Shown piece after piece: positions 1 through 64,000 of a DNA stretch of 64,000 bases (its first letter is position 1; every line of letters begins with the position of its first letter). A model generated the notes under the pieces. The model saw nothing but the letters and a program-made list of their open reading frames with translations, was not told the origin of the DNA and did not search any database. The position numbers and the translations under genes are program-made. The stretch lies in the NCBI RefSeq assembly GCF_000733725.1, contig NZ_JMQM01000001.1, positions 868,001 to 932,000 of the forward strand, read 5' to 3'. This DNA is from Nitratireductor basaltis. Lineage in GTDB: Bacteria > Pseudomonadota > Alphaproteobacteria > Rhizobiales > Rhizobiaceae.

Positions 1-1153
1 CCAGAACCGTTGGCTGGAAGAAATTGGCACCTGCTTCATGACGCTTGCCGCCTGTAACAAGGCGCGCACCGCGTGCCAGAGCATCGGCGACATGCTCCTC
101 CTGCTTGGCAACCGCGCGCTCATGGATGAGTGCGCCGATATCGGGATCGGTCAGGCCGTTGCCGGTCTTCAACTGTTCCACCCTGCGGGTGAAGGCAGCA
201 ACGAAGGCATCATAGATGGGGCGTTCGATATAGAAGCGGTTGGCCGCCAGGCAGTCCTGGCCCGATGTGGCGAATTTCGCCGTCATTGCGCTTTCCACCG
301 CGCGCTCCAGATCGCAATCGGCGAAAGCAATGAAGGGGGCATGGCCGCCCAGTTCCATCACCAGCTTTTTCACGGTCGGGGCCGACTGCTTGTAAAGCAG
401 GCGACCGATTTCCGTCGAGCCGGTGAAGGACAGGATGCGCACATGGCGCGAGGCACAGATCGCGCCCACGACTTCGGCAGCTTTGCCGGTGACGATGTTG
501 AAGACGCCTGCGGGAAGACCGGCGCGCTCGCCAAGTTCAGCTAGTGCGAGTGCGGAGAAGGGCGTCTCGGAGGAGGGGTGAGCGACCACCGTACAGCCTG
601 CGGCGAGTGCGGCGGCAGCCTTGCGGGTGAGCATGGCGGACGGGAAGTTCCAAGGCGTCACCAGACCGGCAACACCCACCGGTTCGCGGGTGACCTGCAT
701 ATCGGCATCGGGCAGGTGAGACGCGACGCTTTCAATTGCCACGCGCTTGGCTTCCTCGGCATAGAATTCGACGAAGGATGCGGCATAATCCATCTCGCCT
801 CGGGCTTCCGACAGGGGTTTGCCCTGTTCGAGCACCATCAGGTGGGCGAGATCTTCGCGCGCTTCGATGATGAGCTGGTGCCAGCGCTTAAGGATGGCCG
901 CGCGCTCCTGCGGTGCCTTTGCAGCCCATGCGGGGAAGGCGCGATTGGCTGCATCAATAGCTTTGAAAGTCTGATCCTCGCTCAGTGCTGGAACGCAGCC
1001 GACGCGCATTCCGTCGGCGGGATTGGTGACGTCGATGACTTGGTCATCCTCGCCGGCAACCCAGTGTCCATCCACATAGGCATATTCGCGAAACAGCCGC
1101 GGATCGGCCAGTTCTGCAAGCGAGGTCTTCTGCAAGGCTGCAAATGCATTCAT
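1..1153 (-). CDS. NAD(P)-dependent semialdehyde dehydrogenase (Ssd/GabD-like), 3' end outside window
   Basis: An aldehyde dehydrogenase (ALDH) superfamily protein is read leftward from ATG 1153, behind a GGAG seven bases upstream, and stays open to base 1, so about 384 of roughly 490 residues are visible. Motifs seen in order are TPWNFP, FTGSTEIG (cofactor loop), ELGGHAPF (general-base Glu) and SGQDC (catalytic Cys near residue 290). The usual Lys of the VKPA/KPS motif is replaced by His (VAHPSSETPF), an odd change at a residue that contacts the cofactor. Family knowledge: such genes (ssd) accompany ectoine genes and oxidise aspartate semialdehyde, or succinate semialdehyde in GABA catabolism. 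Position at the end of the eutB-eutC-asnC unit supports the ectoine role; the exact substrate is inferred. Confidence 0.85.
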   Translation of the reverse strand, partial: MNAFAALQKTSLAELADPRLFREYAYVDGHWVAGEDDQVIDVTNPADGMRVGCVPALSEDQTFKAIDAANRAFPAWAAKAPQERAAILKRWHQLIIEAREDLAHLMVLEQGKPLSEARGEMDYAASFVEFYAEEAKRVAIESVASHLPDADMQVTREPVGVAGLVTPWNFPSAMLTRKAAAALAAGCTVVAHPSSETPFSALALAELGERAGLPAGVFNIVTGKAAEVVGAICASRHVRILSFTGSTEIGRLLYKQSAPTVKKLVMELGGHAPFIAFADCDLERAVESAMTAKFATSGQDCLAANRFYIERPIYDAFVAAFTRRVEQLKTGNGLTDPDIGALIHERAVAKQEEHVADALARGARLVTGGKRHEAGANFFQPTVL

Positions 1154-1290
1154 GGCTCATCTCCATCGCGGGTGTTTTCGATGGAGCAATGATGGGGCCG
1201 GATGCGGCGAAGATTATTCGGGAGTTGAGGCTCGGCGCAGAAGAATCGGAGGAAAAATACCGTCTCGAAGCGCCAGTTCTTCTGCGGCTT

Positions 1291-1773
1291 CTAGTGCTCC
1301 TCGAACAGCACCTGCAGAGGCAGCGCGCCGGGGCGCTTCACGGGCTTCGTCACGATATAGGTGAAATAGCGAACGAGCCCCAGATGCGCCTCGAGAAGAT
1401 GGTCGACGAGACGCTGATAGGTGTCGATGTCGCGAGCGATGATCTGCAGGATATAGTCGAAGCCGCCGCCAACCGCCCAGCAGCCATGGATCTCGTCGAT
1501 CTTCTGGACTGCGCGTTCGAAGAGCTGGAAATTCTCCGCGCGATGCCCCTCAAGCTCCACCGCCATGAACACGGTGATGTGGGAGCCGAGTTTGCTCAGC
1601 GCCACTTCCGCACGGTAGCCGGTGATGATGCCGGCATTTTCGAGACGCTTCAGCCTTTCCCAGCACGGGGCAGGGGTGAGGTTCACGCGTTCCGCCAGTG
1701 CTGCCTTCGAGATGCGCCCCTCAGTCTGGAGAATCTGCAGGATCTTGAGGTCGCGGTCGTCGAGTTTCAGCAT
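1291..1773 (-). CDS. AsnC/Lrp-family regulator of the ectoine locus (DoeX-like)
   Basis: 160-residue Lrp/AsnC protein. An N-terminal winged helix-turn-helix (residues about 1-60: MLKLDDRDLKILQILQ, then SKAALAERVNL) is followed by the RAM/ACT-like effector domain with the GGGFDYILQI signature near residue 100. It lies 32 bases behind eutC and 137 bases ahead of the aldehyde dehydrogenase, on the same strand. Family knowledge: ectoine catabolic clusters carry an AsnC-type regulator (DoeX in Halomonas, AsnC in Ruegeria) responding to a pathway intermediate. The same role is inferred here from position. This locus also carries a GntR regulator, so control appears dual. Confidence 0.88.
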   Translation of the reverse strand: MLKLDDRDLKILQILQTEGRISKAALAERVNLTPAPCWERLKRLENAGIITGYRAEVALSKLGSHITVFMAVELEGHRAENFQLFERAVQKIDEIHGCWAVGGGFDYILQIIARDIDTYQRLVDHLLEAHLGLVRYFTYIVTKPVKRPGALPLQVLFEEH

Positions 1774-1805
1774 GGGCGAATCCGTTTCTAGATGCTGCGA
1801 GCCTA

Positions 1806-2798
1806 TCAGCTCTGGATCACGCTGCCGAGTTTCGCCTCGCGCGCCATTTCCAGCGCATGGGTCGCAATCGCCGTGTCCTGTGCGCCGGTGCCCGTGAGGT
1901 CGCAGATGGTCACATCCTTTTCAGACCGGCGTCCGCTGGCCGTGCCGTTGATGATCTGGCCGAGCTCTGGAGGCATCGCGCCTTCCCAGAGGCCGGCCTC
2001 GATGCTGCTGCGCAATTCGCCAAGCTTCTCGCATTGGCTGACTCGGTCACAGACGAGAAGATCGGCAGCGCTCAATGCGCGCGGGTCAATCTCGTTCTTG
2101 CCCGCCTGATCGGAACCCATTGCGGTGATGTGGAGGCCTGGATGCAGCCATTCCGCTTTCAGGATCGGCTCGCGTGCCGGGGTGGTGGTGACGACCAGCT
2201 GGCTTTGGGCGACAAGGCGCGCGGGATCAGGTTCGGCAACGGCTTCCACGCCGAGGCGGGCGGCGATATCGGCTGCGCATGCCTCAGCCTTCGCCTCATC
2301 GCGTCCCCAGACAAGCACTTTGCGGAACGGGCGCACGAGATGGGCAGCCTCGATCTGCAGGCGGGCCTGGACGCCGGTGCCCATCACGCCTGCAACCTTC
2401 ACCTCGCGTGGTGCCAGATGGCGCGCAGCAACGGCACCGGCGGCAGCGGTCCGGACATCTGTCAGATAGCCATTGTCGAGCAGCACTGCTTCCACGAGAC
2501 CGGTGGTGGCCGAGAAAAGCATCATGAGCCCGTTCAGGCTTGGCAAGCCCAGCTTCGGGTTCTCGAAGAAACCTGGGCTGACCTTGATGGCGAAGCCTGC
2601 GAAGCCGGGAATATAGGCGGTCTTCACGTCCACTTCGCCATGGGCCTGCGGGATTTCCATGGACAGGATCGGCGGCATGATGACATCGCCCTTGCCGAGG
2701 GCGGCGAAAGCCTTCTCCACGACATCGACCGAAGCGCTATCGAGGCACACGCATTTGCGCAGATCCTGCTCGGTGAGGATGAAGATGTCACGCGCCAT
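1806..2798 (-). CDS. eutC: Ectoine utilization protein EutC (ornithine cyclodeaminase/mu-crystallin family)
   Basis: 330 residues of the ornithine cyclodeaminase/mu-crystallin fold. The substrate region KVSPGFFENPKLGLPS and the segment LTDVRTAAAGAVAARHLAP are followed by a Rossmann dinucleotide site (GVMGTGVQARLQIEA, about residues 137-151). Start ATG 2798 has AAGGG about eight bases upstream and overlaps the end of eutB by 11 bases, so the two are probably translationally coupled. Family knowledge: EutC is paired with EutB in hydroxyectoine-degrading Proteobacteria and is thought to act with it in converting the hydroxylated intermediate toward the diaminobutyrate route. No catalysis is proven by sequence; the call rests on family plus a complete ectoine context. 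Confidence 0.88.
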   Translation of the reverse strand: MARDIFILTEQDLRKCVCLDSASVDVVEKAFAALGKGDVIMPPILSMEIPQAHGEVDVKTAYIPGFAGFAIKVSPGFFENPKLGLPSLNGLMMLFSATTGLVEAVLLDNGYLTDVRTAAAGAVAARHLAPREVKVAGVMGTGVQARLQIEAAHLVRPFRKVLVWGRDEAKAEACAADIAARLGVEAVAEPDPARLVAQSQLVVTTTPAREPILKAEWLHPGLHITAMGSDQAGKNEIDPRALSAADLLVCDRVSQCEKLGELRSSIEAGLWEGAMPPELGQIINGTASGRRSEKDVTICDLTGTGAQDTAIATHALEMAREAKLGSVIQS

Positions 2799-3795
2799 AA
2801 GGCTGCCCTTTCAGAACATCATTGCCCAACATCACGTCGCGACCGCTGACGATGTCGGTAAAGGTCTTCATGTCCACGTTTCGACCGGTGATGAGGGTGG
2901 CTGTTGGGCCATCAAGCCTGACCTTGCCGGCGAGAATGGCGGCAGCACCCACGGCGCTTGCACCTTCGCAGACCAGCCGGTCCTCGTAGTAGTGGAACTG
3001 CATGGCCCGATAGATCTCGCTTTCGCTGACGAGCACCACATCGTCGAGCAAGTCACGGCAAAGCTGCAGGGTGAGGGTGTTTTCCGTGCCTATTCCTCCG
3101 CCCAGCGAGTCGGCAAGGCTTGGCACTTCCTCCACGGAGACCGGCTTGTCGGCTTCGAGCGCGGCATGCATGGCTGCGCCGTTTTGCATGGAAATGCCGA
3201 TCACGCGGATATTTGGTCTGATTGCCTTTGCAGCAAGGGCGATACCTGCCGCAAGACCGCCGCCGGATAGCGGCACGAGAATTGTGTGCAGGTCGGGCCA
3301 CTGTTCCAGAAGCTCAAGCCCGATTGTGCCCTGGCCGGAGATGATATCCGCATGATCGAAGGGGGGGATTTCAGCGAAACCCTCTTCCTGCACGAGGCGA
3401 GTTGCCTCAATCTGCGCCTCATCCTGGCTGCGGCCGATGATGCGGGCTTCGGCCCCCAAGGCGCGGATGCCGTCAATCTTTGCCTGCGGCACGAGTTCGG
3501 ACATGCATATGATCGCCTTCAAGCCGCGCCGTGCGGCGGCATAGGCAACGGCTCGCCCGTGATTGCCGGTCGAGCAGCAGGTGACGCCGGGCGCATCTGC
3601 CGGCAACCGGCTGGCGGCATTGGCTGCTCCGCGCAATTTGAACGCGCCGGTGTGCTGTCCGATCTCGAGCTTGAGCAGGACATCAAAGCCCGATCTTTCC
3701 GTAAGGGTGGGGCTTGGCACCAGTGGCGTGTCCAGCGCGGCCATCGCGCCGATTGCCTGCCGTGCGGCGAGTATGTCAGCCAGAACCGGAATCAA
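2788..3795 (-). CDS. eutB: Hydroxyectoine utilization dehydratase EutB (threonine dehydratase-like, PLP)
   Basis: About 335 residues of the fold-type II PLP enzymes. The PLP lysine is in TGAFKLRGAAN, the phosphate loop is LSGGGLAAG, and CSTGNHGRAVAYAA is the conserved Asn loop. Chosen start is TTG 3795, which has GAGGGCGAG at ideal spacing; an in-frame ATG at 3825 would place the operator-like palindrome 3811-3820 inside the gene and lacks a ribosome site. Family knowledge: EutB is a threonine-dehydratase homologue specific to hydroxyectoine-degrading clusters. The first gene of the leftward unit, divergent from doeA. A second, true ilvA lies at 26.8 kb, so this copy is not needed for isoleucine synthesis. 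Confidence 0.87.
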   Translation of the reverse strand: MIPVLADILAARQAIGAMAALDTPLVPSPTLTERSGFDVLLKLEIGQHTGAFKLRGAANAASRLPADAPGVTCCSTGNHGRAVAYAAARRGLKAIICMSELVPQAKIDGIRALGAEARIIGRSQDEAQIEATRLVQEEGFAEIPPFDHADIISGQGTIGLELLEQWPDLHTILVPLSGGGLAAGIALAAKAIRPNIRVIGISMQNGAAMHAALEADKPVSVEEVPSLADSLGGGIGTENTLTLQLCRDLLDDVVLVSESEIYRAMQFHYYEDRLVCEGASAVGAAAILAGKVRLDGPTATLITGRNVDMKTFTDIVSGRDVMLGNDVLKGQPYGA

Positions 3796-3810
3796 TGCTA
3801 TCTCGCCCTC

Positions 3811-3820
3811 TTGTATACAT
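3811..3820. promoter_or_regulatory. Operator-like palindrome proximal to eutB
   Basis: TTGTATACAT, differing in one base from the perfect palindrome at 3906-3915, centred about 20 bases ahead of the chosen eutB start. Bacillus subtilis GntR binds a site with core TTGTATACAA, and this locus encodes a GntR/FCD protein. Binding is inferred. Its position would let a bound protein block eutB initiation or early elongation. Confidence 0.5.
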
Positions 3821-3882
3821 CGCATAGGGTATCTTGTTGTACGTGAACCAATCAATCACGAAAACGACCAGAAATGCCGCTA

Positions 3883-3915
3883 TTGTTATGGAAGCGGATC
3901 GCGTGTTGTATACAA
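3883..3915 (+). promoter_or_regulatory. Predicted doeA promoter with overlapping TTGTATACAA operator
   Basis: TTGTTA (3883-3888) lies 18 bases from TGTATA (3907-3912), a plausible -35/-10 pair for doeA. The -10 is embedded in the perfect palindrome TTGTATACAA (3906-3915). Overlap of operator and -10 suggests repression by the GntR-family protein encoded two genes downstream. No footprint is available, so the promoter is a prediction. Confidence 0.5.
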
Positions 3916-3956
3916 ATGTGGTTGTTACCCATCGCACGGCTCTAGCGGAGATCGCC

Positions 3957-5141
3957 ATGCCATCCACTGCCCTTCCTTTCAGTCAGATTGAATATGCCAC
4001 CCGTCTTGCCAAGACGCGTGATGCGATGGAAGCAAAGGGGATCGACCTTCTTTTCGTCGAAGACCCATCCAATATGGCCTGGCTCACCGGCTATGACGGC
4101 TGGTCCTTCTATGTCCATCAGGGCGTCATCGTCTTCAAGGACCAGGACCCCATCTGGTGGGGGCGCTCCATGGACGGCAATGGGGCGGTGCGCACGGTCT
4201 ATATGGATGACGACCGCGTGCTGCGTTATCCGGATCACTATGTGCAGGCCAACACGCTGCATCCCATGCAGCATCTGGCCGAGATCATCCGCGCCTATGG
4301 CTATCACAACCAGCGGATAGGGGTGGAGCTGGAGAATTATTACTTCTCCGCCAAGGCCTATCTGGTTCTGCAGGAAGAGCTTCCGGATGCGAAATTCGTG
4401 GATGCCACGGCACTGGTAAACTGGCAGCGTGCGGTCAAGTCCGACGAGGAGATCACCTTCATGCGCCGTGCGGCGCGCATCTCCGAAAAGATGATCGACG
4501 GCATTGTCGAGCGCATTGAGCCGGGCATGAAAAAGAATGATCTTGTGGCCGAAATCTATGCCGATGCGATTCGCGGTGTCGATGACGACTGGGGCGAGTA
4601 TCCCGCAATCGTTCCGCTTCTGCCGTCAGGCTCGGACGCCGCTGCGCCGCATCTGACCTGGGACGGGCGCCGTTTCGAGGAGGGGCAGGCGACCTTTTTC
4701 GAGATCGCCGGGTGTTATCGCCGTTATCACGCGCCGCTGTGCCGGACCGTCTTTCTTGGTCAGCCGCCACAGCACATGCTGGATGCGGAGAAGGCGCTGG
4801 TGGAAGGCATCGAGGCTGGGCTGGAGATCGCGCGCCCGGGCAATCGGGCAGGGCAGATCGCCGATGCGCTCTATGGTTCGCTTGAAAAGGCCGGCATCAA
4901 GCGCGACGGGCGTTGTGGCTATCCGATCGGCATTTCCTATCCGCCGGACTGGGGCGAACGCACCATCTCCCTGCGTCGCGAGGACGAGACCGTCCTTGAA
5001 GCAGGCATGACCTTCCATTTCATGCCGGGTCTCTGGATGGCGGACTGGGGGCTGGAAATCACCGAGAGCATCCTGATCAAGGAAGACGGCCCGGCCGAGG
5101 CGCTGTGCCGCCGCCCGCGCGAACTGATCGTGAAGAACTGA
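3957..5141 (+). CDS. doeA: Ectoine hydrolase DoeA/EutD (M24 aminopeptidase-like)
   Basis: 394 residues from ATG 3957 (GCGGAG seven bases upstream); a further in-frame extension exists but lacks a ribosome site and would cross the operator. N-terminal creatinase domain (LTGYDGWSFYVHQ) and C-terminal pita-bread domain with PAIVPLLPSG, APHLTW, RRYHAPLCRTVF and ISYPPDWGER, segments characteristic of ectoine hydrolases rather than general Xaa-Pro peptidases. Length matches the Halomonas enzyme (about 400). The family opens the ectoine ring to N-acetyl-L-2,4-diaminobutyrate in the cytoplasm. First gene of the rightward unit, followed after seven bases by the deacetylase gene. Confidence 0.92.
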   Translation: MPSTALPFSQIEYATRLAKTRDAMEAKGIDLLFVEDPSNMAWLTGYDGWSFYVHQGVIVFKDQDPIWWGRSMDGNGAVRTVYMDDDRVLRYPDHYVQANTLHPMQHLAEIIRAYGYHNQRIGVELENYYFSAKAYLVLQEELPDAKFVDATALVNWQRAVKSDEEITFMRRAARISEKMIDGIVERIEPGMKKNDLVAEIYADAIRGVDDDWGEYPAIVPLLPSGSDAAAPHLTWDGRRFEEGQATFFEIAGCYRRYHAPLCRTVFLGQPPQHMLDAEKALVEGIEAGLEIARPGNRAGQIADALYGSLEKAGIKRDGRCGYPIGISYPPDWGERTISLRREDETVLEAGMTFHFMPGLWMADWGLEITESILIKEDGPAEALCRRPRELIVKN

Positions 5142-5148
5142 GGCAGAC

Positions 5149-6303
5149 ATGGACCATCTTGCGCGCGCCAAGGGGATACTGGGCGAACTCATCGCCTTTC
5201 CGACGGTCTCGGCGGACAGCAATCTGCAGCTGATTGCCTATGCGTCCGAGTTGTTGTCCCATGTTGGTGCGCGCATCTCCGTGATGCGTGACGAGACCGG
5301 CACCAAGGCCAATCTCTTCGCCACACTGGGGCCTGAAGGTGACGGTGGAGTCGTTCTATCGGGCCATTCGGATGTCGTGCCGGTGGATGGGCAGAACTGG
5401 ACCTCAGATCCCTTCGCCATGCGCGAAGAGGGTGGCCTGCTTTACGGTCGCGGTACCTGTGACATGAAGGGCTTCATCGCCTGTTGTCTCGCCATGGCAC
5501 CCGAATTTGCCGCGATGGAGCTGAAGCGTCCGCTGCATTTTGCCTTCACCTATGATGAGGAGGTGGGCTGCATGGGCGCGCGTTCGCTCGTGGAAGAGTT
5601 GAAGCGCATGGAATTGCGACCGTCTGCTGCAATTATCGGCGAGCCGACATCCATGCGCATCATCGAGGGTCACAAGGGCTGCTTCGAATACACGACCGAG
5701 TTCACGGGCCTTGCCGGCCATGCTTCGCGGCCGGAGCTTGGGGTCAATGCGATCGAATACGCCATGCGCTATATCAACCGGCTCATGGCGCTGTCGGAAG
5801 AATTGAAGGAGCGCGCACCTTCAAACCGGTTCTCCCCGCCCTGGACCACACTACAGGTCGGGCGCGTGGAAGGAGGTGCGGCGCGCAATGTCATCGCTTC
5901 CCATGCGCGTGTCGAATGGGAAATGCGCCCCGTCGTCGATGCAGATGCTTCTTTCGTGAAGGAGAATATCACGTCCTATGTCGATGAGGTGCTGCGGCCG
6001 GCCATGCAGGCAATTCATGCAGAGGCGGATATCGTCACGCATGTCATAGGCGAGGTTGAAGGGCTGGAGCCGGTGGAGGAATCCGAGGCCCGGCGTATCG
6101 TTTCCGAACTCACGGGTCTGACCGAGGCGGAAGTGGTGGCTTTCGGAACGGAAGCAGGGCTTTTCCAGACCGCAGGCATGTCGGCGGTGATCTGCGGGCC
6201 AGGCTCCATCGACCAGGCGCACAAGCCCGACGAGTTCATCTCGCTTGCGCAGATGGACGCCTGTCTGGGGATGCTGGAACGGTTGGGAGCGCGGCTCTCG
6301 TGA
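5149..6303 (+). CDS. M20-family deacetylase (ArgE-like), probable N-acetyl-diaminobutyrate deacetylase
   Basis: 384 residues of the ArgE/DapE/CPG2 M20 metallopeptidase family. Metal-ligand motifs seen are SGHSDVVP (His), GRGTCDMKG (Asp), TYDEEVGCMGA (catalytic and bridging Glu), IIGEPT, and QAHKPDEF (terminal His). The dimerisation lid lies between about residues 185 and 290. It begins seven bases after doeA and its stop overlaps the GTG of the GntR gene. In described ectoine pathways this step is done by DoeB/EutE, of the unrelated AspA/AstE family; an M20 enzyme at this position is inferred to be a non-homologous replacement. A role in arginine synthesis cannot be excluded from sequence but the context argues against it. 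Confidence 0.82.
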   Translation: MDHLARAKGILGELIAFPTVSADSNLQLIAYASELLSHVGARISVMRDETGTKANLFATLGPEGDGGVVLSGHSDVVPVDGQNWTSDPFAMREEGGLLYGRGTCDMKGFIACCLAMAPEFAAMELKRPLHFAFTYDEEVGCMGARSLVEELKRMELRPSAAIIGEPTSMRIIEGHKGCFEYTTEFTGLAGHASRPELGVNAIEYAMRYINRLMALSEELKERAPSNRFSPPWTTLQVGRVEGGAARNVIASHARVEWEMRPVVDADASFVKENITSYVDEVLRPAMQAIHAEADIVTHVIGEVEGLEPVEESEARRIVSELTGLTEAEVVAFGTEAGLFQTAGMSAVICGPGSIDQAHKPDEFISLAQMDACLGMLERLGARLS

Positions 6304-7016
6304 CGCAGGAACCCGGTACCAGTGAAGCTCGCGCCCGCTATGACAGGATCTACGCGACATTGCGCAAGCGCATATGCCTGCTCGACTACCCGCCTGGGCG
6401 GCGTTTGCGCGAAGAGGATCTGGCCGAGGAATTTCACGTCAGCCGCACGCCCATTCGCCGCGTGCTGGCACGGCTCGAGGATGAGGGGCTTGTGCAATCG
6501 GTTCATGGTGTCGGCACCATCGTCACCGACTTCGACATCGAGAGCCTGAGCGAAGTGTACCGCCTGCGCATCGAGCTTGCCGAATTGACGGGCAAACTGT
6601 CACCTGTTGCGCCTGACGAGGCGCTCATCCGGGAACTGGCGGAACTTGAGGGGCGGGCTCAGGACCTTCTGCGACTGCCCGACGCGCGGGAGTTCGCGCG
6701 TCTCAACATGGAATTCTTTCATCTCCTTCAGTCGCTGACTTCCAATGAGCCTCTGCGCCAGGTCAGCGAACGCCTCTATTTTCAGACCACTCGTATCTGG
6801 TTGAAAACGGCCTCTCGCCTTGGTCACTATCGCAATGTCCTTCGCGAGGAGGTGGATGCCTTCATCCGCGAGATGCGCGACGTTTCACTCGCATTGGAAA
6901 GCGGTGATCTGGCCGCGGTCGGCCACATCCGTCGCGCGCATATCTCGATGAGCTATTCACGCCTGCTGGCCAAGGCGCAGTCCTCGGCAGCACCTCCGGC
7001 AGCCAATAGTATTTGA
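6300..7016 (+). CDS. GntR-family regulator with FCD domain
   Basis: 238 residues. An N-terminal winged HTH (about residues 15-80: LREEDLAEEFHVSRTPIRRVL, then VHGVGTIV) is followed by an all-helical FCD effector domain (about 85-225). Start is GTG 6300, overlapping the TGA of the preceding gene (GTGA), indicating translational coupling. Family knowledge: FCD proteins usually repress and are released by small carboxylate ligands. Two TTGTATACA sites in the divergent control region are the obvious targets. Described ectoine loci are commonly controlled by EnuR, a MocR-type GntR with an aminotransferase domain; this protein lacks that domain and is much shorter. Confidence 0.85.
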   Translation: MTQEPGTSEARARYDRIYATLRKRICLLDYPPGRRLREEDLAEEFHVSRTPIRRVLARLEDEGLVQSVHGVGTIVTDFDIESLSEVYRLRIELAELTGKLSPVAPDEALIRELAELEGRAQDLLRLPDAREFARLNMEFFHLLQSLTSNEPLRQVSERLYFQTTRIWLKTASRLGHYRNVLREEVDAFIREMRDVSLALESGDLAAVGHIRRAHISMSYSRLLAKAQSSAAPPAANSI

Positions 7017-7039
7017 GCAGGCTTGGTTTCTTGCGTGAT

Positions 7040-7056
7040 TGCTGAAAAAATCAGCA
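7040..7056. promoter_or_regulatory. Inverted repeat TGCTGA-N5-TCAGCA upstream of sigma54 promoter
   Basis: TGCTGA (7040-7045), five A bases, TCAGCA (7051-7056), 24 bases after the GntR stop. There is no T-run, so it is a poor terminator. Its half-site resembles the palindrome at 7103-7117, and both lie 50-110 bases ahead of the sigma54-type promoter, the usual place for enhancer-binding-protein sites. Function inferred. Confidence 0.35.
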
Positions 7057-7102
7057 GAAGATAGTGCATGGCGCATAAATGTGCATCAATATCGCGGTGT
7101 GG

Positions 7103-7117
7103 TGCTGCAGTGCAGCA
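7103..7117. promoter_or_regulatory. Perfect palindrome TGCTGCA-G-TGCAGCA, candidate enhancer site
   Basis: A 15-base perfect palindrome (TGCTGCAGTGCAGCA) centred 43 bases upstream of the GG of the -24 element at 7153-7154. Spacing and symmetry fit a binding site for a sigma54 activator. It shares TGCTG...CAGCA halves with the repeat at 7040-7056. The protein that binds it is unknown. Confidence 0.4.
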
Positions 7118-7150
7118 GCCGAAACGCAGGAAAGTTCAGCAGTTTCGAGT

Positions 7151-7167
7151 TTGGCACGCTTCCTGCA
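7151..7167 (+). promoter_or_regulatory. Sigma54 (-24/-12) promoter
   Basis: TTGGCACGCTTCCTGCA matches the RpoN consensus TGGCACG-N4-TTGC(A/T) at all but one position. The invariant GG (7153-7154) and GC (7165-7166) are separated by exactly ten bases, as required. Predicted start of transcription is about 7177-7179. No coding start follows before the terminator at 7235-7274. Confidence 0.65.
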
Positions 7168-7177
7168 TGGTTATTGG

Positions 7178-7274
7178 CGAGGGTCCAGAGGGGACAACTC
7201 GAAGCGCCGGAAACAAGGCGCGATTGACCGCAAACAGGCTGCCGGAACCTCCTCCCTCCGGCAGCCTGTTTTTT
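7178..7274 (+). ncRNA. Candidate sigma54-dependent small RNA, about 97 nt
   Basis: The interval runs from the predicted start of the -24/-12 promoter to the U-run of a strong intrinsic terminator (stem 7235-7246/7257-7268). It holds no ORF with a ribosome site. The 57 bases ahead of the stem are GC-mixed and largely unpaired, available for base-pairing. I recognise no known RNA family. Promoter and terminator are seen; that the product is a stable regulatory RNA is inferred. Confidence 0.45.
7235..7274 (+). terminator. Strong intrinsic terminator, partly bidirectional
   Basis: Arms CAGGCTGCCGGA and TCCGGCAGCCTG (12 perfect pairs) with a ten-base loop, followed by six T. On the other strand it begins five bases after the stop of the nuclease gene and ends in TTTG, so it may serve both directions, but the T-run favours the plus strand. 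Confidence 0.75.
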
Positions 7275-7831
7275 CAGCTGCACCATGATTGCTTGTGGCC
7301 CCGCCATTTGTGGGCAAGGCCCTCGGCGACCAGATAATCGCCGACGGATCGACCCTTGTGAGTGATTTTCCTCAGCTTGCGGCCATAGACGTCCCTGTCC
7401 CGTCCGACACCGCTCTGCAGCTTTATCGGTCCCTGATTCATCAACTCCTGCAGCCGCTTTTGCGCGCGCGCGGCCAGTTCCGCCTCTCTCCTGCATTGGG
7501 GGCTGAAAAGCTCGGGAGTATTGATGTCGGAAAGCCTGATCTTGTCTCCACGCACATATACCGTATCGCCGTCCACGATACAGTTGACCCGCGGGCCGTG
7601 GCCGCAGATCCCGAAACGGGCATGGGTGGTATCTTCGGGCGTTGGTGCATAGGCGAGGAACGGCACGAAACGTGCGAGCTCGCCTGGCACGGAAAGATAG
7701 TAACCTGCGGCGAAGGCCATGCATGCGGCAAGCACGGCAAGGCCATAGAAGTCCTTCAGAATGCGCAATATGCCACTCTGGCTGCGCTTTCTATACCGAC
7801 CTGCTTCTGGTTGGCGACCACGGCCCATCAA
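7274..7831 (-). CDS. Membrane-anchored thermonuclease (SNase)-like protein
   Basis: 185 residues. A basic N-terminus is followed by one hydrophobic segment (about residues 27-46, FYGLAVLAACMAFAAGYYL), then a staphylococcal-nuclease-like OB fold (about 80-175) with CIVDGDTVYVRGDKIRL and DINTPE. The segment VGRDRDVYGRKLRKI keeps the family's Arg and Tyr positions. The fold would face the periplasm. Short SNase-domain proteins of this type are common in Rhizobiales without a settled role, and many are not proven nucleases. The gene stands alone, divergent from the cytochrome c gene; its stop codon abuts the terminator hairpin. Confidence 0.8.
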   Translation of the reverse strand: MMGRGRQPEAGRYRKRSQSGILRILKDFYGLAVLAACMAFAAGYYLSVPGELARFVPFLAYAPTPEDTTHARFGICGHGPRVNCIVDGDTVYVRGDKIRLSDINTPELFSPQCRREAELAARAQKRLQELMNQGPIKLQSGVGRDRDVYGRKLRKITHKGRSVGDYLVAEGLAHKWRGHKQSWCS

Positions 7832-8007
7832 CTCGCCCCTCCTTCACGAGGGGATGATGAGGCAGACCTTTTTCTGTTTGGTTCAGGAAACACGTGGAAT
7901 TTTAACGACGCGGTCGGGCAGGGATAACCTCGTTACGCTTGTTCATTGGACGCGCTTCACCAGAGCGCCTAGAGTTTGGTGGCAATGCTGTTTGGGAGGC
8001 AGCTTCC

Positions 8008-8382
8008 ATGATCAAGATCTATATTTCGGCCATACTCATCGTCTTTGGCGGCGTGGCAGCCTGGGCGGATGCCCACAAATCCGCTGATGATGACACCGAG
8101 ACCTTTGAACTGTCGCTGAATGCGGAGGATGTGGATCTGGAGGCGGCGGAGGCGATCTTCAAGAAGAGCTGCCGCGCCTGCCACGGGAACAAGGCGCAGG
8201 GCGTCGCCAGCTATCCGAAGCTGACCGACAAGGAGCCCGAGCATATTGCCGACAGGCTCGTCACCTATCGTGCGCGGGAGCGGGTTGGCCCGAACTCCGC
8301 GCTCATGTTCCAGCCAGCGAAGAAGCTGAGCAACGAAGATATTGCCGGTCTCGCGGTCTATGTAACGAGCGCTTTCGACTGA
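8008..8382 (+). CDS. Periplasmic monohaem cytochrome c
   Basis: 124 residues from ATG 8008 (GGGAGG eight bases upstream). A signal peptide (MIKIYISAILIVFGGVAAWADA) is followed by a class I cytochrome c domain. The haem site CRACH is near residue 56, and a Met in ALMFQPA is the probable sixth ligand. It is 143 bases ahead of a quinoprotein sugar dehydrogenase on the same strand, which suggests it accepts electrons from that enzyme, an inference from position. An acidic stretch (SADDDTETFELSLNAEDVD) between signal and haem domain is unusual. Confidence 0.87.
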   Translation: MIKIYISAILIVFGGVAAWADAHKSADDDTETFELSLNAEDVDLEAAEAIFKKSCRACHGNKAQGVASYPKLTDKEPEHIADRLVTYRARERVGPNSALMFQPAKKLSNEDIAGLAVYVTSAFD

Positions 8383-8525
8383 TCGCTACAAGTGCATGAT
8401 CGGCGATGGCCGAACTGACTCGCTAGATTTTCCGGATGGGACTACACTGATGCCGGGCTTCGGTGCGGCAACGAACGTGAGTTCAAGAGCCCGGTCACGT
8501 TTGGAAAAATCCAAGGGAGGATAAC

Positions 8526-9809
8526 ATGGCTCATCTCAAGCCGTGGGTCGCATCACTATTCGCCGGTACAGCAATGATCATTGCGCCGGCCTTTGCCCAA
8601 AATGGAATGAACACAACCAGCCTTCAGCATGAAGTCGTGGTGGAGGGGTTGGAAAATCCGTGGGACATGGCGTTCCTCGATGATGGCACAATGCTCTTCA
8701 CCGAGAAATGCAAAGGCCTTTCCGTGCGGTTGCCAGATGGCACCGTCAATGCCCTATACGGGATGGGCGACACCGAAGGATATGCTGCGAGCGGTACTGA
8801 TCTCTTCTGTGAAGGTCAGGCCGGAATGATGGGTGTGGCGTTCGACCCGGACTTTGAAAACAATCGCCGCATCTATGTCTATGCCACCTCGAACATGTCC
8901 GACCCGCATACCAACCGGCTGATGCGGTTCACACTCAATGAGGACTTCACTGCCGTTTCCGACCGAACCGATATCGTGGACGATGTCCCGTACAAGATGG
9001 AGGCCTCTGATCACCCCTTCGGCGGGGCGGGGGCTCACAATGGCGGGCGCGTGCGCTTCGGGCCTGATGGTGCGCTCTGGCTGACGACCGGCGACAACCA
9101 CAATGAGGAAGTGCCGCAAAGCCCGACGCTCATGGGATCCAAGGTGTTGCGCATTGACACGGACGGCAATGCCCACCCTGACAACAATCCGCCAGAAGGC
9201 TTTGACAAGCGCACCTACACCTATGGTCACCGCAATGTTCAGGGCATCGCCTTCCATCCCGAGACCGGTCAGGCGATCACTGCCGAGCATGGTCCCTGGC
9301 ATTCGGATGAAATCACCGTGCTCGAGAATGGCGGCAATGCCGGGTGGGATCCGCGTCCGAACATGGCGGGCAGGGGCGATTGTCCCGATGACTATTGCGG
9401 GTACATGCCCAACCAGAACGAGGGCATGAACCGCTATGAGCGGGCCGCTTTCATGCCGATGACGGATCTCGAGACCTATCCGGATGCCATGCCACCGGTC
9501 TGGACGAACAATGGTTGGTCGCAGGGCACCTCATCGGCTGTCTTCCTGGAAGGCGAGCAGTGGGGTGACTGGAACGGTGCCATGGTCGTTGGCATCATGG
9601 GGATCGGCTTTGGCGGTACTCCGATCGGGCAGCGGATCGATGTCATCGAGTTCGCGGAGGAAGATGGCAGTCTTGTTGTCGAAGATGTCACCGAGATGAC
9701 GCTTCCCATGGAAGCAGGGCGTTTCCGCTCGGTCGTGCTCGGTCCGGATGGCAGTCTGTATACTGCAGTGGATGAAGGCATGATCCACAAGCTTACGCCC
9801 GGAAGCTGA
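8526..9809 (+). CDS. PQQ-dependent sugar dehydrogenase (soluble GDH/Asd family)
   Basis: 427 residues with a cleavable signal (cut near APAFA-QN) and a six-bladed beta-propeller of the GSDH/L-sorbosone dehydrogenase family. Diagnostic segments are GLENPWDMAFL, GMMGVAFDPDF, AHNGGRVRFGPDG (catalytic His), TTGDNHN, YGHRNVQGIAF and TAEHGPWHSDEI. GGAGG lies seven bases ahead of ATG 8526. Such enzymes oxidise aldose sugars in the periplasm using PQQ and pass electrons to a carrier; the cytochrome c just upstream is the natural candidate. Substrate cannot be read from sequence, and some family members have no proven PQQ activity. No PQQ-synthesis genes are in the window. Confidence 0.86.
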   Translation: MAHLKPWVASLFAGTAMIIAPAFAQNGMNTTSLQHEVVVEGLENPWDMAFLDDGTMLFTEKCKGLSVRLPDGTVNALYGMGDTEGYAASGTDLFCEGQAGMMGVAFDPDFENNRRIYVYATSNMSDPHTNRLMRFTLNEDFTAVSDRTDIVDDVPYKMEASDHPFGGAGAHNGGRVRFGPDGALWLTTGDNHNEEVPQSPTLMGSKVLRIDTDGNAHPDNNPPEGFDKRTYTYGHRNVQGIAFHPETGQAITAEHGPWHSDEITVLENGGNAGWDPRPNMAGRGDCPDDYCGYMPNQNEGMNRYERAAFMPMTDLETYPDAMPPVWTNNGWSQGTSSAVFLEGEQWGDWNGAMVVGIMGIGFGGTPIGQRIDVIEFAEEDGSLVVEDVTEMTLPMEAGRFRSVVLGPDGSLYTAVDEGMIHKLTPGS

Positions 9810-9826
9810 TCAATCCTTTGGCCGCG

Positions 9827-10231
9827 CTATTCAGTTGGCGCGGCCATATCGCTCCGGATCATGCTCTGAGGGATCTCGAAACGCTGGTCGTCGACGCGAA
9901 TTCGGTATGTGCCGTCGTCGAGCCGCCAGTCCGAATCCGTGCCCACACCCGACATGGTGGCGTTGCCGCGGACAAATCTCCCGTCAGTAAATGTCAGCAT
10001 CCGCCTGAAGCCGCTCGGGAAGGTCACCACGATTGCCGCCGAATTCTGCACATGAGCGACTGCGGCCTTGCAGGTCGCCAGGGCATCGCCGGCATTCTGC
10101 GCACAGAATAAATCGCCGCGTCGATCGAAATCTCCGGACCTGGCCCTCTGTGAGGCAGCCATCGGGTCTGCAATTGCTGGGAACGACAGTAAAGACAATG
10201 TGAGGCTTGCGACCAGTCTTGTGAAGCGCAT
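9827..10231 (-). CDS. Secreted protein of unknown function
   Basis: 134 residues from ATG 10231, which has AGGAG nine bases upstream; a longer frame to 10279 lacks a ribosome site. A signal peptide (MRFTRLVASLTLSLLSFPAIA) is clear. The mature part holds two cysteines (LFCAQ and ATCKA) that could form a disulfide, then a beta-rich region (VTFPSGFRRMLTFTDGRF...GTDSDWRLDDGTYRIRVD). I do not recognise the family. It faces the sugar-dehydrogenase gene tail to tail across 17 bases. Confidence 0.7.
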   Translation of the reverse strand: MRFTRLVASLTLSLLSFPAIADPMAASQRARSGDFDRRGDLFCAQNAGDALATCKAAVAHVQNSAAIVVTFPSGFRRMLTFTDGRFVRGNATMSGVGTDSDWRLDDGTYRIRVDDQRFEIPQSMIRSDMAAPTE

Positions 10232-10305
10232 GGTTCTGCTTCTCCTAGGCATCAGGCACATCACGAAGCCTAACCCCACAAGGTGCCTGAAGGCGAAGCA
10301 ATAAT

Positions 10306-10383
10306 GTGTGGCAGCAAGCGGCCGCGCACAACGCGACGAGCGGCTACAAGGAAGCGCTGCTCAAAGAAAATGAGGAGGCGTGA
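10306..10383 (+). pseudogene. Possible 3' remnant of a gene or 25-codon ORF ending inside a terminator loop
   Basis: Reading GTG 10306 to TGA 10383 gives a 25-residue peptide ending in KEALLKENEEA, with strongly coding-like third positions (mostly G or C). An in-frame TGA at 10288 closes it upstream, and there is no ribosome site at normal spacing. The stop codon TGA is the loop of the terminator hairpin 10371-10392. It could be the tail left after deletion of a gene, or chance. Confidence 0.25.
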
Positions 10384-10397
10384 GCCTCCTCATTTTT
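10367..10397. terminator. Bidirectional intrinsic terminator downstream of nrdJ
   Basis: TGAGGAGGC and GCCTCCTCA pair perfectly around a GTGA loop. AAAA on the left and TTTTT on the right give a U-run in either direction. It is 30 bases past the nrdJ stop and is its evident terminator. Confidence 0.8.
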
Positions 10398-10426
10398 CAC
10401 CCTAAGACCGTTGGACTGCGCGTACC

Positions 10427-13400
10427 TCAGCTACAGCCGCTCGTCGCGCCGCAGGTGTCGCATTTCTCGCAGGTGCCGTTTCTCACCATGGTGAAGTTCT
10501 GGCATTCCGAGCACATATTGCCGGTATAGCCCTGCATGATTGCAGCCTGGCGGCGGTGGGCTTCTACCTTCTTGGCGTCGGCGGCTTCGGTGGCTGCTTC
10601 GTCGGTGAAGACGGCATTGATGCCTTCTTCTTCGGCGATTTCCTCCGCCATCTCCTTCGCACGCTCCTCATAGTCGCGGCGGAAGGCGGTTGCTTCCTCG
10701 GCCATGCCGGAAGGCTTGAGTGCCGTGGCCCCGATGGAGGTGACATTGGAGGCCGTGGTGGCCTGCCGCTTCGGCTGGTCGGTGTTGGCGGCCTGGCCTT
10801 TCGGTTCGGCCTTGCCGGTCACGACCTTGAAGGGGGCCGCACCACGGGTGAGGCCGCGTGAGAAGGGCGTTGCCTTGCCTTCATTGATGCCGCGGCCAAG
10901 GGCCGTGTTGGTGAAGTCGGTCGTGTCGACATGGGCCAGATCAGAACGTCCCAGATAGGAGACGGCCAGTTCGCGGAACACATAGTCGAGGATCGACGTG
11001 GCGTTCTTGATCGCGTCATTGCCCTGCACCATGCCGGCCGGCTCGAACTTGGTGAAGGTGAAGGCCTCCACATATTCCTCAAGCGGCACGCCATATTGCA
11101 GGCCGAGCGAAATGGCGATGGCGAAGTTGTTCATCATCGCACGGAAGGCGGCACCTTCCTTGTGCATGTCGATGAAGATCTCGCCCAGACGCCCGTCATC
11201 GAATTCGCCCGTGCGCAGATAGACCTTGTGGCCACCCACCACAGCCTTCTGGGTATAACCCTTGCGGCGGTTGGGCAGTTTTTCGCGGTCGCGCACGACT
11301 TTCTCGACGATGCGCTCGACGATCTTTTCGGAAACCTTTGCGGCCTGGGCAGCCGTTGGCGCTGCTGCCAGTTCCTCGATCAGATCGTCCTCGTCATCAT
11401 CCTCATCGGCCAGAAGCGAGGCGTTGAGCGGCTGGGAGAGCTTGGAGCCATCGCGGTAAAGCGCATTGGCCTTCAGCGCCAGCTTCCAGGACAGCATGTA
11501 GGCCGCCTTGCAGTCCTCAACCGTTGCATCATTGGGCATGTTGATCGTCTTGGAGATCGCGCCGGAGATGAAGGGCTGTGCTGCCGCCATCATGCGGATG
11601 TGGCTTTCCACCGAGAGATAGCGCTTGCCGATCTTGCCACACGGATTGGCGCAATCGAAGACAGGCAGGTGCTCGTCCTTCAGATGCGGTGCACCTTCAA
11701 GCGTCATCGCTCCGCAGACATGGATGTTGGCGGCCTCGATGTCCTTCTTGGAGAAGCCCAGAGCCGGCAGCATCTCGAAGGAGAAGTCGTCGAGCTGCTC
11801 ATCCGTGAAACCCAGCGCTTCCTTGCAGAATGCTTCGCCCAGCGTCCACTTGTTGAAGACAAACTTGATGTCGAAGGCCGACTTCAGGGCGGTGTTAAGC
11901 GTCTCGATGACCTCGTCGGTAAAGCCCTTGGCCTTCAGGCTGGTCGGGTTGATGCCCGGTGCCTGGTTCAGATTGCCGTGGCCGACAGCATAAGCCTCGA
12001 TTTCCGCGATCTGTGCCTCGGAATAGCCCAGCGTGCGCAAGGCTTCGGGGACGGCACGGTTGATGATCTTGAAGTAGCCACCTCCGGCAAGCTTCTTGAA
12101 CTTCACCAGCGCGAAGTCTGGCTCGATGCCGGTCGTGTCGCAGTCCATGACCAGCCCGATCGTGCCGGTGGGCGCGATGACGGTCGCCTGCGCATTGCGG
12201 TAGCCGTGCTTCTCGCCAAGCTCGATGGCGCGATCCCAGGCAGCCTTCGCATGCTCCACGAGATCGGAGTAGGGGCAATCCTCTGCCTTGATCGGCACCG
12301 GATTGACCGCGAGCTTCTCGTAGCCGTCTGCCTCGCCATATGCGGCGCGGCGATGATTGCGCATGACGCGCAGCATGTTGTCCGCGTTGCGCTCATAGTC
12401 GGGGAAGGGGCCAAGCTCACCGGCCATCTCGGCCGAGGTGGCATAGGCAACGCCCGTCATGATTGCCGTCAGCGTCGCGCCAATCGCGCGGCCCTCGTCG
12501 GAATCGTAAGGGATACCCGACGTCATCAGGAGGCCGCCGATATTGGCATAGCCCAGGCCCAGCGTGCGGTACTCATAGGAGAGCCTGGCGATTTCCTTGG
12601 AGGGGAACTGAGCCATCATCACCGAGATTTCGAGCACCATGGTCCACAGGCGGACCGTGTGCTCATAGGCGGCGATGTCGATGGAACCATCCTTGTTGCG
12701 GTATTGCAGCAGGTTCATCGACGCCAGATTGCAGGCCGTGTCGTCGAGGAACATGTATTCCGAACAGGGGTTGGATGCGCGGATCGGACCGGCGGCCGGC
12801 GAAGTGTGCCAGTCGTTCATGGTCGTGTTGAAGTGCAGGCCCGGGTCAGCGGAAGCCCATGCGGCATAGCCGATCTTGTCCCACAGATCGCGCGCCTTCA
12901 CGGTCTTGGCGACCTTGCCGTCGATGCGGTTGATGAGGTTCCACTCGCCGTCGGCCTCGACGGCACGCAGGAAGTCATCCTTGATGGAGACGGAATTGTT
13001 GGAGTTCTGGCCGGAAACGGTGAGATAGGCTTCCGAATCCCAATCCGTGTCGTAGGTCTTGAACTCGATATCCGTATAGCCCTGCCTGGCGAACTGGATG
13101 ACGCGCTTGATGTAGTTCTCTGGAACGGCGGCCTTCTTGGCAGCCTTCACCTCGCGCTTGAGGGCAGGGTTCTTGGTGGGCTCGAAGCAATCGTCATTTG
13201 CGCCTTCGCAGTTAACGCAGGCCTTCATGATGGCTTCAAGATGCTTCTTGACGATCTTGGAGCCGGTGACGAGGGCAGCAACCTTCTGCTCTTCCTTCAC
13301 CTTCCACTCGATATAGTCCTCGATATCGGGATGGTCGGCATCCACGACGACCATCTTGGCCGCGCGGCGGGTCGTGCCGCCGGACTTGATGGCGCCTGCA

Positions 13401-14191
13401 GCGCGGTCGCCGATCTTGAGAAAGGACATGAGGCCTGAGGACTTGCCGCCACCGGACAGCTTTTCGCCTTCACCGCGCAGATGCGAGAAGTTGGAGCCCG
13501 TGCCGGAGCCATATTTGAACAGGCGCGCCTCGCGGACCCAAAGATCCATGATGCCGCCTTCATTGACCAGATCGTCCCCGACGGACTGGATGAAGCAGGC
13601 ATGGGGCTGCGGGTGTTCGTAGGAGGATTTCGACTTGGTCAGCTTGCCGGTGAACGGGTCCACATAATAATGACCCTGGCCGGGCCCATCGATGCCATAG
13701 GCCCAATGCAGACCGGTGTTGAACCACTGCGGAGAATTCGGCGCGACGCGCTGGGTTGCGAGCATGTAGCAAAGCTCGTCCATGAAGGTCTGTGCATCGG
13801 CTTCCGAATTGAAATAGCCGCCCTTCCAGCCCCAATAGGTCCAGGTGCCGGCAAGACGGTTGAAGACCTGAGCAGCACTGGTCTCCGAGCCGTAGCGTTC
13901 GTCTTCAGGCAGTTCCGCAAGCGCTTCCTCATCGGCTACCGAACGCCACAGGAAGGAGGGGACGGAGTTTTCCTCGACCTTCTTCAGGCGTGCGGGCACG
14001 CCGGCCTTGCGGAAATATTTCTGCGCAAGAATGTCGCTTGCGACCTGGCTGAACTGCGCCGGCACATCGATGTCGGCAAGGCGGAAAACCACCGAGCCGT
14101 CCGGGTTCTTGATTTCGCTCGTCGCCTTGCGGAAGGGAACCTCCGCATAAGGTGACTGGCCTTCCTTGGTGAACCGCCGTTCGATGCGCAT
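10427..14191 (-). CDS. nrdJ: Adenosylcobalamin-dependent (class II) ribonucleotide reductase
   Basis: 1254 residues, the length of the single-chain B12-dependent enzyme of alphaproteobacteria. Seen: [15 protein letters not shown] and [21 protein letters not shown] (active-site loop), [22 protein letters not shown], and a C-terminal Cys-rich zinc-binding tail ([18 protein letters not shown]-end). It makes all four dNDPs/dNTPs using adenosylcobalamin, with redox-active cysteines. ATG 14191 has AAGGGACG upstream. No nrdAB is in the window; many Rhizobiales rely on this enzyme alone. Candidate NrdR boxes lie about 240-280 bases ahead. Confidence 0.96.
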
Positions 14192-14798
14192 GATCGTCCC
14201 TTTTCCGTCCTACTGTTGAGCGTTCAGGCTGCTGCTCAAGCTTGTGCCCAAATGCCCGGTCCGCCTATCGATGCCGACAGCTTTCCGCCGGCTGATCCGT
14301 GAAGCCAATCCGCAATCCATCCCACGAATCGAGACCCGGAACGGGGTCAATTCGTGAAGAAGGCCTCGACATGCGGGCCGGCATTGTCCTGACGCTGCTG
14401 GTGAAGCTCTGTTCAAGAGAATTCACACTATCTAGTATCAAGGCTAATCGCTACCGCTAAATATAGTATTAACAGATTGCTAGTGCCAGCCCTGATGCAT
14501 GCGCCCCCGCCGCAATTTTCCACCTTCGCCAGGGACGAAGGCACCCGGCTGCCGGCTGCGACAAAACCGGCAGTTTTACAATAACTCTGTTGTACGGGAT
14601 GACCGACTGCTTGACTTCCGGTCGCGCCCCCCAATCGAGCGCATCTTTATAAAAAGCGACTCGATTGGAAGCGTCAAGGGATCGTTTTATCTCGATTCTA
14701 TGACGCTAGATGTTGTGTGTAGCCTATGTGGATATCGGGGACGGAGTGCTTCTGAGCTTGCTCGTGTAAAAAGCGCACCACCCCGCAGCGCATCATCT
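14192..14798. other. 607-base intergenic region between nrdJ and the phosphate transporter gene
   Basis: No supported gene. The right half (about 14580-14770) is AT-richer than its surroundings. It holds an inverted repeat CCAATCGAG (14631-14639)/CTCGATTGG (14660-14668) around an AT-rich centre, and a looser GCGTCA/TGACGC pair (14671-14676/14701-14706). The left part probably is the nrdJ leader. I looked for a B12-box and did not find one. Confidence 0.5.
14425..14466 (-). promoter_or_regulatory. Candidate tandem NrdR boxes upstream of nrdJ
   Basis: ACACTATCTAGTATCA (14425-14440) and CTAAATATAG (14457-14466, near-perfect against core CWATATATWG) resemble two NrdR boxes, centres 29 bases apart, close to the usual three helical turns. 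NrdR represses ribonucleotide reductase genes. The first box matches only in part (about 11 of 16). The boxes are about 235 bases from the nrdJ start, implying a long leader. Confidence 0.4.
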
Positions 14799-16343
14799 TC
14801 AGGAAACCGCGTTGAGGCCAAGGAATATGATGGCTGCTAGTATCGCGGCTGCCGGCACTGTCGTCACCCATGCAGCAACAATGGTTGTCACATGGGCACG
14901 GCGGACAAGCTTGCGCCGCACCACTTCTTCACGGGACATCTTCCCGTTGGTGGCCTCATCATCCCCCAGGATGATGGTGGCAGCACCGACGCTCTGCTCG
15001 GGAACACGCAAACCCTTGCGTTCCATGTAGCGGCGGCGGCGTTTGGACTTGGCGGTGTACCATTCGCGGAAAAATCCAACGCCGAAGATTGCGCCCACTG
15101 CCGTGTGGGTCGAGCTGACCGGGAGGCCAAGGCCGGAAGCGATGATGACAGTGATCGAGGCCGAAAGGGCAACGCAGAAGGCGCGCATCGGATTGAGCTT
15201 GGTGATCTGCTCGCCAACCATGCGGATCAGTTTCGGGCCGAACAGGATGAGACCGAACGAGATACCGGCAGCACCGATCACCATGACCCAGATCGGGATG
15301 GCGACTTCTGCACTTACGGTGTCCGCCTGCGCCGTGAAAACGATGGCGGCCAGCGGACCGACCGCATTCGCAACATCGTTCGCACCATGAGCGAAGGACA
15401 GGAGACAAGCCGATATCACAAGCGGCATCTTGAACAGCTTGCGCAGTGACTGGTTGCGGTTTTCCATGCCCCGCGACTGGTTGCGCACCCGGAAGTGGGA
15501 AACAAACCAGGTCAGCAGGAAACAGATCAACCCGATCAGAATAATCGTCAGCTGATCGATCTTGACGATTTTCTTCAGTCCCTTGGTCGCCAGATAGGCA
15601 CTGAACGCACCTGCCATGATGGCGATCAGGAGGGGTACCCACCGACGCGCTGCGGCAATCTTGTCATCCTGATAGATGATGAAGGTCTTGATGAAGGCCA
15701 GGAAAATGGCGGCCACGACACCACCCATGACGGGCGAGACGACCCAGCTTGCCGCAATCTGCGACATGGTTCCCCAATCAACGGCAGAGAATCCGGCAGC
15801 AGCAATGCCAGCGCCCATGACGCCGCCGACCACCGAGTGTGTGGTGGAAACAGGCGCGCCGATCCAGGTCGCAAGATTGATCCACAAGGCCGAGGATATA
15901 AGTGCGGCCATCATCGCGCGAATGAAGACAGCCGGCGTACTGACGGCTTCGGGAGACACGATACCTTTGGATATCGTCCCGACCACGTCGCCGCCGGCAA
16001 TCAACGCGCCTGCACTTTCAAAGACGGCAGCGATGATGAGCGCACCGGTAAGGCTCAATGCGCGGGAGCCCACTGCCGGGCCGACATTGTTGGCGACATC
16101 GTTCGCGCCAATATTCAAGGCCATATAGGCGCCGATTGCAGCCGCAGCGATGATGATGACCGCCTTCGGCTCGCCAATCACGTAGATGGAGGCGAACACA
16201 CCAGCCAGCGCCAGGAAGAGAAGGCCGAGACCCGGCGCGACCAGGCCGCGAGCGACAAGGCTGGTTGCCTCTTCAACATGGACGAGCTTGTCGAGATCCT
16301 TGTCGAGGGTCTGCTTTCTAGGTGTCGTCGAACTTTCGGTCAT
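14799..16343 (-). CDS. pit: PiT-family inorganic phosphate transporter
   Basis: 514 residues, about ten to twelve membrane segments. The duplicated PiT signature is plain: GANDVANNVGPAVG near residue 78 and GANDVANAVGPLAA in the second half, with the paired SSTHTAVG/STTHSVVG motifs. PiT proteins import phosphate or metal-phosphate with protons and have low affinity. A charged cytoplasmic loop (FRVRNQSRGMENRNQSLRK) separates the halves. The NUDIX gene lies 88 bases upstream on the same strand. No DUF47/PhoU-like partner, often found beside pit, is present. Confidence 0.92.
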   Translation of the reverse strand: MTESSTTPRKQTLDKDLDKLVHVEEATSLVARGLVAPGLGLLFLALAGVFASIYVIGEPKAVIIIAAAAIGAYMALNIGANDVANNVGPAVGSRALSLTGALIIAAVFESAGALIAGGDVVGTISKGIVSPEAVSTPAVFIRAMMAALISSALWINLATWIGAPVSTTHSVVGGVMGAGIAAAGFSAVDWGTMSQIAASWVVSPVMGGVVAAIFLAFIKTFIIYQDDKIAAARRWVPLLIAIMAGAFSAYLATKGLKKIVKIDQLTIILIGLICFLLTWFVSHFRVRNQSRGMENRNQSLRKLFKMPLVISACLLSFAHGANDVANAVGPLAAIVFTAQADTVSAEVAIPIWVMVIGAAGISFGLILFGPKLIRMVGEQITKLNPMRAFCVALSASITVIIASGLGLPVSSTHTAVGAIFGVGFFREWYTAKSKRRRRYMERKGLRVPEQSVGAATIILGDDEATNGKMSREEVVRRKLVRRAHVTTIVAAWVTTVPAAAILAAIIFLGLNAVS

Positions 16344-16431
16344 TGTACTACGTCGCGCGCCTGAGAATTGTTTGCTAGTCGCCTAAGTATTGTGAAGCCG
16401 AGACTCAAGACGCCAGGGCCGACAAGTTGCT

Positions 16432-16938
16432 TCAGGCCGCGATTTTCCGTGGAGAACCCTTGAAATTGCAGAGTATGGCGGCGAGATCGGCTTCGCGAAC
16501 CATCTCGCCGGCTTCCTTCGGGGTGACCCAGCGGCGTTCCCGCTCGTTCTTTTCCGGCCAGATATCGGCGACGGAGGAGACCTGAAGAGCAAACACGGCG
16601 ACTTCGCATCGCAGTTGGAGGCCGTTTGACCGCTTCTTGCGATATATGTAGCGCCCGGTCTCGTGACGCGATACGGCACCGGAAACGCCTGCTTCTTCCG
16701 CCGCTTCCCGTGCAGCGGCCTCCGCGAGGGTCTCGCGTCCCTCAGGCCAGCCTTTTGGCAGGACCCAACGCCCAGTATCACGGCTGGTGATGAGCAGGAT
16801 TTCCACGACATCATCGCGCAGGCGCCAGGGCAAGGCTGCGGTCTGCACACGTGGAGGATTTCCGCCAAACAAGCGCCGAAGCTGCTCGGCGATGTTCAGG
16901 CGCCGCATGCTTTCAATCAAATCTCTACCCATCCCCAT
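16432..16938 (-). CDS. NUDIX hydrolase
   Basis: 168 residues with a complete NUDIX box (GWPEGRETLAEAAAREAAEEAGV, about residues 63-85), the G-x5-E-x7-REUXEEXGU pattern that binds Mg2+ and hydrolyses nucleoside-diphosphate derivatives. The segment WVLPKGWPEGRE and the late RWVTPKEAGEMV resemble DIPP/Ap4A-type or general bacterial NUDIX proteins. Start ATG 16938 has GGAG about ten bases upstream; ATG 16908 is an alternative. Substrate not predictable from sequence. Confidence 0.87.
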   Translation of the reverse strand: MGMGRDLIESMRRLNIAEQLRRLFGGNPPRVQTAALPWRLRDDVVEILLITSRDTGRWVLPKGWPEGRETLAEAAAREAAEEAGVSGAVSRHETGRYIYRKKRSNGLQLRCEVAVFALQVSSVADIWPEKNERERRWVTPKEAGEMVREADLAAILCNFKGSPRKIAA

Positions 16939-17059
16939 TCGCTACATGCTCCGTCAATGCGCCTGTCTCTGGCAGATGTCGTGAAGCAGTCTTGATGAGG
17001 AAAGTAGGGCTTCAGGCGAAATAAGCAAATGTCATGCGGTAGCAGGCTTGTCGGACCGG

Positions 17060-17560
17060 TCAGCCTGCCTCGCCTTCGGCGATCGGCTTCTGGTAGGAAA
17101 AGCCGAGATCCCATGGGAAATAGATCCAGGTATCCTGGGACACTTCCGTAATGAAGGTGTCCACGAGGGGACGGCCTTTAGGCTTCGCATATACGGTCGC
17201 GAAATGTGCCTTGGGCATCATGGCGCGCACGATGGCTGCCGTTTTGCCGGTATCGGTGAGATCGTCGACGATCAGGACGTCCTTGCCTTCATCTTCGAGT
17301 AGCTCAGGCGTGATGTCTTTCAAGACCTTGAGCTCACCTTGCGAAGAATAGTCGTGATAGGACGCAACGCAGACGGTTTCGATCAGGCGGATGCCCAATT
17401 CCCGCGAGATGATGGCTGCTGGAACGAGGCCGCCGCGCGTGATGCAGACAATTGCCTTCCATTTGCCGTTGACGCCCGCAAGGCGCCAGGCAAGCGCACG
17501 GGCATCGCGATGGAACTGGTCCCAGGAAACGGGAAAGGCTTTTTCGGGCAGGGCTGGCAT
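17060..17560 (-). CDS. gpt: Xanthine(-guanine) phosphoribosyltransferase
   Basis: 166 residues, type I phosphoribosyltransferase. The PRPP loop is [14 protein letters not shown] (about residues 94-107), the PPi loop [12 protein letters not shown], and the C-terminal base hood has WIYFPWDLG. It converts xanthine, guanine or hypoxanthine plus PRPP to the nucleotide in purine salvage. Length and motifs match rhizobial Gpt. It lies behind a Usp gene on the same strand with an 85-base gap. Confidence 0.92.
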
Positions 17561-17645
17561 CTTGTTGCTCCGGTACTTTCAGGCAGGGCGGGCCGGGTGC
17601 GGGGGAATTACCCGCAAAGTGCCGGAGAGGCAAGTAAGGTCGGCC

Positions 17646-18479
17646 TCAATGCGCCATCAAAGTGGGGACCGTCATGTTGCGCAGCATGTCGTGGGTCAGG
17701 CCGCCGAATATCATCTCGCTGATGCGCCCGCGAGCGAACGCACCCATTACGAGCAGGTCCGCGCCGCTTTCGGCCACGCAGTCGTTCATGGCCTGATACT
17801 GGCTGCGCCCCGCGCTCTCCTCTGTACGGACGGTGACATCGATGCGGTGGCGTGACAGCGCCTCGGCGATGGCCGTGCCCGCCATCGAAGCATCCTGCCT
17901 CAACGTGTCCATCGTATCCAAGACAAGAACTTCCACATTTTGTGCTTCCCGCATCAGCGGAAGCGCGTCGAATGCCGCACGCGTTGCCTGACGGCTGCCG
18001 TTCCAGGCGAGCATGATGCGCTTCGGCGCCGCTGTCTTTGCCGGCTTCATTCCGTGCGGAACAAGGAGGACCGGGCGACCGGTCTCGAACAGAAGCGCTT
18101 CCAGATCTGACTTTTCCTGCGCATCCGCATCCGGATCATTCTGGGCCGCCATTACCAGGTCGCAGCTTCGCGCGCTTTCGATGCCTGAGATGGCAGCGTC
18201 TCCAGCCACGGTTTCATAGGAGCGCCATTCGTGAAGAACGCCCTCGGCCTTCGCGCGGCGCTCGAAAAGCTCGCGAAGCTCGCCGTCATCTTCAGGATGC
18301 ATCAGACCGGGGTCGATGATCGGCATGCCCAGCGGCGAAGCCGCCGTGATTGGCAGTGCACGTGCATGCAGTCCGATGAGATGCGCCTCGTGGCGCGCCA
18401 CGAATGGAAGTGCATAGTCCAGCAATCCAGAGGCCGAGCCCTGGCGGTGAAGAATGCCTAGAATAGTGCGGTAGCTCAT
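17646..18479 (-). CDS. Tandem universal stress protein (UspA family)
   Basis: 277 residues made of two Usp-like halves (about 1-140 and 150-277). The second half keeps the nucleotide-binding tail GADLLVMGAFARGRISEMIFGG, close to the G-2x-G-9x-G(S/T) pattern of ATP-binding Usp proteins; the first half is degenerate (SARSCDLVMAAQNDPD). AGGAGGGG lies ahead of ATG 18479. Such tandem Usps respond to stress or starvation; the partner is unknown. Confidence 0.88.
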   Translation of the reverse strand: MSYRTILGILHRQGSASGLLDYALPFVARHEAHLIGLHARALPITAASPLGMPIIDPGLMHPEDDGELRELFERRAKAEGVLHEWRSYETVAGDAAISGIESARSCDLVMAAQNDPDADAQEKSDLEALLFETGRPVLLVPHGMKPAKTAAPKRIMLAWNGSRQATRAAFDALPLMREAQNVEVLVLDTMDTLRQDASMAGTAIAEALSRHRIDVTVRTEESAGRSQYQAMNDCVAESGADLLVMGAFARGRISEMIFGGLTHDMLRNMTVPTLMAH

Positions 18480-18531
18480 ACGCCCCTCCTGTCGTCGCGA
18501 TGAGGGAAGAACGGCGGCAAGCGCAAAGAGT

Positions 18532-19260
18532 TCAGAGCTTTTTCAGCATCTCTTCAACGGCTGCAGCTGCAGCTTCCATCTTTGCCTGGTCACGAGAACG
18601 TATCACAATCTCAGTCCAGAAACTGCCGTCCTGGTATTTCGGATAGGAACCGATGATCGTCTCGGGATGCGCAGCCTGTATCTCGCCCAAAGCTTCGCCG
18701 ATAGTGCCTTCGCCGTGCTTGCAGGGCACGGTTGCGGACAGCAGTCTGGTTCCGGTCTTCAGCTGAGGTATCACATTGTCGAGCATGGCCTGGAAGATCG
18801 CAGGCACACCGGCCATCACATAGACATTGCCGATATTGAAGCCCGGGGCGACGGAGACCGGATTGGGAATATGTTTCGCCCCCTGCGGCATGCGCGCCAT
18901 GCGCCGGCGGGCGGACGTATATTCGATCTCGCGCTTCGCATAGTGCTCACCAAGAAGGGCATCAGCCTTTTCATCAAACTCGCATGGCAGGCCGAAGGCG
19001 GCAGAAATGGCATCCGCGGTGATGTCGTCGTGGGTCGGACCGATACCGCCCGTCGTGAAGACATAGCTGTTGCGCGCGCGAAGTGCATTCACGGCCTCAA
19101 CGATGGCATCCTGGTCGTCAGATACGATGCGCACTTCACGCAGATCGATGCCAACGGCCGTGAGCATCTCGGCCAAATGCCCGATATTTCTGTCTTTTGT
19201 TCTGCCTGAAAGGATCTCGTCGCCGATCACCACCATGGCTGCCGTGATTATGTCGCTCAT
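18532..19260 (-). CDS. CinA-like molybdopterin-binding-fold protein
   Basis: 242 residues, a stand-alone MoCF/CinA N-terminal domain. Motifs are VIGDEILSGRTKDRN at the start, FTTGGIGPTHDDITADA in the middle and MAGVPAIFQAMLD. The deamidase half of full CinA is absent, typical for many alphaproteobacteria where the two are separate genes. Members of this domain hydrolyse ADP-ribose or FAD-like compounds in some bacteria; the precise role here is unknown. Gene order with usp and gpt suggests one unit. Confidence 0.88.
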   Translation of the reverse strand: MSDIITAAMVVIGDEILSGRTKDRNIGHLAEMLTAVGIDLREVRIVSDDQDAIVEAVNALRARNSYVFTTGGIGPTHDDITADAISAAFGLPCEFDEKADALLGEHYAKREIEYTSARRRMARMPQGAKHIPNPVSVAPGFNIGNVYVMAGVPAIFQAMLDNVIPQLKTGTRLLSATVPCKHGEGTIGEALGEIQAAHPETIIGSYPKYQDGSFWTEIVIRSRDQAKMEAAAAAVEEMLKKL

Positions 19261-19419
19261 AGCTCATCCCATTGTTCCGCCAAGCAAGTAGCGGGCTATA
19301 TGTGATCCGGCAATGGGCGACGAACAGTGAACAGTGTGTGCTCGTTTCAGACCGTTGGTTGAACACTGTCGCTGCCCTAGCTGTGTCTGGTCAGTTTCAT
19401 CAGCCGGGAAAGGCAAGGC

Positions 19420-20019
19420 ATGACCAAGATACTCGTTCTCTACTATTCAAGCTGGGGCCATATGGAAGCCATGGCACGCTCCGCAGCAGAAGGCGCGCGT
19501 GAAGCCGGTGCCGATGTCACTATCAAGCGGGTCCCGGAACTTGTTCCGCAGGAGGTTGCGGAGAAGGCAGGTTACAAGCTCGACCAGGATGCACCTGTGG
19601 CAGAGCCTCTTGAGCTGGCCGACTATGACGGTTTCATCTTCGGCGTATCCACCCGGTTTGGCATGATGGCTTCCCAGATCAAGAATTTTCTCGACCAGAC
19701 AGGTCCGCTGTGGGCCGAAGGCAAGTTGATCGACAAGCCCGCCACCGTCATCGCATCGACCGCCACGCAGCATGGCGGTGCGGAGATCGCGCTGGCTTCC
19801 ACCCAGCTCGCCCTGCAGCATCACGGCATGCTCATCGTACCGCTGTCCTATGCCTATCAGGGGCAGATGGGGAATGATGTGGTCCGCGGCGGCGCACCCT
19901 ACGGCATGACGACCACCAGCAACAGCGATGGTTCGCGCATGCCTTCGGAGCAGGAGCTTGAGGGCGCGAAATTCCAGGGCGAGCGTCTGGCGCGCATCAC
20001 GGCCAAGCTGAAAGCCTGA
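19420..20019 (+). CDS. wrbA: NAD(P)H:quinone oxidoreductase WrbA
   Basis: 199 residues of the flavodoxin-like WrbA family. FMN contacts are [12 protein letters not shown] at the N-terminus, [19 protein letters not shown] near residue 77 and [10 protein letters not shown] near 110; the C-terminal [18 protein letters not shown] loop is the family signature. It reduces quinones by two electrons, limiting semiquinone formation, in the cytoplasm. It stands as a single gene ahead of tRNA-Leu. Confidence 0.94.
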
Positions 20020-20123
20020 CAGTTCGCTGTCATTGTGAATATCCGGGCGGGCGGCCGAATGCAGCTGCCCGCCCCATTTGACCCTTGATTAGCATGCTTC
20101 AAGCGGCTACCGCTCTTGCCCGT

Positions 20124-20209
20124 GCGGACGTGGCGGAACTGGTAGACGCAAGGGACTTAAAATCCCTCGATCCTCGATCGTGCGGGTTCGATTCCCGCCG
20201 TCCGCACCA
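20124..20209 (+). tRNA. tRNA-Leu (anticodon UAA)
   Basis: Acceptor arms GCGGACG (20124-20130) and CGTCCGC (20199-20205) pair fully, followed by A and an encoded CCA. The anticodon loop CTTAAAA gives UAA. A long variable arm (TCGATCCTCGATCG region) marks a class II leucine tRNA, and the T arm is CGGGTTCGATTCCCG. Confidence 0.97.
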
Positions 20210-20216
20210 ACATCAT

Positions 20217-22025
20217 TCAAGGAACCGGAGCCGCGTGTTCGGCGATGACGCTCAGGAATGCGGGGCCGTAGCGGTCGAGCTTGGTTTCACCGATGCCGGC
20301 AATCCTGCTCAACTCTGCCCGTGAAGCCGGCCGGGTGGTCGCCATCTCGATCAGCACCTTGTCGTGGAAGATGACATAGGGCGGAATGTTCTGCTCCCTG
20401 GCGATCTGGCGGCGCTTTTCGCGTAGCGCCTGGAACACCAATTCGTGCTTTTCGGGGAGGGCCGAACGCTTGGACCTCGCCGCGCTCTCGTTCGTGACGG
20501 GCTTGGGACGCGGTTTGCGCAGCATGAGGGTCGGGCGCTCTTTCAGGAATTGAACTCCTTTTTCGGTCAGATGGAGCCCGCCATGGCCGGCACTGTCCGT
20601 CGCGATCAGACGCAATGCGATGATCTGGCGGAGGATGTCGCGCCAGATGGGGCGGGTGTAATCCTTGCCGATACCATAGGTCGAAAGCTTGTCGTGGCCG
20701 TTGGCCAAAACCTTCTCGTTCCTGGAACCCAGCAGAATATCGATGATGTGCGCCTGGCCGAAGCGTTCGCCGCTGCGATACATGCAGGATAGCGCCATCT
20801 GTGCAGGGATGCTCGCATCGAACATTTCCGGCGGGTTGAGGCATGTGTCGCAATTGCCGCAGGGCTCGCAGTCATCGTCGAAATAGTTCAGCAGCGCCTT
20901 GCGCCTACAATGGCCGGTCTCTGCCAGTCCCAGAAGCGCATCGAGCTTCTGTCGCTCCACATGCTTGCGAGCTTCAGGCGCGTCCGATTCCTCTATGAAG
21001 CGATTGCGCTGCATCACATCGCCCATGCCATAGAGCATCATGGCTTCGGCAGGCAGACCGTCACGGCCCGCGCGGCCGGTTTCCTGGTAGTAGGCCTCAA
21101 TCGAACCGGGTAGATCGAGATGGGCCACAAAGCGGACATCGGGCTTGTCGATGCCCATGCCGAACGCGATCGTCGCGACAACCACCACGCCGTCTTCACG
21201 CTGGAAGCGGTGCTGCGCCTTCTCACGTGCGGCGCGGTCCATGCCCCCGTGATAGGCGATGGCCTCATAGCCCTGCTCACCCAGCCACTCGGCTGTTTCT
21301 TCCGTCTTGCGTTTGGAGAGGCAGTAGACAATGCCGCTCTCCTCCCGATGCTCGTTGAGGAAGGCGAGGAGTTGGCGGCGCGGGTCCGCTTTTTCGGTGA
21401 TCGTGTAGCGGATATTGGGGCGGTCGAAGCCGGCCACGAAGCAGTCCTGCTCATCGATCTGCAGCAGTGACCGGATCTCTGCGCGCGTGGGCGTGTCGGC
21501 TGTTGCGGTCAAGGCCATGCGCGGTGTCGCGGGAAATATCTGTCCCAGATCGGCCAGGGCGCGATAATGGGGCCTGAAGTCATGTCCCCACTGAGACAGG
21601 CAGTGGGCCTCGTCGACTGCAACCAGCGACAAGGGCACATTGCGCAAGCCTTCCAGCGTGGCATCGCGCATGAGCGTTTCCGGTGCGACATAGAGAAGAT
21701 CGAGCTCACCGGCATGGATCTGGCGCCAAAGGGCGCGTCTTGCTTCCCCGTCGAGGTCCGAGTTCAGCGCGGCGGCACGCACGCCGGCTTCACCCAGAGC
21801 CGTAACCTGATCCAGCATCAGGGCGATGAGGGGCGAAATCACGAGCCCCATGCCCGGGCGCGCCAGAGCGGGGATCTGATAGCACAGAGACTTCCCGCCA
21901 CCGGTCGGCATGAGGACGAAGGCGTTATTGCCCTCGATCACATGGCGGATGATCTTCTCCTGCTGTCCGCGAAACGCGTCGTAACCATAGACGCTTCTCA
22001 GGATTTTCAGTGGATCGCCCGCCAT
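20217..22025 (-). CDS. recQ: ATP-dependent DNA helicase RecQ
   Basis: 602 residues. Helicase core with LMPTGGGKSLCYQIPAL (Walker A), DEAHC (Walker B), TATAD, and QETGRAGRDGLPAEAMMLY (motif VI). The RQC zinc site is seen as CRRKALLNYFDDD then CEPCGNCDTC, and a C-terminal HRDC domain closes the protein (residues about 525-600). Length matches standard bacterial RecQ. It unwinds recombination and replication intermediates 3' to 5'. It ends eight bases past tRNA-Leu, in convergent orientation. Confidence 0.96.
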   Translation of the reverse strand: MAGDPLKILRSVYGYDAFRGQQEKIIRHVIEGNNAFVLMPTGGGKSLCYQIPALARPGMGLVISPLIALMLDQVTALGEAGVRAAALNSDLDGEARRALWRQIHAGELDLLYVAPETLMRDATLEGLRNVPLSLVAVDEAHCLSQWGHDFRPHYRALADLGQIFPATPRMALTATADTPTRAEIRSLLQIDEQDCFVAGFDRPNIRYTITEKADPRRQLLAFLNEHREESGIVYCLSKRKTEETAEWLGEQGYEAIAYHGGMDRAAREKAQHRFQREDGVVVVATIAFGMGIDKPDVRFVAHLDLPGSIEAYYQETGRAGRDGLPAEAMMLYGMGDVMQRNRFIEESDAPEARKHVERQKLDALLGLAETGHCRRKALLNYFDDDCEPCGNCDTCLNPPEMFDASIPAQMALSCMYRSGERFGQAHIIDILLGSRNEKVLANGHDKLSTYGIGKDYTRPIWRDILRQIIALRLIATDSAGHGGLHLTEKGVQFLKERPTLMLRKPRPKPVTNESAARSKRSALPEKHELVFQALREKRRQIAREQNIPPYVIFHDKVLIEMATTRPASRAELSRIAGIGETKLDRYGPAFLSVIAEHAAPVP

Positions 22026-22214
22026 TGCTCCGCCTGCATTCGAATCAGATCATGGTTTGCAATAGCAGGTCGTGCGTTCCGGTTCAGCCCGACGCATTGG
22101 CGCAGAGCATGTTGCTCCACCAACAAAGTGTTTCATCCAGTTTGCGCGCTGCTATTGGCTTTATTTGCGAATGGAGCGCTGGCACAGTGCCTCCAGACCT
22201 CTGGAGGGACAGGA

Positions 22215-24035
22215 ATGAACAACAAGAAGCAGCATCGCAACGCCATGAAATCCTGGAGTGAGGTTGCCACAAGACTGGTTGACGTGGCGATGGGGCGGCA
22301 GCCAGCGGATCTGGTGGTGCGCAACGGCCGGTGGGTGAATGTGCACTCCGGTGAAATCATTCCCGGCACCGATCTGGCCATTGTTGAAGGCCGATTCGCC
22401 TATTGCGGATCGGACGCCAGCCACGCCATTGGCGAGAAGACGAAGGTCGTGGATGCGCGCGGGCGCTATCTCGTGCCAGGTCTTTGCGATGCGCATATGC
22501 ATGTCGAGAGCGGTATGGTCACGGTGACGGAATTTTGCCGCGCCGTCATTCCGCACGGCACCACATCCATGTTCATCGACCCGCATGAGATCGCAAATGT
22601 GCTGGGTCTCGAAGGGGTGCGGCTGATGCATGACGAAGCCCTGGCGCAGCCTGTGAATGTCTTCGTGCAGATGCCTTCGTGCGTACCCTCCGCACCCGGC
22701 CTTGAAAATGCCGGTGCATCCCTCGGCCCTGACGATGTGGCGGATGCGATGCAATGGGAGAACATCATCGGGCTCGGTGAGGTGATGAATTTCCCCGGCG
22801 TGGCAGGCAATGACGGCACCATGGTCGGTGAGATCGCAGCCACGGTGAATGCAGGCAAGACCGTGGGCGGCCATTATGCATCACCGGAGCTGGGGCGCGC
22901 CTTCCACGGCTATGTGGCTGGTGGTGCGGAAGACGACCACGAAGGCACGCGCATGGAAGATGCCATCGCGCGGGTGAGGCAGGGCATGAAAGCCATGCTG
23001 CGGCTCGGTTCGGCCTGGTATGATGTGGCGAGCCAGATAAAGGCGGTCACGGAGCAGGGGCTTGATCCGCGCAACTTCATCCTGTGCACCGATGACAGCC
23101 ATTCCGGAACGCTGGTGAACGAAGGTCATATGGACCGGGTCGTGCGCCACGCGATTGCGCAGGGTCTTGCTCCCGTTACCGCGATCCAGATGGCGACCAT
23201 CAATACGGCAGAACATTTTCGCCTGCAGCGGGAACTGGGCTCGATCGCGCCGGGGCGTCGCGCCGACCTCCTCATCGTGTCTGACCTTGCCAGCCTGCAG
23301 ATCGACGAGGTCTATGGGCGAGGGGTGCGGCTTGCGCAGTCAGGCAAGCTTGAGGCGGACATGCCAGCCTATCCCTATCCTTCAAGCGCGCGAGACACCG
23401 TGCGGATGGGCAAGACGCTTCAAAAGAGCGATTTCGATATCCCGGCACCGGAAGGCAGTCGCAGCGTCAAGGCGCGGGTTATCGGTGTGATCGAAAACCA
23501 GGCGCCCACGCGGGCGCTGACTGCTGAGCTCGGCGTGGCCAAGGGTATCGTCTCCATGGATCGCAGGAACGATGTCTGCCAGATCGCACTTGTCGAGCGA
23601 CACCGCGGTACTGGTGCCGTCACCAACGGCTTCGTGTCCGGCTTCGGCTACACGCAGGATTGCGCGATGGCCTCGACGGTTGCCCATGATTCCCACCACA
23701 TGATCGTGGTCGGAACCAACAAGGAAGACATGGCCATTGCCGCAAATCGCCTCGGTGAGGTGGGCGGCGGTGTTGTCATGATCTCCAGAGGCAAGGAACT
23801 CGCGCTGGTGGAGATGCCCATCGCCGGTCTGATGTCTGAGGAACGGGCCGAGATCGTTGCGGAAAAGGCTTCACGGCTGGCCGAGGCCATGCGCGACATG
23901 GGCTGCACCTTGAACAACGCCTATATGCAACACTCACTGCTGGCACTTGTCGTGATCCCGGAGCTTCGCATTTCCGATATCGGATTGATCGACGTCACGC
24001 GCTTCGAGAAGGTGGACCTGTTCCTCGACGACTAG
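22215..24035 (+). CDS. ade: Adenine deaminase
   Basis: 606 residues from ATG 22215 (GGAGG eight bases upstream; the open frame runs far further back, antisense to recQ, and is ignored). Amidohydrolase metal site DAHMHVESGMV, then FIDPHEIANV, ILCTDDSHSGTLVNEGHMD, and the C-terminal adenine-deaminase domain with GFVSGFGYTQDCAMASTVAHDSHH. The reaction is adenine to hypoxanthine plus ammonia, with Mn or Fe. With gpt at 17 kb it could complete adenine salvage through hypoxanthine. Its stop shares bases with the stop of the convergent gene. Confidence 0.94.
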   Translation: MNNKKQHRNAMKSWSEVATRLVDVAMGRQPADLVVRNGRWVNVHSGEIIPGTDLAIVEGRFAYCGSDASHAIGEKTKVVDARGRYLVPGLCDAHMHVESGMVTVTEFCRAVIPHGTTSMFIDPHEIANVLGLEGVRLMHDEALAQPVNVFVQMPSCVPSAPGLENAGASLGPDDVADAMQWENIIGLGEVMNFPGVAGNDGTMVGEIAATVNAGKTVGGHYASPELGRAFHGYVAGGAEDDHEGTRMEDAIARVRQGMKAMLRLGSAWYDVASQIKAVTEQGLDPRNFILCTDDSHSGTLVNEGHMDRVVRHAIAQGLAPVTAIQMATINTAEHFRLQRELGSIAPGRRADLLIVSDLASLQIDEVYGRGVRLAQSGKLEADMPAYPYPSSARDTVRMGKTLQKSDFDIPAPEGSRSVKARVIGVIENQAPTRALTAELGVAKGIVSMDRRNDVCQIALVERHRGTGAVTNGFVSGFGYTQDCAMASTVAHDSHHMIVVGTNKEDMAIAANRLGEVGGGVVMISRGKELALVEMPIAGLMSEERAEIVAEKASRLAEAMRDMGCTLNNAYMQHSLLALVVIPELRISDIGLIDVTRFEKVDLFLDD

Positions 24036-25198
24036 CGCAGCGTCAGTCCAAGAACCTCGAATGGCGTGGTGATGATGATGTCCGCGGTGGTGCCGATCGT
24101 CTGGCCCACGCCGGAGCCAAGCGTCGAGATCCGTCCAGCGAGGTCGTCCTCGAAATCACCGTCCGTCTGGTCACGCAACAGACCCTGTCCCAGGAGCCGG
24201 ACAAGAGCAGGGTTTTCCGCGAATGTCGTGTGGTTGAGCGCATCTCCACCGCTGACCGAGGTGACATCGATGACCGTGACCCCGAATTGCGCGAGGTCTT
24301 CAGCATAGGTGTAATCCCCAACCCTTGGCTTGTTGCCCGCGATCAGGCCGGACACGCTCAGTGCGCGGTCGCGCCGGGAGGTCAGCACGTAGAACGGCTT
24401 TTCAGGCGTGCCATAGCGGCGCATCTGGCTTTTGAAGACGTCGACATCGATATCGGGTGAGGCCAAGACCACATCGCCCAGGCGCCCCTGAAGTGTGGGG
24501 TCGCCGGCAATGGCCAACTGGCGCAGCGTTTCCATCATGAGCCAGCTGCCCATGGAATGGGCGACCAGATCGATGCGCTCCGCACCGGCCTCCACCACAA
24601 GGTTCAAGGTCTCTTCCAGCCGGTCACGTGCGGTCGTTGCGCTGTTGTTGTCATAGACATAGTCGATGGTTCGCGCTGCCGAGGCCCAGGTGAAGAGTAT
24701 CGGGCTGCCTTTGTAGTCCGCGTCATGGACGACCTGCGTCATGCGATAGATGGCCTCATCGAAAGCCGTGTTGAAACCATGCACGAAGATGAGAGCGCGT
24801 CCGCCGCGCGCCTTGATGGAGCGGGAGAGGTCACGCTTGAAATCGCCCTTTGCGGGGAAGATGCCGATACTGTCGGCCGCGAAATAGCGCGCAGGGTCGG
24901 CGACAATCGGATTCGGGGCCTTCTCGATCATGCCCGCTTCATGAACGGCGGGAACCGTGACGCTGACCTTCGCGAAGGTCGTCTCATCCGCTCGATCGCC
25001 GGCATAGATGACGCCGGGTTGCGAGGAAAAGCCGCGGGATGTCGCGACGTAGAGATCGTGGCGCGCGGCAATGTCGCTATCGCTGGCGGGCGCGATGGTT
25101 TTTGCGATCAGCCGGTGCTGCTCGATGGTGCTGCATCCAGCCAGAAGGGTCGCAAGTGCAAAAAGCGTCGTCACGAGAGATGCGGAAGAAGAGGCCAT
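24032..25198 (-). CDS. Lipoprotein of the DUF900 alpha/beta-hydrolase family
   Basis: 388 residues from ATG 25198. The N-terminus is a lipoprotein signal with lipobox LLAGC (Cys near residue 21). An alpha/beta hydrolase of the DUF900 family follows: LIFVHGFNTAFDEAIYR (oxyanion region), LVAHSMGSWLMMETL (nucleophile Ser in G/AHSMG), DVVLASPDIDVDVF and a late His (ALNHTTF). Probably an envelope-anchored esterase; substrate unknown. The start is four bases after the trkH stop, so the two are likely cotranscribed. Confidence 0.86.
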   Translation of the reverse strand: MASSSASLVTTLFALATLLAGCSTIEQHRLIAKTIAPASDSDIAARHDLYVATSRGFSSQPGVIYAGDRADETTFAKVSVTVPAVHEAGMIEKAPNPIVADPARYFAADSIGIFPAKGDFKRDLSRSIKARGGRALIFVHGFNTAFDEAIYRMTQVVHDADYKGSPILFTWASAARTIDYVYDNNSATTARDRLEETLNLVVEAGAERIDLVAHSMGSWLMMETLRQLAIAGDPTLQGRLGDVVLASPDIDVDVFKSQMRRYGTPEKPFYVLTSRRDRALSVSGLIAGNKPRVGDYTYAEDLAQFGVTVIDVTSVSGGDALNHTTFAENPALVRLLGQGLLRDQTDGDFEDDLAGRISTLGSGVGQTIGTTADIIITTPFEVLGLTLR

Positions 25199-25202
25199 CG
25201 GC

Positions 25203-26660
25203 CTATCGACCCCAGAAAACAGGCGTGAAGATGACGAGGACCGCAAGAATTTCAAGGCGTCCCAAGAGCATTGCGAGAGCCATGATCCATTTTGCCGCAT
25301 CCGACAGCGGGGCAAAGGTGCCGGCAGGGCCGATGATGGGACCCAGACCCGGGCCTACATTCGTCAAGCCGGTCAGGGCGGCCGATATCGCGGTCACGAG
25401 ATCGAGGCCCGTTGCAGCCAGCATCAGAATGATTACCGCCCAGATGACGAGGAAGGCCGACATGAACAGGACGACAGCGCGCTGCAGATCGTCTTCGACC
25501 GGGCGATCACCATAGCGCACGGTCAGCACGGTGTTCGGATAAACAAAGCGACGCAGACCATTGGCCAGAAGCTCGAACAGTATGAGGAACCGGTAAGCCT
25601 TGATGCCGCCCGTGGTGGAGCCAGAGCAGCCGCCAAGGAACATCGCCACGAAGGCAGCGGCAACGGCAAATGGTCCCCATTGACCGTAATCCTCGGTCGC
25701 ATAGCCGGTCGTCGTGATGATCGAGACGAAGTTGAAGGCCGCGTGGGTCAGTGCATCGAGGAACGGTCTCTCGTCAGTGATGCGCAGATAAATGGCAACC
25801 GTCAGAACGAAAACCAGCACGTAGCCGCCATAGACCCTGATCTGCGGGTCGCGCAGGGAATCAAGACGACCCCGCACCAGAAAGAGTATCAGGATCGAAA
25901 AGGGCAGGGCCGCCAGGAACATGAAGAAGGTGCCGACCCAGAGGATGGCATAGTTGTCGGCGTAAAAGCCCATGGACGCGTCATGGGTGGAGAAGCCGGC
26001 GGTCGCAACAGTTGTCAGTGCATGGTTCAGGGCATCGAAGGCGGTCATGCCAGCCGCCGCATAGGCAAAGCCACAGGCAACGGTCAGTGCCGCATAGATG
26101 CTGACGAGCGCTACTGCAAAGGTGGAGAAGCGGTCGAAGGGTCGATCCTCGATGTCGGAGGATTCGATCTTGAAGTAGGAAACGCCGCCAACATTCAGGA
26201 ATGGCAGGATGAACAGACCCAGGGCGATCACGCCTAGGCCGCCGATCCACTGAAGGATTGATCGCCACAGAAGCAGGCCCGGCGGAAGAGCATCCAGCCC
26301 CACAATCACGGTTCCGCCCGTTGCTGTTGCCGCCGAGACGGATTCGAATACCGCGTCGGCAAGCTTCAGCTCAAGCGAAGATGCTATCAGTGGGATCGAG
26401 CCGACGAGACAGGCGGTGAACCACAGCATGTTCACCACGAGAAAGCCGAAGCGGGAGGATATGGCCGGTGCGCGACCGCGCGTCGCCAGCGAGACCGCAA
26501 GTGCCAGGCCACCGGTAAAAAAGGACGAGAAGGCGAATACGCGCCAATCCTCGTTGCCATAATACAGATCGACCACGGCCGGAATGAGCATGGCAACGGA
26601 CAGATAGATGGCGAAGACCGAGGCGATGTGGAGCGCAGTCCTGACAGCCAGATATTGCAC
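25203..26660 (-). CDS. trkH: TrkH-family potassium uptake protein
   Basis: 485 residues, start GTG 26660 with AGGGG eleven bases upstream. The four MPM repeats with selectivity-filter segments are seen: ESVSAATATGGTV, ALTTVATAGFSTHD, ISIITTTGYATED-like (NFVSIITTTGYAT), and ALTGLTNVGPGLGP. It is the membrane channel subunit of Trk/Ktr potassium uptake; the NAD-binding TrkA partner is not in the window. Potassium uptake is relevant to osmotic stress, as is ectoine, but no shared control is visible. Confidence 0.94.
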   Translation of the reverse strand: MQYLAVRTALHIASVFAIYLSVAMLIPAVVDLYYGNEDWRVFAFSSFFTGGLALAVSLATRGRAPAISSRFGFLVVNMLWFTACLVGSIPLIASSLELKLADAVFESVSAATATGGTVIVGLDALPPGLLLWRSILQWIGGLGVIALGLFILPFLNVGGVSYFKIESSDIEDRPFDRFSTFAVALVSIYAALTVACGFAYAAAGMTAFDALNHALTTVATAGFSTHDASMGFYADNYAILWVGTFFMFLAALPFSILILFLVRGRLDSLRDPQIRVYGGYVLVFVLTVAIYLRITDERPFLDALTHAAFNFVSIITTTGYATEDYGQWGPFAVAAAFVAMFLGGCSGSTTGGIKAYRFLILFELLANGLRRFVYPNTVLTVRYGDRPVEDDLQRAVVLFMSAFLVIWAVIILMLAATGLDLVTAISAALTGLTNVGPGLGPIIGPAGTFAPLSDAAKWIMALAMLLGRLEILAVLVIFTPVFWGR

Positions 26661-26811
26661 GAATTATTGACCCCTAATCCCCAAAGCGCCAAGTGGCCTC
26701 GTCGCCCGCTTGAGCGCGACAGTGGCTTCAACCCGGTTGATATGCAATAGCAGCCTCTAAATTGGAATGACCATGGCCGTTATGGTCACAGAAGAAGAAA
26801 GAGGGCCGATC

Positions 26812-28068
26812 ATGAGCCTCAAACCGGCACAGGTACTGGAAGCGGGAGAAGCGTTGCGCGGATTGTTCGAGCCGACACCGCTCCAGCTCAATGACTATCT
26901 CTCCAAGAAGACCGGCGCACGCGTCTATCTGAAGCGGGAGGACCTGACGCCGGTGCGCTCATACAAGCTGCGCGGCGCCTTCAACTTTCTTCGCAAGGCC
27001 GTGGAGCGCGATCCGGGGCAGAAGCATTTCGTCTGTGCGTCTGCAGGAAATCATGCGCAGGGCTTTGCTTATGTCTGTCGGCATTTTTCGCGCAAGGGCG
27101 TGGTGTTCATGCCCGTCACCACACCTCAACAGAAAATCGACAAGACCCGCATTTTCGGCGGCGAGTTCATCGAGGTGCGCCTGGTGGGCGACTATTTCGA
27201 TGCCTGTTATCGCGCCGCCGAGGATTATGCAGGTGAGCACGGTGCGCTGATGGTGCCTCCATTCGATCATGCCGACATCATCGAGGGGCAGGCGACCGTT
27301 GCTGCGGAAATCGAGGAGCAGCTTGGGCCGGCTCTTGATGATGCGCTTATGATACTTCCGGTTGGCGGTGGGGGGCTTTCTGCGGGTGTCACCGGCTATC
27401 TGGACGCAGCCGGCAAGGCCACACGATTCGCATTCGCGGAACCGGCTGGTGCTCCAAGCCTTCACGCGAGCCTGGAAAATGGCAAACGTCAGAGGCTTGA
27501 GAAGGTGGACACCTTCGTTGACGGTGCGGCTGTCGCGGAGATCGGACGGGAGAATTTCAAGCGGCTGAAGCATTTCAGCGCTGAAGATGTGCATCTTGTG
27601 CCCGAAAACCGGCTCTGCGCCACCATAGTCGAGATGCTGAATATCGAAGGTGTGGTGCTCGAGCCGGCGGGTGCATTGTCCATTGATACTCTCAAGGACT
27701 ATTCGCGGCAGGTCCTCAAGGGCAAGACTGTCGTTGCTGTCGTTTCCGGAGGCAATTTCGATTTCGAACGCCTGCCGGAGGTGAAGGAAAGGGCGCTTCG
27801 ATTCGAGGGGCTGAAGAAGTACTTCATCTTCAGGTTCCCTCAACGTCCCGGCGCCCTGCGCGACTTTCTCGATCTCCTCGGTCCGGATGACGACATCACC
27901 CGCTTTGAATATCTGAAGAAGTCTGCACGCAATTTTGGCTCGGTGCTGATCGGGCTGGAAACCAAAGATGCGCGCAATTTCCCGGCGCTCATGAAGAAGT
28001 TCGAGAAGGCTGGCTGGTCGTTCCAGGACATTACCGAGAACGACACGATTGCCAGCCTCCTGGTATAG
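26812..28068 (+). CDS. ilvA: Threonine ammonia-lyase (threonine dehydratase)
   Basis: 418 residues from ATG 26812 (AGAGGG upstream; a longer frame lacks a ribosome site). PLP lysine in RSYKLRGAFNFLRKA, ASAGNHAQGFAYVC, phosphate loop PVGGGGLSAG, and a C-terminal ACT-like domain (about residues 325-418: FRFPQRPGALRDFLDLLG) for feedback control. It converts threonine to 2-oxobutanoate for isoleucine synthesis. Single C-terminal domain and length match the short biosynthetic type, not the two-domain enterobacterial form. Confidence 0.93.
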   Translation: MSLKPAQVLEAGEALRGLFEPTPLQLNDYLSKKTGARVYLKREDLTPVRSYKLRGAFNFLRKAVERDPGQKHFVCASAGNHAQGFAYVCRHFSRKGVVFMPVTTPQQKIDKTRIFGGEFIEVRLVGDYFDACYRAAEDYAGEHGALMVPPFDHADIIEGQATVAAEIEEQLGPALDDALMILPVGGGGLSAGVTGYLDAAGKATRFAFAEPAGAPSLHASLENGKRQRLEKVDTFVDGAAVAEIGRENFKRLKHFSAEDVHLVPENRLCATIVEMLNIEGVVLEPAGALSIDTLKDYSRQVLKGKTVVAVVSGGNFDFERLPEVKERALRFEGLKKYFIFRFPQRPGALRDFLDLLGPDDDITRFEYLKKSARNFGSVLIGLETKDARNFPALMKKFEKAGWSFQDITENDTIASLLV

Positions 28069-28396
28069 CTGCAACGGGCACTTGTTGCTGCGACGCACAA
28101 TTCATTTGCTATTTGTGCGTTCAGGCTCCATATGGGGGCGGTAAGGCGCATGGGCCGGCGAACTGTTTCGGCCTTCCCACAACAAGAGATTTCTCTTCAG
28201 GACTGGTTGCGTCTGCTTTCCGCTCAGCAATGAGGCGGGAAAAGCCCCGGAGTTTTGTGCTTCGGGCGCGACAGCGCAGCCGACCGGTGCATGAGCGCCG
28301 GCGCCTTGTCGTTCACGAATATATTCGGAAGCAGGTTGCGCCCTGCTCATGATTTTTGCTGTGCCGTTCGGGCGCGGCACAAGAAGAGTTATCGAT
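28069..28396. other. Intergenic region and leader ahead of the RNA helicase gene
   Basis: No gene is supported. It ends in the hairpin at about 28362-28382 and the candidate ribosome site GAAGAG. A long leader is common for cold-responsive DEAD-box helicase genes, but I see no named element. Confidence 0.4.
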
Positions 28397-29761
28397 TTGA
28401 CCGAAGAAACAACAATCACCCCGGCCAACTTTGACGAGCTGGGTATCGATGGAACACTGCTCGCAGCAACCAAGGCTGCTGGCATGGATCAGGCAAAGCC
28501 TATCCAGGCCAAGGCCATCCCCCCGTTCCTCGAAGGACGCGACATTCTGGGTGTGGCGCAAACGGGGTCGGGCAAGACTGCCGCATTCTCCCTGCCAATC
28601 CTTTCACGCATTATCGGGCTTGGCACCAAACGCCGCCCGCGCACTGCCCGCGCCCTCATACTCGTGCCGACGCGTGAGCTGGCCGTGCAGATAGAGACAG
28701 TGGTGAAGTCCCTTGCCAAAGGTGCTCACATCTCGACCTGCCTCGTACTCGGGGGTGTATCTCGCAATTCGCAGGTGCGTCGCATGCAGCAGGGCGTGGA
28801 CGTTCTGATCGCAACGCCGGGCCGCCTGACGGACCTTGTGCGCGAGAAGGAAGTCGTACTTTCCGACACGACATGGCTCGTTCTCGACGAAGCTGATCGC
28901 ATGCTGGACATGGGCTTCATCAATGACGTCCGTCGTATTGCGAAGGCCACGCATCCCGCCCGCCAGACAGCGCTTTTCTCCGCGACCATGCCGAAGGAGA
29001 TCGAGCAGCTGGCCAACACGCTGCTGCGTGATCCAGTTCGCATCGAAATCGCGAAGCAGAGCACGACTGCGGCGGAAATCGAGCAAAGCGTGATCATTGC
29101 GCGTACCAAGCAGAAGCGCAAATATCTCTCCGACCTGCTTGCCGATGACAGCATGAAGCAGGTTATCGTGTTCGCACGCACCAAGCACGGCGCAGACCGT
29201 GTGACGCGTGATCTGGAGCGCGACGGCTTCAACGCCGCTGTCATCCACGGCAACAAGTCTCAGAATGCCCGCCAGCGCGCGCTGAATGGTTTCCGCGACG
29301 GCTCGGTTCGCATTCTGGTGGCGACCGATATTGCCGCGCGTGGCATCGATGTTCCCGGCATCAGCCATGTGGTGAATTTCGATCTGCCGGACGAAGCAGA
29401 AAGCTATGTACACCGCATTGGCCGCACGGGCCGCAACGGTGCCGACGGCGTGGCCATCACGCTGTGCGATCCTGCGGAAAGCTCCAAGCTGCGCCAGGTG
29501 GAACGCATCATTCGCATGAAGCTTCCCGTGGCTGCCGATATCACCGACCAGCCTGATCCGGTTCGTGCTGCACAGCCTCGCAATGATGCGGGCAACACGA
29601 ACAACGGCCAGAAGCCGGCACAGCCACATCGTCAGCATGCAAAGCGCAAGGGCAATGGACCTGCGCAGCGTGAGGGCGAGCGACAGGAGGGTCAGCAGCA
29701 GCGCCGTTCCCGTCGCGGTCGTAGTGGACAAGGCGGTCGCGCACGCAGCCGCGCAGCCTGA
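28397..29761 (+). CDS. rhlE: DEAD-box RNA helicase (RhlE-like)
   Basis: About 454 residues. Q motif KPIQAKAIPP, Walker A AQTGSGKTAAF, PTRELA, ATPGRL, DEAD (LDEADRML), SAT, and HRIGRTGRNG. A basic, Gln/Arg-rich tail follows (about residues 380-454), typical of RhlE/CsdA proteins that bind structured RNA. Start is uncertain: TTG 28397 has GAAGAG at good spacing, while ATG 28349 has no ribosome site and a hairpin (TGTGCCG/CGGCACA) sits between them. Likely roles are ribosome assembly and RNA decay, stronger in the cold. Confidence 0.9.
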   Translation: MTEETTITPANFDELGIDGTLLAATKAAGMDQAKPIQAKAIPPFLEGRDILGVAQTGSGKTAAFSLPILSRIIGLGTKRRPRTARALILVPTRELAVQIETVVKSLAKGAHISTCLVLGGVSRNSQVRRMQQGVDVLIATPGRLTDLVREKEVVLSDTTWLVLDEADRMLDMGFINDVRRIAKATHPARQTALFSATMPKEIEQLANTLLRDPVRIEIAKQSTTAAEIEQSVIIARTKQKRKYLSDLLADDSMKQVIVFARTKHGADRVTRDLERDGFNAAVIHGNKSQNARQRALNGFRDGSVRILVATDIAARGIDVPGISHVVNFDLPDEAESYVHRIGRTGRNGADGVAITLCDPAESSKLRQVERIIRMKLPVAADITDQPDPVRAAQPRNDAGNTNNGQKPAQPHRQHAKRKGNGPAQREGERQEGQQQRRSRRGRSGQGGRARSRAA

Positions 29762-29790
29762 TTTTCTGAAGCGATCGAGTTTCCTGACAA

Positions 29791-29822
29791 GGGGCATGGC
29801 CGAAAGGCCGTGCCCCTCATTG
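29791..29822 (+). terminator. Intrinsic terminator of the RNA helicase gene
   Basis: GGGGCATGGCC and GGCCGTGCCCC pair (one G-U) around a GAAA tetraloop, followed by TCATTGTTAT. The T-run is weak, but the stem is very stable and starts 30 bases after the helicase stop. Confidence 0.6.
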
Positions 29823-29923
29823 TTATATGGGTGATCCGCTTCTGGCCCAATGGCATGGCAGTGAGAGGTGCGTTATCGGATCGAAGATGGGATGCGCCGT
29901 ACTGGTGCAGGAGGAGATTTTGC

Positions 29924-31165
29924 ATGGCAGGCATAGCGGCGCTGGCTACAGCCTATATTCTTTCGCAGTTCTATCGTTCGTTCATGGCAGTGCTGACGCC
30001 GGTCCTGACAAGCGAACTGGGTGCGACGAAGGCTGAACTGTCGACGGCTTCGGGCGTCTGGTTTGCCGTATTCGCCTCAATGCAGTTCGCCGTGGGTGTG
30101 TCGCTCGACCGTTTCGGGCCGCGCAAGACAGCTTCGATCATGCTGGCCATAGGCGGCGGGGGCGGGGCATTGCTGTTTGCCGCTGCCAGCGAGCCCTGGA
30201 TGGTCATTGCCGCCATGGCCCTGATCGGTTTCGGCTGCTCGCCCGTGCTGATGGCCTCGATATACATCTTCGCCAATGCGTATCCACCGGCACGTCTGTC
30301 CATTCTGGCTTCCACGATCCTGGGCATCGGCATGCTTGGCAACGTCATCGGTGCCTCGCCTCTTGCAGCAGCTGCCGAAGCCTTCGGATGGCGAACCGTT
30401 CTCACCGGATTGGCTGCTGTCACCCTCGTCGTGGCGGTTGCGATCTTTGCCCTCGTACGTGACCCGCACATTGCAGAGGAGAATCGCGCGACCAGTGGCT
30501 TCTCCGGCTATCTCGATCTGATGCGGCTCAAGGCACTATGGCCGATCCTGCCGCTGGTCGCGGTCAACTATGCTGCGGCTGCCAGCATTCGCGGGCTTTG
30601 GGCCGGTCCTTATCTTGCCGATGTCTATGGTGCGACCGCTCTTGCCATCGGCAATGCCACGCTTTTCATGGCACTTGCCATGTCGGCAGGTTCATTTATC
30701 TATGGGCCGCTCGACAATGTTTTCGGAACGCGCAAGTGGGTTGCGGTTGCGGGCACATCCATCAGCCTGAGTGCATTGACATTCATGTCATTCGTGCCAC
30801 AGAGCAGCTTTGTGACCACGACCTGGCTTCTCGTGGTGCTTGGGCTTTGCGGCAGCGCGTATGGGCTACTTATGGCACATGGCAAAGCGTATATTCCCGC
30901 TCACCTGACCGGTCGCGGTGTGACGCTTCTCAACTTCTTCTCGATCGGCGGCGTGGGCGCGACCCAATTTGCGACCGGGGCTGTCGTGACGGCTTCATCG
31001 GTCCCAAGCGATCCGGTCGTCGGTTATCGCGCCTTGTTCATGTTCTACACGGCACTTCTGGCTGCCGCGCTTTTGATCTATCTGTTCTCAAGGGATGCAA
31101 AGCCGCAACGAGGCGAGGACGGTGCGGGTCTGAATGTCTCAAGCCGCATGTCGAAGACCGGCTGA
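29924..31165 (+). CDS. Major facilitator superfamily transporter
   Basis: 413 residues from ATG 29924, with AGGAGGAG eight bases upstream. About twelve membrane segments. The MFS signature between TM2 and TM3 appears as SLDRFGPRKTASIML (G-x3-D-R-x-G-R-R type), and a central hydrophilic loop separates the halves (RDPHIAEENRATSG). It resembles nitrate/oxalate-like or general drug/metabolite MFS proteins, but the substrate cannot be read from sequence. It stands between the helicase and cysteine synthase genes without evident partners. Confidence 0.85.
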   Translation: MAGIAALATAYILSQFYRSFMAVLTPVLTSELGATKAELSTASGVWFAVFASMQFAVGVSLDRFGPRKTASIMLAIGGGGGALLFAAASEPWMVIAAMALIGFGCSPVLMASIYIFANAYPPARLSILASTILGIGMLGNVIGASPLAAAAEAFGWRTVLTGLAAVTLVVAVAIFALVRDPHIAEENRATSGFSGYLDLMRLKALWPILPLVAVNYAAAASIRGLWAGPYLADVYGATALAIGNATLFMALAMSAGSFIYGPLDNVFGTRKWVAVAGTSISLSALTFMSFVPQSSFVTTTWLLVVLGLCGSAYGLLMAHGKAYIPAHLTGRGVTLLNFFSIGGVGATQFATGAVVTASSVPSDPVVGYRALFMFYTALLAAALLIYLFSRDAKPQRGEDGAGLNVSSRMSKTG

Positions 31166-31327
31166 GGAGTGCGCGTGGAATAAAATTTCGCCAAAGTCGC
31201 ATCCGCACCCGCTGAATGCGTGCAGTTTCGCAGCAGGGAGAAAAACGCGCCTTGCAAGCGCGTGGTGCGATTTCTACGCTGAGCGGAACATGCCGGCGTC
31301 GCAGCCGAGGATACAAGCGAGGAATAC

Positions 31328-32362
31328 ATGCAGCCTTCCGTCATAGAAACAATCGGCAACACGCCGCTGATCCGCCTCAAGCGCGCTTCCGAGGAAACGG
31401 GCTGCGAGATTTACGGCAAGGCAGAGTTCCTCAACCCTGGGCAATCGGTGAAGGATCGGGCGGGACTGTTCATCATCCGTGATGCGGAAAAGCGTGGTCT
31501 GCTCCGGCCCGGTGGCGTGATCGTGGAAGGGACCGCAGGCAATACCGGAATAGGGCTTACGGTTGTTGCCAAAGCTCTCGGCTACCGAACGGTCATCGTC
31601 ATTCCGGAGACGCAGAGCCAGGAAAAGAAGGATGCGCTGCGCGTCATGGGTGCGGAGCTCATCGAGGTCCCGGCAGTGCCCTACAAGAACCCGAACAATT
31701 ACGTGAAGCTTTCCGGCCGGTTGGCGGAGAAGTTGGCGCAGAAAGAAGCGAACGGCGCGGTCTGGGCAAATCAGTTCGACAACACTGCCAATCGTGAAGG
31801 CCATATCCAGACGACCGCTCAGGAGATCTGGGAACAGACGGGCGGCAAGGTCGACGGTTTTGTCGCTGCGGTGGGAACCGGCGGGACGTTGGCCGGCACG
31901 GGATTTGGTCTCAAGGAGAAGAATTCCGGGATCAAGATCGCGATTGCTGACCCGATGGGGGCCGCGCTCTACAACTATTACGCCAATGGCGAATTGAAAT
32001 CGGAGGGCGGCTCGATCACCGAAGGTATCGGGCAGGGTCGCATCACCGCCAATCTTGATGGCTTCCAACCCGATTTCGCCTTCCAGGTGCCTGACGAGGA
32101 GGCGCTGCCGATCGTGTTTGATCTCGTGCAGGAGGAAGGTCTTTGCCTGGGCGGATCGTCCGGTATCAATATTGCAGGTGCCAAGCGGCTTGCGCGGGAA
32201 CTGGGACCTGGCCACACCATCGTGACGATACTGTGCGACTACGGCACGCGCTACCAGTCGAAGATGTTCAATCCGGACTTCCTGCGCTCCAAGAACCTGC
32301 CAGTGCCGCATTGGATGGAAGAGACGCCGGACATCGAGGTGCCTTTCGAGGCTGTATCCTGA
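31328..32362 (+). CDS. cysK: Cysteine synthase A (O-acetylserine sulfhydrylase)
   Basis: 344 residues, fold-type II PLP enzyme. PLP lysine in NPGQSVKDRAG, substrate loop EGTAGNTGIG, PLP phosphate loop GTGGTLAGTG, and GGSSGIN. It makes cysteine from O-acetylserine and sulfide. It is somewhat longer than typical CysK (about 310-325) and the EGTAGNTGIGL form is that of the second alphaproteobacterial CysK group. Its TGA overlaps the ATG of alaX (TGATG), and an sseA sulfurtransferase follows, so the unit seems devoted to sulfur metabolism. Confidence 0.92.
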   Translation: MQPSVIETIGNTPLIRLKRASEETGCEIYGKAEFLNPGQSVKDRAGLFIIRDAEKRGLLRPGGVIVEGTAGNTGIGLTVVAKALGYRTVIVIPETQSQEKKDALRVMGAELIEVPAVPYKNPNNYVKLSGRLAEKLAQKEANGAVWANQFDNTANREGHIQTTAQEIWEQTGGKVDGFVAAVGTGGTLAGTGFGLKEKNSGIKIAIADPMGAALYNYYANGELKSEGGSITEGIGQGRITANLDGFQPDFAFQVPDEEALPIVFDLVQEEGLCLGGSSGINIAGAKRLARELGPGHTIVTILCDYGTRYQSKMFNPDFLRSKNLPVPHWMEETPDIEVPFEAVS

Positions 32363-33102
32363 TGGCGCATCGGGTTGAAGCGCTGTTTCGAGATGATGCC
32401 TATCGGAAGGACGCCGAAGCAACCGTGGTTTCGGTCACCGACGAGGGCGGTGTGATCCTCGACCGAACGATCTTCTACGCAACATCCGGCGGCCAGCCGG
32501 GTGACACAGGTGCGCTTGCGACTGAAGACGGCCGAAGCTTCGAAGTATCGGATACGGTCTGTGGAGCATCCAAGGAAGAGATCATCCACCGCCTTTCCGA
32601 AGGTTCTGTGCCGCCAGCGGTGGGGACCAGGTTGAAGCTCACCATCGATTGGGATCGTCGATACCGGTTGATGCGCATGCACACGGCCTGCCACTTGTTG
32701 AGTGTCGTATGTCCGCAGCCGATCACCGGCGCGTCCGTCAGCGAAAGCGACTCGCGGGTTGATTTCGACATGCCCGAGGGTGCTCCTTCCAAGGAAGAGG
32801 TGACGGCGAAGCTGATGGAGCTTGTGGAGGCCGACCATCCGGTCTTCACGCGACTGATCAGCCAAGAAGAGCTTGCCGCCAATCCGGGACTGGTGAAATC
32901 GAAGAATGTACGACCACCGACGGGTGCCGGACAGGTTCGGCTGGTATGCATTGGAGAGGATGCCGCCATCGACAGTCAACCTTGTGGGGGGACCCACGTG
33001 GCGCGCACTGGCGAAATCGGAGAGATCCATATCGGCAAGATCGAGAAGAAGGGTCGGGAAAACCGGCGTTTTCGCATTCGCTTCGGTCAATTGTCGCAGT
33101 GA
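32362..33102 (+). CDS. alaX: AlaX-type alanyl-tRNA editing protein
   Basis: 246 residues, homologous to the editing domain of alanyl-tRNA synthetase and without a catalytic synthetase core. The zinc site is complete: HTACH (HxxxH, near residue 111) and PCGGTH (Cys and His near residue 209). The beta-barrel part has TIFYATSGGQPGDTG. AlaX proteins hydrolyse Ser- or Gly-tRNA(Ala) in trans. Its ATG overlaps the cysK stop, so it is translated with cysK. The link to sulfur genes is unexplained. Confidence 0.9.
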   Translation: MAHRVEALFRDDAYRKDAEATVVSVTDEGGVILDRTIFYATSGGQPGDTGALATEDGRSFEVSDTVCGASKEEIIHRLSEGSVPPAVGTRLKLTIDWDRRYRLMRMHTACHLLSVVCPQPITGASVSESDSRVDFDMPEGAPSKEEVTAKLMELVEADHPVFTRLISQEELAANPGLVKSKNVRPPTGAGQVRLVCIGEDAAIDSQPCGGTHVARTGEIGEIHIGKIEKKGRENRRFRIRFGQLSQ

Positions 33103-33181
33103 TATATGTTGCGGTGACCGGCGGAAGGTGAAACCACTTGTGTCCGCAGGCATTGTCTGAGCAAACAGGCCCGGAGGACAT

Positions 33182-34030
33182 ATGGAAGAGCAACGTCGGT
33201 TCATCGTTTCTGCAGATTGGCTTGAGAAGCGTATCGGGGAGCCGGGGCTCTCCATAATCGATGCGTCGTGGTATCTGCCCGCTCAAAACCGTGATGCAGA
33301 AGCCGAATATGATGCTGCGCACATCCCCGGAGCAGTTTTCTTCGATCACGAGCTTGTCTGTGATGCGGGTTCGAAACTGCCTCACACGATGCCCGAGCCA
33401 CTGACCTTCGAACGCCACGCCAGCTCCATGGGTGTCACGCGCAATGACACGATCGTCGTCTATGACGGACCCGGATTTTTCACAGCTCCACGTGCCTGGT
33501 GGATGTTCCGTGTGATGGGCGCTGAAAAGGTTTATGTGCTTGACGGTGGATTCTACCGCTGGCGGACGCAAGGCCGTCCGGTGACGTCCGAGCCGACGAA
33601 AATCGCGTCTGCGGTCTTCGACCCGAAGGTCGACAGGAATGCCGTGGTTGGGTTTGACGAGATGTTGCAGCTCGTCCGGGAAGGTGGGGCACAGATTGCG
33701 GATGCGCGGTCATCAGGTCGCTACAAGGGCGTCGAAGCCGAGCCCCGCAAAGGAATGCGATCCGGTCACATGCCGGGTGCGGTGAGCGTCCCGGTCACGT
33801 CTCTCTCCCGGGATGGCAGCCTCCTGTCACGCCAGGCCCTGGAGGAGCATCTGCGCGGCTGCGGATTGGATCCTGAAAAGCCGGTTGTCGCCACTTGCGG
33901 ATCCGGGATCACGGCCGCTGCGATCGTTCTTGCACTTGCTGAGACGGGACACGACCATGCTCGGCTCTACGACGGTTCCTGGAGTGAATGGGGCGGGCGC
34001 GACGATACGCCTGTTGAAACGTCCGATTGA
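33182..34030 (+). CDS. sseA: 3-Mercaptopyruvate sulfurtransferase
   Basis: 282 residues with two rhodanese domains. The inactive N-terminal domain carries VFFDHELVCDAGSKLPHTMP; the C-terminal domain has the active loop CGSGIT (Cys near residue 238). CGSG(I/V)T(A) marks mercaptopyruvate sulfurtransferases, whereas thiosulfate enzymes have CRKG-type loops. It transfers sulfur from 3-mercaptopyruvate to thiols or cyanide. GGAGG precedes ATG 33182. It lies in the cysK-alaX-sseA-GNAT run and its stop overlaps the GNAT start. Confidence 0.93.
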   Translation: MEEQRRFIVSADWLEKRIGEPGLSIIDASWYLPAQNRDAEAEYDAAHIPGAVFFDHELVCDAGSKLPHTMPEPLTFERHASSMGVTRNDTIVVYDGPGFFTAPRAWWMFRVMGAEKVYVLDGGFYRWRTQGRPVTSEPTKIASAVFDPKVDRNAVVGFDEMLQLVREGGAQIADARSSGRYKGVEAEPRKGMRSGHMPGAVSVPVTSLSRDGSLLSRQALEEHLRGCGLDPEKPVVATCGSGITAAAIVLALAETGHDHARLYDGSWSEWGGRDDTPVETSD

Positions 34031-34593
34031 TGTCCGTGGCAGATGACACGAATAAGAGACTGCAGGCTGTGGTGACACGGCTTCAGATGGAACATGAGCC
34101 CGCACGTTACCCGCCCATGCCACTGGGACAGCATCTGGCGCTCATGAGGGTCGATAACATCCCGACCCATTTCTATCGCTATCTCTATGACCGTGTAGGG
34201 CGCGACTGGCATTGGACCGCTGCGCTGCAGTTGAGTGATAGCGAACTGGAACAGCGGCTTTCCAGCGAAGCCAATGATGTGCAAGTCCTCTATCTGGATG
34301 GTGCTCCTTCAGGTTTCTTCGAGCTTCGTGACGAGGATGACAGCTGCAGGCTGGTGCATTTCGGACTTATGAAACACGCGATTGGCAGAGGGCTTTCAGG
34401 GTGGTTCCTGGGGTGTGCCATTCGTGCGGCATGGTCGCGTTCGAAATCCCGCGTGACAGTTGAAACCTGCACCCTCGATCATCCCGCCGCCCTACCACTT
34501 TATCAGCGGGCGGGGTTCATGCCTGTTGAAAGGCGCGATGAGAGCCTTATACCTCTCAGCGAAGAGGCACGGCGACGCGCCTTGTACCGTTGA
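34030..34593 (+). CDS. GNAT-family N-acetyltransferase
   Basis: 187 residues from ATG 34030, overlapping the sseA stop (TGATG). An acetyl-CoA fold is supported by LYLDGAPSGFFELR (beta4), the pyrophosphate loop region AIGRGLSGWFLGCAIRAAW and the late TLDHPAALPLYQRAGFMPVERRDE, with the family's Tyr-Gln-Arg-Ala-Gly-Phe segment. N-terminal QLSDSELEQRL is helical. Substrate unknown. Translational coupling to sseA suggests that it works in the same process. Confidence 0.85.
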   Translation: MSVADDTNKRLQAVVTRLQMEHEPARYPPMPLGQHLALMRVDNIPTHFYRYLYDRVGRDWHWTAALQLSDSELEQRLSSEANDVQVLYLDGAPSGFFELRDEDDSCRLVHFGLMKHAIGRGLSGWFLGCAIRAAWSRSKSRVTVETCTLDHPAALPLYQRAGFMPVERRDESLIPLSEEARRRALYR

Positions 34594-34675
34594 AGATGGA
34601 ATGGCGCGATCGAGCGCTGCAGTTCAGGTTCCAGCTTCACCTGCGGGAGCGAGCAATACGACGCCAGAGAGGCAA

Positions 34676-36556
34676 ATGACTGATCGACCTTCGGATAATC
34701 AGAAGCCTTCGGAAGATTTCCTGTCACTCATTCCAACCGGTGCGTTGCTGGAGGTCTTGCCGATCGGTGTCTATGCCTGCGATACCGATGGGCGCATCAT
34801 CTTCTTCAACAAGCGTGCAGCCGAGATCTGGGGTGGAGCGCCGGATTTGGGCGAGAACGTGGCCCGGTTCTGCGGCGCGCATCGGCTCCGCGATGCCGAC
34901 GGCGCCGTGATACGCCACGAAGACAGTCCCATGGCACAAGTGCTCCAGGAGCGAACGCCCTTCCGTGATGGGAAAGTCATTATCGAAAAGCCCGACGGAA
35001 GTCGGGTCGCCGCGCTGGTCAATATCGATCCGGTTTTCGAAGCCGGGGGAAAATTTCGCGGCGCCGTGAACTGTTTTCAGGACATCAGTTCCGTCGAGCG
35101 CGTACAAGACCAGATCGCCCGCAAGGAGCGTGAACTGGAAGATACACTCGCGGTTCTGCCCGCCGCCATCTACCGGACCGATGCGGACGGCCGTATCATC
35201 TTCTACAATGACACGGCTTGCGAACTTGCCGGCAGAACGCCCGAAATCGGCAAGGAGCGCTGGTGTGTTTCATGGCGGTTGCGCACGCCGGATGGTCTTG
35301 AACTGCCCCATGGGGAATGTCCCATGGCCATAGCCTTGCGTACGCAGGAGCCGATATTCGGTCAGGAGATTTTGCTGGAGCGGCCCGACGGCGAGCAGAT
35401 ACCGTGCCTGGCCTACCCGACTCCGCTCTTCTCCGAGGGTGAGATGATCGGTGCCGTCAACATGCTGGTCGATATCACCGAGCGCAAGCGGGCCGAAGAG
35501 CATCAGGTGCTTCTCATAAACGAACTGAACCATCGCGTGAAGAACACGCTTGCGATGGTACAATCCATCGCAAGTCATACACTTCGCTCGAACAGCGAGC
35601 CGAAGGCCTTCGTATCGAGCCTGAGCGGTCGCATCCAGGCGTTTGCCCGCGCGCACAACATGTTGATCAAGGGGCCAAGCGGTACGGAACTGGCGGACCT
35701 CATCAATGATCAGGTATTGCTCGCCAAGGGGCTTGAAAACCGCGTTATGTCAGGCGGCCCGACCGTGTTTCTGGAGCCGCAGCTTGCCCTGCATCTGGCA
35801 CTGGTGCTTTATGAGTTGGGAAGCAATGCGCGTCAGCATGGTTCGCTCTCAAGCGAACATGGCTGTGTCTCCATCCAATGGGACATCGAGGAAGACAATC
35901 AATCGCGCAATCTTCGACTGACATGGAGGGAAACCGGCGGCCCATCACCTTCTGCCGAGCAGGCGCGCGGGTTCGGTCGCTCGCTTATCGAGAAGAGCCT
36001 GCGGGCTCACGGGGCGGAAGCGCATATGCAGTTCCTGCATGACGGATTGCTCCTCACGATCGATCTGCCGTTGCCGAGATTCGCGCTCGGTGCGAAATTC
36101 GTCAATCCGCTGGAGGTGAACGCCCGGAAAGTTGCCGCTGCAAGCGAAGCGATCTCGTTGAAGGGCATGCGTGTCCTTATCATCGAAGATGAGCCGCTGG
36201 TGGCGCTCGACATCGAAAACATGCTGCAGGAACATGGCTGCGAGACTCTGGGTCCGGCCAATACGGTCGAGAATGCGCTGAAGCAGGTGGCACATGGAGG
36301 CTTTGACGTCGCGTTGCTGGACGCTAATCTGCAAGGCAAAGGCGTCGATGAAGTTGCTGCCGCCCTAACCAAATCCGGCATCGGATTCGCTTTCGTCTCG
36401 GGCTATGGCAGCGACGGTCTGCCGGAAGAATTCAGGCACGCGCCATTGTTGTCGAAACCGTTCAGCGCGGAATCGCTGATCGCCTGCATCAACACGGTGG
36501 TGGAGGGCAGCCCGACCAGAGACACTGCGTCCTCGATAAAGTCGAATGGCCACTAG
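34676..36556 (+). CDS. Hybrid HWE-family sensor histidine kinase with two PAS domains and receiver
   Basis: About 626 residues from ATG 34676 (GAGAGG upstream); ATG 34601 is an alternative start adding 25 residues. Two PAS domains (about 20-140 and 150-265) share DTDGRIIFFN/DADGRIIFYN. The HWE H-box NELNHRVKNTLAMVQSIA follows (His near 285), then N-box LYELGSNARQHG and WRETGGP. A complete C-terminal receiver has IEDEP, phospho-Asp in ALLDANL (near 548), FVSG and SKPF. No transmembrane segment is seen, so it senses cytoplasmic signals. HWE kinases are enriched in Rhizobiales and often act in light or general stress responses. No separate response regulator lies nearby. Confidence 0.9.
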   Translation: MTDRPSDNQKPSEDFLSLIPTGALLEVLPIGVYACDTDGRIIFFNKRAAEIWGGAPDLGENVARFCGAHRLRDADGAVIRHEDSPMAQVLQERTPFRDGKVIIEKPDGSRVAALVNIDPVFEAGGKFRGAVNCFQDISSVERVQDQIARKERELEDTLAVLPAAIYRTDADGRIIFYNDTACELAGRTPEIGKERWCVSWRLRTPDGLELPHGECPMAIALRTQEPIFGQEILLERPDGEQIPCLAYPTPLFSEGEMIGAVNMLVDITERKRAEEHQVLLINELNHRVKNTLAMVQSIASHTLRSNSEPKAFVSSLSGRIQAFARAHNMLIKGPSGTELADLINDQVLLAKGLENRVMSGGPTVFLEPQLALHLALVLYELGSNARQHGSLSSEHGCVSIQWDIEEDNQSRNLRLTWRETGGPSPSAEQARGFGRSLIEKSLRAHGAEAHMQFLHDGLLLTIDLPLPRFALGAKFVNPLEVNARKVAAASEAISLKGMRVLIIEDEPLVALDIENMLQEHGCETLGPANTVENALKQVAHGGFDVALLDANLQGKGVDEVAAALTKSGIGFAFVSGYGSDGLPEEFRHAPLLSKPFSAESLIACINTVVEGSPTRDTASSIKSNGH

Positions 36557-36638
36557 CACATCACGTACACCTCTGCCGGGCCAATAAAAATGCCCGCCAG
36601 ACATGCTGGCGGGCATCGATCTTGTGCTGAAGTAAATA

Positions 36639-37754
36639 TCAGGCAGCGATGACGGAAGCCGGCTCGGCCATCTCGTAGCCGAGAGCCTCGGCGACTGCAG
36701 AATTGGTGATGCGGCCACGATGTACATTGAGGCCGTTGCGCAAGTTCCTGTCGTCCGCGAGTGCCTTCAGGCCCTTGTCGGCAAGTTGCAGGCCGTAGTG
36801 AAGCGTTGCATTGTTCAGGGCATGCGCGGAGGTCACAGGTACCGCTCCCGGCATGTTCGCCACGCAATAGTGGATTACCCCGTCGACCTCATAGGTCGGT
36901 TCGGAATGGGTGGTCGCCCGGGATGTTTCGAAGCAACCGCCCTGATCGATGGCCACATCGACAAGAACCGCGCCCTGTTTCATGCCCGAAAGCATCTCGC
37001 GGGTGACCAGCTTCGGTGCGGCGGCGCCGGGTATGAGGACAGCTCCGACGATAACATCTGAGGAGAAGCACTCTTCTTCAAGCGCTTCGACGGTGGAATA
37101 GCGCGTATGGACGCGGCCATTGAAGATGTCGTCGAGCTGGCGGAGGCGCGGGATGGAACGGTCGAGGATGGTAACATCCGCGCCGAGGCCCACTGCCATC
37201 TTCGCAGCGTTGAGGCCGACGACACCGCCGCCAATCACCGTGACCTTGCCGGGAAGCACGCCCGGTACACCGCCGAGCAGCACACCGCGCCCGCCATTGG
37301 CTTTCTGCAGCGCTGTTGCTCCTGCCTGGATGGCCAGCCTGCCGGCCACTTCCGACATTGGCGCGAGAAGGGGCAGGCCGCCGCGATCGTCGGTGACCGT
37401 CTCATAGGCGACGGCGGTCACGCCGGAATCCACCAGCCCCTTTGTCTGGTCGGGATCGGGTGCAAGATGGAGATAGGTATAGAGGATCTGGCCTTCGCGG
37501 AGCTGCACCCATTCGGAAGGTTGAGGCTCCTTGACCTTCACGATCATGTCCGACTTTTCAAACACTTCTGCTGCGGTGCGTGCGATGGCCGCACCGGCCG
37601 AGCGATAGGCATTGTCGTCTGCGCCGATACCAGCGCCGGCGCCTGTCTCAACCAGGACCTCATGACCGTGAGCGACATATTCACGAACTGCGCCCGGCGT
37701 CAGGCCGACGCGATATTCGTGGTTCTTTATTTCCTTTGGACAACCGACACGCAT
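36639..37754 (-). CDS. ald: Alanine dehydrogenase
   Basis: 371 residues from ATG 37754 (AAAGGAACGG upstream), equal to known Ald. N-terminal [20 protein letters not shown] carries the pyruvate-binding Arg; Lys in KVKEP; NAD Rossmann motif [23 protein letters not shown] near residue 170; catalytic region [23 protein letters not shown]. It interconverts L-alanine and pyruvate plus ammonia with NAD. Divergent from an Lrp-type regulator 139 bases away, the typical arrangement of ald with AldR. Confidence 0.95.
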
Positions 37755-37848
37755 GACCGTTCCTTTGGCCGTTGAAAAGTGAGCGATTTCTGATGGAAGC
37801 ACGAAAATCCGGGAAATGTCCTTGCGAAGATCGTTGTGCAGACTTTGC

Positions 37849-37874
37849 TTTTTCGCATATCCTTGCAGCAAAAA
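37849..37874. promoter_or_regulatory. Possible Lrp-type operator between ald and its regulator
   Basis: TTTTTCGCA (37849-37857) and TGCAGCAAAAA (37864-37874) form an imperfect, AT-flanked palindrome just ahead of the lrp-like gene. Lrp/AldR proteins bind degenerate sites of this kind. Low confidence; the ald and lrp promoters themselves are not clear to me. Confidence 0.3.
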
Positions 37875-37893
37875 GAGGGTTCGGGAGGAATAT

Positions 37894-38376
37894 ATGCGAT
37901 CTTCGGCGATGGATCGAATTGATGTTGCGATTTTGGATGCGCTTCAGCAGGACGGGCGCATTTCCAATGCGGCATTGGCGGAAAAGGTGGGGCTGTCTCA
38001 ATCGGCCTGCTCCCGCCGGCTCGACAATCTGGAGAAAACCGGCGTCATCAAGGGTTACCATGCGCAACTCTCCAATGCCGCGCTTGGTCATCGCATGACC
38101 GTGATTGTCCATATTTCCCTAAGCGGGCAGTTCGAAAAAACGCTTAGCGAGTTCGAGGCCGCAGTGAAGCGCTGTCCCAATGTGTTGTCCTGCCATCTGA
38201 TGTCGGGCGACTACGATTATATTCTGCGGATCGCCGCGCGTGACCTGGAAGATTACGAGCGTATTCACAAGGAGTGGCTTACGGGCATGCCACATGTGAT
38301 CAAGATCAACTCGGCTTTCGCCTTGAGAGAAGTGATCGACCGCACGGCTATCGGGCTACGGCCCGAACTGGCCTGA
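37894..38376 (+). CDS. Lrp/AsnC-family regulator, probable activator of ald
   Basis: 160 residues from ATG 37894 (GGGAGGAA upstream). Winged HTH (SNAALAEKVGLSQSACSRRLDNLEKTGVI) and RAM domain with SGDYDYILRIAARD. Divergent from ald, the classic place for AldR/PutR-type regulators that sense alanine. It shares architecture with the AsnC protein at 1.3 kb but differs in the HTH (SQSACSRRL against TPAPCWERL), so the targets differ. Confidence 0.9.
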   Translation: MRSSAMDRIDVAILDALQQDGRISNAALAEKVGLSQSACSRRLDNLEKTGVIKGYHAQLSNAALGHRMTVIVHISLSGQFEKTLSEFEAAVKRCPNVLSCHLMSGDYDYILRIAARDLEDYERIHKEWLTGMPHVIKINSAFALREVIDRTAIGLRPELA

Positions 38377-38480
38377 CGCCGGCAAAAGGGCTTCACCCGG
38401 CTGTCATGAAATCCTGCTTGTTTGCGCGCCGGTAGCAGCGCAAACTCTGCCTGCGCAACTGCAGATATCAGGAGATCTTC

Positions 38481-40454
38481 ATGACAATTCGTGCAGCTTT
38501 CAGCAGACGCCAGTTCATCCGCGGTGCGGCAGCGGCGGGAGCCCTCGTGGCGCTGCACCCCTTCTCAGCACGTGCTTCTGCCAATCAGGCGCATCTTCGT
38601 ATCATGGAGACGACCGATCTGCATGTTCACGTTTTTCCCTACGACTACTACGCCGACAAACCGAATGACACGATGGGGCTTGCCCGCACTGCCTCCATCA
38701 TCGATTCCATCCGTGCCGAGGCGACAAATGCAATTCTGGTCGACAACGGAGACTTCCTGCAGGGCAATCCCATGGGCGACTACATTGCCTATGAGCGTGG
38801 CATGAAGGAAGGTGACGTCCATCCTGTCATCAAGGCCATGAACACCCTTGGCTATGACTGTTCGACACTTGGCAATCACGAGTTCAACTATGGGCTCGAC
38901 TTCATGTTCAAGGTTCTGGATGGCGCGAATTTCCCCTTTGTCTGCGCAAATCTCACCAAGGGCACTCTTGCTTCCAATCCGCGGCAGGATGATCTTTTCC
39001 TGAAGCCCTACGTCATCGTGGACCGGAAAGTGATGGACGGTGAGGGCAATGAGCATGTGGTAAAGGTCGGCCTCATCGGTTTCGTCCCGCCACAGATCAT
39101 GAACTGGGATTCCAAGCATCTGGAAGGCAAGGCCATGGCGCGCGATATCGTCAAGGCGGCCAAAGCCTGGGTGCCGCAGATGCGCGAGGAGGGTGCAGAC
39201 ATTGTCGTGGCGCTGTCTCACTCCGGTGTAGGACCCGCGCAATATGAAGAAAATCTCGAGAATGCTTCGCTTCTCGTCGCCGGGATCGATGGCGTGGACG
39301 CAATCGTCACCGGCCACAGCCATCTTGATTTTCCCGGGCCCAAATTTGCCGGCATCGAAGGGGTGGACAATGACAAGGGTCTCCTCAACGGCAAGCCAGC
39401 AGTGATGGGCGGTTTCTGGGGTTCGCATCTCGGCCTGATCGACCTGATGCTCGAGCGCGACGGCAAAAGCTGGCGTGTGATAGATTCCTCAAGCGAAGCG
39501 AGGCCCATCTTCGAACGCGTCGAGCGCGAGACCAAGCCGCTCGTGGAAAGCAAGGCAGAGGTCGAAGAGGCCGTTCGCGCCGACCACGAGGCGACACTGG
39601 AATATGTGCGCACGGCAGTGGGCAAGACATCGGCACCGCTGCACTCCTATTTCGCACTGGTTGCCGATGATCCATCGGTGCAGATCGTGGCCCAGGCACA
39701 GACCTGGTATATCAGCCAGATGATAAAGGACACGGCCTACATGGATCTTCCTGTCCTTTCAGCCGCTGCACCATTCAAGGCAGGTGGGCGCGGTGGCCCG
39801 GACTACTACACTGACGTGCCGGCTGGTGATGTTGCCATCAAGCATGTGGCGGATCTCTATCTTTATCCAAACACCGTTCAGGCCGTGAAGGTGACGGGAG
39901 CGGATGTGAAGGAATGGCTGGAAATGTCGGCAGGCATCTTCAACCAGGTGACGCCGGGAGAAGCGGATCAGCCACTCATCAATGACAGCTTTCCCTCCTA
40001 CAATTTCGACGTGATCGATGGCGTCACCTACAAGATCGATCTCAGCCAACCGACGAAATATGACCCGAAGGGTGAACTCCTAAACCCAGAAGCCAGCCGC
40101 ATTGTCGAGCTGCAGTTCAACGGTGAGCCAATCGACCCGGATGCGGAATTTGTGGTTGCGACAAACAATTATCGCGCGGGCGGTGGGGGAAACTTCCCGG
40201 GCATCACGCCGGACAAGGTCATCTTCCAGGCACCAGACACAAACCGCGATGTCATCGTGCGCTATATCGTGGAGCAGGGTACCATCAATCCCTCGGCGGA
40301 TGCGAACTGGACCTTCAAGCCGCTCGAGGGCACCAGCGTGACCTTCCAGACCGGGCCGAAGGGCGAGCGGTTCGCTGGCGATGTGGCAGGTGTTTCCATC
40401 ACGCCGGCAGGCGAGGGCGACGAAGGTTTCGCGATCTATCGCATCGGACTGTAA
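38481..40454 (+). CDS. cpdB: Tat-exported 2',3'-cyclic-nucleotide 2'-phosphodiesterase/3'-nucleotidase
   Basis: 657 residues. A twin-arginine signal (SRRQFIRGAAAAGALVA, then ARASA) directs export of a folded protein. Calcineurin-like metallophosphatase motifs: ETTDLHVHVF, DNGDFLQGNP, LGNHEFNYG, VALSHSG and TGHSHLDFPG. The C-terminal 5'-nucleotidase domain has NNYRAGGGGNFPG. Periplasmic release of phosphate from nucleotides is the family role. Tat rather than Sec export is a feature of the alphaproteobacterial branch. It stands alone with a 104-base leader behind the lrp gene. Confidence 0.92.
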   Translation: MTIRAAFSRRQFIRGAAAAGALVALHPFSARASANQAHLRIMETTDLHVHVFPYDYYADKPNDTMGLARTASIIDSIRAEATNAILVDNGDFLQGNPMGDYIAYERGMKEGDVHPVIKAMNTLGYDCSTLGNHEFNYGLDFMFKVLDGANFPFVCANLTKGTLASNPRQDDLFLKPYVIVDRKVMDGEGNEHVVKVGLIGFVPPQIMNWDSKHLEGKAMARDIVKAAKAWVPQMREEGADIVVALSHSGVGPAQYEENLENASLLVAGIDGVDAIVTGHSHLDFPGPKFAGIEGVDNDKGLLNGKPAVMGGFWGSHLGLIDLMLERDGKSWRVIDSSSEARPIFERVERETKPLVESKAEVEEAVRADHEATLEYVRTAVGKTSAPLHSYFALVADDPSVQIVAQAQTWYISQMIKDTAYMDLPVLSAAAPFKAGGRGGPDYYTDVPAGDVAIKHVADLYLYPNTVQAVKVTGADVKEWLEMSAGIFNQVTPGEADQPLINDSFPSYNFDVIDGVTYKIDLSQPTKYDPKGELLNPEASRIVELQFNGEPIDPDAEFVVATNNYRAGGGGNFPGITPDKVIFQAPDTNRDVIVRYIVEQGTINPSADANWTFKPLEGTSVTFQTGPKGERFAGDVAGVSITPAGEGDEGFAIYRIGL

Positions 40455-40527
40455 CTGTTCTGCCCGTCTTGACAGAGTGAGCTATTATCCGGCTCCTGCC
40501 GGCGATCAGAACAGCAGGAGCCGGTGC

Positions 40528-40851
40528 ATGATTCGCCACATTGTTTTCTTCAGCGCCAAGGATCCGCAGGATGTCGAGAAAATCGCGAGTGACCTCGCGA
40601 TGCTTGGGCAGATACCCCACAGCCAGTTCTTCGAAGTCGGCATAAACCGCAAGGTCGACCGGCTTGGCAGTGACGTGGATGTCATTGTCTACGGTGAATT
40701 CGAGAACGAAGAGAAGCTTGAAGCCTACAAGCAGCACCCGATCTATGAGGAATGCATCCGTCTCGTGCGCCCATTGCGTGAAATGCGCGTTGCAGCCGAC
40801 TTCGATTCGATAGCACCACGGCCCTTGCCGGGCAGCGCATCAGCGGATTGA
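40528..40851 (+). CDS. Dabb-domain (stress-responsive A/B barrel) protein
   Basis: 107 residues from ATG 40528 (CAGGAG seven bases upstream). The start MIRHIVFFSAKDPQDVEKI and the middle DVDVIVYGEFENEEKLEAYKQHPIYEECI are the Dabb dimeric alpha/beta-barrel signature. Function of most members is unknown; some bind small organics. Its 3' end overlaps the convergent photolyase gene by 12 bases. Confidence 0.87.
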   Translation: MIRHIVFFSAKDPQDVEKIASDLAMLGQIPHSQFFEVGINRKVDRLGSDVDVIVYGEFENEEKLEAYKQHPIYEECIRLVRPLREMRVAADFDSIAPRPLPGSASAD

Positions 40852-42237
40852 ACGGTACGCTGCCAGGGCGCTGTCACGTGCCTGAGTGTGCTCCACGATC
40901 GGGCGCGGATAACCTGTTTTCCCACGCAATTCGGCGGAGGGATCATGTATCTGCTTGCCGGAGATATCAGACAGTTCCGGGACATAGCTGCGGATATAAT
41001 CGCCGTTCTGATCGAATTTCCGGCTCTGAAGTGTCGGGTTGAACACCCTGAAAAACGGAGCTGCATCAGCGCCCGTGCCCGCAACCCATTGCCAGTTGGC
41101 GGGGTTGTTCGCTGCGTCTGCATCAACCAGCGTATCCCAGAACCACCGTTCTCCTTCACGCCAATGAAGACCAAGATGTTTCACCAGAAAAGATGCGACG
41201 ACCATTCGCGCGCGGTTGTGCATCCATCCGGTTTCCCATAGATGGCGCATCGCTGCATCGACCAGAGGGTAGCCGGTGCGGCCTTCTTGCCAGTTTTTCA
41301 GCGCCATCGCGTCATCGCGCCAGGGAAAACCGTTGAAACTCTTGTTGAAGTTGGCCTGCGCCAGATCCTTGTTGTTTGCCAGAAGATGCCAGCAGAATTC
41401 GCGCCAGCCAATCTCCCGGCGAAATGTCTCCAGATCATTGGCCGGTATCGCAGCGTCGCCGAGGGCTGCCATGATCTGGCGTGGCGTGATCTCGCCATGG
41501 GCGAGGTGAGGGGAAAGACGCGAGGTTGCTTCCTCTGCCATCCTGTCGCGTCCGTTGGTGTAGCCGTTGCCGCGACCTTCAAGAAACTCATTCAACCTGA
41601 CCTGCGCACCGGATTCACCAGGTTCCCAGATTTCACCAAATGCCGTCGCCCAGGCGGGAGCGTAGTCCAGCAAACCATCCGGATCGGTTTCAAGGTCATG
41701 CTCGTGGGCTTGCACATGGTCCGGCGCATCGGCCGGATCGGCAAAGTCACCCTGGGAGGCGAGGGCGCGCCAGAAGGGCGTGAACACATTGTAGAAACCG
41801 CCGCTGGTCGTTCTCAGCTGATGCGGGTCATGCAGAAGCTGCCCCTCGTGACGTTCTGCAACGACGTTTGTCCGTGCGAGCTGTTCGATCAGACGCACAT
41901 CCGCGGCATCTGCAGCGGGTTCGAAACGTCGGTTCATGAAGACTGCGCCAGCACCAATTTGCGCGATGTGGCTGCCGACTACGTCGCATAGCGGTCCTTT
42001 ACGGCAAATCAGCCGCAAACCGCTGCCGGAGAGCGCATTCTGAAGCTTCCTCAGCGATCTTGCCCGCCACCACCTTGCCGCCGCACCCAATGGTCGCACG
42101 CCTTCGGTCAGATCCTCGATATATACAGCAACGAGCGGCAGCCCACTGCGGGCCGCTGCACAAAGGGCGAGATTGTCGGAAAGACGCAGATCGTGCCGGA
42201 AAAGAATCAGAGCCGGTTCATGAGGATCATTCTTCAT
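40840..42237 (-). CDS. phrB: Deoxyribodipyrimidine photolyase
   Basis: 465 residues. N-terminal antenna domain (ALILFRHDLRLSDNLAL), FAD-binding domain with GRDRMAEEATSRLSPHLAHGEI and the C-terminal core GWMHNRARMVVASFLVKHLGLHWREGERWF...DADAANNPANWQWVAGTGAD, with the conserved Trp chain. It repairs cyclobutane pyrimidine dimers in light. Class I CPD type by the C-terminal motifs. The adjacent 25-residue membrane gene on the same strand is upstream. Confidence 0.94.
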   Translation of the reverse strand: MKNDPHEPALILFRHDLRLSDNLALCAAARSGLPLVAVYIEDLTEGVRPLGAAARWWRARSLRKLQNALSGSGLRLICRKGPLCDVVGSHIAQIGAGAVFMNRRFEPAADAADVRLIEQLARTNVVAERHEGQLLHDPHQLRTTSGGFYNVFTPFWRALASQGDFADPADAPDHVQAHEHDLETDPDGLLDYAPAWATAFGEIWEPGESGAQVRLNEFLEGRGNGYTNGRDRMAEEATSRLSPHLAHGEITPRQIMAALGDAAIPANDLETFRREIGWREFCWHLLANNKDLAQANFNKSFNGFPWRDDAMALKNWQEGRTGYPLVDAAMRHLWETGWMHNRARMVVASFLVKHLGLHWREGERWFWDTLVDADAANNPANWQWVAGTGADAAPFFRVFNPTLQSRKFDQNGDYIRSYVPELSDISGKQIHDPSAELRGKTGYPRPIVEHTQARDSALAAYRSIR

Positions 42238-42296
42238 GCATCAGCTCTGTAGATCATCGGATTCGAAATGTTCAAAACTCTGCCTGACGGCTGGAA

Positions 42297-42374
42297 TCAG
42301 AAAACAAAGACGAAAAGCAGAATGATGACGATCAGCGGCACGCCCAGCAGCCAGAGGATAAGGCCCTTAATCAT
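42297..42374 (-). CDS. 25-residue membrane protein
   Basis: Reads MIKGLILWLLGVPLIVIILL and five more residues from ATG 42374, with AGGAG seven bases upstream, to TGA 42297. One charged residue pair at the N-terminus and a single hydrophobic helix fill the whole peptide. The ideal ribosome site and codon choice support a real gene. I cannot assign a function. It is just upstream of phrB on the same strand. Confidence 0.65.
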   Translation of the reverse strand: MIKGLILWLLGVPLIVIILLFVFVF

Positions 42375-42511
42375 GTGATTCTCCTGCGACAGAATTGCTT
42401 CATTGAGCGGTGAACGCCTCAATGAGGAGCAGGTTCCAGAAGCAGAAGATGCGCGTCGATTGCCGCACCAGAAGGAGCGACAGGCATGCCAGCAGAAAGT
42501 TATGAAAAGAG

Positions 42512-42586
42512 TGGCTCCCCGGGCCGGATTCGAACCAGCGACCAACCGGTTAACAGCCGGTTGCTCTACCGCTGAGCTACCGGGGA
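42512..42586 (-). tRNA. tRNA-Asn (anticodon GUU)
   Basis: On the minus strand acceptor TCCCCGG pairs with CCGGGGA, discriminator G and encoded CCA. D arm AGCTCAGCGGTAGAGC, anticodon loop CTGTTAA (GUU), T arm GCTGGTTCGAATCCGGC. Standard length of 75 with CCA. Confidence 0.97.
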
Positions 42587-42613
42587 AGGCCTGTGCTCTT
42601 GCGAGTGAGCGTG

Positions 42614-42642
42614 CCTATAGCAAAGTGATTTTCATTTTGCAA
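42614..42642 (-). promoter_or_regulatory. Sigma70-type promoter of tRNA-Asn
   Basis: On the minus strand TTGCAA (42642-42637), 17 bases, TATAGG (42619-42614), then a GC-rich stretch to the tRNA 28 bases on. Spacing is ideal. Confidence 0.55.
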
Positions 42643-42759
42643 AGCGTCAATGACACTTTTTTGCACCTAATTTGTGGTTCCCCTCGATTTGCGGGCATTG
42701 GGACCGCATAAGTATCGCACATTATTCGGGCGCAAGCCCTTTGAGATTGTTTGCAGGAC

Positions 42760-43065
42760 ATGAAGACGGACCGGAAGAACGAATCTCCAAACCATGCAAG
42801 CCGTCCCCATGTGGCGATGTTCGGGCGTAGCCTGCCGCTGCCGCAGACCCGATTGGCACGCATGGGCGTGGGGAGTGCACTGGTGGTTTTGGGCATGTTC
42901 GGGTTCCTGCCCGTTCTTGGCTTCTGGATGATTCCTCTGGGGCTGCTTGTCCTGTCCTATGATTTCGCATCGGTACGCCGGATGCGGCGCAGGAGCGAAG
43001 TCTGGTGGAATCGCAAGCGTCAGAAGACAGGGAAAAAGGTGAGGGGGCAAAGTTCTCACAAATGA
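42760..43065 (+). CDS. Small membrane protein of unknown function (PGPGW-like)
   Basis: About 101 residues. Two hydrophobic segments (ALVVLGMFGFLPVLGFWMIPLGLLVLS, near residues 40-67) sit between a polar N-terminus and a very basic C-terminus (RRMRRRSEVWWNRKRQKTGKKV). The pattern LPQTRLARMGVGSALVVLG...LPVLGFWMIPLGLLVLS...VRR(M/F)RRR is conserved in small alphaproteobacterial membrane proteins. Start is uncertain: ATG 42760, TTG 42751 or ATG 42817, none with a strong ribosome site. No function can be given. Confidence 0.7.
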   Translation: MKTDRKNESPNHASRPHVAMFGRSLPLPQTRLARMGVGSALVVLGMFGFLPVLGFWMIPLGLLVLSYDFASVRRMRRRSEVWWNRKRQKTGKKVRGQSSHK

Positions 43066-43089
43066 TCCGATTATGGTCGCCTTACCCGC

Positions 43090-43118
43090 TTGACGCTGAG
43101 CGCCGCGCGCCATATTGA
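43090..43118 (+). promoter_or_regulatory. Sigma70-type promoter of tRNA-Cys
   Basis: TTGACG (43090-43095), 17 bases, TATTGA (43113-43118). The tRNA begins 27 bases after the -10, matching the expected short leader. Confidence 0.6.
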
Positions 43119-43144
43119 ACGCCCCGACGCATGATTGCGCATGA

Positions 43145-43218
43145 GGCCTCGTGGCGGAGTGGTTACGCAGAGGACTGCAAATCCTTGCACCCCGGTTCGA
43201 TTCCGGGCGAGGCCTCCA
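43145..43218 (+). tRNA. tRNA-Cys (anticodon GCA)
   Basis: Acceptor GGCCTCG pairs with CGAGGCC; discriminator U at 43215, the identity element of tRNA-Cys, and encoded CCA. Anticodon loop CTGCAAA (GCA). T arm CCCGGTTCGATTCCGGG. Confidence 0.97.
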
Positions 43219-43543
43219 TTTCCAAGAATCAATCTCCATCCACGCGCATCGATCGGGCATCCACGAGGCCTGTCGCAGCGCAATTCCAACTGAGTTTGGA
43301 TCCGCAAGCATTGGCTTTGCCGCCTCAAACACTGGCTTTTGGGGGCTGTGTGGTGGATTTCGGGCAACAGGCTGTCAGGAAGGTCATGAGGCGGCGGTCA
43401 GCTTGATTGACAGCAGGGGATGCGCGCTATAGCAAATCCAAGGATTCTCCAGAGTGCTGGCCGGGTTGGAGTGGCTCTGGTAGGTTGGGTTGGTGCCAAG
43501 TGCCTCGGCGCATTACGCGCCCCTGGTGACGGGAACAGTTTGA
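43219..43543. other. 325-base intergenic region between tRNA-Cys and pcm
   Basis: No gene supported. Near 43406-43434 TTGACA and TATAGC are 15 bases apart and may be the pcm promoter with short spacing. No phage-like attachment duplication of the tRNA 3' end is seen here. Confidence 0.4.
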
Positions 43544-44218
43544 ATGTCGGTGGATTTCTCAAAGCAGCGCGAAAACATGATCGAGGGCCAGCTTCGCACC
43601 CAGGACGTGACGAATGTCCGGCTGATCGATGCGGTGCGCGCGATCCCGCGTGAGGAATTCGTACCGGGCCGCCGCAAGGCGCTTTCCTACATCGATGAGG
43701 ATCTGGAAGTTGCAGCGGCCAGCGGTGGTCAGCCGGCTCGTTTTCTCATGCAGCCGGCGCAGTTCGGCAAGCTGGTGCAACTCGCCGATGTGAAATCCTC
43801 GGATTTCGTGCTCGATGTGGGTTGCGCCACCGGATATTCGACAGCCGTGCTTTCGAAGATCGCCAGCTTCGTGGTGGCGGTGGAGTGTGACGAGGCACTT
43901 GCCGAAGGTGCAGCTTCAACACTCGCCGAGCTTGATTGCGTCAATGTCACGGTGGTGACGGGTGCTCTTGAAAAGGGGCATGCCAAGGAAGCGCCTTACG
44001 ATGTCATCTTCGTTGGTGGTGCTGTTGAAGAGGTTCCGCAGGCGCTGCTTGACCAATTGGGCGAAGGCGGACGGCTTGTTGCTGTTGTTGGTCACGGCAA
44101 TGCAGCGCGGGCGCATCTTTACCTGAAGGAAGACGGTATTGTCTCCTCGCGGGCAGTTTTCAATTCCGCGGTTGAGGCGCTTCCCGGTTTTCAGCGGGAA
44201 GTCGGTTTCGTGTTTTAG
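43544..44218 (+). CDS. pcm: Protein-L-isoaspartate O-methyltransferase
   Basis: 224 residues. N-terminal MSVDFSKQRENMIEGQLRTQDV is typical of the alphaproteobacterial branch. SAM motif I is DFVLDVGCATGYSTAVLS (about residues 86-103), motif II YDVIFVGGAVEEVP and motif III LGEGGRLVAVVG. It methylates damaged isoaspartyl sites to start their repair; in this branch the damaged-protein specificity is assumed from family. It is directly upstream of tolC, a conserved arrangement in Rhizobiales. Confidence 0.9.
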   Translation: MSVDFSKQRENMIEGQLRTQDVTNVRLIDAVRAIPREEFVPGRRKALSYIDEDLEVAAASGGQPARFLMQPAQFGKLVQLADVKSSDFVLDVGCATGYSTAVLSKIASFVVAVECDEALAEGAASTLAELDCVNVTVVTGALEKGHAKEAPYDVIFVGGAVEEVPQALLDQLGEGGRLVAVVGHGNAARAHLYLKEDGIVSSRAVFNSAVEALPGFQREVGFVF

Positions 44219-44274
44219 TAAGCTACGCAGTGCAGTATGGGGAAGCTGGATTGTAGGAGACGAGGTTCCTCATA

Positions 44275-44300
44275 TTGCTGCCGGGTTCGAACCCGGCAAT
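44275..44300. repeat. Palindromic element between pcm and tolC
   Basis: CCGGGTTCGAACCCGG (44281-44296) is a perfect 16-base palindrome flanked by TTGC and CAAT. It resembles the short palindromic elements of form CATTGCCGGG...CCCGGCAATG that recur in Rhizobiales intergenic regions. It mimics a tRNA T-arm but no tRNA surrounds it. Copy number elsewhere is not known. Confidence 0.45.
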
Positions 44301-44353
44301 GACAGGTGCAAAGGCTGGATGAATTGGCTGGCCGCAGGAACGCGAGGTTGAGC

Positions 44354-45715
44354 GTGACGTTCTTTAGACGCAGAATGATAGCTGCCCTGGCGGTTTCAGT
44401 TTCGATGGTCATGGCGATGCCGGCTGGAGCGGAGACGCTCGCAGGTGCCTTGGCCAAGGCATATCAGAACAATTCGACCCTGAATTCGGAGCGCGCCGGA
44501 GTGCGCGTGACCGATGAAGATGTTGCGATCGCCAAATCGGGCATGCGTCCGCGGATCAACGGTGCGGCCAATGCCGGACTGGCAAGTCGCGGCGGTGTGG
44601 AATCGCGCAGCCTCGATGTGAGCATTTCGCTGAACCAGCCGATTTTTGACGGGTTCCAGACGCGCAACAATGTTGCTTCGGCGGAATCGTCCGTGCGCGC
44701 AGCAAATGCCGCTCTGGCCAATCAGGAAATCACGACGCTTCTCAACGCCGTCAATGCCTATCTCGACGTCATTCGTGATCGCCAGATTGCAGCACTGCGC
44801 GCGCAGAGCCTGGAGTTCTTGCAGGAGCAGGTTCGCTCGGCTCGCTCGCGACTGGATGTGGGTGAAGGCACGCGGACCGATCTTGCGCAGGCCGAGGCGC
44901 GGCGCCAGGAAGCGCTGGCACAATTGACCGCTGCCCGTGCGCAGGTGGCTGCAAGTGAGGCGGTCTACCGGCAGGTTGTCGGAGAAGCGCCAGGCTCTCT
45001 TCAGCAGCCTTCAGCCATCAGCAAACTGCTTCCCTCCGGCCTCAACCAGGCTATTGCGATCGCGCTGAGCGAGCATCCTGCGATTGCGGCACGCAAGCAC
45101 GGCGTCGATGCGGCGTCGTTCGGTGTGAAGGTCGCCGAGGGCGCATTCCTGCCGCAGCTGTCCGCACAGGCGCAGGTAAAGTCGGAATTTCTGGACACAA
45201 GCCCGAGTGCAAGTGACGGAACCACAAATTCCGCGTCGCTGGGCCTCAACCTCTCGGTGCCGATCTATCAGGGCGGTGAGAGTTCAGCACGTGTTCGCAA
45301 GTCCAAGGAGCAACTTGGTCAGGCGCGCATTCTTGTGGATGTGACCACGGACGAGGTTCGTCAGGCGGTTACCAGAGCTTGGACAGGCTATCAGGCTGCG
45401 CGCGAGAGCGTTGCGGCAAACCGCGAGCTGGTCAGCGCCGCCCAGTTGGCGCTCAACGGTGTGATCGAAGAACGTTCTGTCGGCCAGCGCACCACTCTTG
45501 ATGTCCTGAATGCGCAGTCGGATGTTATCGCTGCACGGATCGGGCAAGTCAGTGCCGAGCGTGACGTGGTGGCTGCAAGCTATGCCATCGTCGGTGCGAT
45601 GGGGCGCCTTTCGGCAACCCGGCTTGGTCTACAGGTCGCCACCTACCGTCCCGAAGAGCATTACAATGCCGTGAAGGACAAGTGGTATGGTCTGCGTACG
45701 CCGGATGGGCGTTGA
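44354..45715 (+). CDS. tolC: Outer membrane efflux protein TolC
   Basis: About 453 residues from GTG 44354 (GAGG six bases upstream); a longer frame from 44306 lacks a ribosome site. The signal peptide ends AMPAGA-ET. Two OEP repeats follow (about 30-220 and 245-430), with the paired FDGFQTRNNV and YQGGESSARVRKSKEQLGQARI strands and long coiled-coil helices. It forms the trimeric outer-membrane exit duct for RND pumps and type I secretion. In rhizobia it also matters for exopolysaccharide and protein export. Position between pcm and popZ/valS is conserved. Confidence 0.94.
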   Translation: MTFFRRRMIAALAVSVSMVMAMPAGAETLAGALAKAYQNNSTLNSERAGVRVTDEDVAIAKSGMRPRINGAANAGLASRGGVESRSLDVSISLNQPIFDGFQTRNNVASAESSVRAANAALANQEITTLLNAVNAYLDVIRDRQIAALRAQSLEFLQEQVRSARSRLDVGEGTRTDLAQAEARRQEALAQLTAARAQVAASEAVYRQVVGEAPGSLQQPSAISKLLPSGLNQAIAIALSEHPAIAARKHGVDAASFGVKVAEGAFLPQLSAQAQVKSEFLDTSPSASDGTTNSASLGLNLSVPIYQGGESSARVRKSKEQLGQARILVDVTTDEVRQAVTRAWTGYQAARESVAANRELVSAAQLALNGVIEERSVGQRTTLDVLNAQSDVIAARIGQVSAERDVVAASYAIVGAMGRLSATRLGLQVATYRPEEHYNAVKDKWYGLRTPDGR

Positions 45716-45747
45716 ACCTTAAGTCGGCAGAGGCCTGAAGGCGCGGA

Positions 45748-46119
45748 TCAAGGACGATTCCGTTCATATTGTGTGGTCGCGGGAAACGGCGGGAGCCATT
45801 CCTCGCGCCTGATCACCCACAATTCGTAGCTTGGCGTGAACAAGTTAGGGCTGTCGAAGCTTCCAAGATGAAGCTCCAGTTCCTCTCCGGATCTTGAGTA
45901 AACCGATGAACCGCAGCGCGGGCAGAAGTGTCTGTTTTCGTATTGCGCTGATGCGCCGGTGATCTCTACCGCCTTTTCGGAGTAGATCGCGGAGGCATGA
46001 AACAGGGCGCCGTGGTGTTTGCGGCAGTCCATGCAATGGCACAGGCCAACCCGCTTGGGCGAGCCTTCGGCTTCGAAGCGCAACGCGCCGCACAAACATC
46101 CGCCTGCTGCTTTCGTCAT
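45748..46119 (-). CDS. GFA/CENP-V-family zinc protein
   Basis: 123 residues from ATG 46119 with GGAGGGAG upstream (a longer frame to 46161 lacks one). GGCLCGALRFEAEG, CHCMDCRKHHGALFHA and FCPRCGSSVYSRSG give the Cys pattern of the glutathione-dependent formaldehyde-activating family, which binds two zincs. Most members are of unknown substrate; a direct role in formaldehyde-glutathione condensation is doubtful. It is convergent with tolC. Confidence 0.9.
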   Translation of the reverse strand: MTKAAGGCLCGALRFEAEGSPKRVGLCHCMDCRKHHGALFHASAIYSEKAVEITGASAQYENRHFCPRCGSSVYSRSGEELELHLGSFDSPNLFTPSYELWVIRREEWLPPFPATTQYERNRP

Positions 46120-46247
46120 CGCTCCCTCCTCAAGAAATTGCGGCGCAGGAAAGTCTAGCATTCAGGCCTACGTCTACATAGGTGAAGTGGAGCGAAGTCC
46201 GCGATCCGCTAAATCTTGTGTGTAGCTTGCCAGCATGGGTGGGCAGG

Positions 46248-46306
46248 GATTCTCACTTGCCGAAGTCTCCGATACTCTCTGAGTGATTCGGAAAGAGGGT
46301 TGATTC
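46248..46306. promoter_or_regulatory. Cluster of three GANTC sites upstream of popZ
   Basis: GATTC occurs at 46248-46252, 46285-46289 and 46302-46306, 50-108 bases ahead of the popZ start. GANTC is the CcrM methylation site of alphaproteobacteria and affects GcrA-dependent promoters. Three in 59 bases is well above chance (about 0.23 expected). Control by methylation is inferred. Confidence 0.4.
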
Positions 46307-46355
46307 CCTGCAAACGGCTTTCCGTACAAATGTTGATCAGCGGCGGATCCATATT

Positions 46356-47183
46356 ATGGCCCAGGCGAGCAGTGTACAGCGTGAACCCTCGATGGAAGAG
46401 ATTCTGGCTTCCATCAGGCGGATCATCGAAGACAACGAAGCGGGCAGCGGACAAGGCGTCGCGGCTAGCGCGGCGGCAAGTGCAGCAGATCCGGCCGATG
46501 ACGCACCTGCTGCGCATTCAGCTGATGTCGAGGAATTTCGCGCTGAGCTTCGTCCATCCTTCGCGGATCGCCAGGATGAGCCTGCAAACAAGCCTGCTTC
46601 TATCAGCGAGGATAAGGTCCACGCATTGAACGTGAAGCGTGACGAGGCGCAGGCAAAGCCCTTCGATTGGATGCAATCCACCGGCTCGGCACCTTCAAGT
46701 GCCGCGGCGCCTGCAAGTGCTGAAAAGTCAGAAGAGCGCGAAGAGCGTGCCTGGCCTCCAGTGGGGCAGGCCGATACGCGTTATGACGATGCAGCGCGGC
46801 CGGAGCTGCAGGCTTCACCTTCACAGGCAGAGCCGGCGGAGGAAATGGCTGAGGCGACTGCGAATACGGCGCCCGAGATGGGAAATACCGCCTCTGTCGG
46901 GCAGAACGTGGAACAGGTCGTGCGGCAGAGCCTTTCGGAATCGACCGGCAGGGAATTGGCGACCGAGCGCAAGCCCATTCTTTCCGAACAGTCGGGGCGC
47001 AAGGTGGCGGCTGCATTCAGTGAGCTGAATGAGGCTTTCCAGGCATCGCGGCGCAAGGGGCTCGATGAAGTCGCGGAAGAAATGCTGCGGCCGATGCTTC
47101 AGGAATGGCTCGATGACAATCTGCCGGCGATCGTGGAGCGCTTGGTGCGCGAAGAGATCGAACGTGTGGCGCGCGGCGGATAG
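46356..47183 (+). CDS. popZ: PopZ-family polar organizing protein (DUF2497)
   Basis: 275 residues with the three-part PopZ layout: N-terminal helix (PSMEEILASIRRIIEDNE, residues 11-28), a long acidic, Ala/Glu/Pro-rich disordered middle, and C-terminal helices (LDEVAEEMLRPMLQEWLDDNLPAIVERLVREEIERVARG). PopZ self-assembles at a cell pole and anchors the centromere and regulators. Being next to valS is conserved in alphaproteobacteria. The middle is longer than in Caulobacter (177 residues total there). A terminator follows immediately. Confidence 0.93.
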   Translation: MAQASSVQREPSMEEILASIRRIIEDNEAGSGQGVAASAAASAADPADDAPAAHSADVEEFRAELRPSFADRQDEPANKPASISEDKVHALNVKRDEAQAKPFDWMQSTGSAPSSAAAPASAEKSEEREERAWPPVGQADTRYDDAARPELQASPSQAEPAEEMAEATANTAPEMGNTASVGQNVEQVVRQSLSESTGRELATERKPILSEQSGRKVAAAFSELNEAFQASRRKGLDEVAEEMLRPMLQEWLDDNLPAIVERLVREEIERVARGG

Positions 47184-47208
47184 GATCGAAGCCGAAGATT
47201 GCTTGTGG

Positions 47209-47236
47209 AAGCCCCGGTGGATGCCGGGGCTTTTTT
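47209..47236 (+). terminator. Intrinsic terminator of popZ
   Basis: AAGCCCCGG and CCGGGGCTT pair around TGGATG; six T follow. It lies 25 bases after the popZ stop and separates popZ from valS. Confidence 0.85.
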
Positions 47237-47357
47237 CATTCCGGAACCGTCGCGCATCCGAGCATGGCACGGTGTGCTTCGCCACCAGTTGACTTGACCA
47301 TACCCATGGGCTTTACCACTCGCATTCACAAATGCCCCGAGAAGCGCGGAATTTCAC

Positions 47358-50207
47358 ATGCTTGAAAAGACCTTTGACGCGGCCAGCGTCGAGCCCCGTA
47401 TCAATGAGCGCTGGGAAGAGGCCAAGGCCTTCAAGGCAGGAGCAGGGGCCGGGAAGGGCGCTGAAAGCTTCACCATTGTCATTCCGCCACCGAATGTGAC
47501 GGGCTCGCTCCATATGGGGCACGCGCTCAACAATACCCTTCAGGACATCATGGTCCGCTTCGAGCGCATGCGCGGCAAGGATGTGCTGTGGCAGCCGGGT
47601 ATGGACCATGCGGGCATCGCCACCCAGATGGTTGTCGAGCGCCAGCTTGCGGCCAAGGGCGAGCATCGCCGCGACCTGGGACGCGAGAAGTTCGTGGAGC
47701 GCGTGTGGGACTGGAAGGCAGAGTCCGGCGGCGCCATCATGAATCAGCTGAAACGTCTTGGCGCATCCTGCGACTGGTCACGTGAGCGCTTCACCATGGA
47801 TGAAGGGCTTTCCGAGGCGGTCCGCGAAGTCTTTGTCACCCTCTACAAGCAGGAACTGATCTACAAGGACAAACGCCTGGTCAATTGGGATCCGAAGCTG
47901 CTCACTGCGATCTCCGACCTCGAGGTCGAGCAGGTGGAGATGCAGGGGAACCTTTGGCATTTCCGCTATCCGCTCGAGCCGGGTGTGACCTACGAGCATC
48001 CGTATAATCTGGATGAAGAGGGCAACCGCACCGCCTGGAAGCCTTCTGATGGCGAACCGGCCGGTTACGAAACGCGCGACTATCTGGTAGTCGCGACGAC
48101 GCGACCGGAGACCATGTTGGGTGACAGCGGCGTCGCCGTGCATCCCGATGACCCGCGCTACAAGGACCTGATCGGCAAGCATGTGGTGCTTCCGCTCGTG
48201 GGGCGCAGCATTCCAATTGTGGGCGATGAATACCCGGATCCGGAAGCCGGCACGGGCGCGGTGAAGATGACACCTGCGCATGATTTCAACGACTTCGATG
48301 TCGGCAAGCGCCATGATCTGAAACAGATCAACATTCTGACGACCGAAGCCGCCGTCACTCTGGCCGACAATGAGGATTTCCTCGAGGGGCTTGAGCGTAC
48401 GCCGCAGCTTGAAGCCACGATTGGAGCCGTTGAAGGCAAGGACCGTTTCGAGGCGCGCAAGATCATCGTGTCGATGATGGAAGAAGCTGGCCTTCTCGAC
48501 AAGATCGAGCCGCACAAGCATATGGTGCCGCATGGCGACCGTGGCGGTGTGCCGATCGAGCCGTTCCTGACCGATCAGTGGTATGTGGATGCCAAGACGC
48601 TCGCCAAGCCCGCCATTGCGAGCGTGAGGGAAGGGCGCACCAATTTCGTGCCCAAGAACTGGGAAAAGACCTATTTCGAGTGGATGGAAAACATCCAGCC
48701 CTGGTGCATTTCGCGTCAGCTATGGTGGGGTCATCGCATTCCCGCCTGGTATGGCCCGGACGGGCAGGTCTTCGTCGAGAAGGACGAGGAAACCGCGCTG
48801 GAGGCAGCCATTCAGCACTACATCTCCCATGAAGGCCCCTGGAAGGCCTGGGTGGAAGAGAAGCTGGAGAACTACAAGCCGGGTGAAATCCTGACGCGGG
48901 ACGAGGATGTCCTCGACACCTGGTTCTCTTCCGCGCTCTGGCCGTTTTCCACGCTGGGCTGGCCTGAAAAAACGCCGGAACTGCAGCGCTACTACCCGAC
49001 TTCCGTGCTCGTGACGGGCTTCGACATCATCTTCTTCTGGGTTGCCCGGATGATGATGATGGGCCTGCACTTCATGAAGGAGGAGCCGTTCCACACCGTC
49101 TATGTTCACGCTCTGGTTCGCGACAAGACCGGCGCGAAGATGTCGAAGTCGAAGGGCAATGTCATCGATCCGCTGGAGCTGATCGATGAATATGGTGCTG
49201 ACGCGCTGCGCTTCACGCTCGCCATCATGGCGGCACAGGGGCGCGACGTTAAACTCGATCCCGCGCGCATTGCCGGCTACCGCAATTTCGGTACCAAGCT
49301 TTGGAATGCAACGCGGTTCGCGCAGATGAATGGTGTCGCGCGTGATCCGGACTTTGCGCCGGAGGATGCAAAGCTTGCGCTCAATCGCTGGATCCTGACC
49401 GAACTGACGCGTGCTTCGCGCACGGTTACCGCATCCATTGAGGCCTATCGTTTCAACGATGCGGCGCAGGCAGCTTACCGCTTTGTCTGGAGCCAGTTCT
49501 GCGACTGGTATCTGGAGCTTTTGAAGCCTGTCTTCAACGGTGAGGACGAGGCTGCGAAGGCTGAAAGCCGCGCATGTGCAGCCTATGTGCTTGATGAGAC
49601 CTACAAGCTCCTGCATCCCATGATGCCGTTCCTGACCGAGGAGCTTTGGGCCGAAACTGCAGGCGAAACCCCGCGTGAGGACGTACTGGCGCTGGCCAAG
49701 TGGCCGAATCCCGATTTCGAGGATGACAGTGCGGCAGACGATCTCAACTGGCTGATCGACCTTGTCACCGGTATTCGCTCGCTGCGTGCGGAGATGAACG
49801 TTCCGGCAGGTGCCAAGGCGCCGCTGGTTGTTGTCAATGCGGATGAGGCGGTGCGTGACCGGCTTGCCCGCCACGATGCAGCACTGCAGCGCCTTGCGCG
49901 GCTTGAAAGCGTGACGCTGGCCAACTCGGTGCCGCGCGGCGCGGCACAGCTGGTGCTTGGATCCGCGACCTTCTGCCTGCCGCTTGGCAACCTGATCGAC
50001 ATCGAGGCCGAGACCAAGCGTCTCGAGAAAGAAGTTGCCAAGCTGAAGGGCGAAGTAACGCGTCTCGACAAGAAACTGGGCAACGACAAATTCGTGGCGA
50101 ATGCTCCAGAGGAAATCGTGGCAGCCGAGCGTGAGAAGCTCGCGGAGTTTCAGGAGCAGATGGCGCGGATCGAGAAGGCATTGGAGCAGGTGCGTGCTGC
50201 CGGATGA
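47358..50207 (+). CDS. valS: Valyl-tRNA synthetase
   Basis: 949 residues. Class I signature HMGH in [16 protein letters not shown] (near residue 52), CP1 editing domain (about 195-330), and KMSKSKGN (near 593). The C-terminal coiled coil ([21 protein letters not shown]...[13 protein letters not shown]) that grips tRNA is intact. It charges tRNA-Val and edits threonine. Full length and without anomaly. Confidence 0.97.
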
Positions 50208-50281
50208 TCAAACGTCCTGATTCGTGCGAAATCATCGACTGAGCGTGCCTTAAGCGCCCGCTGATCCGCATTCAGGTGGTC

Positions 50282-50313
50282 ATGCCGCGTCTGTTCAAGG
50301 CGCGGCATTATCT
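50282..50313 (+). terminator. Probable terminator of valS
   Basis: ATGCCGCG (50282-50289) pairs with CGCGGCAT (50301-50308); TATCTTTTCT follows. It is 75 bases past the valS stop. Confidence 0.55.
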
Positions 50314-50380
50314 TTTCTCGGTGTGTGGCATAGCTGCAACATTGCTCAAATCGTGACCGTTGGGTGACAAAAATGTGAGC

Positions 50381-50405
50381 AAAACGGCCTGTTTTGGCCG
50401 TTTTT
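50381..50405. terminator. Second hairpin terminator before fadL
   Basis: AAAACGGCC and GGCCGTTTT pair around TGTTTT with a five-T run on the plus strand and A-run on the left. It may end either direction or insulate the fadL promoter. Confidence 0.6.
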
Positions 50406-50454
50406 CGTATTGCGGCAATGCGCGCAGTCAAGAAACAGGCCGCCAAATCTGATC

Positions 50455-50470
50455 CTTACGTTAGGGTAAG
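50455..50470. promoter_or_regulatory. LiuR/MerR-like palindrome upstream of fadL
   Basis: CTTACGTTAGGGTAAG has exact 5-base inverted arms (CTTAC/GTAAG). Its left half TTACGTT matches the core reported for LiuR-type MerR regulators of branched-chain and fatty acid breakdown (TTTACGTTTACGTAAA). The right half deviates. It lies 99 bases ahead of the fadL-like gene. Binding is inferred. Confidence 0.3.
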
Positions 50471-50568
50471 CGCAATGCCATGCTTGGCGGTGCGTTTACA
50501 GCAATTGCAACCTGAAAAAGCTTGGATATCCTCACGCTCAACAAACGCTTTTTCAGGGAGGTCCTCGC

Positions 50569-51726
50569 ATGCGTTTCAGGGGAATGGGGTATACGGCGCT
50601 GAGCCTGGTCCTTATGGCCGGAGCCGCTCAGGCAAACGGTTTTTCGCGCGGCACGGCTGACACGGACATTCTGTACGAGCCCGGCAACTTCAACATGCGT
50701 GCGGGTGTGACGATCGTTGCGCCGAGCCAGAAGACGAGCAAGAACCCCACCGTCACGGGTGTCGGCGCTGGCGATGACCTTGTCGGTCAAGACTATCTTG
50801 GCACCTATGCCATCCCATCCGTAGGAATAAAGTACGGAATTACCGATAGCCTATCCTGTGCAGTTACCTATACCGATAGCTTTGGTGCTGATTCTGATTT
50901 TGGTGGGTTGAAGAAGGGTGCCAAGGGAATCGTCACGGAAGAATTCGTTGTGAACGAATTTGGCGGAACCTGCGCCTATTTCGTCCCTGTCGGCCCGGGC
51001 CGCCTCGCAATTCTTGGCGGCGCGTTCGTTGAACGCTTTGACTACAATCTTGATGCCTATCCCGTGTCAATTGGCAGCGGCATGGTCCCTTACAACGTGC
51101 AGCTTGAAGGCAATGCCTACGGATGGCGGGCAGGTCTCGGCTACGAGATTCCAGATATCGCCCTGCGCGCTCAGCTACTTTACAAGTCTGGCACCTCTCA
51201 TACACCGGATGGCACGTTTAGTGTGGCTAGCGGTGCGTTAGCCAGTGGCCCAGCTATGGGCGTCGGCGAACTGCCTCAGACAGTTGAGCTGCGCGTCCAG
51301 AGTGGTATCGCTCCTGGCTGGCTTGCATTCGGTTCGGTTCTCTGGACTGACTGGTCTGTAAATGAAACGCTGCAGATCTCAGCAGGCGGCACGACCAGTG
51401 AAAACAAATACTACTGGCGCGATGGCTGGACGGTCACCGGTGGCGTCGGCCACGTGTTCAATGACCGCATGTCGGGTGCTGTCAGCCTTCAGTGGGATCG
51501 CGGGGTAAGCACAGGCTACGACCTGCGTACGGACAAATGGGTCCTTGGTGCAGGCATCAGCTTGAAGGATGATCTTGGCGGTGAATTGCGCCTCGGTGCT
51601 GCAGCTGCGTACCTTGCCTCCGGTGAAGTTACTGAAGGCAGCCCGCTCGCTGGAGACGACACCGGCTGGGCCGTCGACTCCGGTTGGGCTGGCATTCTGT
51701 CTGCTGCCTACAAGGTCAACTGGTAA
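50569..51726 (+). CDS. fadL: FadL/OMPP1-family outer membrane transport protein
   Basis: 385 residues. Signal peptide (GAAQA-NG) and then NGFSRG, the short N-terminal plug segment of the FadL/TodX family, followed by repeating amphipathic beta strands through to the terminal aromatic residue (YKVNW), a barrel-assembly signal. FadL proteins let long-chain fatty acids or hydrophobic compounds cross the outer membrane. Actual substrate cannot be given. The possible MerR-type operator upstream suits lipid or branched-chain control. Confidence 0.88.
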   Translation: MRFRGMGYTALSLVLMAGAAQANGFSRGTADTDILYEPGNFNMRAGVTIVAPSQKTSKNPTVTGVGAGDDLVGQDYLGTYAIPSVGIKYGITDSLSCAVTYTDSFGADSDFGGLKKGAKGIVTEEFVVNEFGGTCAYFVPVGPGRLAILGGAFVERFDYNLDAYPVSIGSGMVPYNVQLEGNAYGWRAGLGYEIPDIALRAQLLYKSGTSHTPDGTFSVASGALASGPAMGVGELPQTVELRVQSGIAPGWLAFGSVLWTDWSVNETLQISAGGTTSENKYYWRDGWTVTGGVGHVFNDRMSGAVSLQWDRGVSTGYDLRTDKWVLGAGISLKDDLGGELRLGAAAAYLASGEVTEGSPLAGDDTGWAVDSGWAGILSAAYKVNW

Positions 51727-51756
51727 TACCGCGGCAGATCTTCCGATCTGTTTCTG

Positions 51757-51781
51757 GACCCGGCTTCGGCCGGGTCTTTTT
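51757..51781 (+). terminator. Intrinsic terminator of fadL
   Basis: GACCCGGC and GCCGGGTC pair around a stable TTCG loop, then five T. It is 31 bases past the fadL stop. Confidence 0.85.
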
Positions 51782-51901
51782 CGTTTCAGGGGCAGGTGAG
51801 GGCGTTTGCGTACTTATTTGCGTGTAACATGGCTCGTGCCCTTGAAAGGCATGTTCATGTGCAGCAAATATCTGCATGTCACCCGGGCCGGGCCCCTCTG
51901 G

Positions 51902-51919
51902 CAGGCAAGGCGTTGCCTG
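51902..51919 (+). promoter_or_regulatory. Hairpin in the leader of terC
   Basis: CAGGCAA and TTGCCTG pair around GGCG, 60 bases ahead of the terC start, preceded by a GC-rich block CCCGGGCCGGGCCCC. TerC/Alx genes often have a Mn2+-sensing yybP-ykoY riboswitch. I could not find its conserved core here, so the element is unnamed. Confidence 0.3.
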
Positions 51920-51978
51920 TGATGTCGGACCGATCGACAACGCGCCAACGCAGCGCATTGTTTTTCTGATCCAAACCC

Positions 51979-52911
51979 ATGACCTTACATGACTGGCTGT
52001 GGCCCAGCTTTCTGGCCTTTGTTGCGCTGATCCTTTTCGTTGATCTGTTCGTGCTGCACCGGCGCGACCATGTCATCGGAACGCGAGAGGCGCTCCTTAC
52101 CGTTGGCGGCTATGTGACGCTCGCCATGATCTTTGCCGGCGGCGTGTTCTATTTCGGCGGTGCCGACCGCGGTGCCGAATTCCTGACCGGCTATCTCGTC
52201 GAGCAGGCGCTGTCTCTCGACAATATCTTCGTGATCGCGCTGATCTTCAGCTACTTCAAGGTGCCGCCGGAGGCGCAGTATCGCGTTCTCTTCTACGGCA
52301 TCGTGGGCGCAGTGGTGATGCGCCTGTCGCTCATTGTCCCGGGCGTGAAGCTTGTCGACCAGTTCCACTTCATCGCAATGGCGCTGGGCGCATTGCTGGT
52401 CTTCTCCGGCTTCAAGATGATGACGTCGGGCGACGAAATGATCGATCCGGGCGAAAGTCGTGTTGTGAAGTTCCTCATGCGCACGGGGCGGGTCACGAGC
52501 GAATATGAAGGCTCGCAGTTTCTGACGCGGCGTAACGGCGTCCTCTTCATGACGCCGCTTTTTGTCGTGCTGGTCACGGTGGAACTTACGGACCTTGTTT
52601 TCGCGATCGATTCCATTCCGGCCGTGCTCGCGATCTCTAAGGATCCGTTTATCGTCTTCTCATCGAATGTGTTCGCGATCCTCGGTCTGCGTGCGCTCTT
52701 TTTCGTGCTTTCGGGCATGATGCGCAGCTTCCGCTACCTGAAATTCGGGCTCTCACTCGTGCTCGTCTTCATCGGGTTCAAGATGCTGTTGTCGCACTAC
52801 ATTGATATTCCTTCCGTTTTCGCTTTGGGCGTGACGGCACTCATCATCGTTGGTTCGGTGATAGCGTCGCTCATCCACGGACCGGTGGAACCTGTCGAGG
52901 AACGCGACTGA
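51979..52911 (+). CDS. TerC/Alx-family membrane protein
   Basis: 310 residues with about nine membrane segments. The signature acidic residues in membrane helices are seen: FVDLFVLHRRDH, EQALSLDNIFVIALIF, TVELTDLVFAIDSIPAVLAIS. Members export Mn2+ or protect proteins during metal loading; older names refer to tellurite resistance. No ter operon is nearby, so the Mn-related role is likelier. No clear promoter is seen. Confidence 0.93.
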   Translation: MTLHDWLWPSFLAFVALILFVDLFVLHRRDHVIGTREALLTVGGYVTLAMIFAGGVFYFGGADRGAEFLTGYLVEQALSLDNIFVIALIFSYFKVPPEAQYRVLFYGIVGAVVMRLSLIVPGVKLVDQFHFIAMALGALLVFSGFKMMTSGDEMIDPGESRVVKFLMRTGRVTSEYEGSQFLTRRNGVLFMTPLFVVLVTVELTDLVFAIDSIPAVLAISKDPFIVFSSNVFAILGLRALFFVLSGMMRSFRYLKFGLSLVLVFIGFKMLLSHYIDIPSVFALGVTALIIVGSVIASLIHGPVEPVEERD

Positions 52912-52920
52912 CACCCTGCA

Positions 52921-52952
52921 TGTGTTGCCGAATGTTGCGGTTCGGCAACACA
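52921..52952 (+). terminator. Long hairpin after terC
   Basis: TGTGTTGCCGAA and TTCGGCAACACA pair over 12 bases around TGTTGCGG, followed by TTATTATG. The stem is strong and the T-run weak; probable terminator nine bases past the terC stop. Confidence 0.6.
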
Positions 52953-52978
52953 TTATTATGACACGATGCGCTACAAGG

Positions 52979-53093
52979 TGGCGGGGGCAGGACTGCCAAC
53001 TTCCCGCCATAAAACAGGCGCACCGGATAAACCCGGTAACGTCACAAGTGTTACGCGTGTCAAAGGAAGCCGTGCCAAGCGGCTAGGGTGATC
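52979..53093 (+). promoter_or_regulatory. Structured leader of ilvD
   Basis: TGGCGGG (52979-52985) and CCCGCCA (53003-53009) enclose GGCAG/TGCC; then ACCGG/CCGGT and GTAAC/GTTAC small hairpins follow up to the ribosome site AGGG. No leader peptide rich in Ile, Leu or Val is seen. It may be an attenuator or just GC-rich noise. Confidence 0.25.
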
Positions 53094-54818
53094 ATGGACT
53101 CTCGAGCAATCTCGAAGAAGAACCTTCCAAGCCGTCATGTAACAGAGGGGCCGGCCCGTGCGCCGCACCGCTCCTACCTATATGCGATGGGGCTTTCCCA
53201 GGAAGAGATTGCTCAGCCGCTCGTCGGTGTGGCCACCTGCTGGAACGAGGCCGCACCGTGCAACATTTCGCTGCAGCGTCAGGCGCAGGTGGTGAAGAAG
53301 GGCGTGGCCTCGGCGAACGGCACGCCACGCGAATTCACCACGATCACCGTGACCGACGGTATCGCCATGGGCCATCAGGGCATGAAGGCCTCGCTGGTTT
53401 CACGCGATGTGATCGCCGATTCGGTCGAACTGACGATGCGCGGCCACTGCTATGACGCGATTGTCGGCCTTGCAGGCTGCGACAAGTCGCTGCCGGGCAT
53501 GATGATGGCCATGGTGCGCCTCAATGTACCGGCCGTCTTCATCTATGGCGGCTCCATTCTTCCCGGCTCCTATCGCGGTCGTCAGATCACGGTTCAGGAC
53601 GTCTTCGAGGCTGTTGGCCAGCATTCCGTCGGCTCCATTTCGGATGAGGATCTTCTGGAGATCGAGCAGGCCGCATGTCCGTCAGCCGGTTCATGTGGCG
53701 CACAGTTCACTGCCAACACCATGGCGACCGTCGCCGAGGCAATCGGCCTCGCCCTGCCATATTCCTGCGGCGCCCCTGCACCTTACGAGATGCGCGACCG
53801 GTTCAATTATGCGGCCGGCGAGAAGGTGATGGAACTTGTCGCGAAACAGATCCGCCCGCGCGATATCGTGACGCGCAAGGCGCTTGAAAATGCGGCTGCC
53901 GTCGTTGCCGCGTCCGGTGGCTCTACCAATGCGGCCCTGCATCTGCCAGCAATCGCGCATGAGGCGGGCATCGAGTTCGACCTGTTCGATGTGGCCGAGA
54001 TCTTCAAGAGAACGCCTTACATCGCCGATCTGAAGCCGGGCGGCAAATATGTTGCCAAGGACATGTTCGAGGCTGGCGGCATACCGCTTCTCATGAAGGC
54101 TCTGCTTGAAGCTGGCTACCTGCATGGCGACTGCATGACGGTAACTGGCCGCACAATCGCCGAAAACATGGAGCATGTTCCCTGGAATGACCAGCAGGAC
54201 GTCATTCGCAAGGTCGAGAACGCGATCACCAAGACAGGTGGTGTTGTCGGTCTGCGGGGCAGCCTCGCACCGGAAGGCGCCATCGTTAAGGTGGCTGGCA
54301 TGAAGGAACTGAAATTCACCGGTCCCGCACGGTGCTTCGATTCGGAAGAAGAGGCATTCGCCGCGGTCAACGAGCGCAAATACAAGGAAGGCGAAGTACT
54401 CGTCATCCGTTACGAGGGGCCGAAAGGCGGTCCGGGCATGCGCGAGATGCTTGCCACGACCGCGGCGCTCTATGGCCAGGGCATGGGCGACAAGGTTGCG
54501 CTCATCACCGACGGACGCTTCTCCGGCGCAACGCGTGGCTTCTGCATCGGCCATGTGGGCCCTGAAGCAGCGGTGGGCGGGCCGATTGGCCTGCTGCGTG
54601 ACGGAGACATGATATCCATCGATGCCGTTGAAGGCACGATCGATGTTGATCTTTCGGAGGAAGAGCTTGCTGCGCGGCGGGCGGAGTGGAAGCCGCGTGA
54701 AACCGATTACCAGGCCGGCGCAATCTGGAAATATGCCCAGACCGTCGGTCCCGCAGTGAAGGGTGCTGTCACCCATCCTGGTGGAGCCAAGGAAACACAC
54801 TGCTATGCAGATGTCTGA
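53094..54818 (+). CDS. ilvD: Dihydroxy-acid dehydratase
   Basis: 574 residues from ATG 53094 (AGGG five bases upstream; GTG 53088 also in frame). Fe-S cysteines in [12 protein letters not shown] and [20 protein letters not shown], and the conserved [24 protein letters not shown]. It dehydrates dihydroxyvalerates to 2-oxo acids for Ile, Val and Leu. Composition matches the short isoform-type IlvD of Rhizobiales (about 575, against 616 in E. coli). exoR begins five bases after its stop. Confidence 0.95.
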
Positions 54819-54822
54819 TGTC

Positions 54823-55599
54823 ATGAAGCGGATCGTCGCTACCGCATTGCTGCTGGGCTTCACGGCCGGCACGCCTGCGCTCGCGCTTGACCCGGAGACT
54901 GTGATCCAGAAGGATCGCAGTCCGTGGGCGATGTTCCGCTTCGGCTTCTCCGCCTACAAGAGCGGCAAGAAGCAGGAGGCTGTCGAGGCCTACCGTTACG
55001 CTGCTGAAAAAGGGCAGGTGGGTGCGCGCTGGAAACTTGCACGAATGTATGCCGAAGGTGACGGCGTTCCGCGCAACGACTATGAAGCCTTCAAGTTCTT
55101 TTCCTCGGTGGCCCAGCAGAATATAGAGCCGGGCAGCCAGGACGAGAGCTACATTTCCGATGCGCTCGTCGCGCTTGGGCGCTATTTGCGCAAGGGAATC
55201 GAGAACTCGCCGATCCGGCCCAATCCTCATGCCGCGCAGGAATTCTTCATGCGCGCTGCAGCCGTCTACCGCAACGCCAATGCGCAGTACGAGCTTGGGC
55301 TCATGTTCCTTGAGGGTGATACGGGAACGCAGAATGTTCAGCAGGCCGCCCGTTGGCTGCAGCTGGCAGCCGAGAAGAACCATGCGCCTGCACAGGCCAC
55401 GCTTGGTCACCTGCTTTTCCAGCGCGGGCAGACGGTGGAAGGCCTGGCGCTCATGACGACCGCACTCGAAGGTGCGGCGCCATCAGACATTCCCTGGATC
55501 CGTGCCAGGCAGGAAGAAGCCTTCGCGCTTGCCGGCGAATCCGACCGGCGTACGGCGATGGCCCGCGCCGAGCACTATCTGGTCAACGGGATCGATTGA
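54823..55599 (+). CDS. exoR: Exopolysaccharide regulator ExoR (Sel1-repeat periplasmic protein)
   Basis: About 258 residues from ATG 54823 (alternative ATG 54811, inside ilvD). Signal peptide MKRIVATALLLGFTAGTPALA. Sel1-like repeats follow: AVEAYRYAAEKGQVGARWKLARMYAEGDGV, AAQEFFMRAAAVYRNANAQYELGLMFLEGD, AARWLQLAAEKNHAPAQATLGHLLF. It resembles Sinorhizobium ExoR, 268 residues. In rhizobia ExoR binds the ExoS sensor in the periplasm and holds the ExoS-ChvI system off, until acid-induced proteolysis. exoS/chvI are not in the window. Confidence 0.9.
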   Translation: MKRIVATALLLGFTAGTPALALDPETVIQKDRSPWAMFRFGFSAYKSGKKQEAVEAYRYAAEKGQVGARWKLARMYAEGDGVPRNDYEAFKFFSSVAQQNIEPGSQDESYISDALVALGRYLRKGIENSPIRPNPHAAQEFFMRAAAVYRNANAQYELGLMFLEGDTGTQNVQQAARWLQLAAEKNHAPAQATLGHLLFQRGQTVEGLALMTTALEGAAPSDIPWIRARQEEAFALAGESDRRTAMARAEHYLVNGID

Positions 55600-55620
55600 C
55601 CGCCAGAAAACGAGAACAGG

Positions 55621-55648
55621 AAGAAGCCGGCCTTGCGCCGGCTTTTTC
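55621..55648. terminator. Bidirectional terminator between exoR and xthA
   Basis: AAGCCGGC and GCCGGCTT pair around CTTGC; five T on the right, AAGAA on the left. It serves both convergent genes. Confidence 0.8.
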
Positions 55649-55650
55649 GT

Positions 55651-56442
55651 TCAGGCGGGCATGCAATCCAGCTCTGCAATGACCGGCACATGGTCGGACG
55701 GCTTCTCCCAGCCACGCGTATGTTTCGCAATCTCGACCGCGCGCAGTTGATCTGCAGCTTCCGGTGACAGAAGCAGGTGATCGATGCGGATGCCGTTGTT
55801 CTTCTGCCACGCGCCGGCCTGATAATCCCAGAACGTGTAGGTGTCTGCTTCCTGCGTGGTCGCACGCAGGGCGTCGGTGAGCCCGAGATTCACGAGTCGT
55901 CTGTATGCCTCGCGCGTTTGGGGCAGGAACAGGGCATCACCGACCCAGGCCTGCGGATTCTTCGCGTCTTGCGGCTGGGGAATGACATTGTAGTCACCAG
56001 CGAGAACCAGCGGTTCTTCCAGCGCCAGACGCTCTTGCGTCCATTGATGCAGGCGCTCCATCCATGAAAGTTTGTAAGGGTATTTCGGACTGTCTACCGG
56101 ATTCCCGTTCGGCAGATAGAGTGAAACCACGCGCAGGACACCCTTGTTCGTGGAGAAAACGCCTTCGACGAAGCGCGCCTGTTCATCTTCCTCATCCCCC
56201 GGCAGGCGGCGATGGACCTCATCGAAACGCAGCTTGGAAAGGATGGCCACACCATTAAAGCCCTTTTGGCCGTGTGTCTCCACATGATAGCCCAGCGCTT
56301 CGATGCGATCGCGCGGGAAACCTTCGTCAACGGACTTGATCTCCTGCAGGCAGACAATGTCCACATCGGCTTCTTCAAGCCAGTGAAGCAGGTTTTCGAT
56401 GCGCGCCTTCACGCCATTGATGTTCCAGGTGGCAATCTTCAT
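55651..56442 (-). CDS. xthA: Exodeoxyribonuclease III
   Basis: 263 residues of the AP endonuclease/exonuclease III family: MKIATWNINGVKAR, DIVCLQEIKS (metal Glu), GDYNVIPQ (catalytic Asp/Asn) and SDHVPVIAEL (catalytic His). It cuts at abasic sites and removes 3' blocks in base excision repair. Location beside exoR is conserved in Rhizobiales. Confidence 0.95.
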   Translation of the reverse strand: MKIATWNINGVKARIENLLHWLEEADVDIVCLQEIKSVDEGFPRDRIEALGYHVETHGQKGFNGVAILSKLRFDEVHRRLPGDEEDEQARFVEGVFSTNKGVLRVVSLYLPNGNPVDSPKYPYKLSWMERLHQWTQERLALEEPLVLAGDYNVIPQPQDAKNPQAWVGDALFLPQTREAYRRLVNLGLTDALRATTQEADTYTFWDYQAGAWQKNNGIRIDHLLLSPEAADQLRAVEIAKHTRGWEKPSDHVPVIAELDCMPA

Positions 56443-56518
56443 CGACTATTCCATCCGCAGCTAGGTGGCGCGCACAGTAGCCATTGAGGCTCCGTCGTCA
56501 ATGAGCCATGGCGGCTGG

Positions 56519-57583
56519 TCAGGCGGGACGCGCTGACGCCGTGGATGCAAGTTTGAAAGGAACGCCCGAAAGCAGCGCGCGTACGTAGCGCGCCTTCTGG
56601 TAATCGCCATTCAGGGAAACCCTGTTGAAGCTTGTGGGCGCATTCGTGCATTCGCGAGACACGAGGCCGGGCCGGTTGGTCACAGCAATGGAGTAGCCGG
56701 CATCACGGGCGGCTTCAAACTCGCGATCACCCACGGCTTCGGCAAAGCCATAGGGATAGGCAAAGCTTGCGGGCCGCTTGCCGCCTATCGCCTCTACCGC
56801 CTTTGTGGATTCCAGGATTTCCTTGCGAAGACGATCCTCGCCAACGCGAGTAAGGTTCACATGCGAGACCGTATGTGCGCCAAGGCTTGCCAGCGGATCG
56901 GTGGCAAGTACGGCAAGTTCCTTCTCATTCATCGTCAGGCGGGAGACTAGATCAAGCGGGTCGAGCCCTAGTCCTGCGGCGAGCCTGTCAATCTGCTGAA
57001 CGGCCGCGTCTTCATCGCTGGTCTGCACGAATCGGGAGAACCGGTCGATGGCGACCGTCTTTTGCAGGGGCGTGCGGGTGGCAATTGTGCAGGGGCCGGA
57101 ACCGAAATCGAATTCGAGCTCGTCATGGCGGGAAAGCAAGGCCTCGACGGTTTCCCACCATATGCTGTGGGTGCGTGCGGCAAAACCGGAGGTCACGAAG
57201 ATCGTGTAGGGCACATCGTGCCGGCGAAACACGGGCGCGGCAAATTCGGCATTGTTGCGGTAGCCGTCATCAAGCGTGAAGACAAAATAGCGGTTGTGAT
57301 CGGTGGGATCACAAAGTCGGGACGGCAGGTCTTCCAGGGAGATCGGCAGAAAGCCGAGATCGCGGCAGGTGCGGATCGTCTCGTCGAGGAAAGCGGGGGT
57401 GACGCTGAGCAGACGGTTTGGCTTCGACAGCCCCTTATGCTCGGGACGGACGTGATGGAGCGTGAATATGATCGCGCCGCCAGACAAGCGTTTGCGCGAA
57501 AGGCCGGAAAGCGCGATGGCTTCCAGGCCCGTCCGTATCAGTGTGTGACGCATGAAGCGCTTGAGCGTAATGCCCGGAATCAT
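56519..57583 (-). CDS. Polysaccharide deacetylase (NodB homology, CE4)
   Basis: 354 residues from ATG 57583 (GAGGGG nine bases upstream; TTG 57589 also possible). CE4 motifs: FTLDDGYRNN (catalytic Asp pair), SLGAHTVSHVNLTR (metal-binding His-x3-His) and SFAYPYGF. No signal peptide, but a hydrophobic N-terminal helix (HTLIRTGLEAIALSGL) is near the start. Possible substrates are exopolysaccharide, peptidoglycan or chitooligosaccharide. It interrupts the otherwise common xthA-erpA order in relatives, an inference from recalled gene order. Confidence 0.85.
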   Translation of the reverse strand: MIPGITLKRFMRHTLIRTGLEAIALSGLSRKRLSGGAIIFTLHHVRPEHKGLSKPNRLLSVTPAFLDETIRTCRDLGFLPISLEDLPSRLCDPTDHNRYFVFTLDDGYRNNAEFAAPVFRRHDVPYTIFVTSGFAARTHSIWWETVEALLSRHDELEFDFGSGPCTIATRTPLQKTVAIDRFSRFVQTSDEDAAVQQIDRLAAGLGLDPLDLVSRLTMNEKELAVLATDPLASLGAHTVSHVNLTRVGEDRLRKEILESTKAVEAIGGKRPASFAYPYGFAEAVGDREFEAARDAGYSIAVTNRPGLVSRECTNAPTSFNRVSLNGDYQKARYVRALLSGVPFKLASTASARPA

Positions 57584-57621
57584 CGGCAACCGTCCCCTCG
57601 TCAGACCGTATTAGGGACAAG

Positions 57622-57630
57622 TTGTATACA
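57622..57630. promoter_or_regulatory. TTGTATACA palindrome upstream of the deacetylase gene
   Basis: The same nine bases as the two ectoine-locus operators, here between a -35-like TTGACG and -10-like TAATAC read on the minus strand. It may bind a GntR-family protein. One copy only, so chance is possible. Confidence 0.25.
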
Positions 57631-57665
57631 GGGCGTCAACGCCACATCGCAGTTGCCGAGTAACT

Positions 57666-58016
57666 TCAGATCGAAAAGCTGGTACCGCAGCCACAGGATG
57701 CGACCGCATTGGGATTACGGATCTGGAAGGACTGACCCATGAGATCATCGACGAAATCGATCACCGAGCCGCCCATATAGACGAGTGACAGATCGTCGAT
57801 ATAGACGCTTGCACCATCGCGTTCGATGATCACATCGTCCGGATTCTTTTCGCTCACCAGGTCGAACTTGTAGGAAAAGCCGGAGCAACCGCCACCTTCG
57901 ACGGAAACACGCAGGGCCGTCTTGTCAGGTTTGTCAGACAGAATCTTCGAAATCCGACGGGCCGCAGCTTCGGTCAGTTCCACGCCCTTCATATCTGTCT
58001 TTGCATCAACGCCCAT
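57666..58016 (-). CDS. erpA: A-type iron-sulfur carrier (ErpA/HesB family)
   Basis: 116 residues from ATG 58016 (AAGG seven bases upstream). The three conserved cysteines are in GGGCSGFSY and CGCGTSF at the end. It delivers Fe-S clusters to target proteins. The spaced [34 protein letters not shown] is the ErpA type rather than IscA or SufA, but the subfamily call is tentative. Divergent from dgt, 70 bases apart. Confidence 0.9.
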
Positions 58017-58086
58017 AACGGTCACCTTGCTTTCGCATGTCTACACTAGGTATGAACGCGGTTGCGGCGAGTCAACAAGGGCCAAA

Positions 58087-59322
58087 ATGTCTGCCCCTCC
58101 GGTTTTTGAAGATATAGGATTTGGTTACAGGCCGCGTGCAGCTTATGCATGCGATCCTGCAAAGTCGCGTGGGCGGTTCTATCCGGAGCCTGAGAGCCCG
58201 ACCAGAACGCCTTATCAACGCGACCGCGACCGCATCATTCACTCCACTGCGTTCAGGCGTTTGAAGCACAAGACGCAGGTCTTCATCGCCCATGAGGGCG
58301 ATCACTACCGCACGCGTCTGACCCATTCCATCGAGGTGGCACAGATTGCAAGGGCTCTGGCTCGCGCGCTGCGCTGCGACGAAGATCTCGCCGAGGCGAT
58401 CGCGCTGGTTCATGATTTCGGCCACACGCCCTTCGGCCATACGGGCGAGGATGCGCTCGATGACAAGATGAAGCCGTGGGGCGGTTTTGACCACAATGCC
58501 CAGTCGCTTAGGGTGGTTACGCGGCTTGAACGGCGCTACGCGGAATTTGACGGGCTTAATCTGAGCTGGGAGACCCTTGAAGGGCTGGTCAAGCACAATG
58601 GACCGCTCGAGACGCGGGGAGGCGAAGGTATCGACGGCCCCGTGCCCAAGGCCATTCTAGACTATTCCGCGCTGCACGACATGGAATTGTCGCGTCACGC
58701 GAGCCTGGAGGCCCAGTGTGCCGCAATTGCCGATGACATCGCCTACAATGCTCATGACATCGATGACGGTCTGCGCTCCGGTCTTCTGACATTGGAGATG
58801 ATGCGCGAAGTCGCGTTGCCCGGTCGCATCCTTGAAAAGGTGGACGAACGCTATCCGCGCCTGGATCCTGTCCGGGCAGGGCACGAATTGATGCGTCGGC
58901 AGATCACCGTCATGGTGGAGGACGTCATCAACAGCGCCCAGGAAAAGTTGCTTGCCGCGAAACCGGCTTCGCCGGACGATGTTCGCGATGCGGGTTACAC
59001 CATGGTGACATTCTCGCAGACAATGGCGCTTGACGAGAAAACACTGAAGTCGTTTCTGTACGCCAATCTCTATCGGCATCCCGAAGTGGTGGAAGTGCGC
59101 AAAGCCGCCGATCGCGTGGTGCGCGAGTTGTTCGACGCCTATTTCGCGGACCCGAGGGAGATGCCGGAAGGATGGCGCGAGGGTCTTGATCGAGCCGATG
59201 AGCGGATAAGAGCGCGCGATGTCGCCGACTTCCTTGCCGGGATGACAGACACCTACGCCATCAAGGAACATGAGCGCATCTTCGGCAGCGGCCTGTTTGA
59301 CCGATTCGCCGTTTTGCGATAG
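58087..59322 (+). CDS. dgt: dGTPase-like HD-domain triphosphohydrolase
   Basis: 411 residues. HD metal site: [17 protein letters not shown] (His), [14 protein letters not shown] (His-Asp), and [14 protein letters not shown] (Asp). C-terminal helical part with [14 protein letters not shown]. It cleaves dGTP or other dNTPs to nucleoside and triphosphate. Start ATG 58087 lacks a strong ribosome site; the open frame extends upstream without good starts. It is 77 bases ahead of argS, as in other Rhizobiales. Confidence 0.92.
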
Positions 59323-59399
59323 GCGCAGGCAATCGAAATTTCCCTGACTTCACGATTGCGGTTCCAAGCCGCTCGAGTGCAACAATCTGGAATGTCCCC

Positions 59400-61157
59400 A
59401 TGAACATATTTGCCGATTTCTCTGATCGGGTCCTTGCTGCGATTGGTGAGCTTGGGCTGAAGCCGCGCGATGGGGGCGAGCTGGATACCAGCCGGGTCAC
59501 GGTCGAGCCGCCGCGCGACCCTTCGCACGGCGATCTGGCGACCAATGCGGCCATGGTTCTGGCAAAGGCGGTTGGTGCCAACCCGCGGCAGCTTGGCGAG
59601 CAGATTGCAGCCTCCTTCGCAGATGATCCGGATGTGGCGGAAGCCACGATAGCCGGGCCCGGTTTCGTCAATCTGCGGCTATCGGACAAGTTCTGGCATT
59701 TGCGGCTGAAGGATATGCTTGGGCTGGGAAGCGATTATGGCCGCTCGGAGATGGGGCGGGGCCACAAGGTCAATGTCGAATATGTTTCAGCCAATCCCAC
59801 CGGTCCGATGCATGTGGGTCATTGCCGGGGTGCGGTGGTCGGTGACGCGCTGGCGAATGTTCTGACCTTCGTCGGATATGATGTGGTGAAGGAATACTAC
59901 ATCAACGATGCCGGTGCTCAGATCGATGTGCTCGCGCGCTCGGTCATGCTGCGCTACCGCGAGGCACTGGGCGAGAAGATCGACGAGATACCGCAGGGGC
60001 TCTATCCGGGCGACTATCTCGTGCCGCTGGGCAAGACGCTGGCGGATGAGTTCGGCACCAAGCTTCTCGAAAAGCCTGAGACGGAAGCGCTCGTTATCGT
60101 GAAGGACCGCGCGATATCCGCCATGATGGACATGATCCGCGAGGATCTGGCCGCGTTGAACGTGCACCACGATGTCTTTTTCTCGGAGCGGTCACTTCAC
60201 GTGGACAATGGCGGTCCAATCCGTGCTGCCATCGCTGATCTGACCATGAAGGGGCATGTCTACAAGGGTACATTGCCGCCTCCGAAAGGTCAGGTTCCCG
60301 AAGACTGGGAAGATCGGGAGCAGACGCTTTTCCGCTCGACCGAGGTGGGTGACGATATCGATCGTCCGCTGATCAAGTCGGATGGTGCCTTCACCTATTT
60401 CGCTGCAGACGTGGCCTATATGAAGGACAAATATGCGCGTGGCTTCGAGCATCTGATCTACGTGCTCGGCGCCGATCATGGAGGCTATGTGAAACGCCTC
60501 GAGGCGCTTGCGCGCGCATTGTCCGATGGCGAGCTGGAGCTGACCGCCCTTCTGTGCCAGCTCGTGAAGCTCTACCGCAATGGCGAGCCGGTTCGGATGT
60601 CCAAACGGGCAGGGGATTTCGTGACCCTGCGCGAGGTGATCGACGAGGTCGGGCCCGACGCCGTACGTTTCATGATGCTCTATCGCAAGAGCGATGCGCC
60701 GCTCGATTTCGACTTCGCGAAGGTCACCGAGCAGTCGAAGGACAATCCGGTGTTCTATGTCCAGTATGCCTCGGCACGCTGCCACTCCGTCTTCCGGCAG
60801 GCGCGCGAGCATTTGGGTGTCGAGAAGATCGACAGGGATGTGCTCAAGAACAATCTCCACCTGCTGACGGATGAGGGCGAACTGGCGCTCATACGCAAGC
60901 TGGCGGAGTATCCGCGCTTGGTCGAAAGTACAGCGCAAGCACTCGAGCCGCACCGGGTTGCGTTCTACCTCTATGATCTGGCCAGCCAGTTCCACGCACA
61001 GTGGAACAAAGGCAGTGACAATGACGACTTACGCTTTATTAAGGTTAACCAGCCAGACTTGTCTTACGCCAGGCTGGGTCTGGTGCAGGCGGTCCTGGAC
61101 GTTCTGACGTCCGGATTGGCGCTCGTGGGGGCCGGTGCACCCGCGGAAATGCGCTGA
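59400..61157 (+). CDS. argS: Arginyl-tRNA synthetase
   Basis: 585 residues, class I. HVGH in [20 protein letters not shown] (near residue 137); KMSKS position holds MSKR ([10 protein letters not shown] near 399), common in this family. N-terminal Add-1 domain (1-90) and C-terminal anticodon-binding domain with [14 protein letters not shown]. It charges tRNA-Arg. Position dgt-argS-SPOR gene is conserved. Confidence 0.96.
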
Positions 61158-61256
61158 TTTTCAGGGGAAAACCTGTCACCTTTTGCCCACATTGCGCTGG
61201 TAGTGCCCTAGAGTAAGTGTGACGTCGCCGGCGTCCGACCAAGCGTGGGAAAAGGC

Positions 61257-63578
61257 ATGGCCGACAGTAATTTCGCCAATCGCGTAGAGCCAAATCTTGT
61301 CGCGGAAGATGATCCTTTCGCCGAGCTGACCCGGATCATGGGTCATGATCCGAGATCATCTTCCAGCGAAGCTCCAGCTTCCAGCCAGGCGCAGGATGAC
61401 CTTGCGCTTGATCTTGAGAGTGAGCTTCTGGGTGACCTGGCTCGAGAAAACTTTCATGGAGAGCCCCAGGCGGAGGTGCTTCCGTTCCGTGGCGGCGAGC
61501 GGGCGGAGCCTCTAGCCCAACAGGAACCAGCGGTTCAGGCCGATGCGCAGGAAGATCTTGGCGATCTCCTGAGTGACGCGGATTTCGATGCTTCATTCAC
61601 GGCAGCCTTCGAAGACTTTCAGGAGCAGCCCGAGCCGCAGAGCGTTGAAGCCGCGCCGGCACCGGCGCCTGCGCCGCAGCCTGTCGAGAATGATCTCGGT
61701 TTCGAACTGAGCGAAGATGATCTCGCGGCTTTCGACAACGATTTCGCGATGGAAGAAGAATTCGCAGCAGTGGCGGACGATTTCTCCCCGGCTGAGGAGG
61801 CTTCCAGCGAAGATGCGGCGGAGCCAGAGCCAGCCTTCGACTTCGCACGGGCGGCTGCTTCGCGCCCGGATTTCTCTGCCGACCGCGTGGTGGCGGGGGA
61901 CAACCACTACCAGCCGGTTGCCCAGCCGCAAGCCGTCGATCCCCAGCCAGAAGCGCAGGCGGAATCCGATGATTGGTCGAGCGAAGCCTTGTTCCAGGAA
62001 TTTTCGCAGAGCATGCAGGCTTCACTCGGAGTGGAACTCGGTACTGATACCGAAACCCGTGAGGAAGCTGCATACGCCGCATCTGCGCCGGTCGAGCCGA
62101 CGGGCGCCGAAACGTCTCGCTACAGCCAGCCCGAGATCGATACGGTTGATGTTCCAGATGAGGCCGTGCCTCAAACCGACCAGCTTGATCTTCCAGAAGT
62201 CGACTATCACGGCGACAAACCTGTGCAGGGCGAGTTCGACGACCTCGAGGAACTGCTTTCGGGCGCGTTCGGTGAAGGCAGCGGAGTGGGAGCGGAAGAG
62301 CCGGAGCCGCAATGGGCTGAAGCCGCGGCTGCAACTGCCGTTGCTGCACCTGCTGCCGCAGTTGCTGCTACAACAGCGTCCGCGCAGACGGACTATGACG
62401 ACGACTATTTCGACTCCGTTTATCAGCCCGGCGCACAGGGCGCTGCTGCCTTTGGTGCATCCGCTCAGGCCGCACCGCATTTCGGAGCGCCTGTCGACCC
62501 CAGCTGGGGCGATTTCGACGAGACTGAAGCGCGTCTGGCACCTGCGCCCGGTGCTGAGCCTCCCTATCACACGGCCGCGCCATGGTATCAGTCGCGCAAC
62601 GTGATGGCTGGTGCTGCGGCCGCTCTGGGCATCTTCATCCTGGGTGGCGTTGGCTATTACGCGTTCAGTTCCGGTGACGAGGCCTCTTCCGGTCCGGTGA
62701 TCGTTCGCGCCGACGAGGGGCCGATCAAGGTAAGGCCGGAGAATCCGGGCGGGGTCCAGATCCCCAACCAGGACAATCCGGTCTACAAGAAGGTCTCCGG
62801 CGCCAGCAACGAGCCAAAGGCAGAGCAGACCGAACTGGTCTCCACCACCGAGGAGCCGATCGATGTCGCTGCGCGTGTCCCAGCCGCTCCTTCACAGCCG
62901 TCGCCAGTTGCGTCGGCCGATACGGCAAAGAGCGAGGAACGTCTTGAGACAGCGGGTGATCAGGATGGTTCCGCCGGCTCCGACACGGTGACGCTGGCGC
63001 CACGGATGGTGCGCTCCCTGGTTGTTCGTCCCGATGGCACCATGGCTCCGCGTGAATTGCCAAAACCGCAGCCACAGACGGCTGAAGGAGCGGCGCCGGC
63101 CGATACGCAAACTGGCAATACAGCTGCCGAAGAACAGACTGCGGTGCAGCAGGTCTCGCTGCCAGCAACGCCATCTGCAGTTCCGACGCAGCGGCCATCA
63201 CGTCCGGCTGCCGCACAGGCGGCTCCAGTTCAGCCTCAGGCTCCCGCTCAGCAGCAGGTTGCCGCTGCACGTGCACCGGCCGCTCCGCAGCCAGCCGCCG
63301 CGCAGCCTGCAGCGCCCCAAGCTCCTGCCGCAAGTTCGGGATGGTCGGTTCAGATCGCTTCTCAGCCTTCGGCCGCCGGTGCGCAGCAATCCTATCAGCA
63401 GATGGCCCAGCGTTATGGAAATCTCCTGCAGGGCCGTGGCGTGAATATCGTGAAGGCGGATATTGCGGGCAAGGGAACCTATTACCGGGTTCGTATCCCG
63501 TCATCCTCCAAGGATGATGCGATCCAGCTTTGCTCGCAGTTGAAATCCGCCGGCGGCAGCTGCTTCGTATCCAAGTAG
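61257..63578 (+). CDS. SPOR-domain inner membrane protein
   Basis: 773 residues from ATG 61257 (a GTG at 61245 is less likely). A long acidic, Ala/Glu/Pro-rich cytoplasmic region (1-445), one membrane helix (VMAGAAAALGIFILGGVGYYAF, near 455-477), a Pro/Ala/Gln-rich periplasmic linker and a C-terminal SPOR domain (GWSVQIASQPSAAGAQQSY to the end) that binds denuded peptidoglycan at division sites. The cytoplasmic part is unusually large and disordered compared with DamX/FtsN-like proteins. A strong terminator follows. Confidence 0.9.
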   Translation: MADSNFANRVEPNLVAEDDPFAELTRIMGHDPRSSSSEAPASSQAQDDLALDLESELLGDLARENFHGEPQAEVLPFRGGERAEPLAQQEPAVQADAQEDLGDLLSDADFDASFTAAFEDFQEQPEPQSVEAAPAPAPAPQPVENDLGFELSEDDLAAFDNDFAMEEEFAAVADDFSPAEEASSEDAAEPEPAFDFARAAASRPDFSADRVVAGDNHYQPVAQPQAVDPQPEAQAESDDWSSEALFQEFSQSMQASLGVELGTDTETREEAAYAASAPVEPTGAETSRYSQPEIDTVDVPDEAVPQTDQLDLPEVDYHGDKPVQGEFDDLEELLSGAFGEGSGVGAEEPEPQWAEAAAATAVAAPAAAVAATTASAQTDYDDDYFDSVYQPGAQGAAAFGASAQAAPHFGAPVDPSWGDFDETEARLAPAPGAEPPYHTAAPWYQSRNVMAGAAAALGIFILGGVGYYAFSSGDEASSGPVIVRADEGPIKVRPENPGGVQIPNQDNPVYKKVSGASNEPKAEQTELVSTTEEPIDVAARVPAAPSQPSPVASADTAKSEERLETAGDQDGSAGSDTVTLAPRMVRSLVVRPDGTMAPRELPKPQPQTAEGAAPADTQTGNTAAEEQTAVQQVSLPATPSAVPTQRPSRPAAAQAAPVQPQAPAQQQVAAARAPAAPQPAAAQPAAPQAPAASSGWSVQIASQPSAAGAQQSYQQMAQRYGNLLQGRGVNIVKADIAGKGTYYRVRIPSSSKDDAIQLCSQLKSAGGSCFVSK

Positions 63579-63601
63579 TCCTGCCACTACATGTGTTGGT
63601 G

Positions 63602-63634
63602 AAAGCGCTGCCCTGACGGGCGGCGCTTTTTTCT
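63602..63634 (+). terminator. Intrinsic terminator of the SPOR gene
   Basis: AAAGCGCTGCCC and GGGCGGCGCTTT pair (one T-G) around TGAC, then a run of T. It precedes nagZ by 37 bases. Confidence 0.8.
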
Positions 63635-63670
63635 TTGTGCGCCGGGTATGTGGGCGCATAACCTTTCTTC

Positions 63671-64000
63671 ATGACCGAATCAAAAGCCATGATCCTCGGC
63701 GCAAAGGGCCTGAGCCTGACCGCCGATGAAAAAGCCTTCTATGCAGCCGAGCGGCCATGGGGCTTCATCCTCTTTGCCCGCAACATCGCTGAGCGTGAAC
63801 AGGTGATCGACCTGGTCGCCAGCATGCGCGAGAGCATCGGACGCTCCGATGCGCCTGTCTTTATCGATCAGGAGGGCGGGCGTGTGCAGCGTCTGCGGCC
63901 ACCGCTCGCTGACAACTATCCGGAGGCTGCCAAGCTTGGCGAGGTTTATCGTCGGGACCGGGAGGCAGGACTGCGCGCGGCCTGGCTTATGGCGCGGTTG
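63671..64000 (+). CDS. nagZ: Beta-N-acetylhexosaminidase NagZ, 5' part only
   Basis: The first 110 codons are in the window. MTESKAMILGAKGLSLTADE and ERPWGFILFARNI open the TIM barrel; VFIDQEGGRVQRLRPP is the glycoside hydrolase family 3 loop. NagZ removes GlcNAc from muropeptides during peptidoglycan recycling. Gene order after argS-SPOR is conserved in Rhizobiales. The catalytic His loop lies beyond base 64000. Confidence 0.92.
   Translation, partial: MTESKAMILGAKGLSLTADEKAFYAAERPWGFILFARNIAEREQVIDLVASMRESIGRSDAPVFIDQEGGRVQRLRPPLADNYPEAAKLGEVYRRDREAGLRAAWLMARL

Follow-up and report, generated by a model that had tools for sequence, protein, structure and literature searches.

A predicted, conserved small-RNA unit of the NtrC/σ54 type in Nitratireductor basaltis and other Rhizobiaceae

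Within a 64,000-nucleotide stretch of the Nitratireductor basaltis genome (hereafter the window; C1:868001-932000, the genome totalling 3.55 Mb on 5 contigs), we identified a short intergenic unit that is probably a stand-alone small-RNA gene controlled by NtrC and σ54, belonging to a family outside Rfam and probably silencing mRNAs through the loop of its own terminator. That this unit represents a conserved small-RNA arrangement of the NtrC/σ54 type, as predicted from the DNA and its relatives, is well supported.

The features of the unit and of the genes on either side are collected in Table 1. In the σ54 core TTGGCACGCTTCCTGCA, 10 bases separate GG (7153-7154) from GC (7165-7166), and the 5' end near 7178 was placed at the usual distance from the GC of the -12 element. 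The terminator stem comprises 12 GC-rich pairs, or 15 when the flanking A-U pairs are included (7232-7246 with 7257-7271); it encloses the loop ACCTCCTCCC (7247-7256), and the six T occupy 7269-7274. The 97-nt stretch 7178-7274 folds with a predicted energy of -49.2 kcal/mol (z -5.18), and none of 200 shuffled sequences folded equally well. No plus-strand ORF of at least 20 aa was found to start within 7168-7274. The core with its GG-N10-GC geometry, the 12-pair terminator followed by six T and the lack of a gene start between them had all been put forward in a preliminary description of this DNA, and each of them holds; the coordinate at which that description began, 7040, coincides with the NtrC-like palindrome. 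The terminator at 7232-7274 does not appear in the list produced by a generic terminator scan of the window, presumably because that scan permits only loops of 3-8. In the interval from the NtrC-like site to the promoter there is a further palindrome, TGCTGCAGTGCAGCA (7103-7117), which may be a site for a second regulator.

Table 1. Predicted elements of the small-RNA unit and adjoining genes, in window coordinates
Feature	Position	Strand	Basis and remarks
NtrC-like enhancer site TGCTGAAAAAATCAGCA	7040..7056	.	TGC-N11-GCA; palindrome perfect (6+6); σ54 core lies 111 bases downstream
σ54 (-24/-12) promoter core TTGGCACGCTTCCTGCA	7151..7167	+	Sequence; aligns with promoters of homologues
Predicted small RNA, ~97 nt	7178..7274	+	Fold, R3 match, no internal ORF start
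Hairpin 1 GUCC-AGAGG-GGAC, Shine-Dalgarno-like loop	7183..7195	+	Outer stem CGAG/CUCG at 7178-7201
Hairpin 2 GCGCC-GGAAACAA-GGCGC	7204..7221	+	Stem covaries in relatives; loop without the ANTAR A1/G4 pattern
Intrinsic terminator, 15-pair stem + T6	7232..7274	+	Fold; same position in relatives
Terminator loop ACCUCCUCCC, anti-Shine-Dalgarno seed as in ar14/NfeR1	7247..7256	+	Predicted fully unpaired
Upstream gene, GntR/FCD regulator of ectoine-type cluster	6300..7016	+	Pfam; context only, outside the unit
Downstream convergent gene, staphylococcal-nuclease-like	7274..7831	-	Pfam SNase; context only

The promoter contains a GG-N10-GC core with TGGCAY and TGCW elements, and the palindrome at 7040-7056 provides a candidate upstream enhancer site. 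GG-N10-GC occurs 980 times on the two strands of the window and TGGCAY-N6-TGCW twice, against 1.1 expected; the σ54 motif alone therefore proves nothing, and it is conservation that lifts the unit above chance. TGC-N11-GCA is the rhizobial NtrC motif according to the relevant passages of PMC10746234. Among the 41 occurrences of this motif in the 64 kb, two are perfect palindromes, one of them being 7040-7056. Upstream of homologues, TGC-N11-GCA was present at 66-160 bases in 28 of 91 cases, compared with a mean of 7.65 and a maximum of 17 in 200 shuffles. When other spacings from 0 to 19 were tested, those of 3, 0 and 1 bases were next highest (19, 17 and 16 of the 91), from which it follows that short palindromes, too, are raised upstream of the homologues; the presence of the strict NtrC-like pattern in only 28 of the 91 also counts against NtrC control. 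Both ntrC and rpoN are encoded in the genome.

The distribution of the unit was determined with an exact pattern combining the σ54 core and GTCCAGAGGGGAC. The pattern occurred in 103 of 394 Rhizobiaceae genomes, a count that includes nas leaders and one genome with a non-canonical promoter (G525), and a reversed control pattern gave none among the matches listed for these family genomes. In an evenly drawn sample of 397 genomes of the order, the pattern was present in 8, our own included, and the reversed control matched once (G137). Named genomes yielded at least 119 matching stretches, including those of Agrobacterium, Rhizobium, Ensifer, Shinella and Neorhizobium, together with some from other phyla that are evidently due to chance. 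The 165 matches listed comprised 152 distinct ones, from which the 140 with a canonical promoter were kept; exact duplicates are thereby removed, close relatives are still represented, and the total number of copies is at least 140. The 12 excluded matches look like chance, 11 of them coming from named records outside Rhizobiaceae and one from G136, while two of the kept copies come from metagenome-assembled genomes labelled Arenimonas (L072) and Bradyrhizobium (L031) that are possibly misbinned. A DNA search of 61 genomes gave matches in 7, our own included, and those in the other genomes span the promoter and hairpin 1. An extra match in one genus relative (G003, locus L008) covers the promoter only; there a near-identical σ54 core, GTTTGGCACGCTTCCTGCATGG, stands without hairpin 1 upstream of the gene for a putative ABC-type substrate-binding protein. 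Two copies of the unit, L052 and G626:C16:224406-224447, lie in a single genome that has no ANTAR match among the matches listed and a listed contamination of 9%.

Covariance models gave a consistent picture. A model built from 49 relatives with the window left out (R3) recovered the window at 7152-7260 with 58.5 bits and an approximate E-value of 4e-12, the second-best match within the window scoring 7.6 bits. A second model, which includes the window (R2), scored it at 62 bits and reached an E-value of 0.01 or better in 202 of 394 genomes, a number that takes in nas-leader relatives and some weak matches. The four elements that characterize this Rhizobiaceae σ54 hairpin RNA family, namely the promoter, a 5' hairpin with an [AG]GAGG loop, a second stem and a terminator, are all present in the window, and no Rfam family reached its threshold at the unit in a scan of 16 loci. 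In 135 of the 140 canonical copies a distance of 12-15 nt separates the core from hairpin 1, and with a spacing so constant the RNA is expected to begin at or beside hairpin 1.

Promoter and stems are kept in relatives, with compensatory changes of the kind that the preliminary description had proposed as a check. For hairpin 2, a set of 50 sequences chosen by promoter and hairpin 1 contained 25 double-change cells, against 10.6 after shuffling, and none of 500 shuffles reached 25. When both hairpins were considered in 41 model hits, which include nas leaders and of which 40 were collected without requiring the 13-mer of hairpin 1, 39 double changes were counted against 8.8 in shuffles, the alignment being fitted to the model. 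Hairpin 1 covaries in these hits (GC to AU, UA to CG and GC), and in those not chosen by the 13-mer its loop sequence remains constant while the stem varies; a regular expression recognizes AGAGG or GGAGG in 25 of the 41, one of which, L244, is by eye a GAGA tetraloop. Of the 94 non-redundant non-nas copies, 82 are followed by a strong hairpin with a T run, and when each copy was shuffled once this was so in 1 of 94; this stricter count is used instead of a looser one, whose 87 of 94 against 54 for upstream stretches is uninformative. A hidden small ORF served by the Shine-Dalgarno-like loop was considered and rejected: a start codon lies within 15 nt in 30 of the 94 copies, and shuffled sequences gave a mean of 25.3 with a range of 16-35.

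Another reading is that the window holds a non-functional relic or composite, in which a fragment of an old σ54 leader lies by chance next to a terminator that belongs to the convergent nuclease gene. We regard this as unlikely. The stop codon of the nuclease gene does touch the T run of the terminator, the loop of hairpin 2 in the window deviates from the consensus, and the locus is not shared in the genus: no close homologue of the nuclease was found in 15 other genus genomes, 13 of which have a distant match (best E-value 2.6e-14), and with homologues so distant the locus could not be traced across the genus by synteny. Nevertheless, no part of the unit is damaged, from the enhancer site and promoter core to the hairpins and terminator, and the spacing between them is correct; read on the nuclease strand, the hairpin has no more than three T after it.

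The genes upstream of the unit encode, by Pfam, AsnC, ornithine cyclodeaminase-like, PALP, M24, M20 and GntR proteins, a set that we take to be an ectoine catabolic cluster. The preliminary description had envisaged a σ54-controlled small RNA beside an ectoine locus; the first part withstands that description's demand for a promoter and stem conserved in relatives, but the link to ectoine finds no support, as homologues among the 140 canonical copies adjoin mrp, marR, nas and other genes, and the ectoine neighbourhood looks incidental. Specifically, mrp follows 100 copies, 6 of which come immediately after nasS; a marR-like gene follows 16, which have terC upstream; 11 copies are leaders of nas genes; and of the remaining 13, one is that of the window and 12 are found elsewhere. 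L039 and L047, classed as 'other' by the script, were reassigned to nas from their downstream proteins. A terC RNA (RF03067) occurs in the window at 51880-51937 with 63.3 bits, and three Agrobacterium-type loci likewise have an RF03067 RNA, placed upstream of the terC gene next to the small-RNA unit.

Such neighbourhoods could suggest a cis-acting attenuator or leader of the downstream gene, since in the 100 mrp-type copies mrp lies downstream in the same orientation, and leaders of nas genes act as attenuators in related bacteria, as described in the pertinent part of PMC6759348. We assign this reading little probability: the next gene in the window is convergent, and the unit stays constant while its neighbours differ. 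Convergent genes also seem, by eye, to face L044, L104, L129, L131, L134, L150 and L168. Several of the copies found elsewhere apparently have a convergent gene downstream, judged by eye from the longest ORFs, so at those loci the unit would work, if at all, as its own transcript.

Because nas leaders in this genus and family have the promoter and hairpin 1 in common with the unit, it was considered initially that the unit is a stray nas leader which binds the ANTAR protein NasT, as a target or decoy. In a related bacterium, leaders bearing such hairpins are targets of NasT, according to the corresponding section of PMC6759348, and ANTAR targets are paired hairpins whose hexaloops carry A1 and G4, in the account given in part of PMC3369931. 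Both NasT and NasS are encoded in the present genome, some mrp-type copies adjoin nasS as mentioned above, and a strong ANTAR protein (PF03861, E-value under 1e-16) is found in 86 of 102 unit-bearing genomes compared with 127 of 292 others, kinship being ignored; this comparison covers 102 of the 103 unit genomes, G525 being excluded for its non-canonical promoter. What decides the matter is the double hexaloop, recognized by regular expressions in 11 of 11 nas leaders and in 0 of 129 other copies, including the window, where neither hexaloop was found; the initial idea was discarded on this ground, and a NasT decoy is thus unlikely. Single ANTAR loops do occur, the first in 1 of 12 'other' copies and the second in 3 of 100 mrp copies. 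In nas leaders the loops sit in hairpin 2 and the next mini-hairpin, whereas hairpin 1 has no ANTAR loop, and 16 of the 41 model hits carry a different loop there yet have at least one ANTAR hexaloop. Moreover, 16 of the 102 unit-bearing genomes have no strong ANTAR match, 10 of those having none at all.

Compared with the NasT-controlled nas leaders, the window RNA has in common the σ54 promoter, the 5' hairpin (identical in several genera), the second stem and the terminator, but it lacks both the ANTAR double hexaloop and downstream nas genes. EutX and Rli55 are sponge RNAs of ANTAR proteins; like them, the window RNA would be a stand-alone RNA related to the leader of an ANTAR regulon, but the ANTAR loops are missing from it. 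The nas leader of the genome itself (L010 8932-9030, minus strand) is divergent, scores 21.7 bits with R2 and has no AGAGG hairpin, and an AGAGG hairpin is present in the nas leaders of the genus relatives G001, G003, G005, G007, G008 and G010.

For a stand-alone small RNA that would silence mRNAs, a close comparison is offered by the terminator loop. According to the passages of PMC10746234 on these RNAs, ar14 RNAs carry CCUCCUCCC in each of three hairpins, and NfeR1, which is transcribed from a σ70 promoter and repressed by NtrC, silences ntrB through its CCUCCUCCC seeds. The window RNA resembles ar14/NfeR1 (RF02344) in having a terminator hairpin with a ACCUCCUCCC loop, a length in the region of 100-120 nt, no ORF and the same host group; it differs in having one seed rather than three (the single such loop being 7247-7256), a σ54 core instead of a σ70 promoter, and another 5' half. 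The Rfam model of ar14 scores 30.6 bits on the window, below its gathering threshold of 58.8, and it is apparently the terminator hairpin that accounts for most of this match. A σ70 consensus scan of 6000-8500 gave one site, at 7311-7338, downstream of the unit. A true ar14 is located elsewhere in the genome (C1:952059-952179, 95.4 bits), and a second ar14-like candidate (L276, G000 C1:2150230-2150333, minus strand) scores a sub-threshold 36.9 bits and shows two CCUCC-rich hairpins by eye. The 10-mer ACCTCCTCCC has 6 sites in the genome, two in the true ar14 and one in the window loop, compared with 15 for the reversed 10-mer.

In the wider family the seed is rare. Of the 94 non-redundant non-nas copies, 7 have CCTCC somewhere within the 127 nt that follow hairpin 1, and only 2, those of the window (ACCUCCUCCC) and L103 (CCUCCC, terminator loop), have it in a predicted apical loop, so that the silencing seed is not a shared function of the family. 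The seed of the window would be either a rare lineage-specific gain or a coincidence; we favour a gain, because the loop is predicted to be fully unpaired and ar14 has exactly the same seed over all 10 nt. With an ar14-type seed in the terminator loop, blocking of ribosome binding sites would be the likeliest mechanism in this genome. As a target, ntrB was considered and rejected: the putative ntrB ORF, between a dusB-like ORF and ntrC, has no matching Shine-Dalgarno sequence before its candidate starts.

The sequence of events we propose would start with nitrogen limitation, under which phosphorylated NtrC, bound to the palindrome at 7040-7056, would activate RpoN polymerase at 7151-7167. The transcript would then run from near 7178 to 7274, and its terminator-loop seed would block ribosome binding sites on the target mRNAs in the manner of NfeR1. 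What the sequences show directly is the architecture, its conservation and covariation, the promoter and enhancer motifs and the presence of ntrC and rpoN; that the unit is transcribed, is controlled by NtrC, has targets and silences them through the loop is what we infer. More tentatively, and with somewhat less confidence than doubt, we suggest a Rhizobiaceae family missing from Rfam that is activated by NtrC and σ54 and recognized by way of its near-invariant Shine-Dalgarno-like 5' loop, with the ar14 anti-Shine-Dalgarno terminator acquired in this lineage, which would make the window RNA a nitrogen-starvation-activated counterpart of the NtrC-repressed NfeR1. It is very unlikely that the [A/G]GAGG loop instead serves as a sponge titrating anti-Shine-Dalgarno RNAs such as ar14: its sequence is constant while the stem varies and ar14 is present in the genome, yet the commoner loop AGAGG gives, by inspection, only four pairs to CCUC, and the window RNA itself bears the opposite seed.

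Qrr and GlmY are σ54-dependent small RNAs, and the predicted unit resembles them in being a short terminated RNA with a -24/-12 promoter and a distant enhancer; the likeness is one of arrangement, and a different activator is presumed for the window RNA. Literature searches with the 13-mer and close forms returned unrelated papers only, and those on NtrC- or RpoN-dependent small RNAs and on mrp or terC neighbours gave no description of the window RNA among the results listed. Nor does one appear in the portions of PMC3616915, PMC4842269, PMC5082802 and PMC3738593 covered by the search; a supplementary table such as the RpoN transcription-start list of PMC3616915 may hold an unnamed entry.

If they are real, NtrC-activated small RNAs of this kind would add an RNA branch to the way in which rhizobia and agrobacteria respond to nitrogen stress. 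The presence of the unit in about one quarter of the sampled family genomes, beside mrp, marR or nas, offers targets for bench work in well-studied genera. Finally, the promoter and 5' hairpin common to nas leaders and stand-alone RNAs suggest a route by which leaders and small RNAs may be converted into one another.
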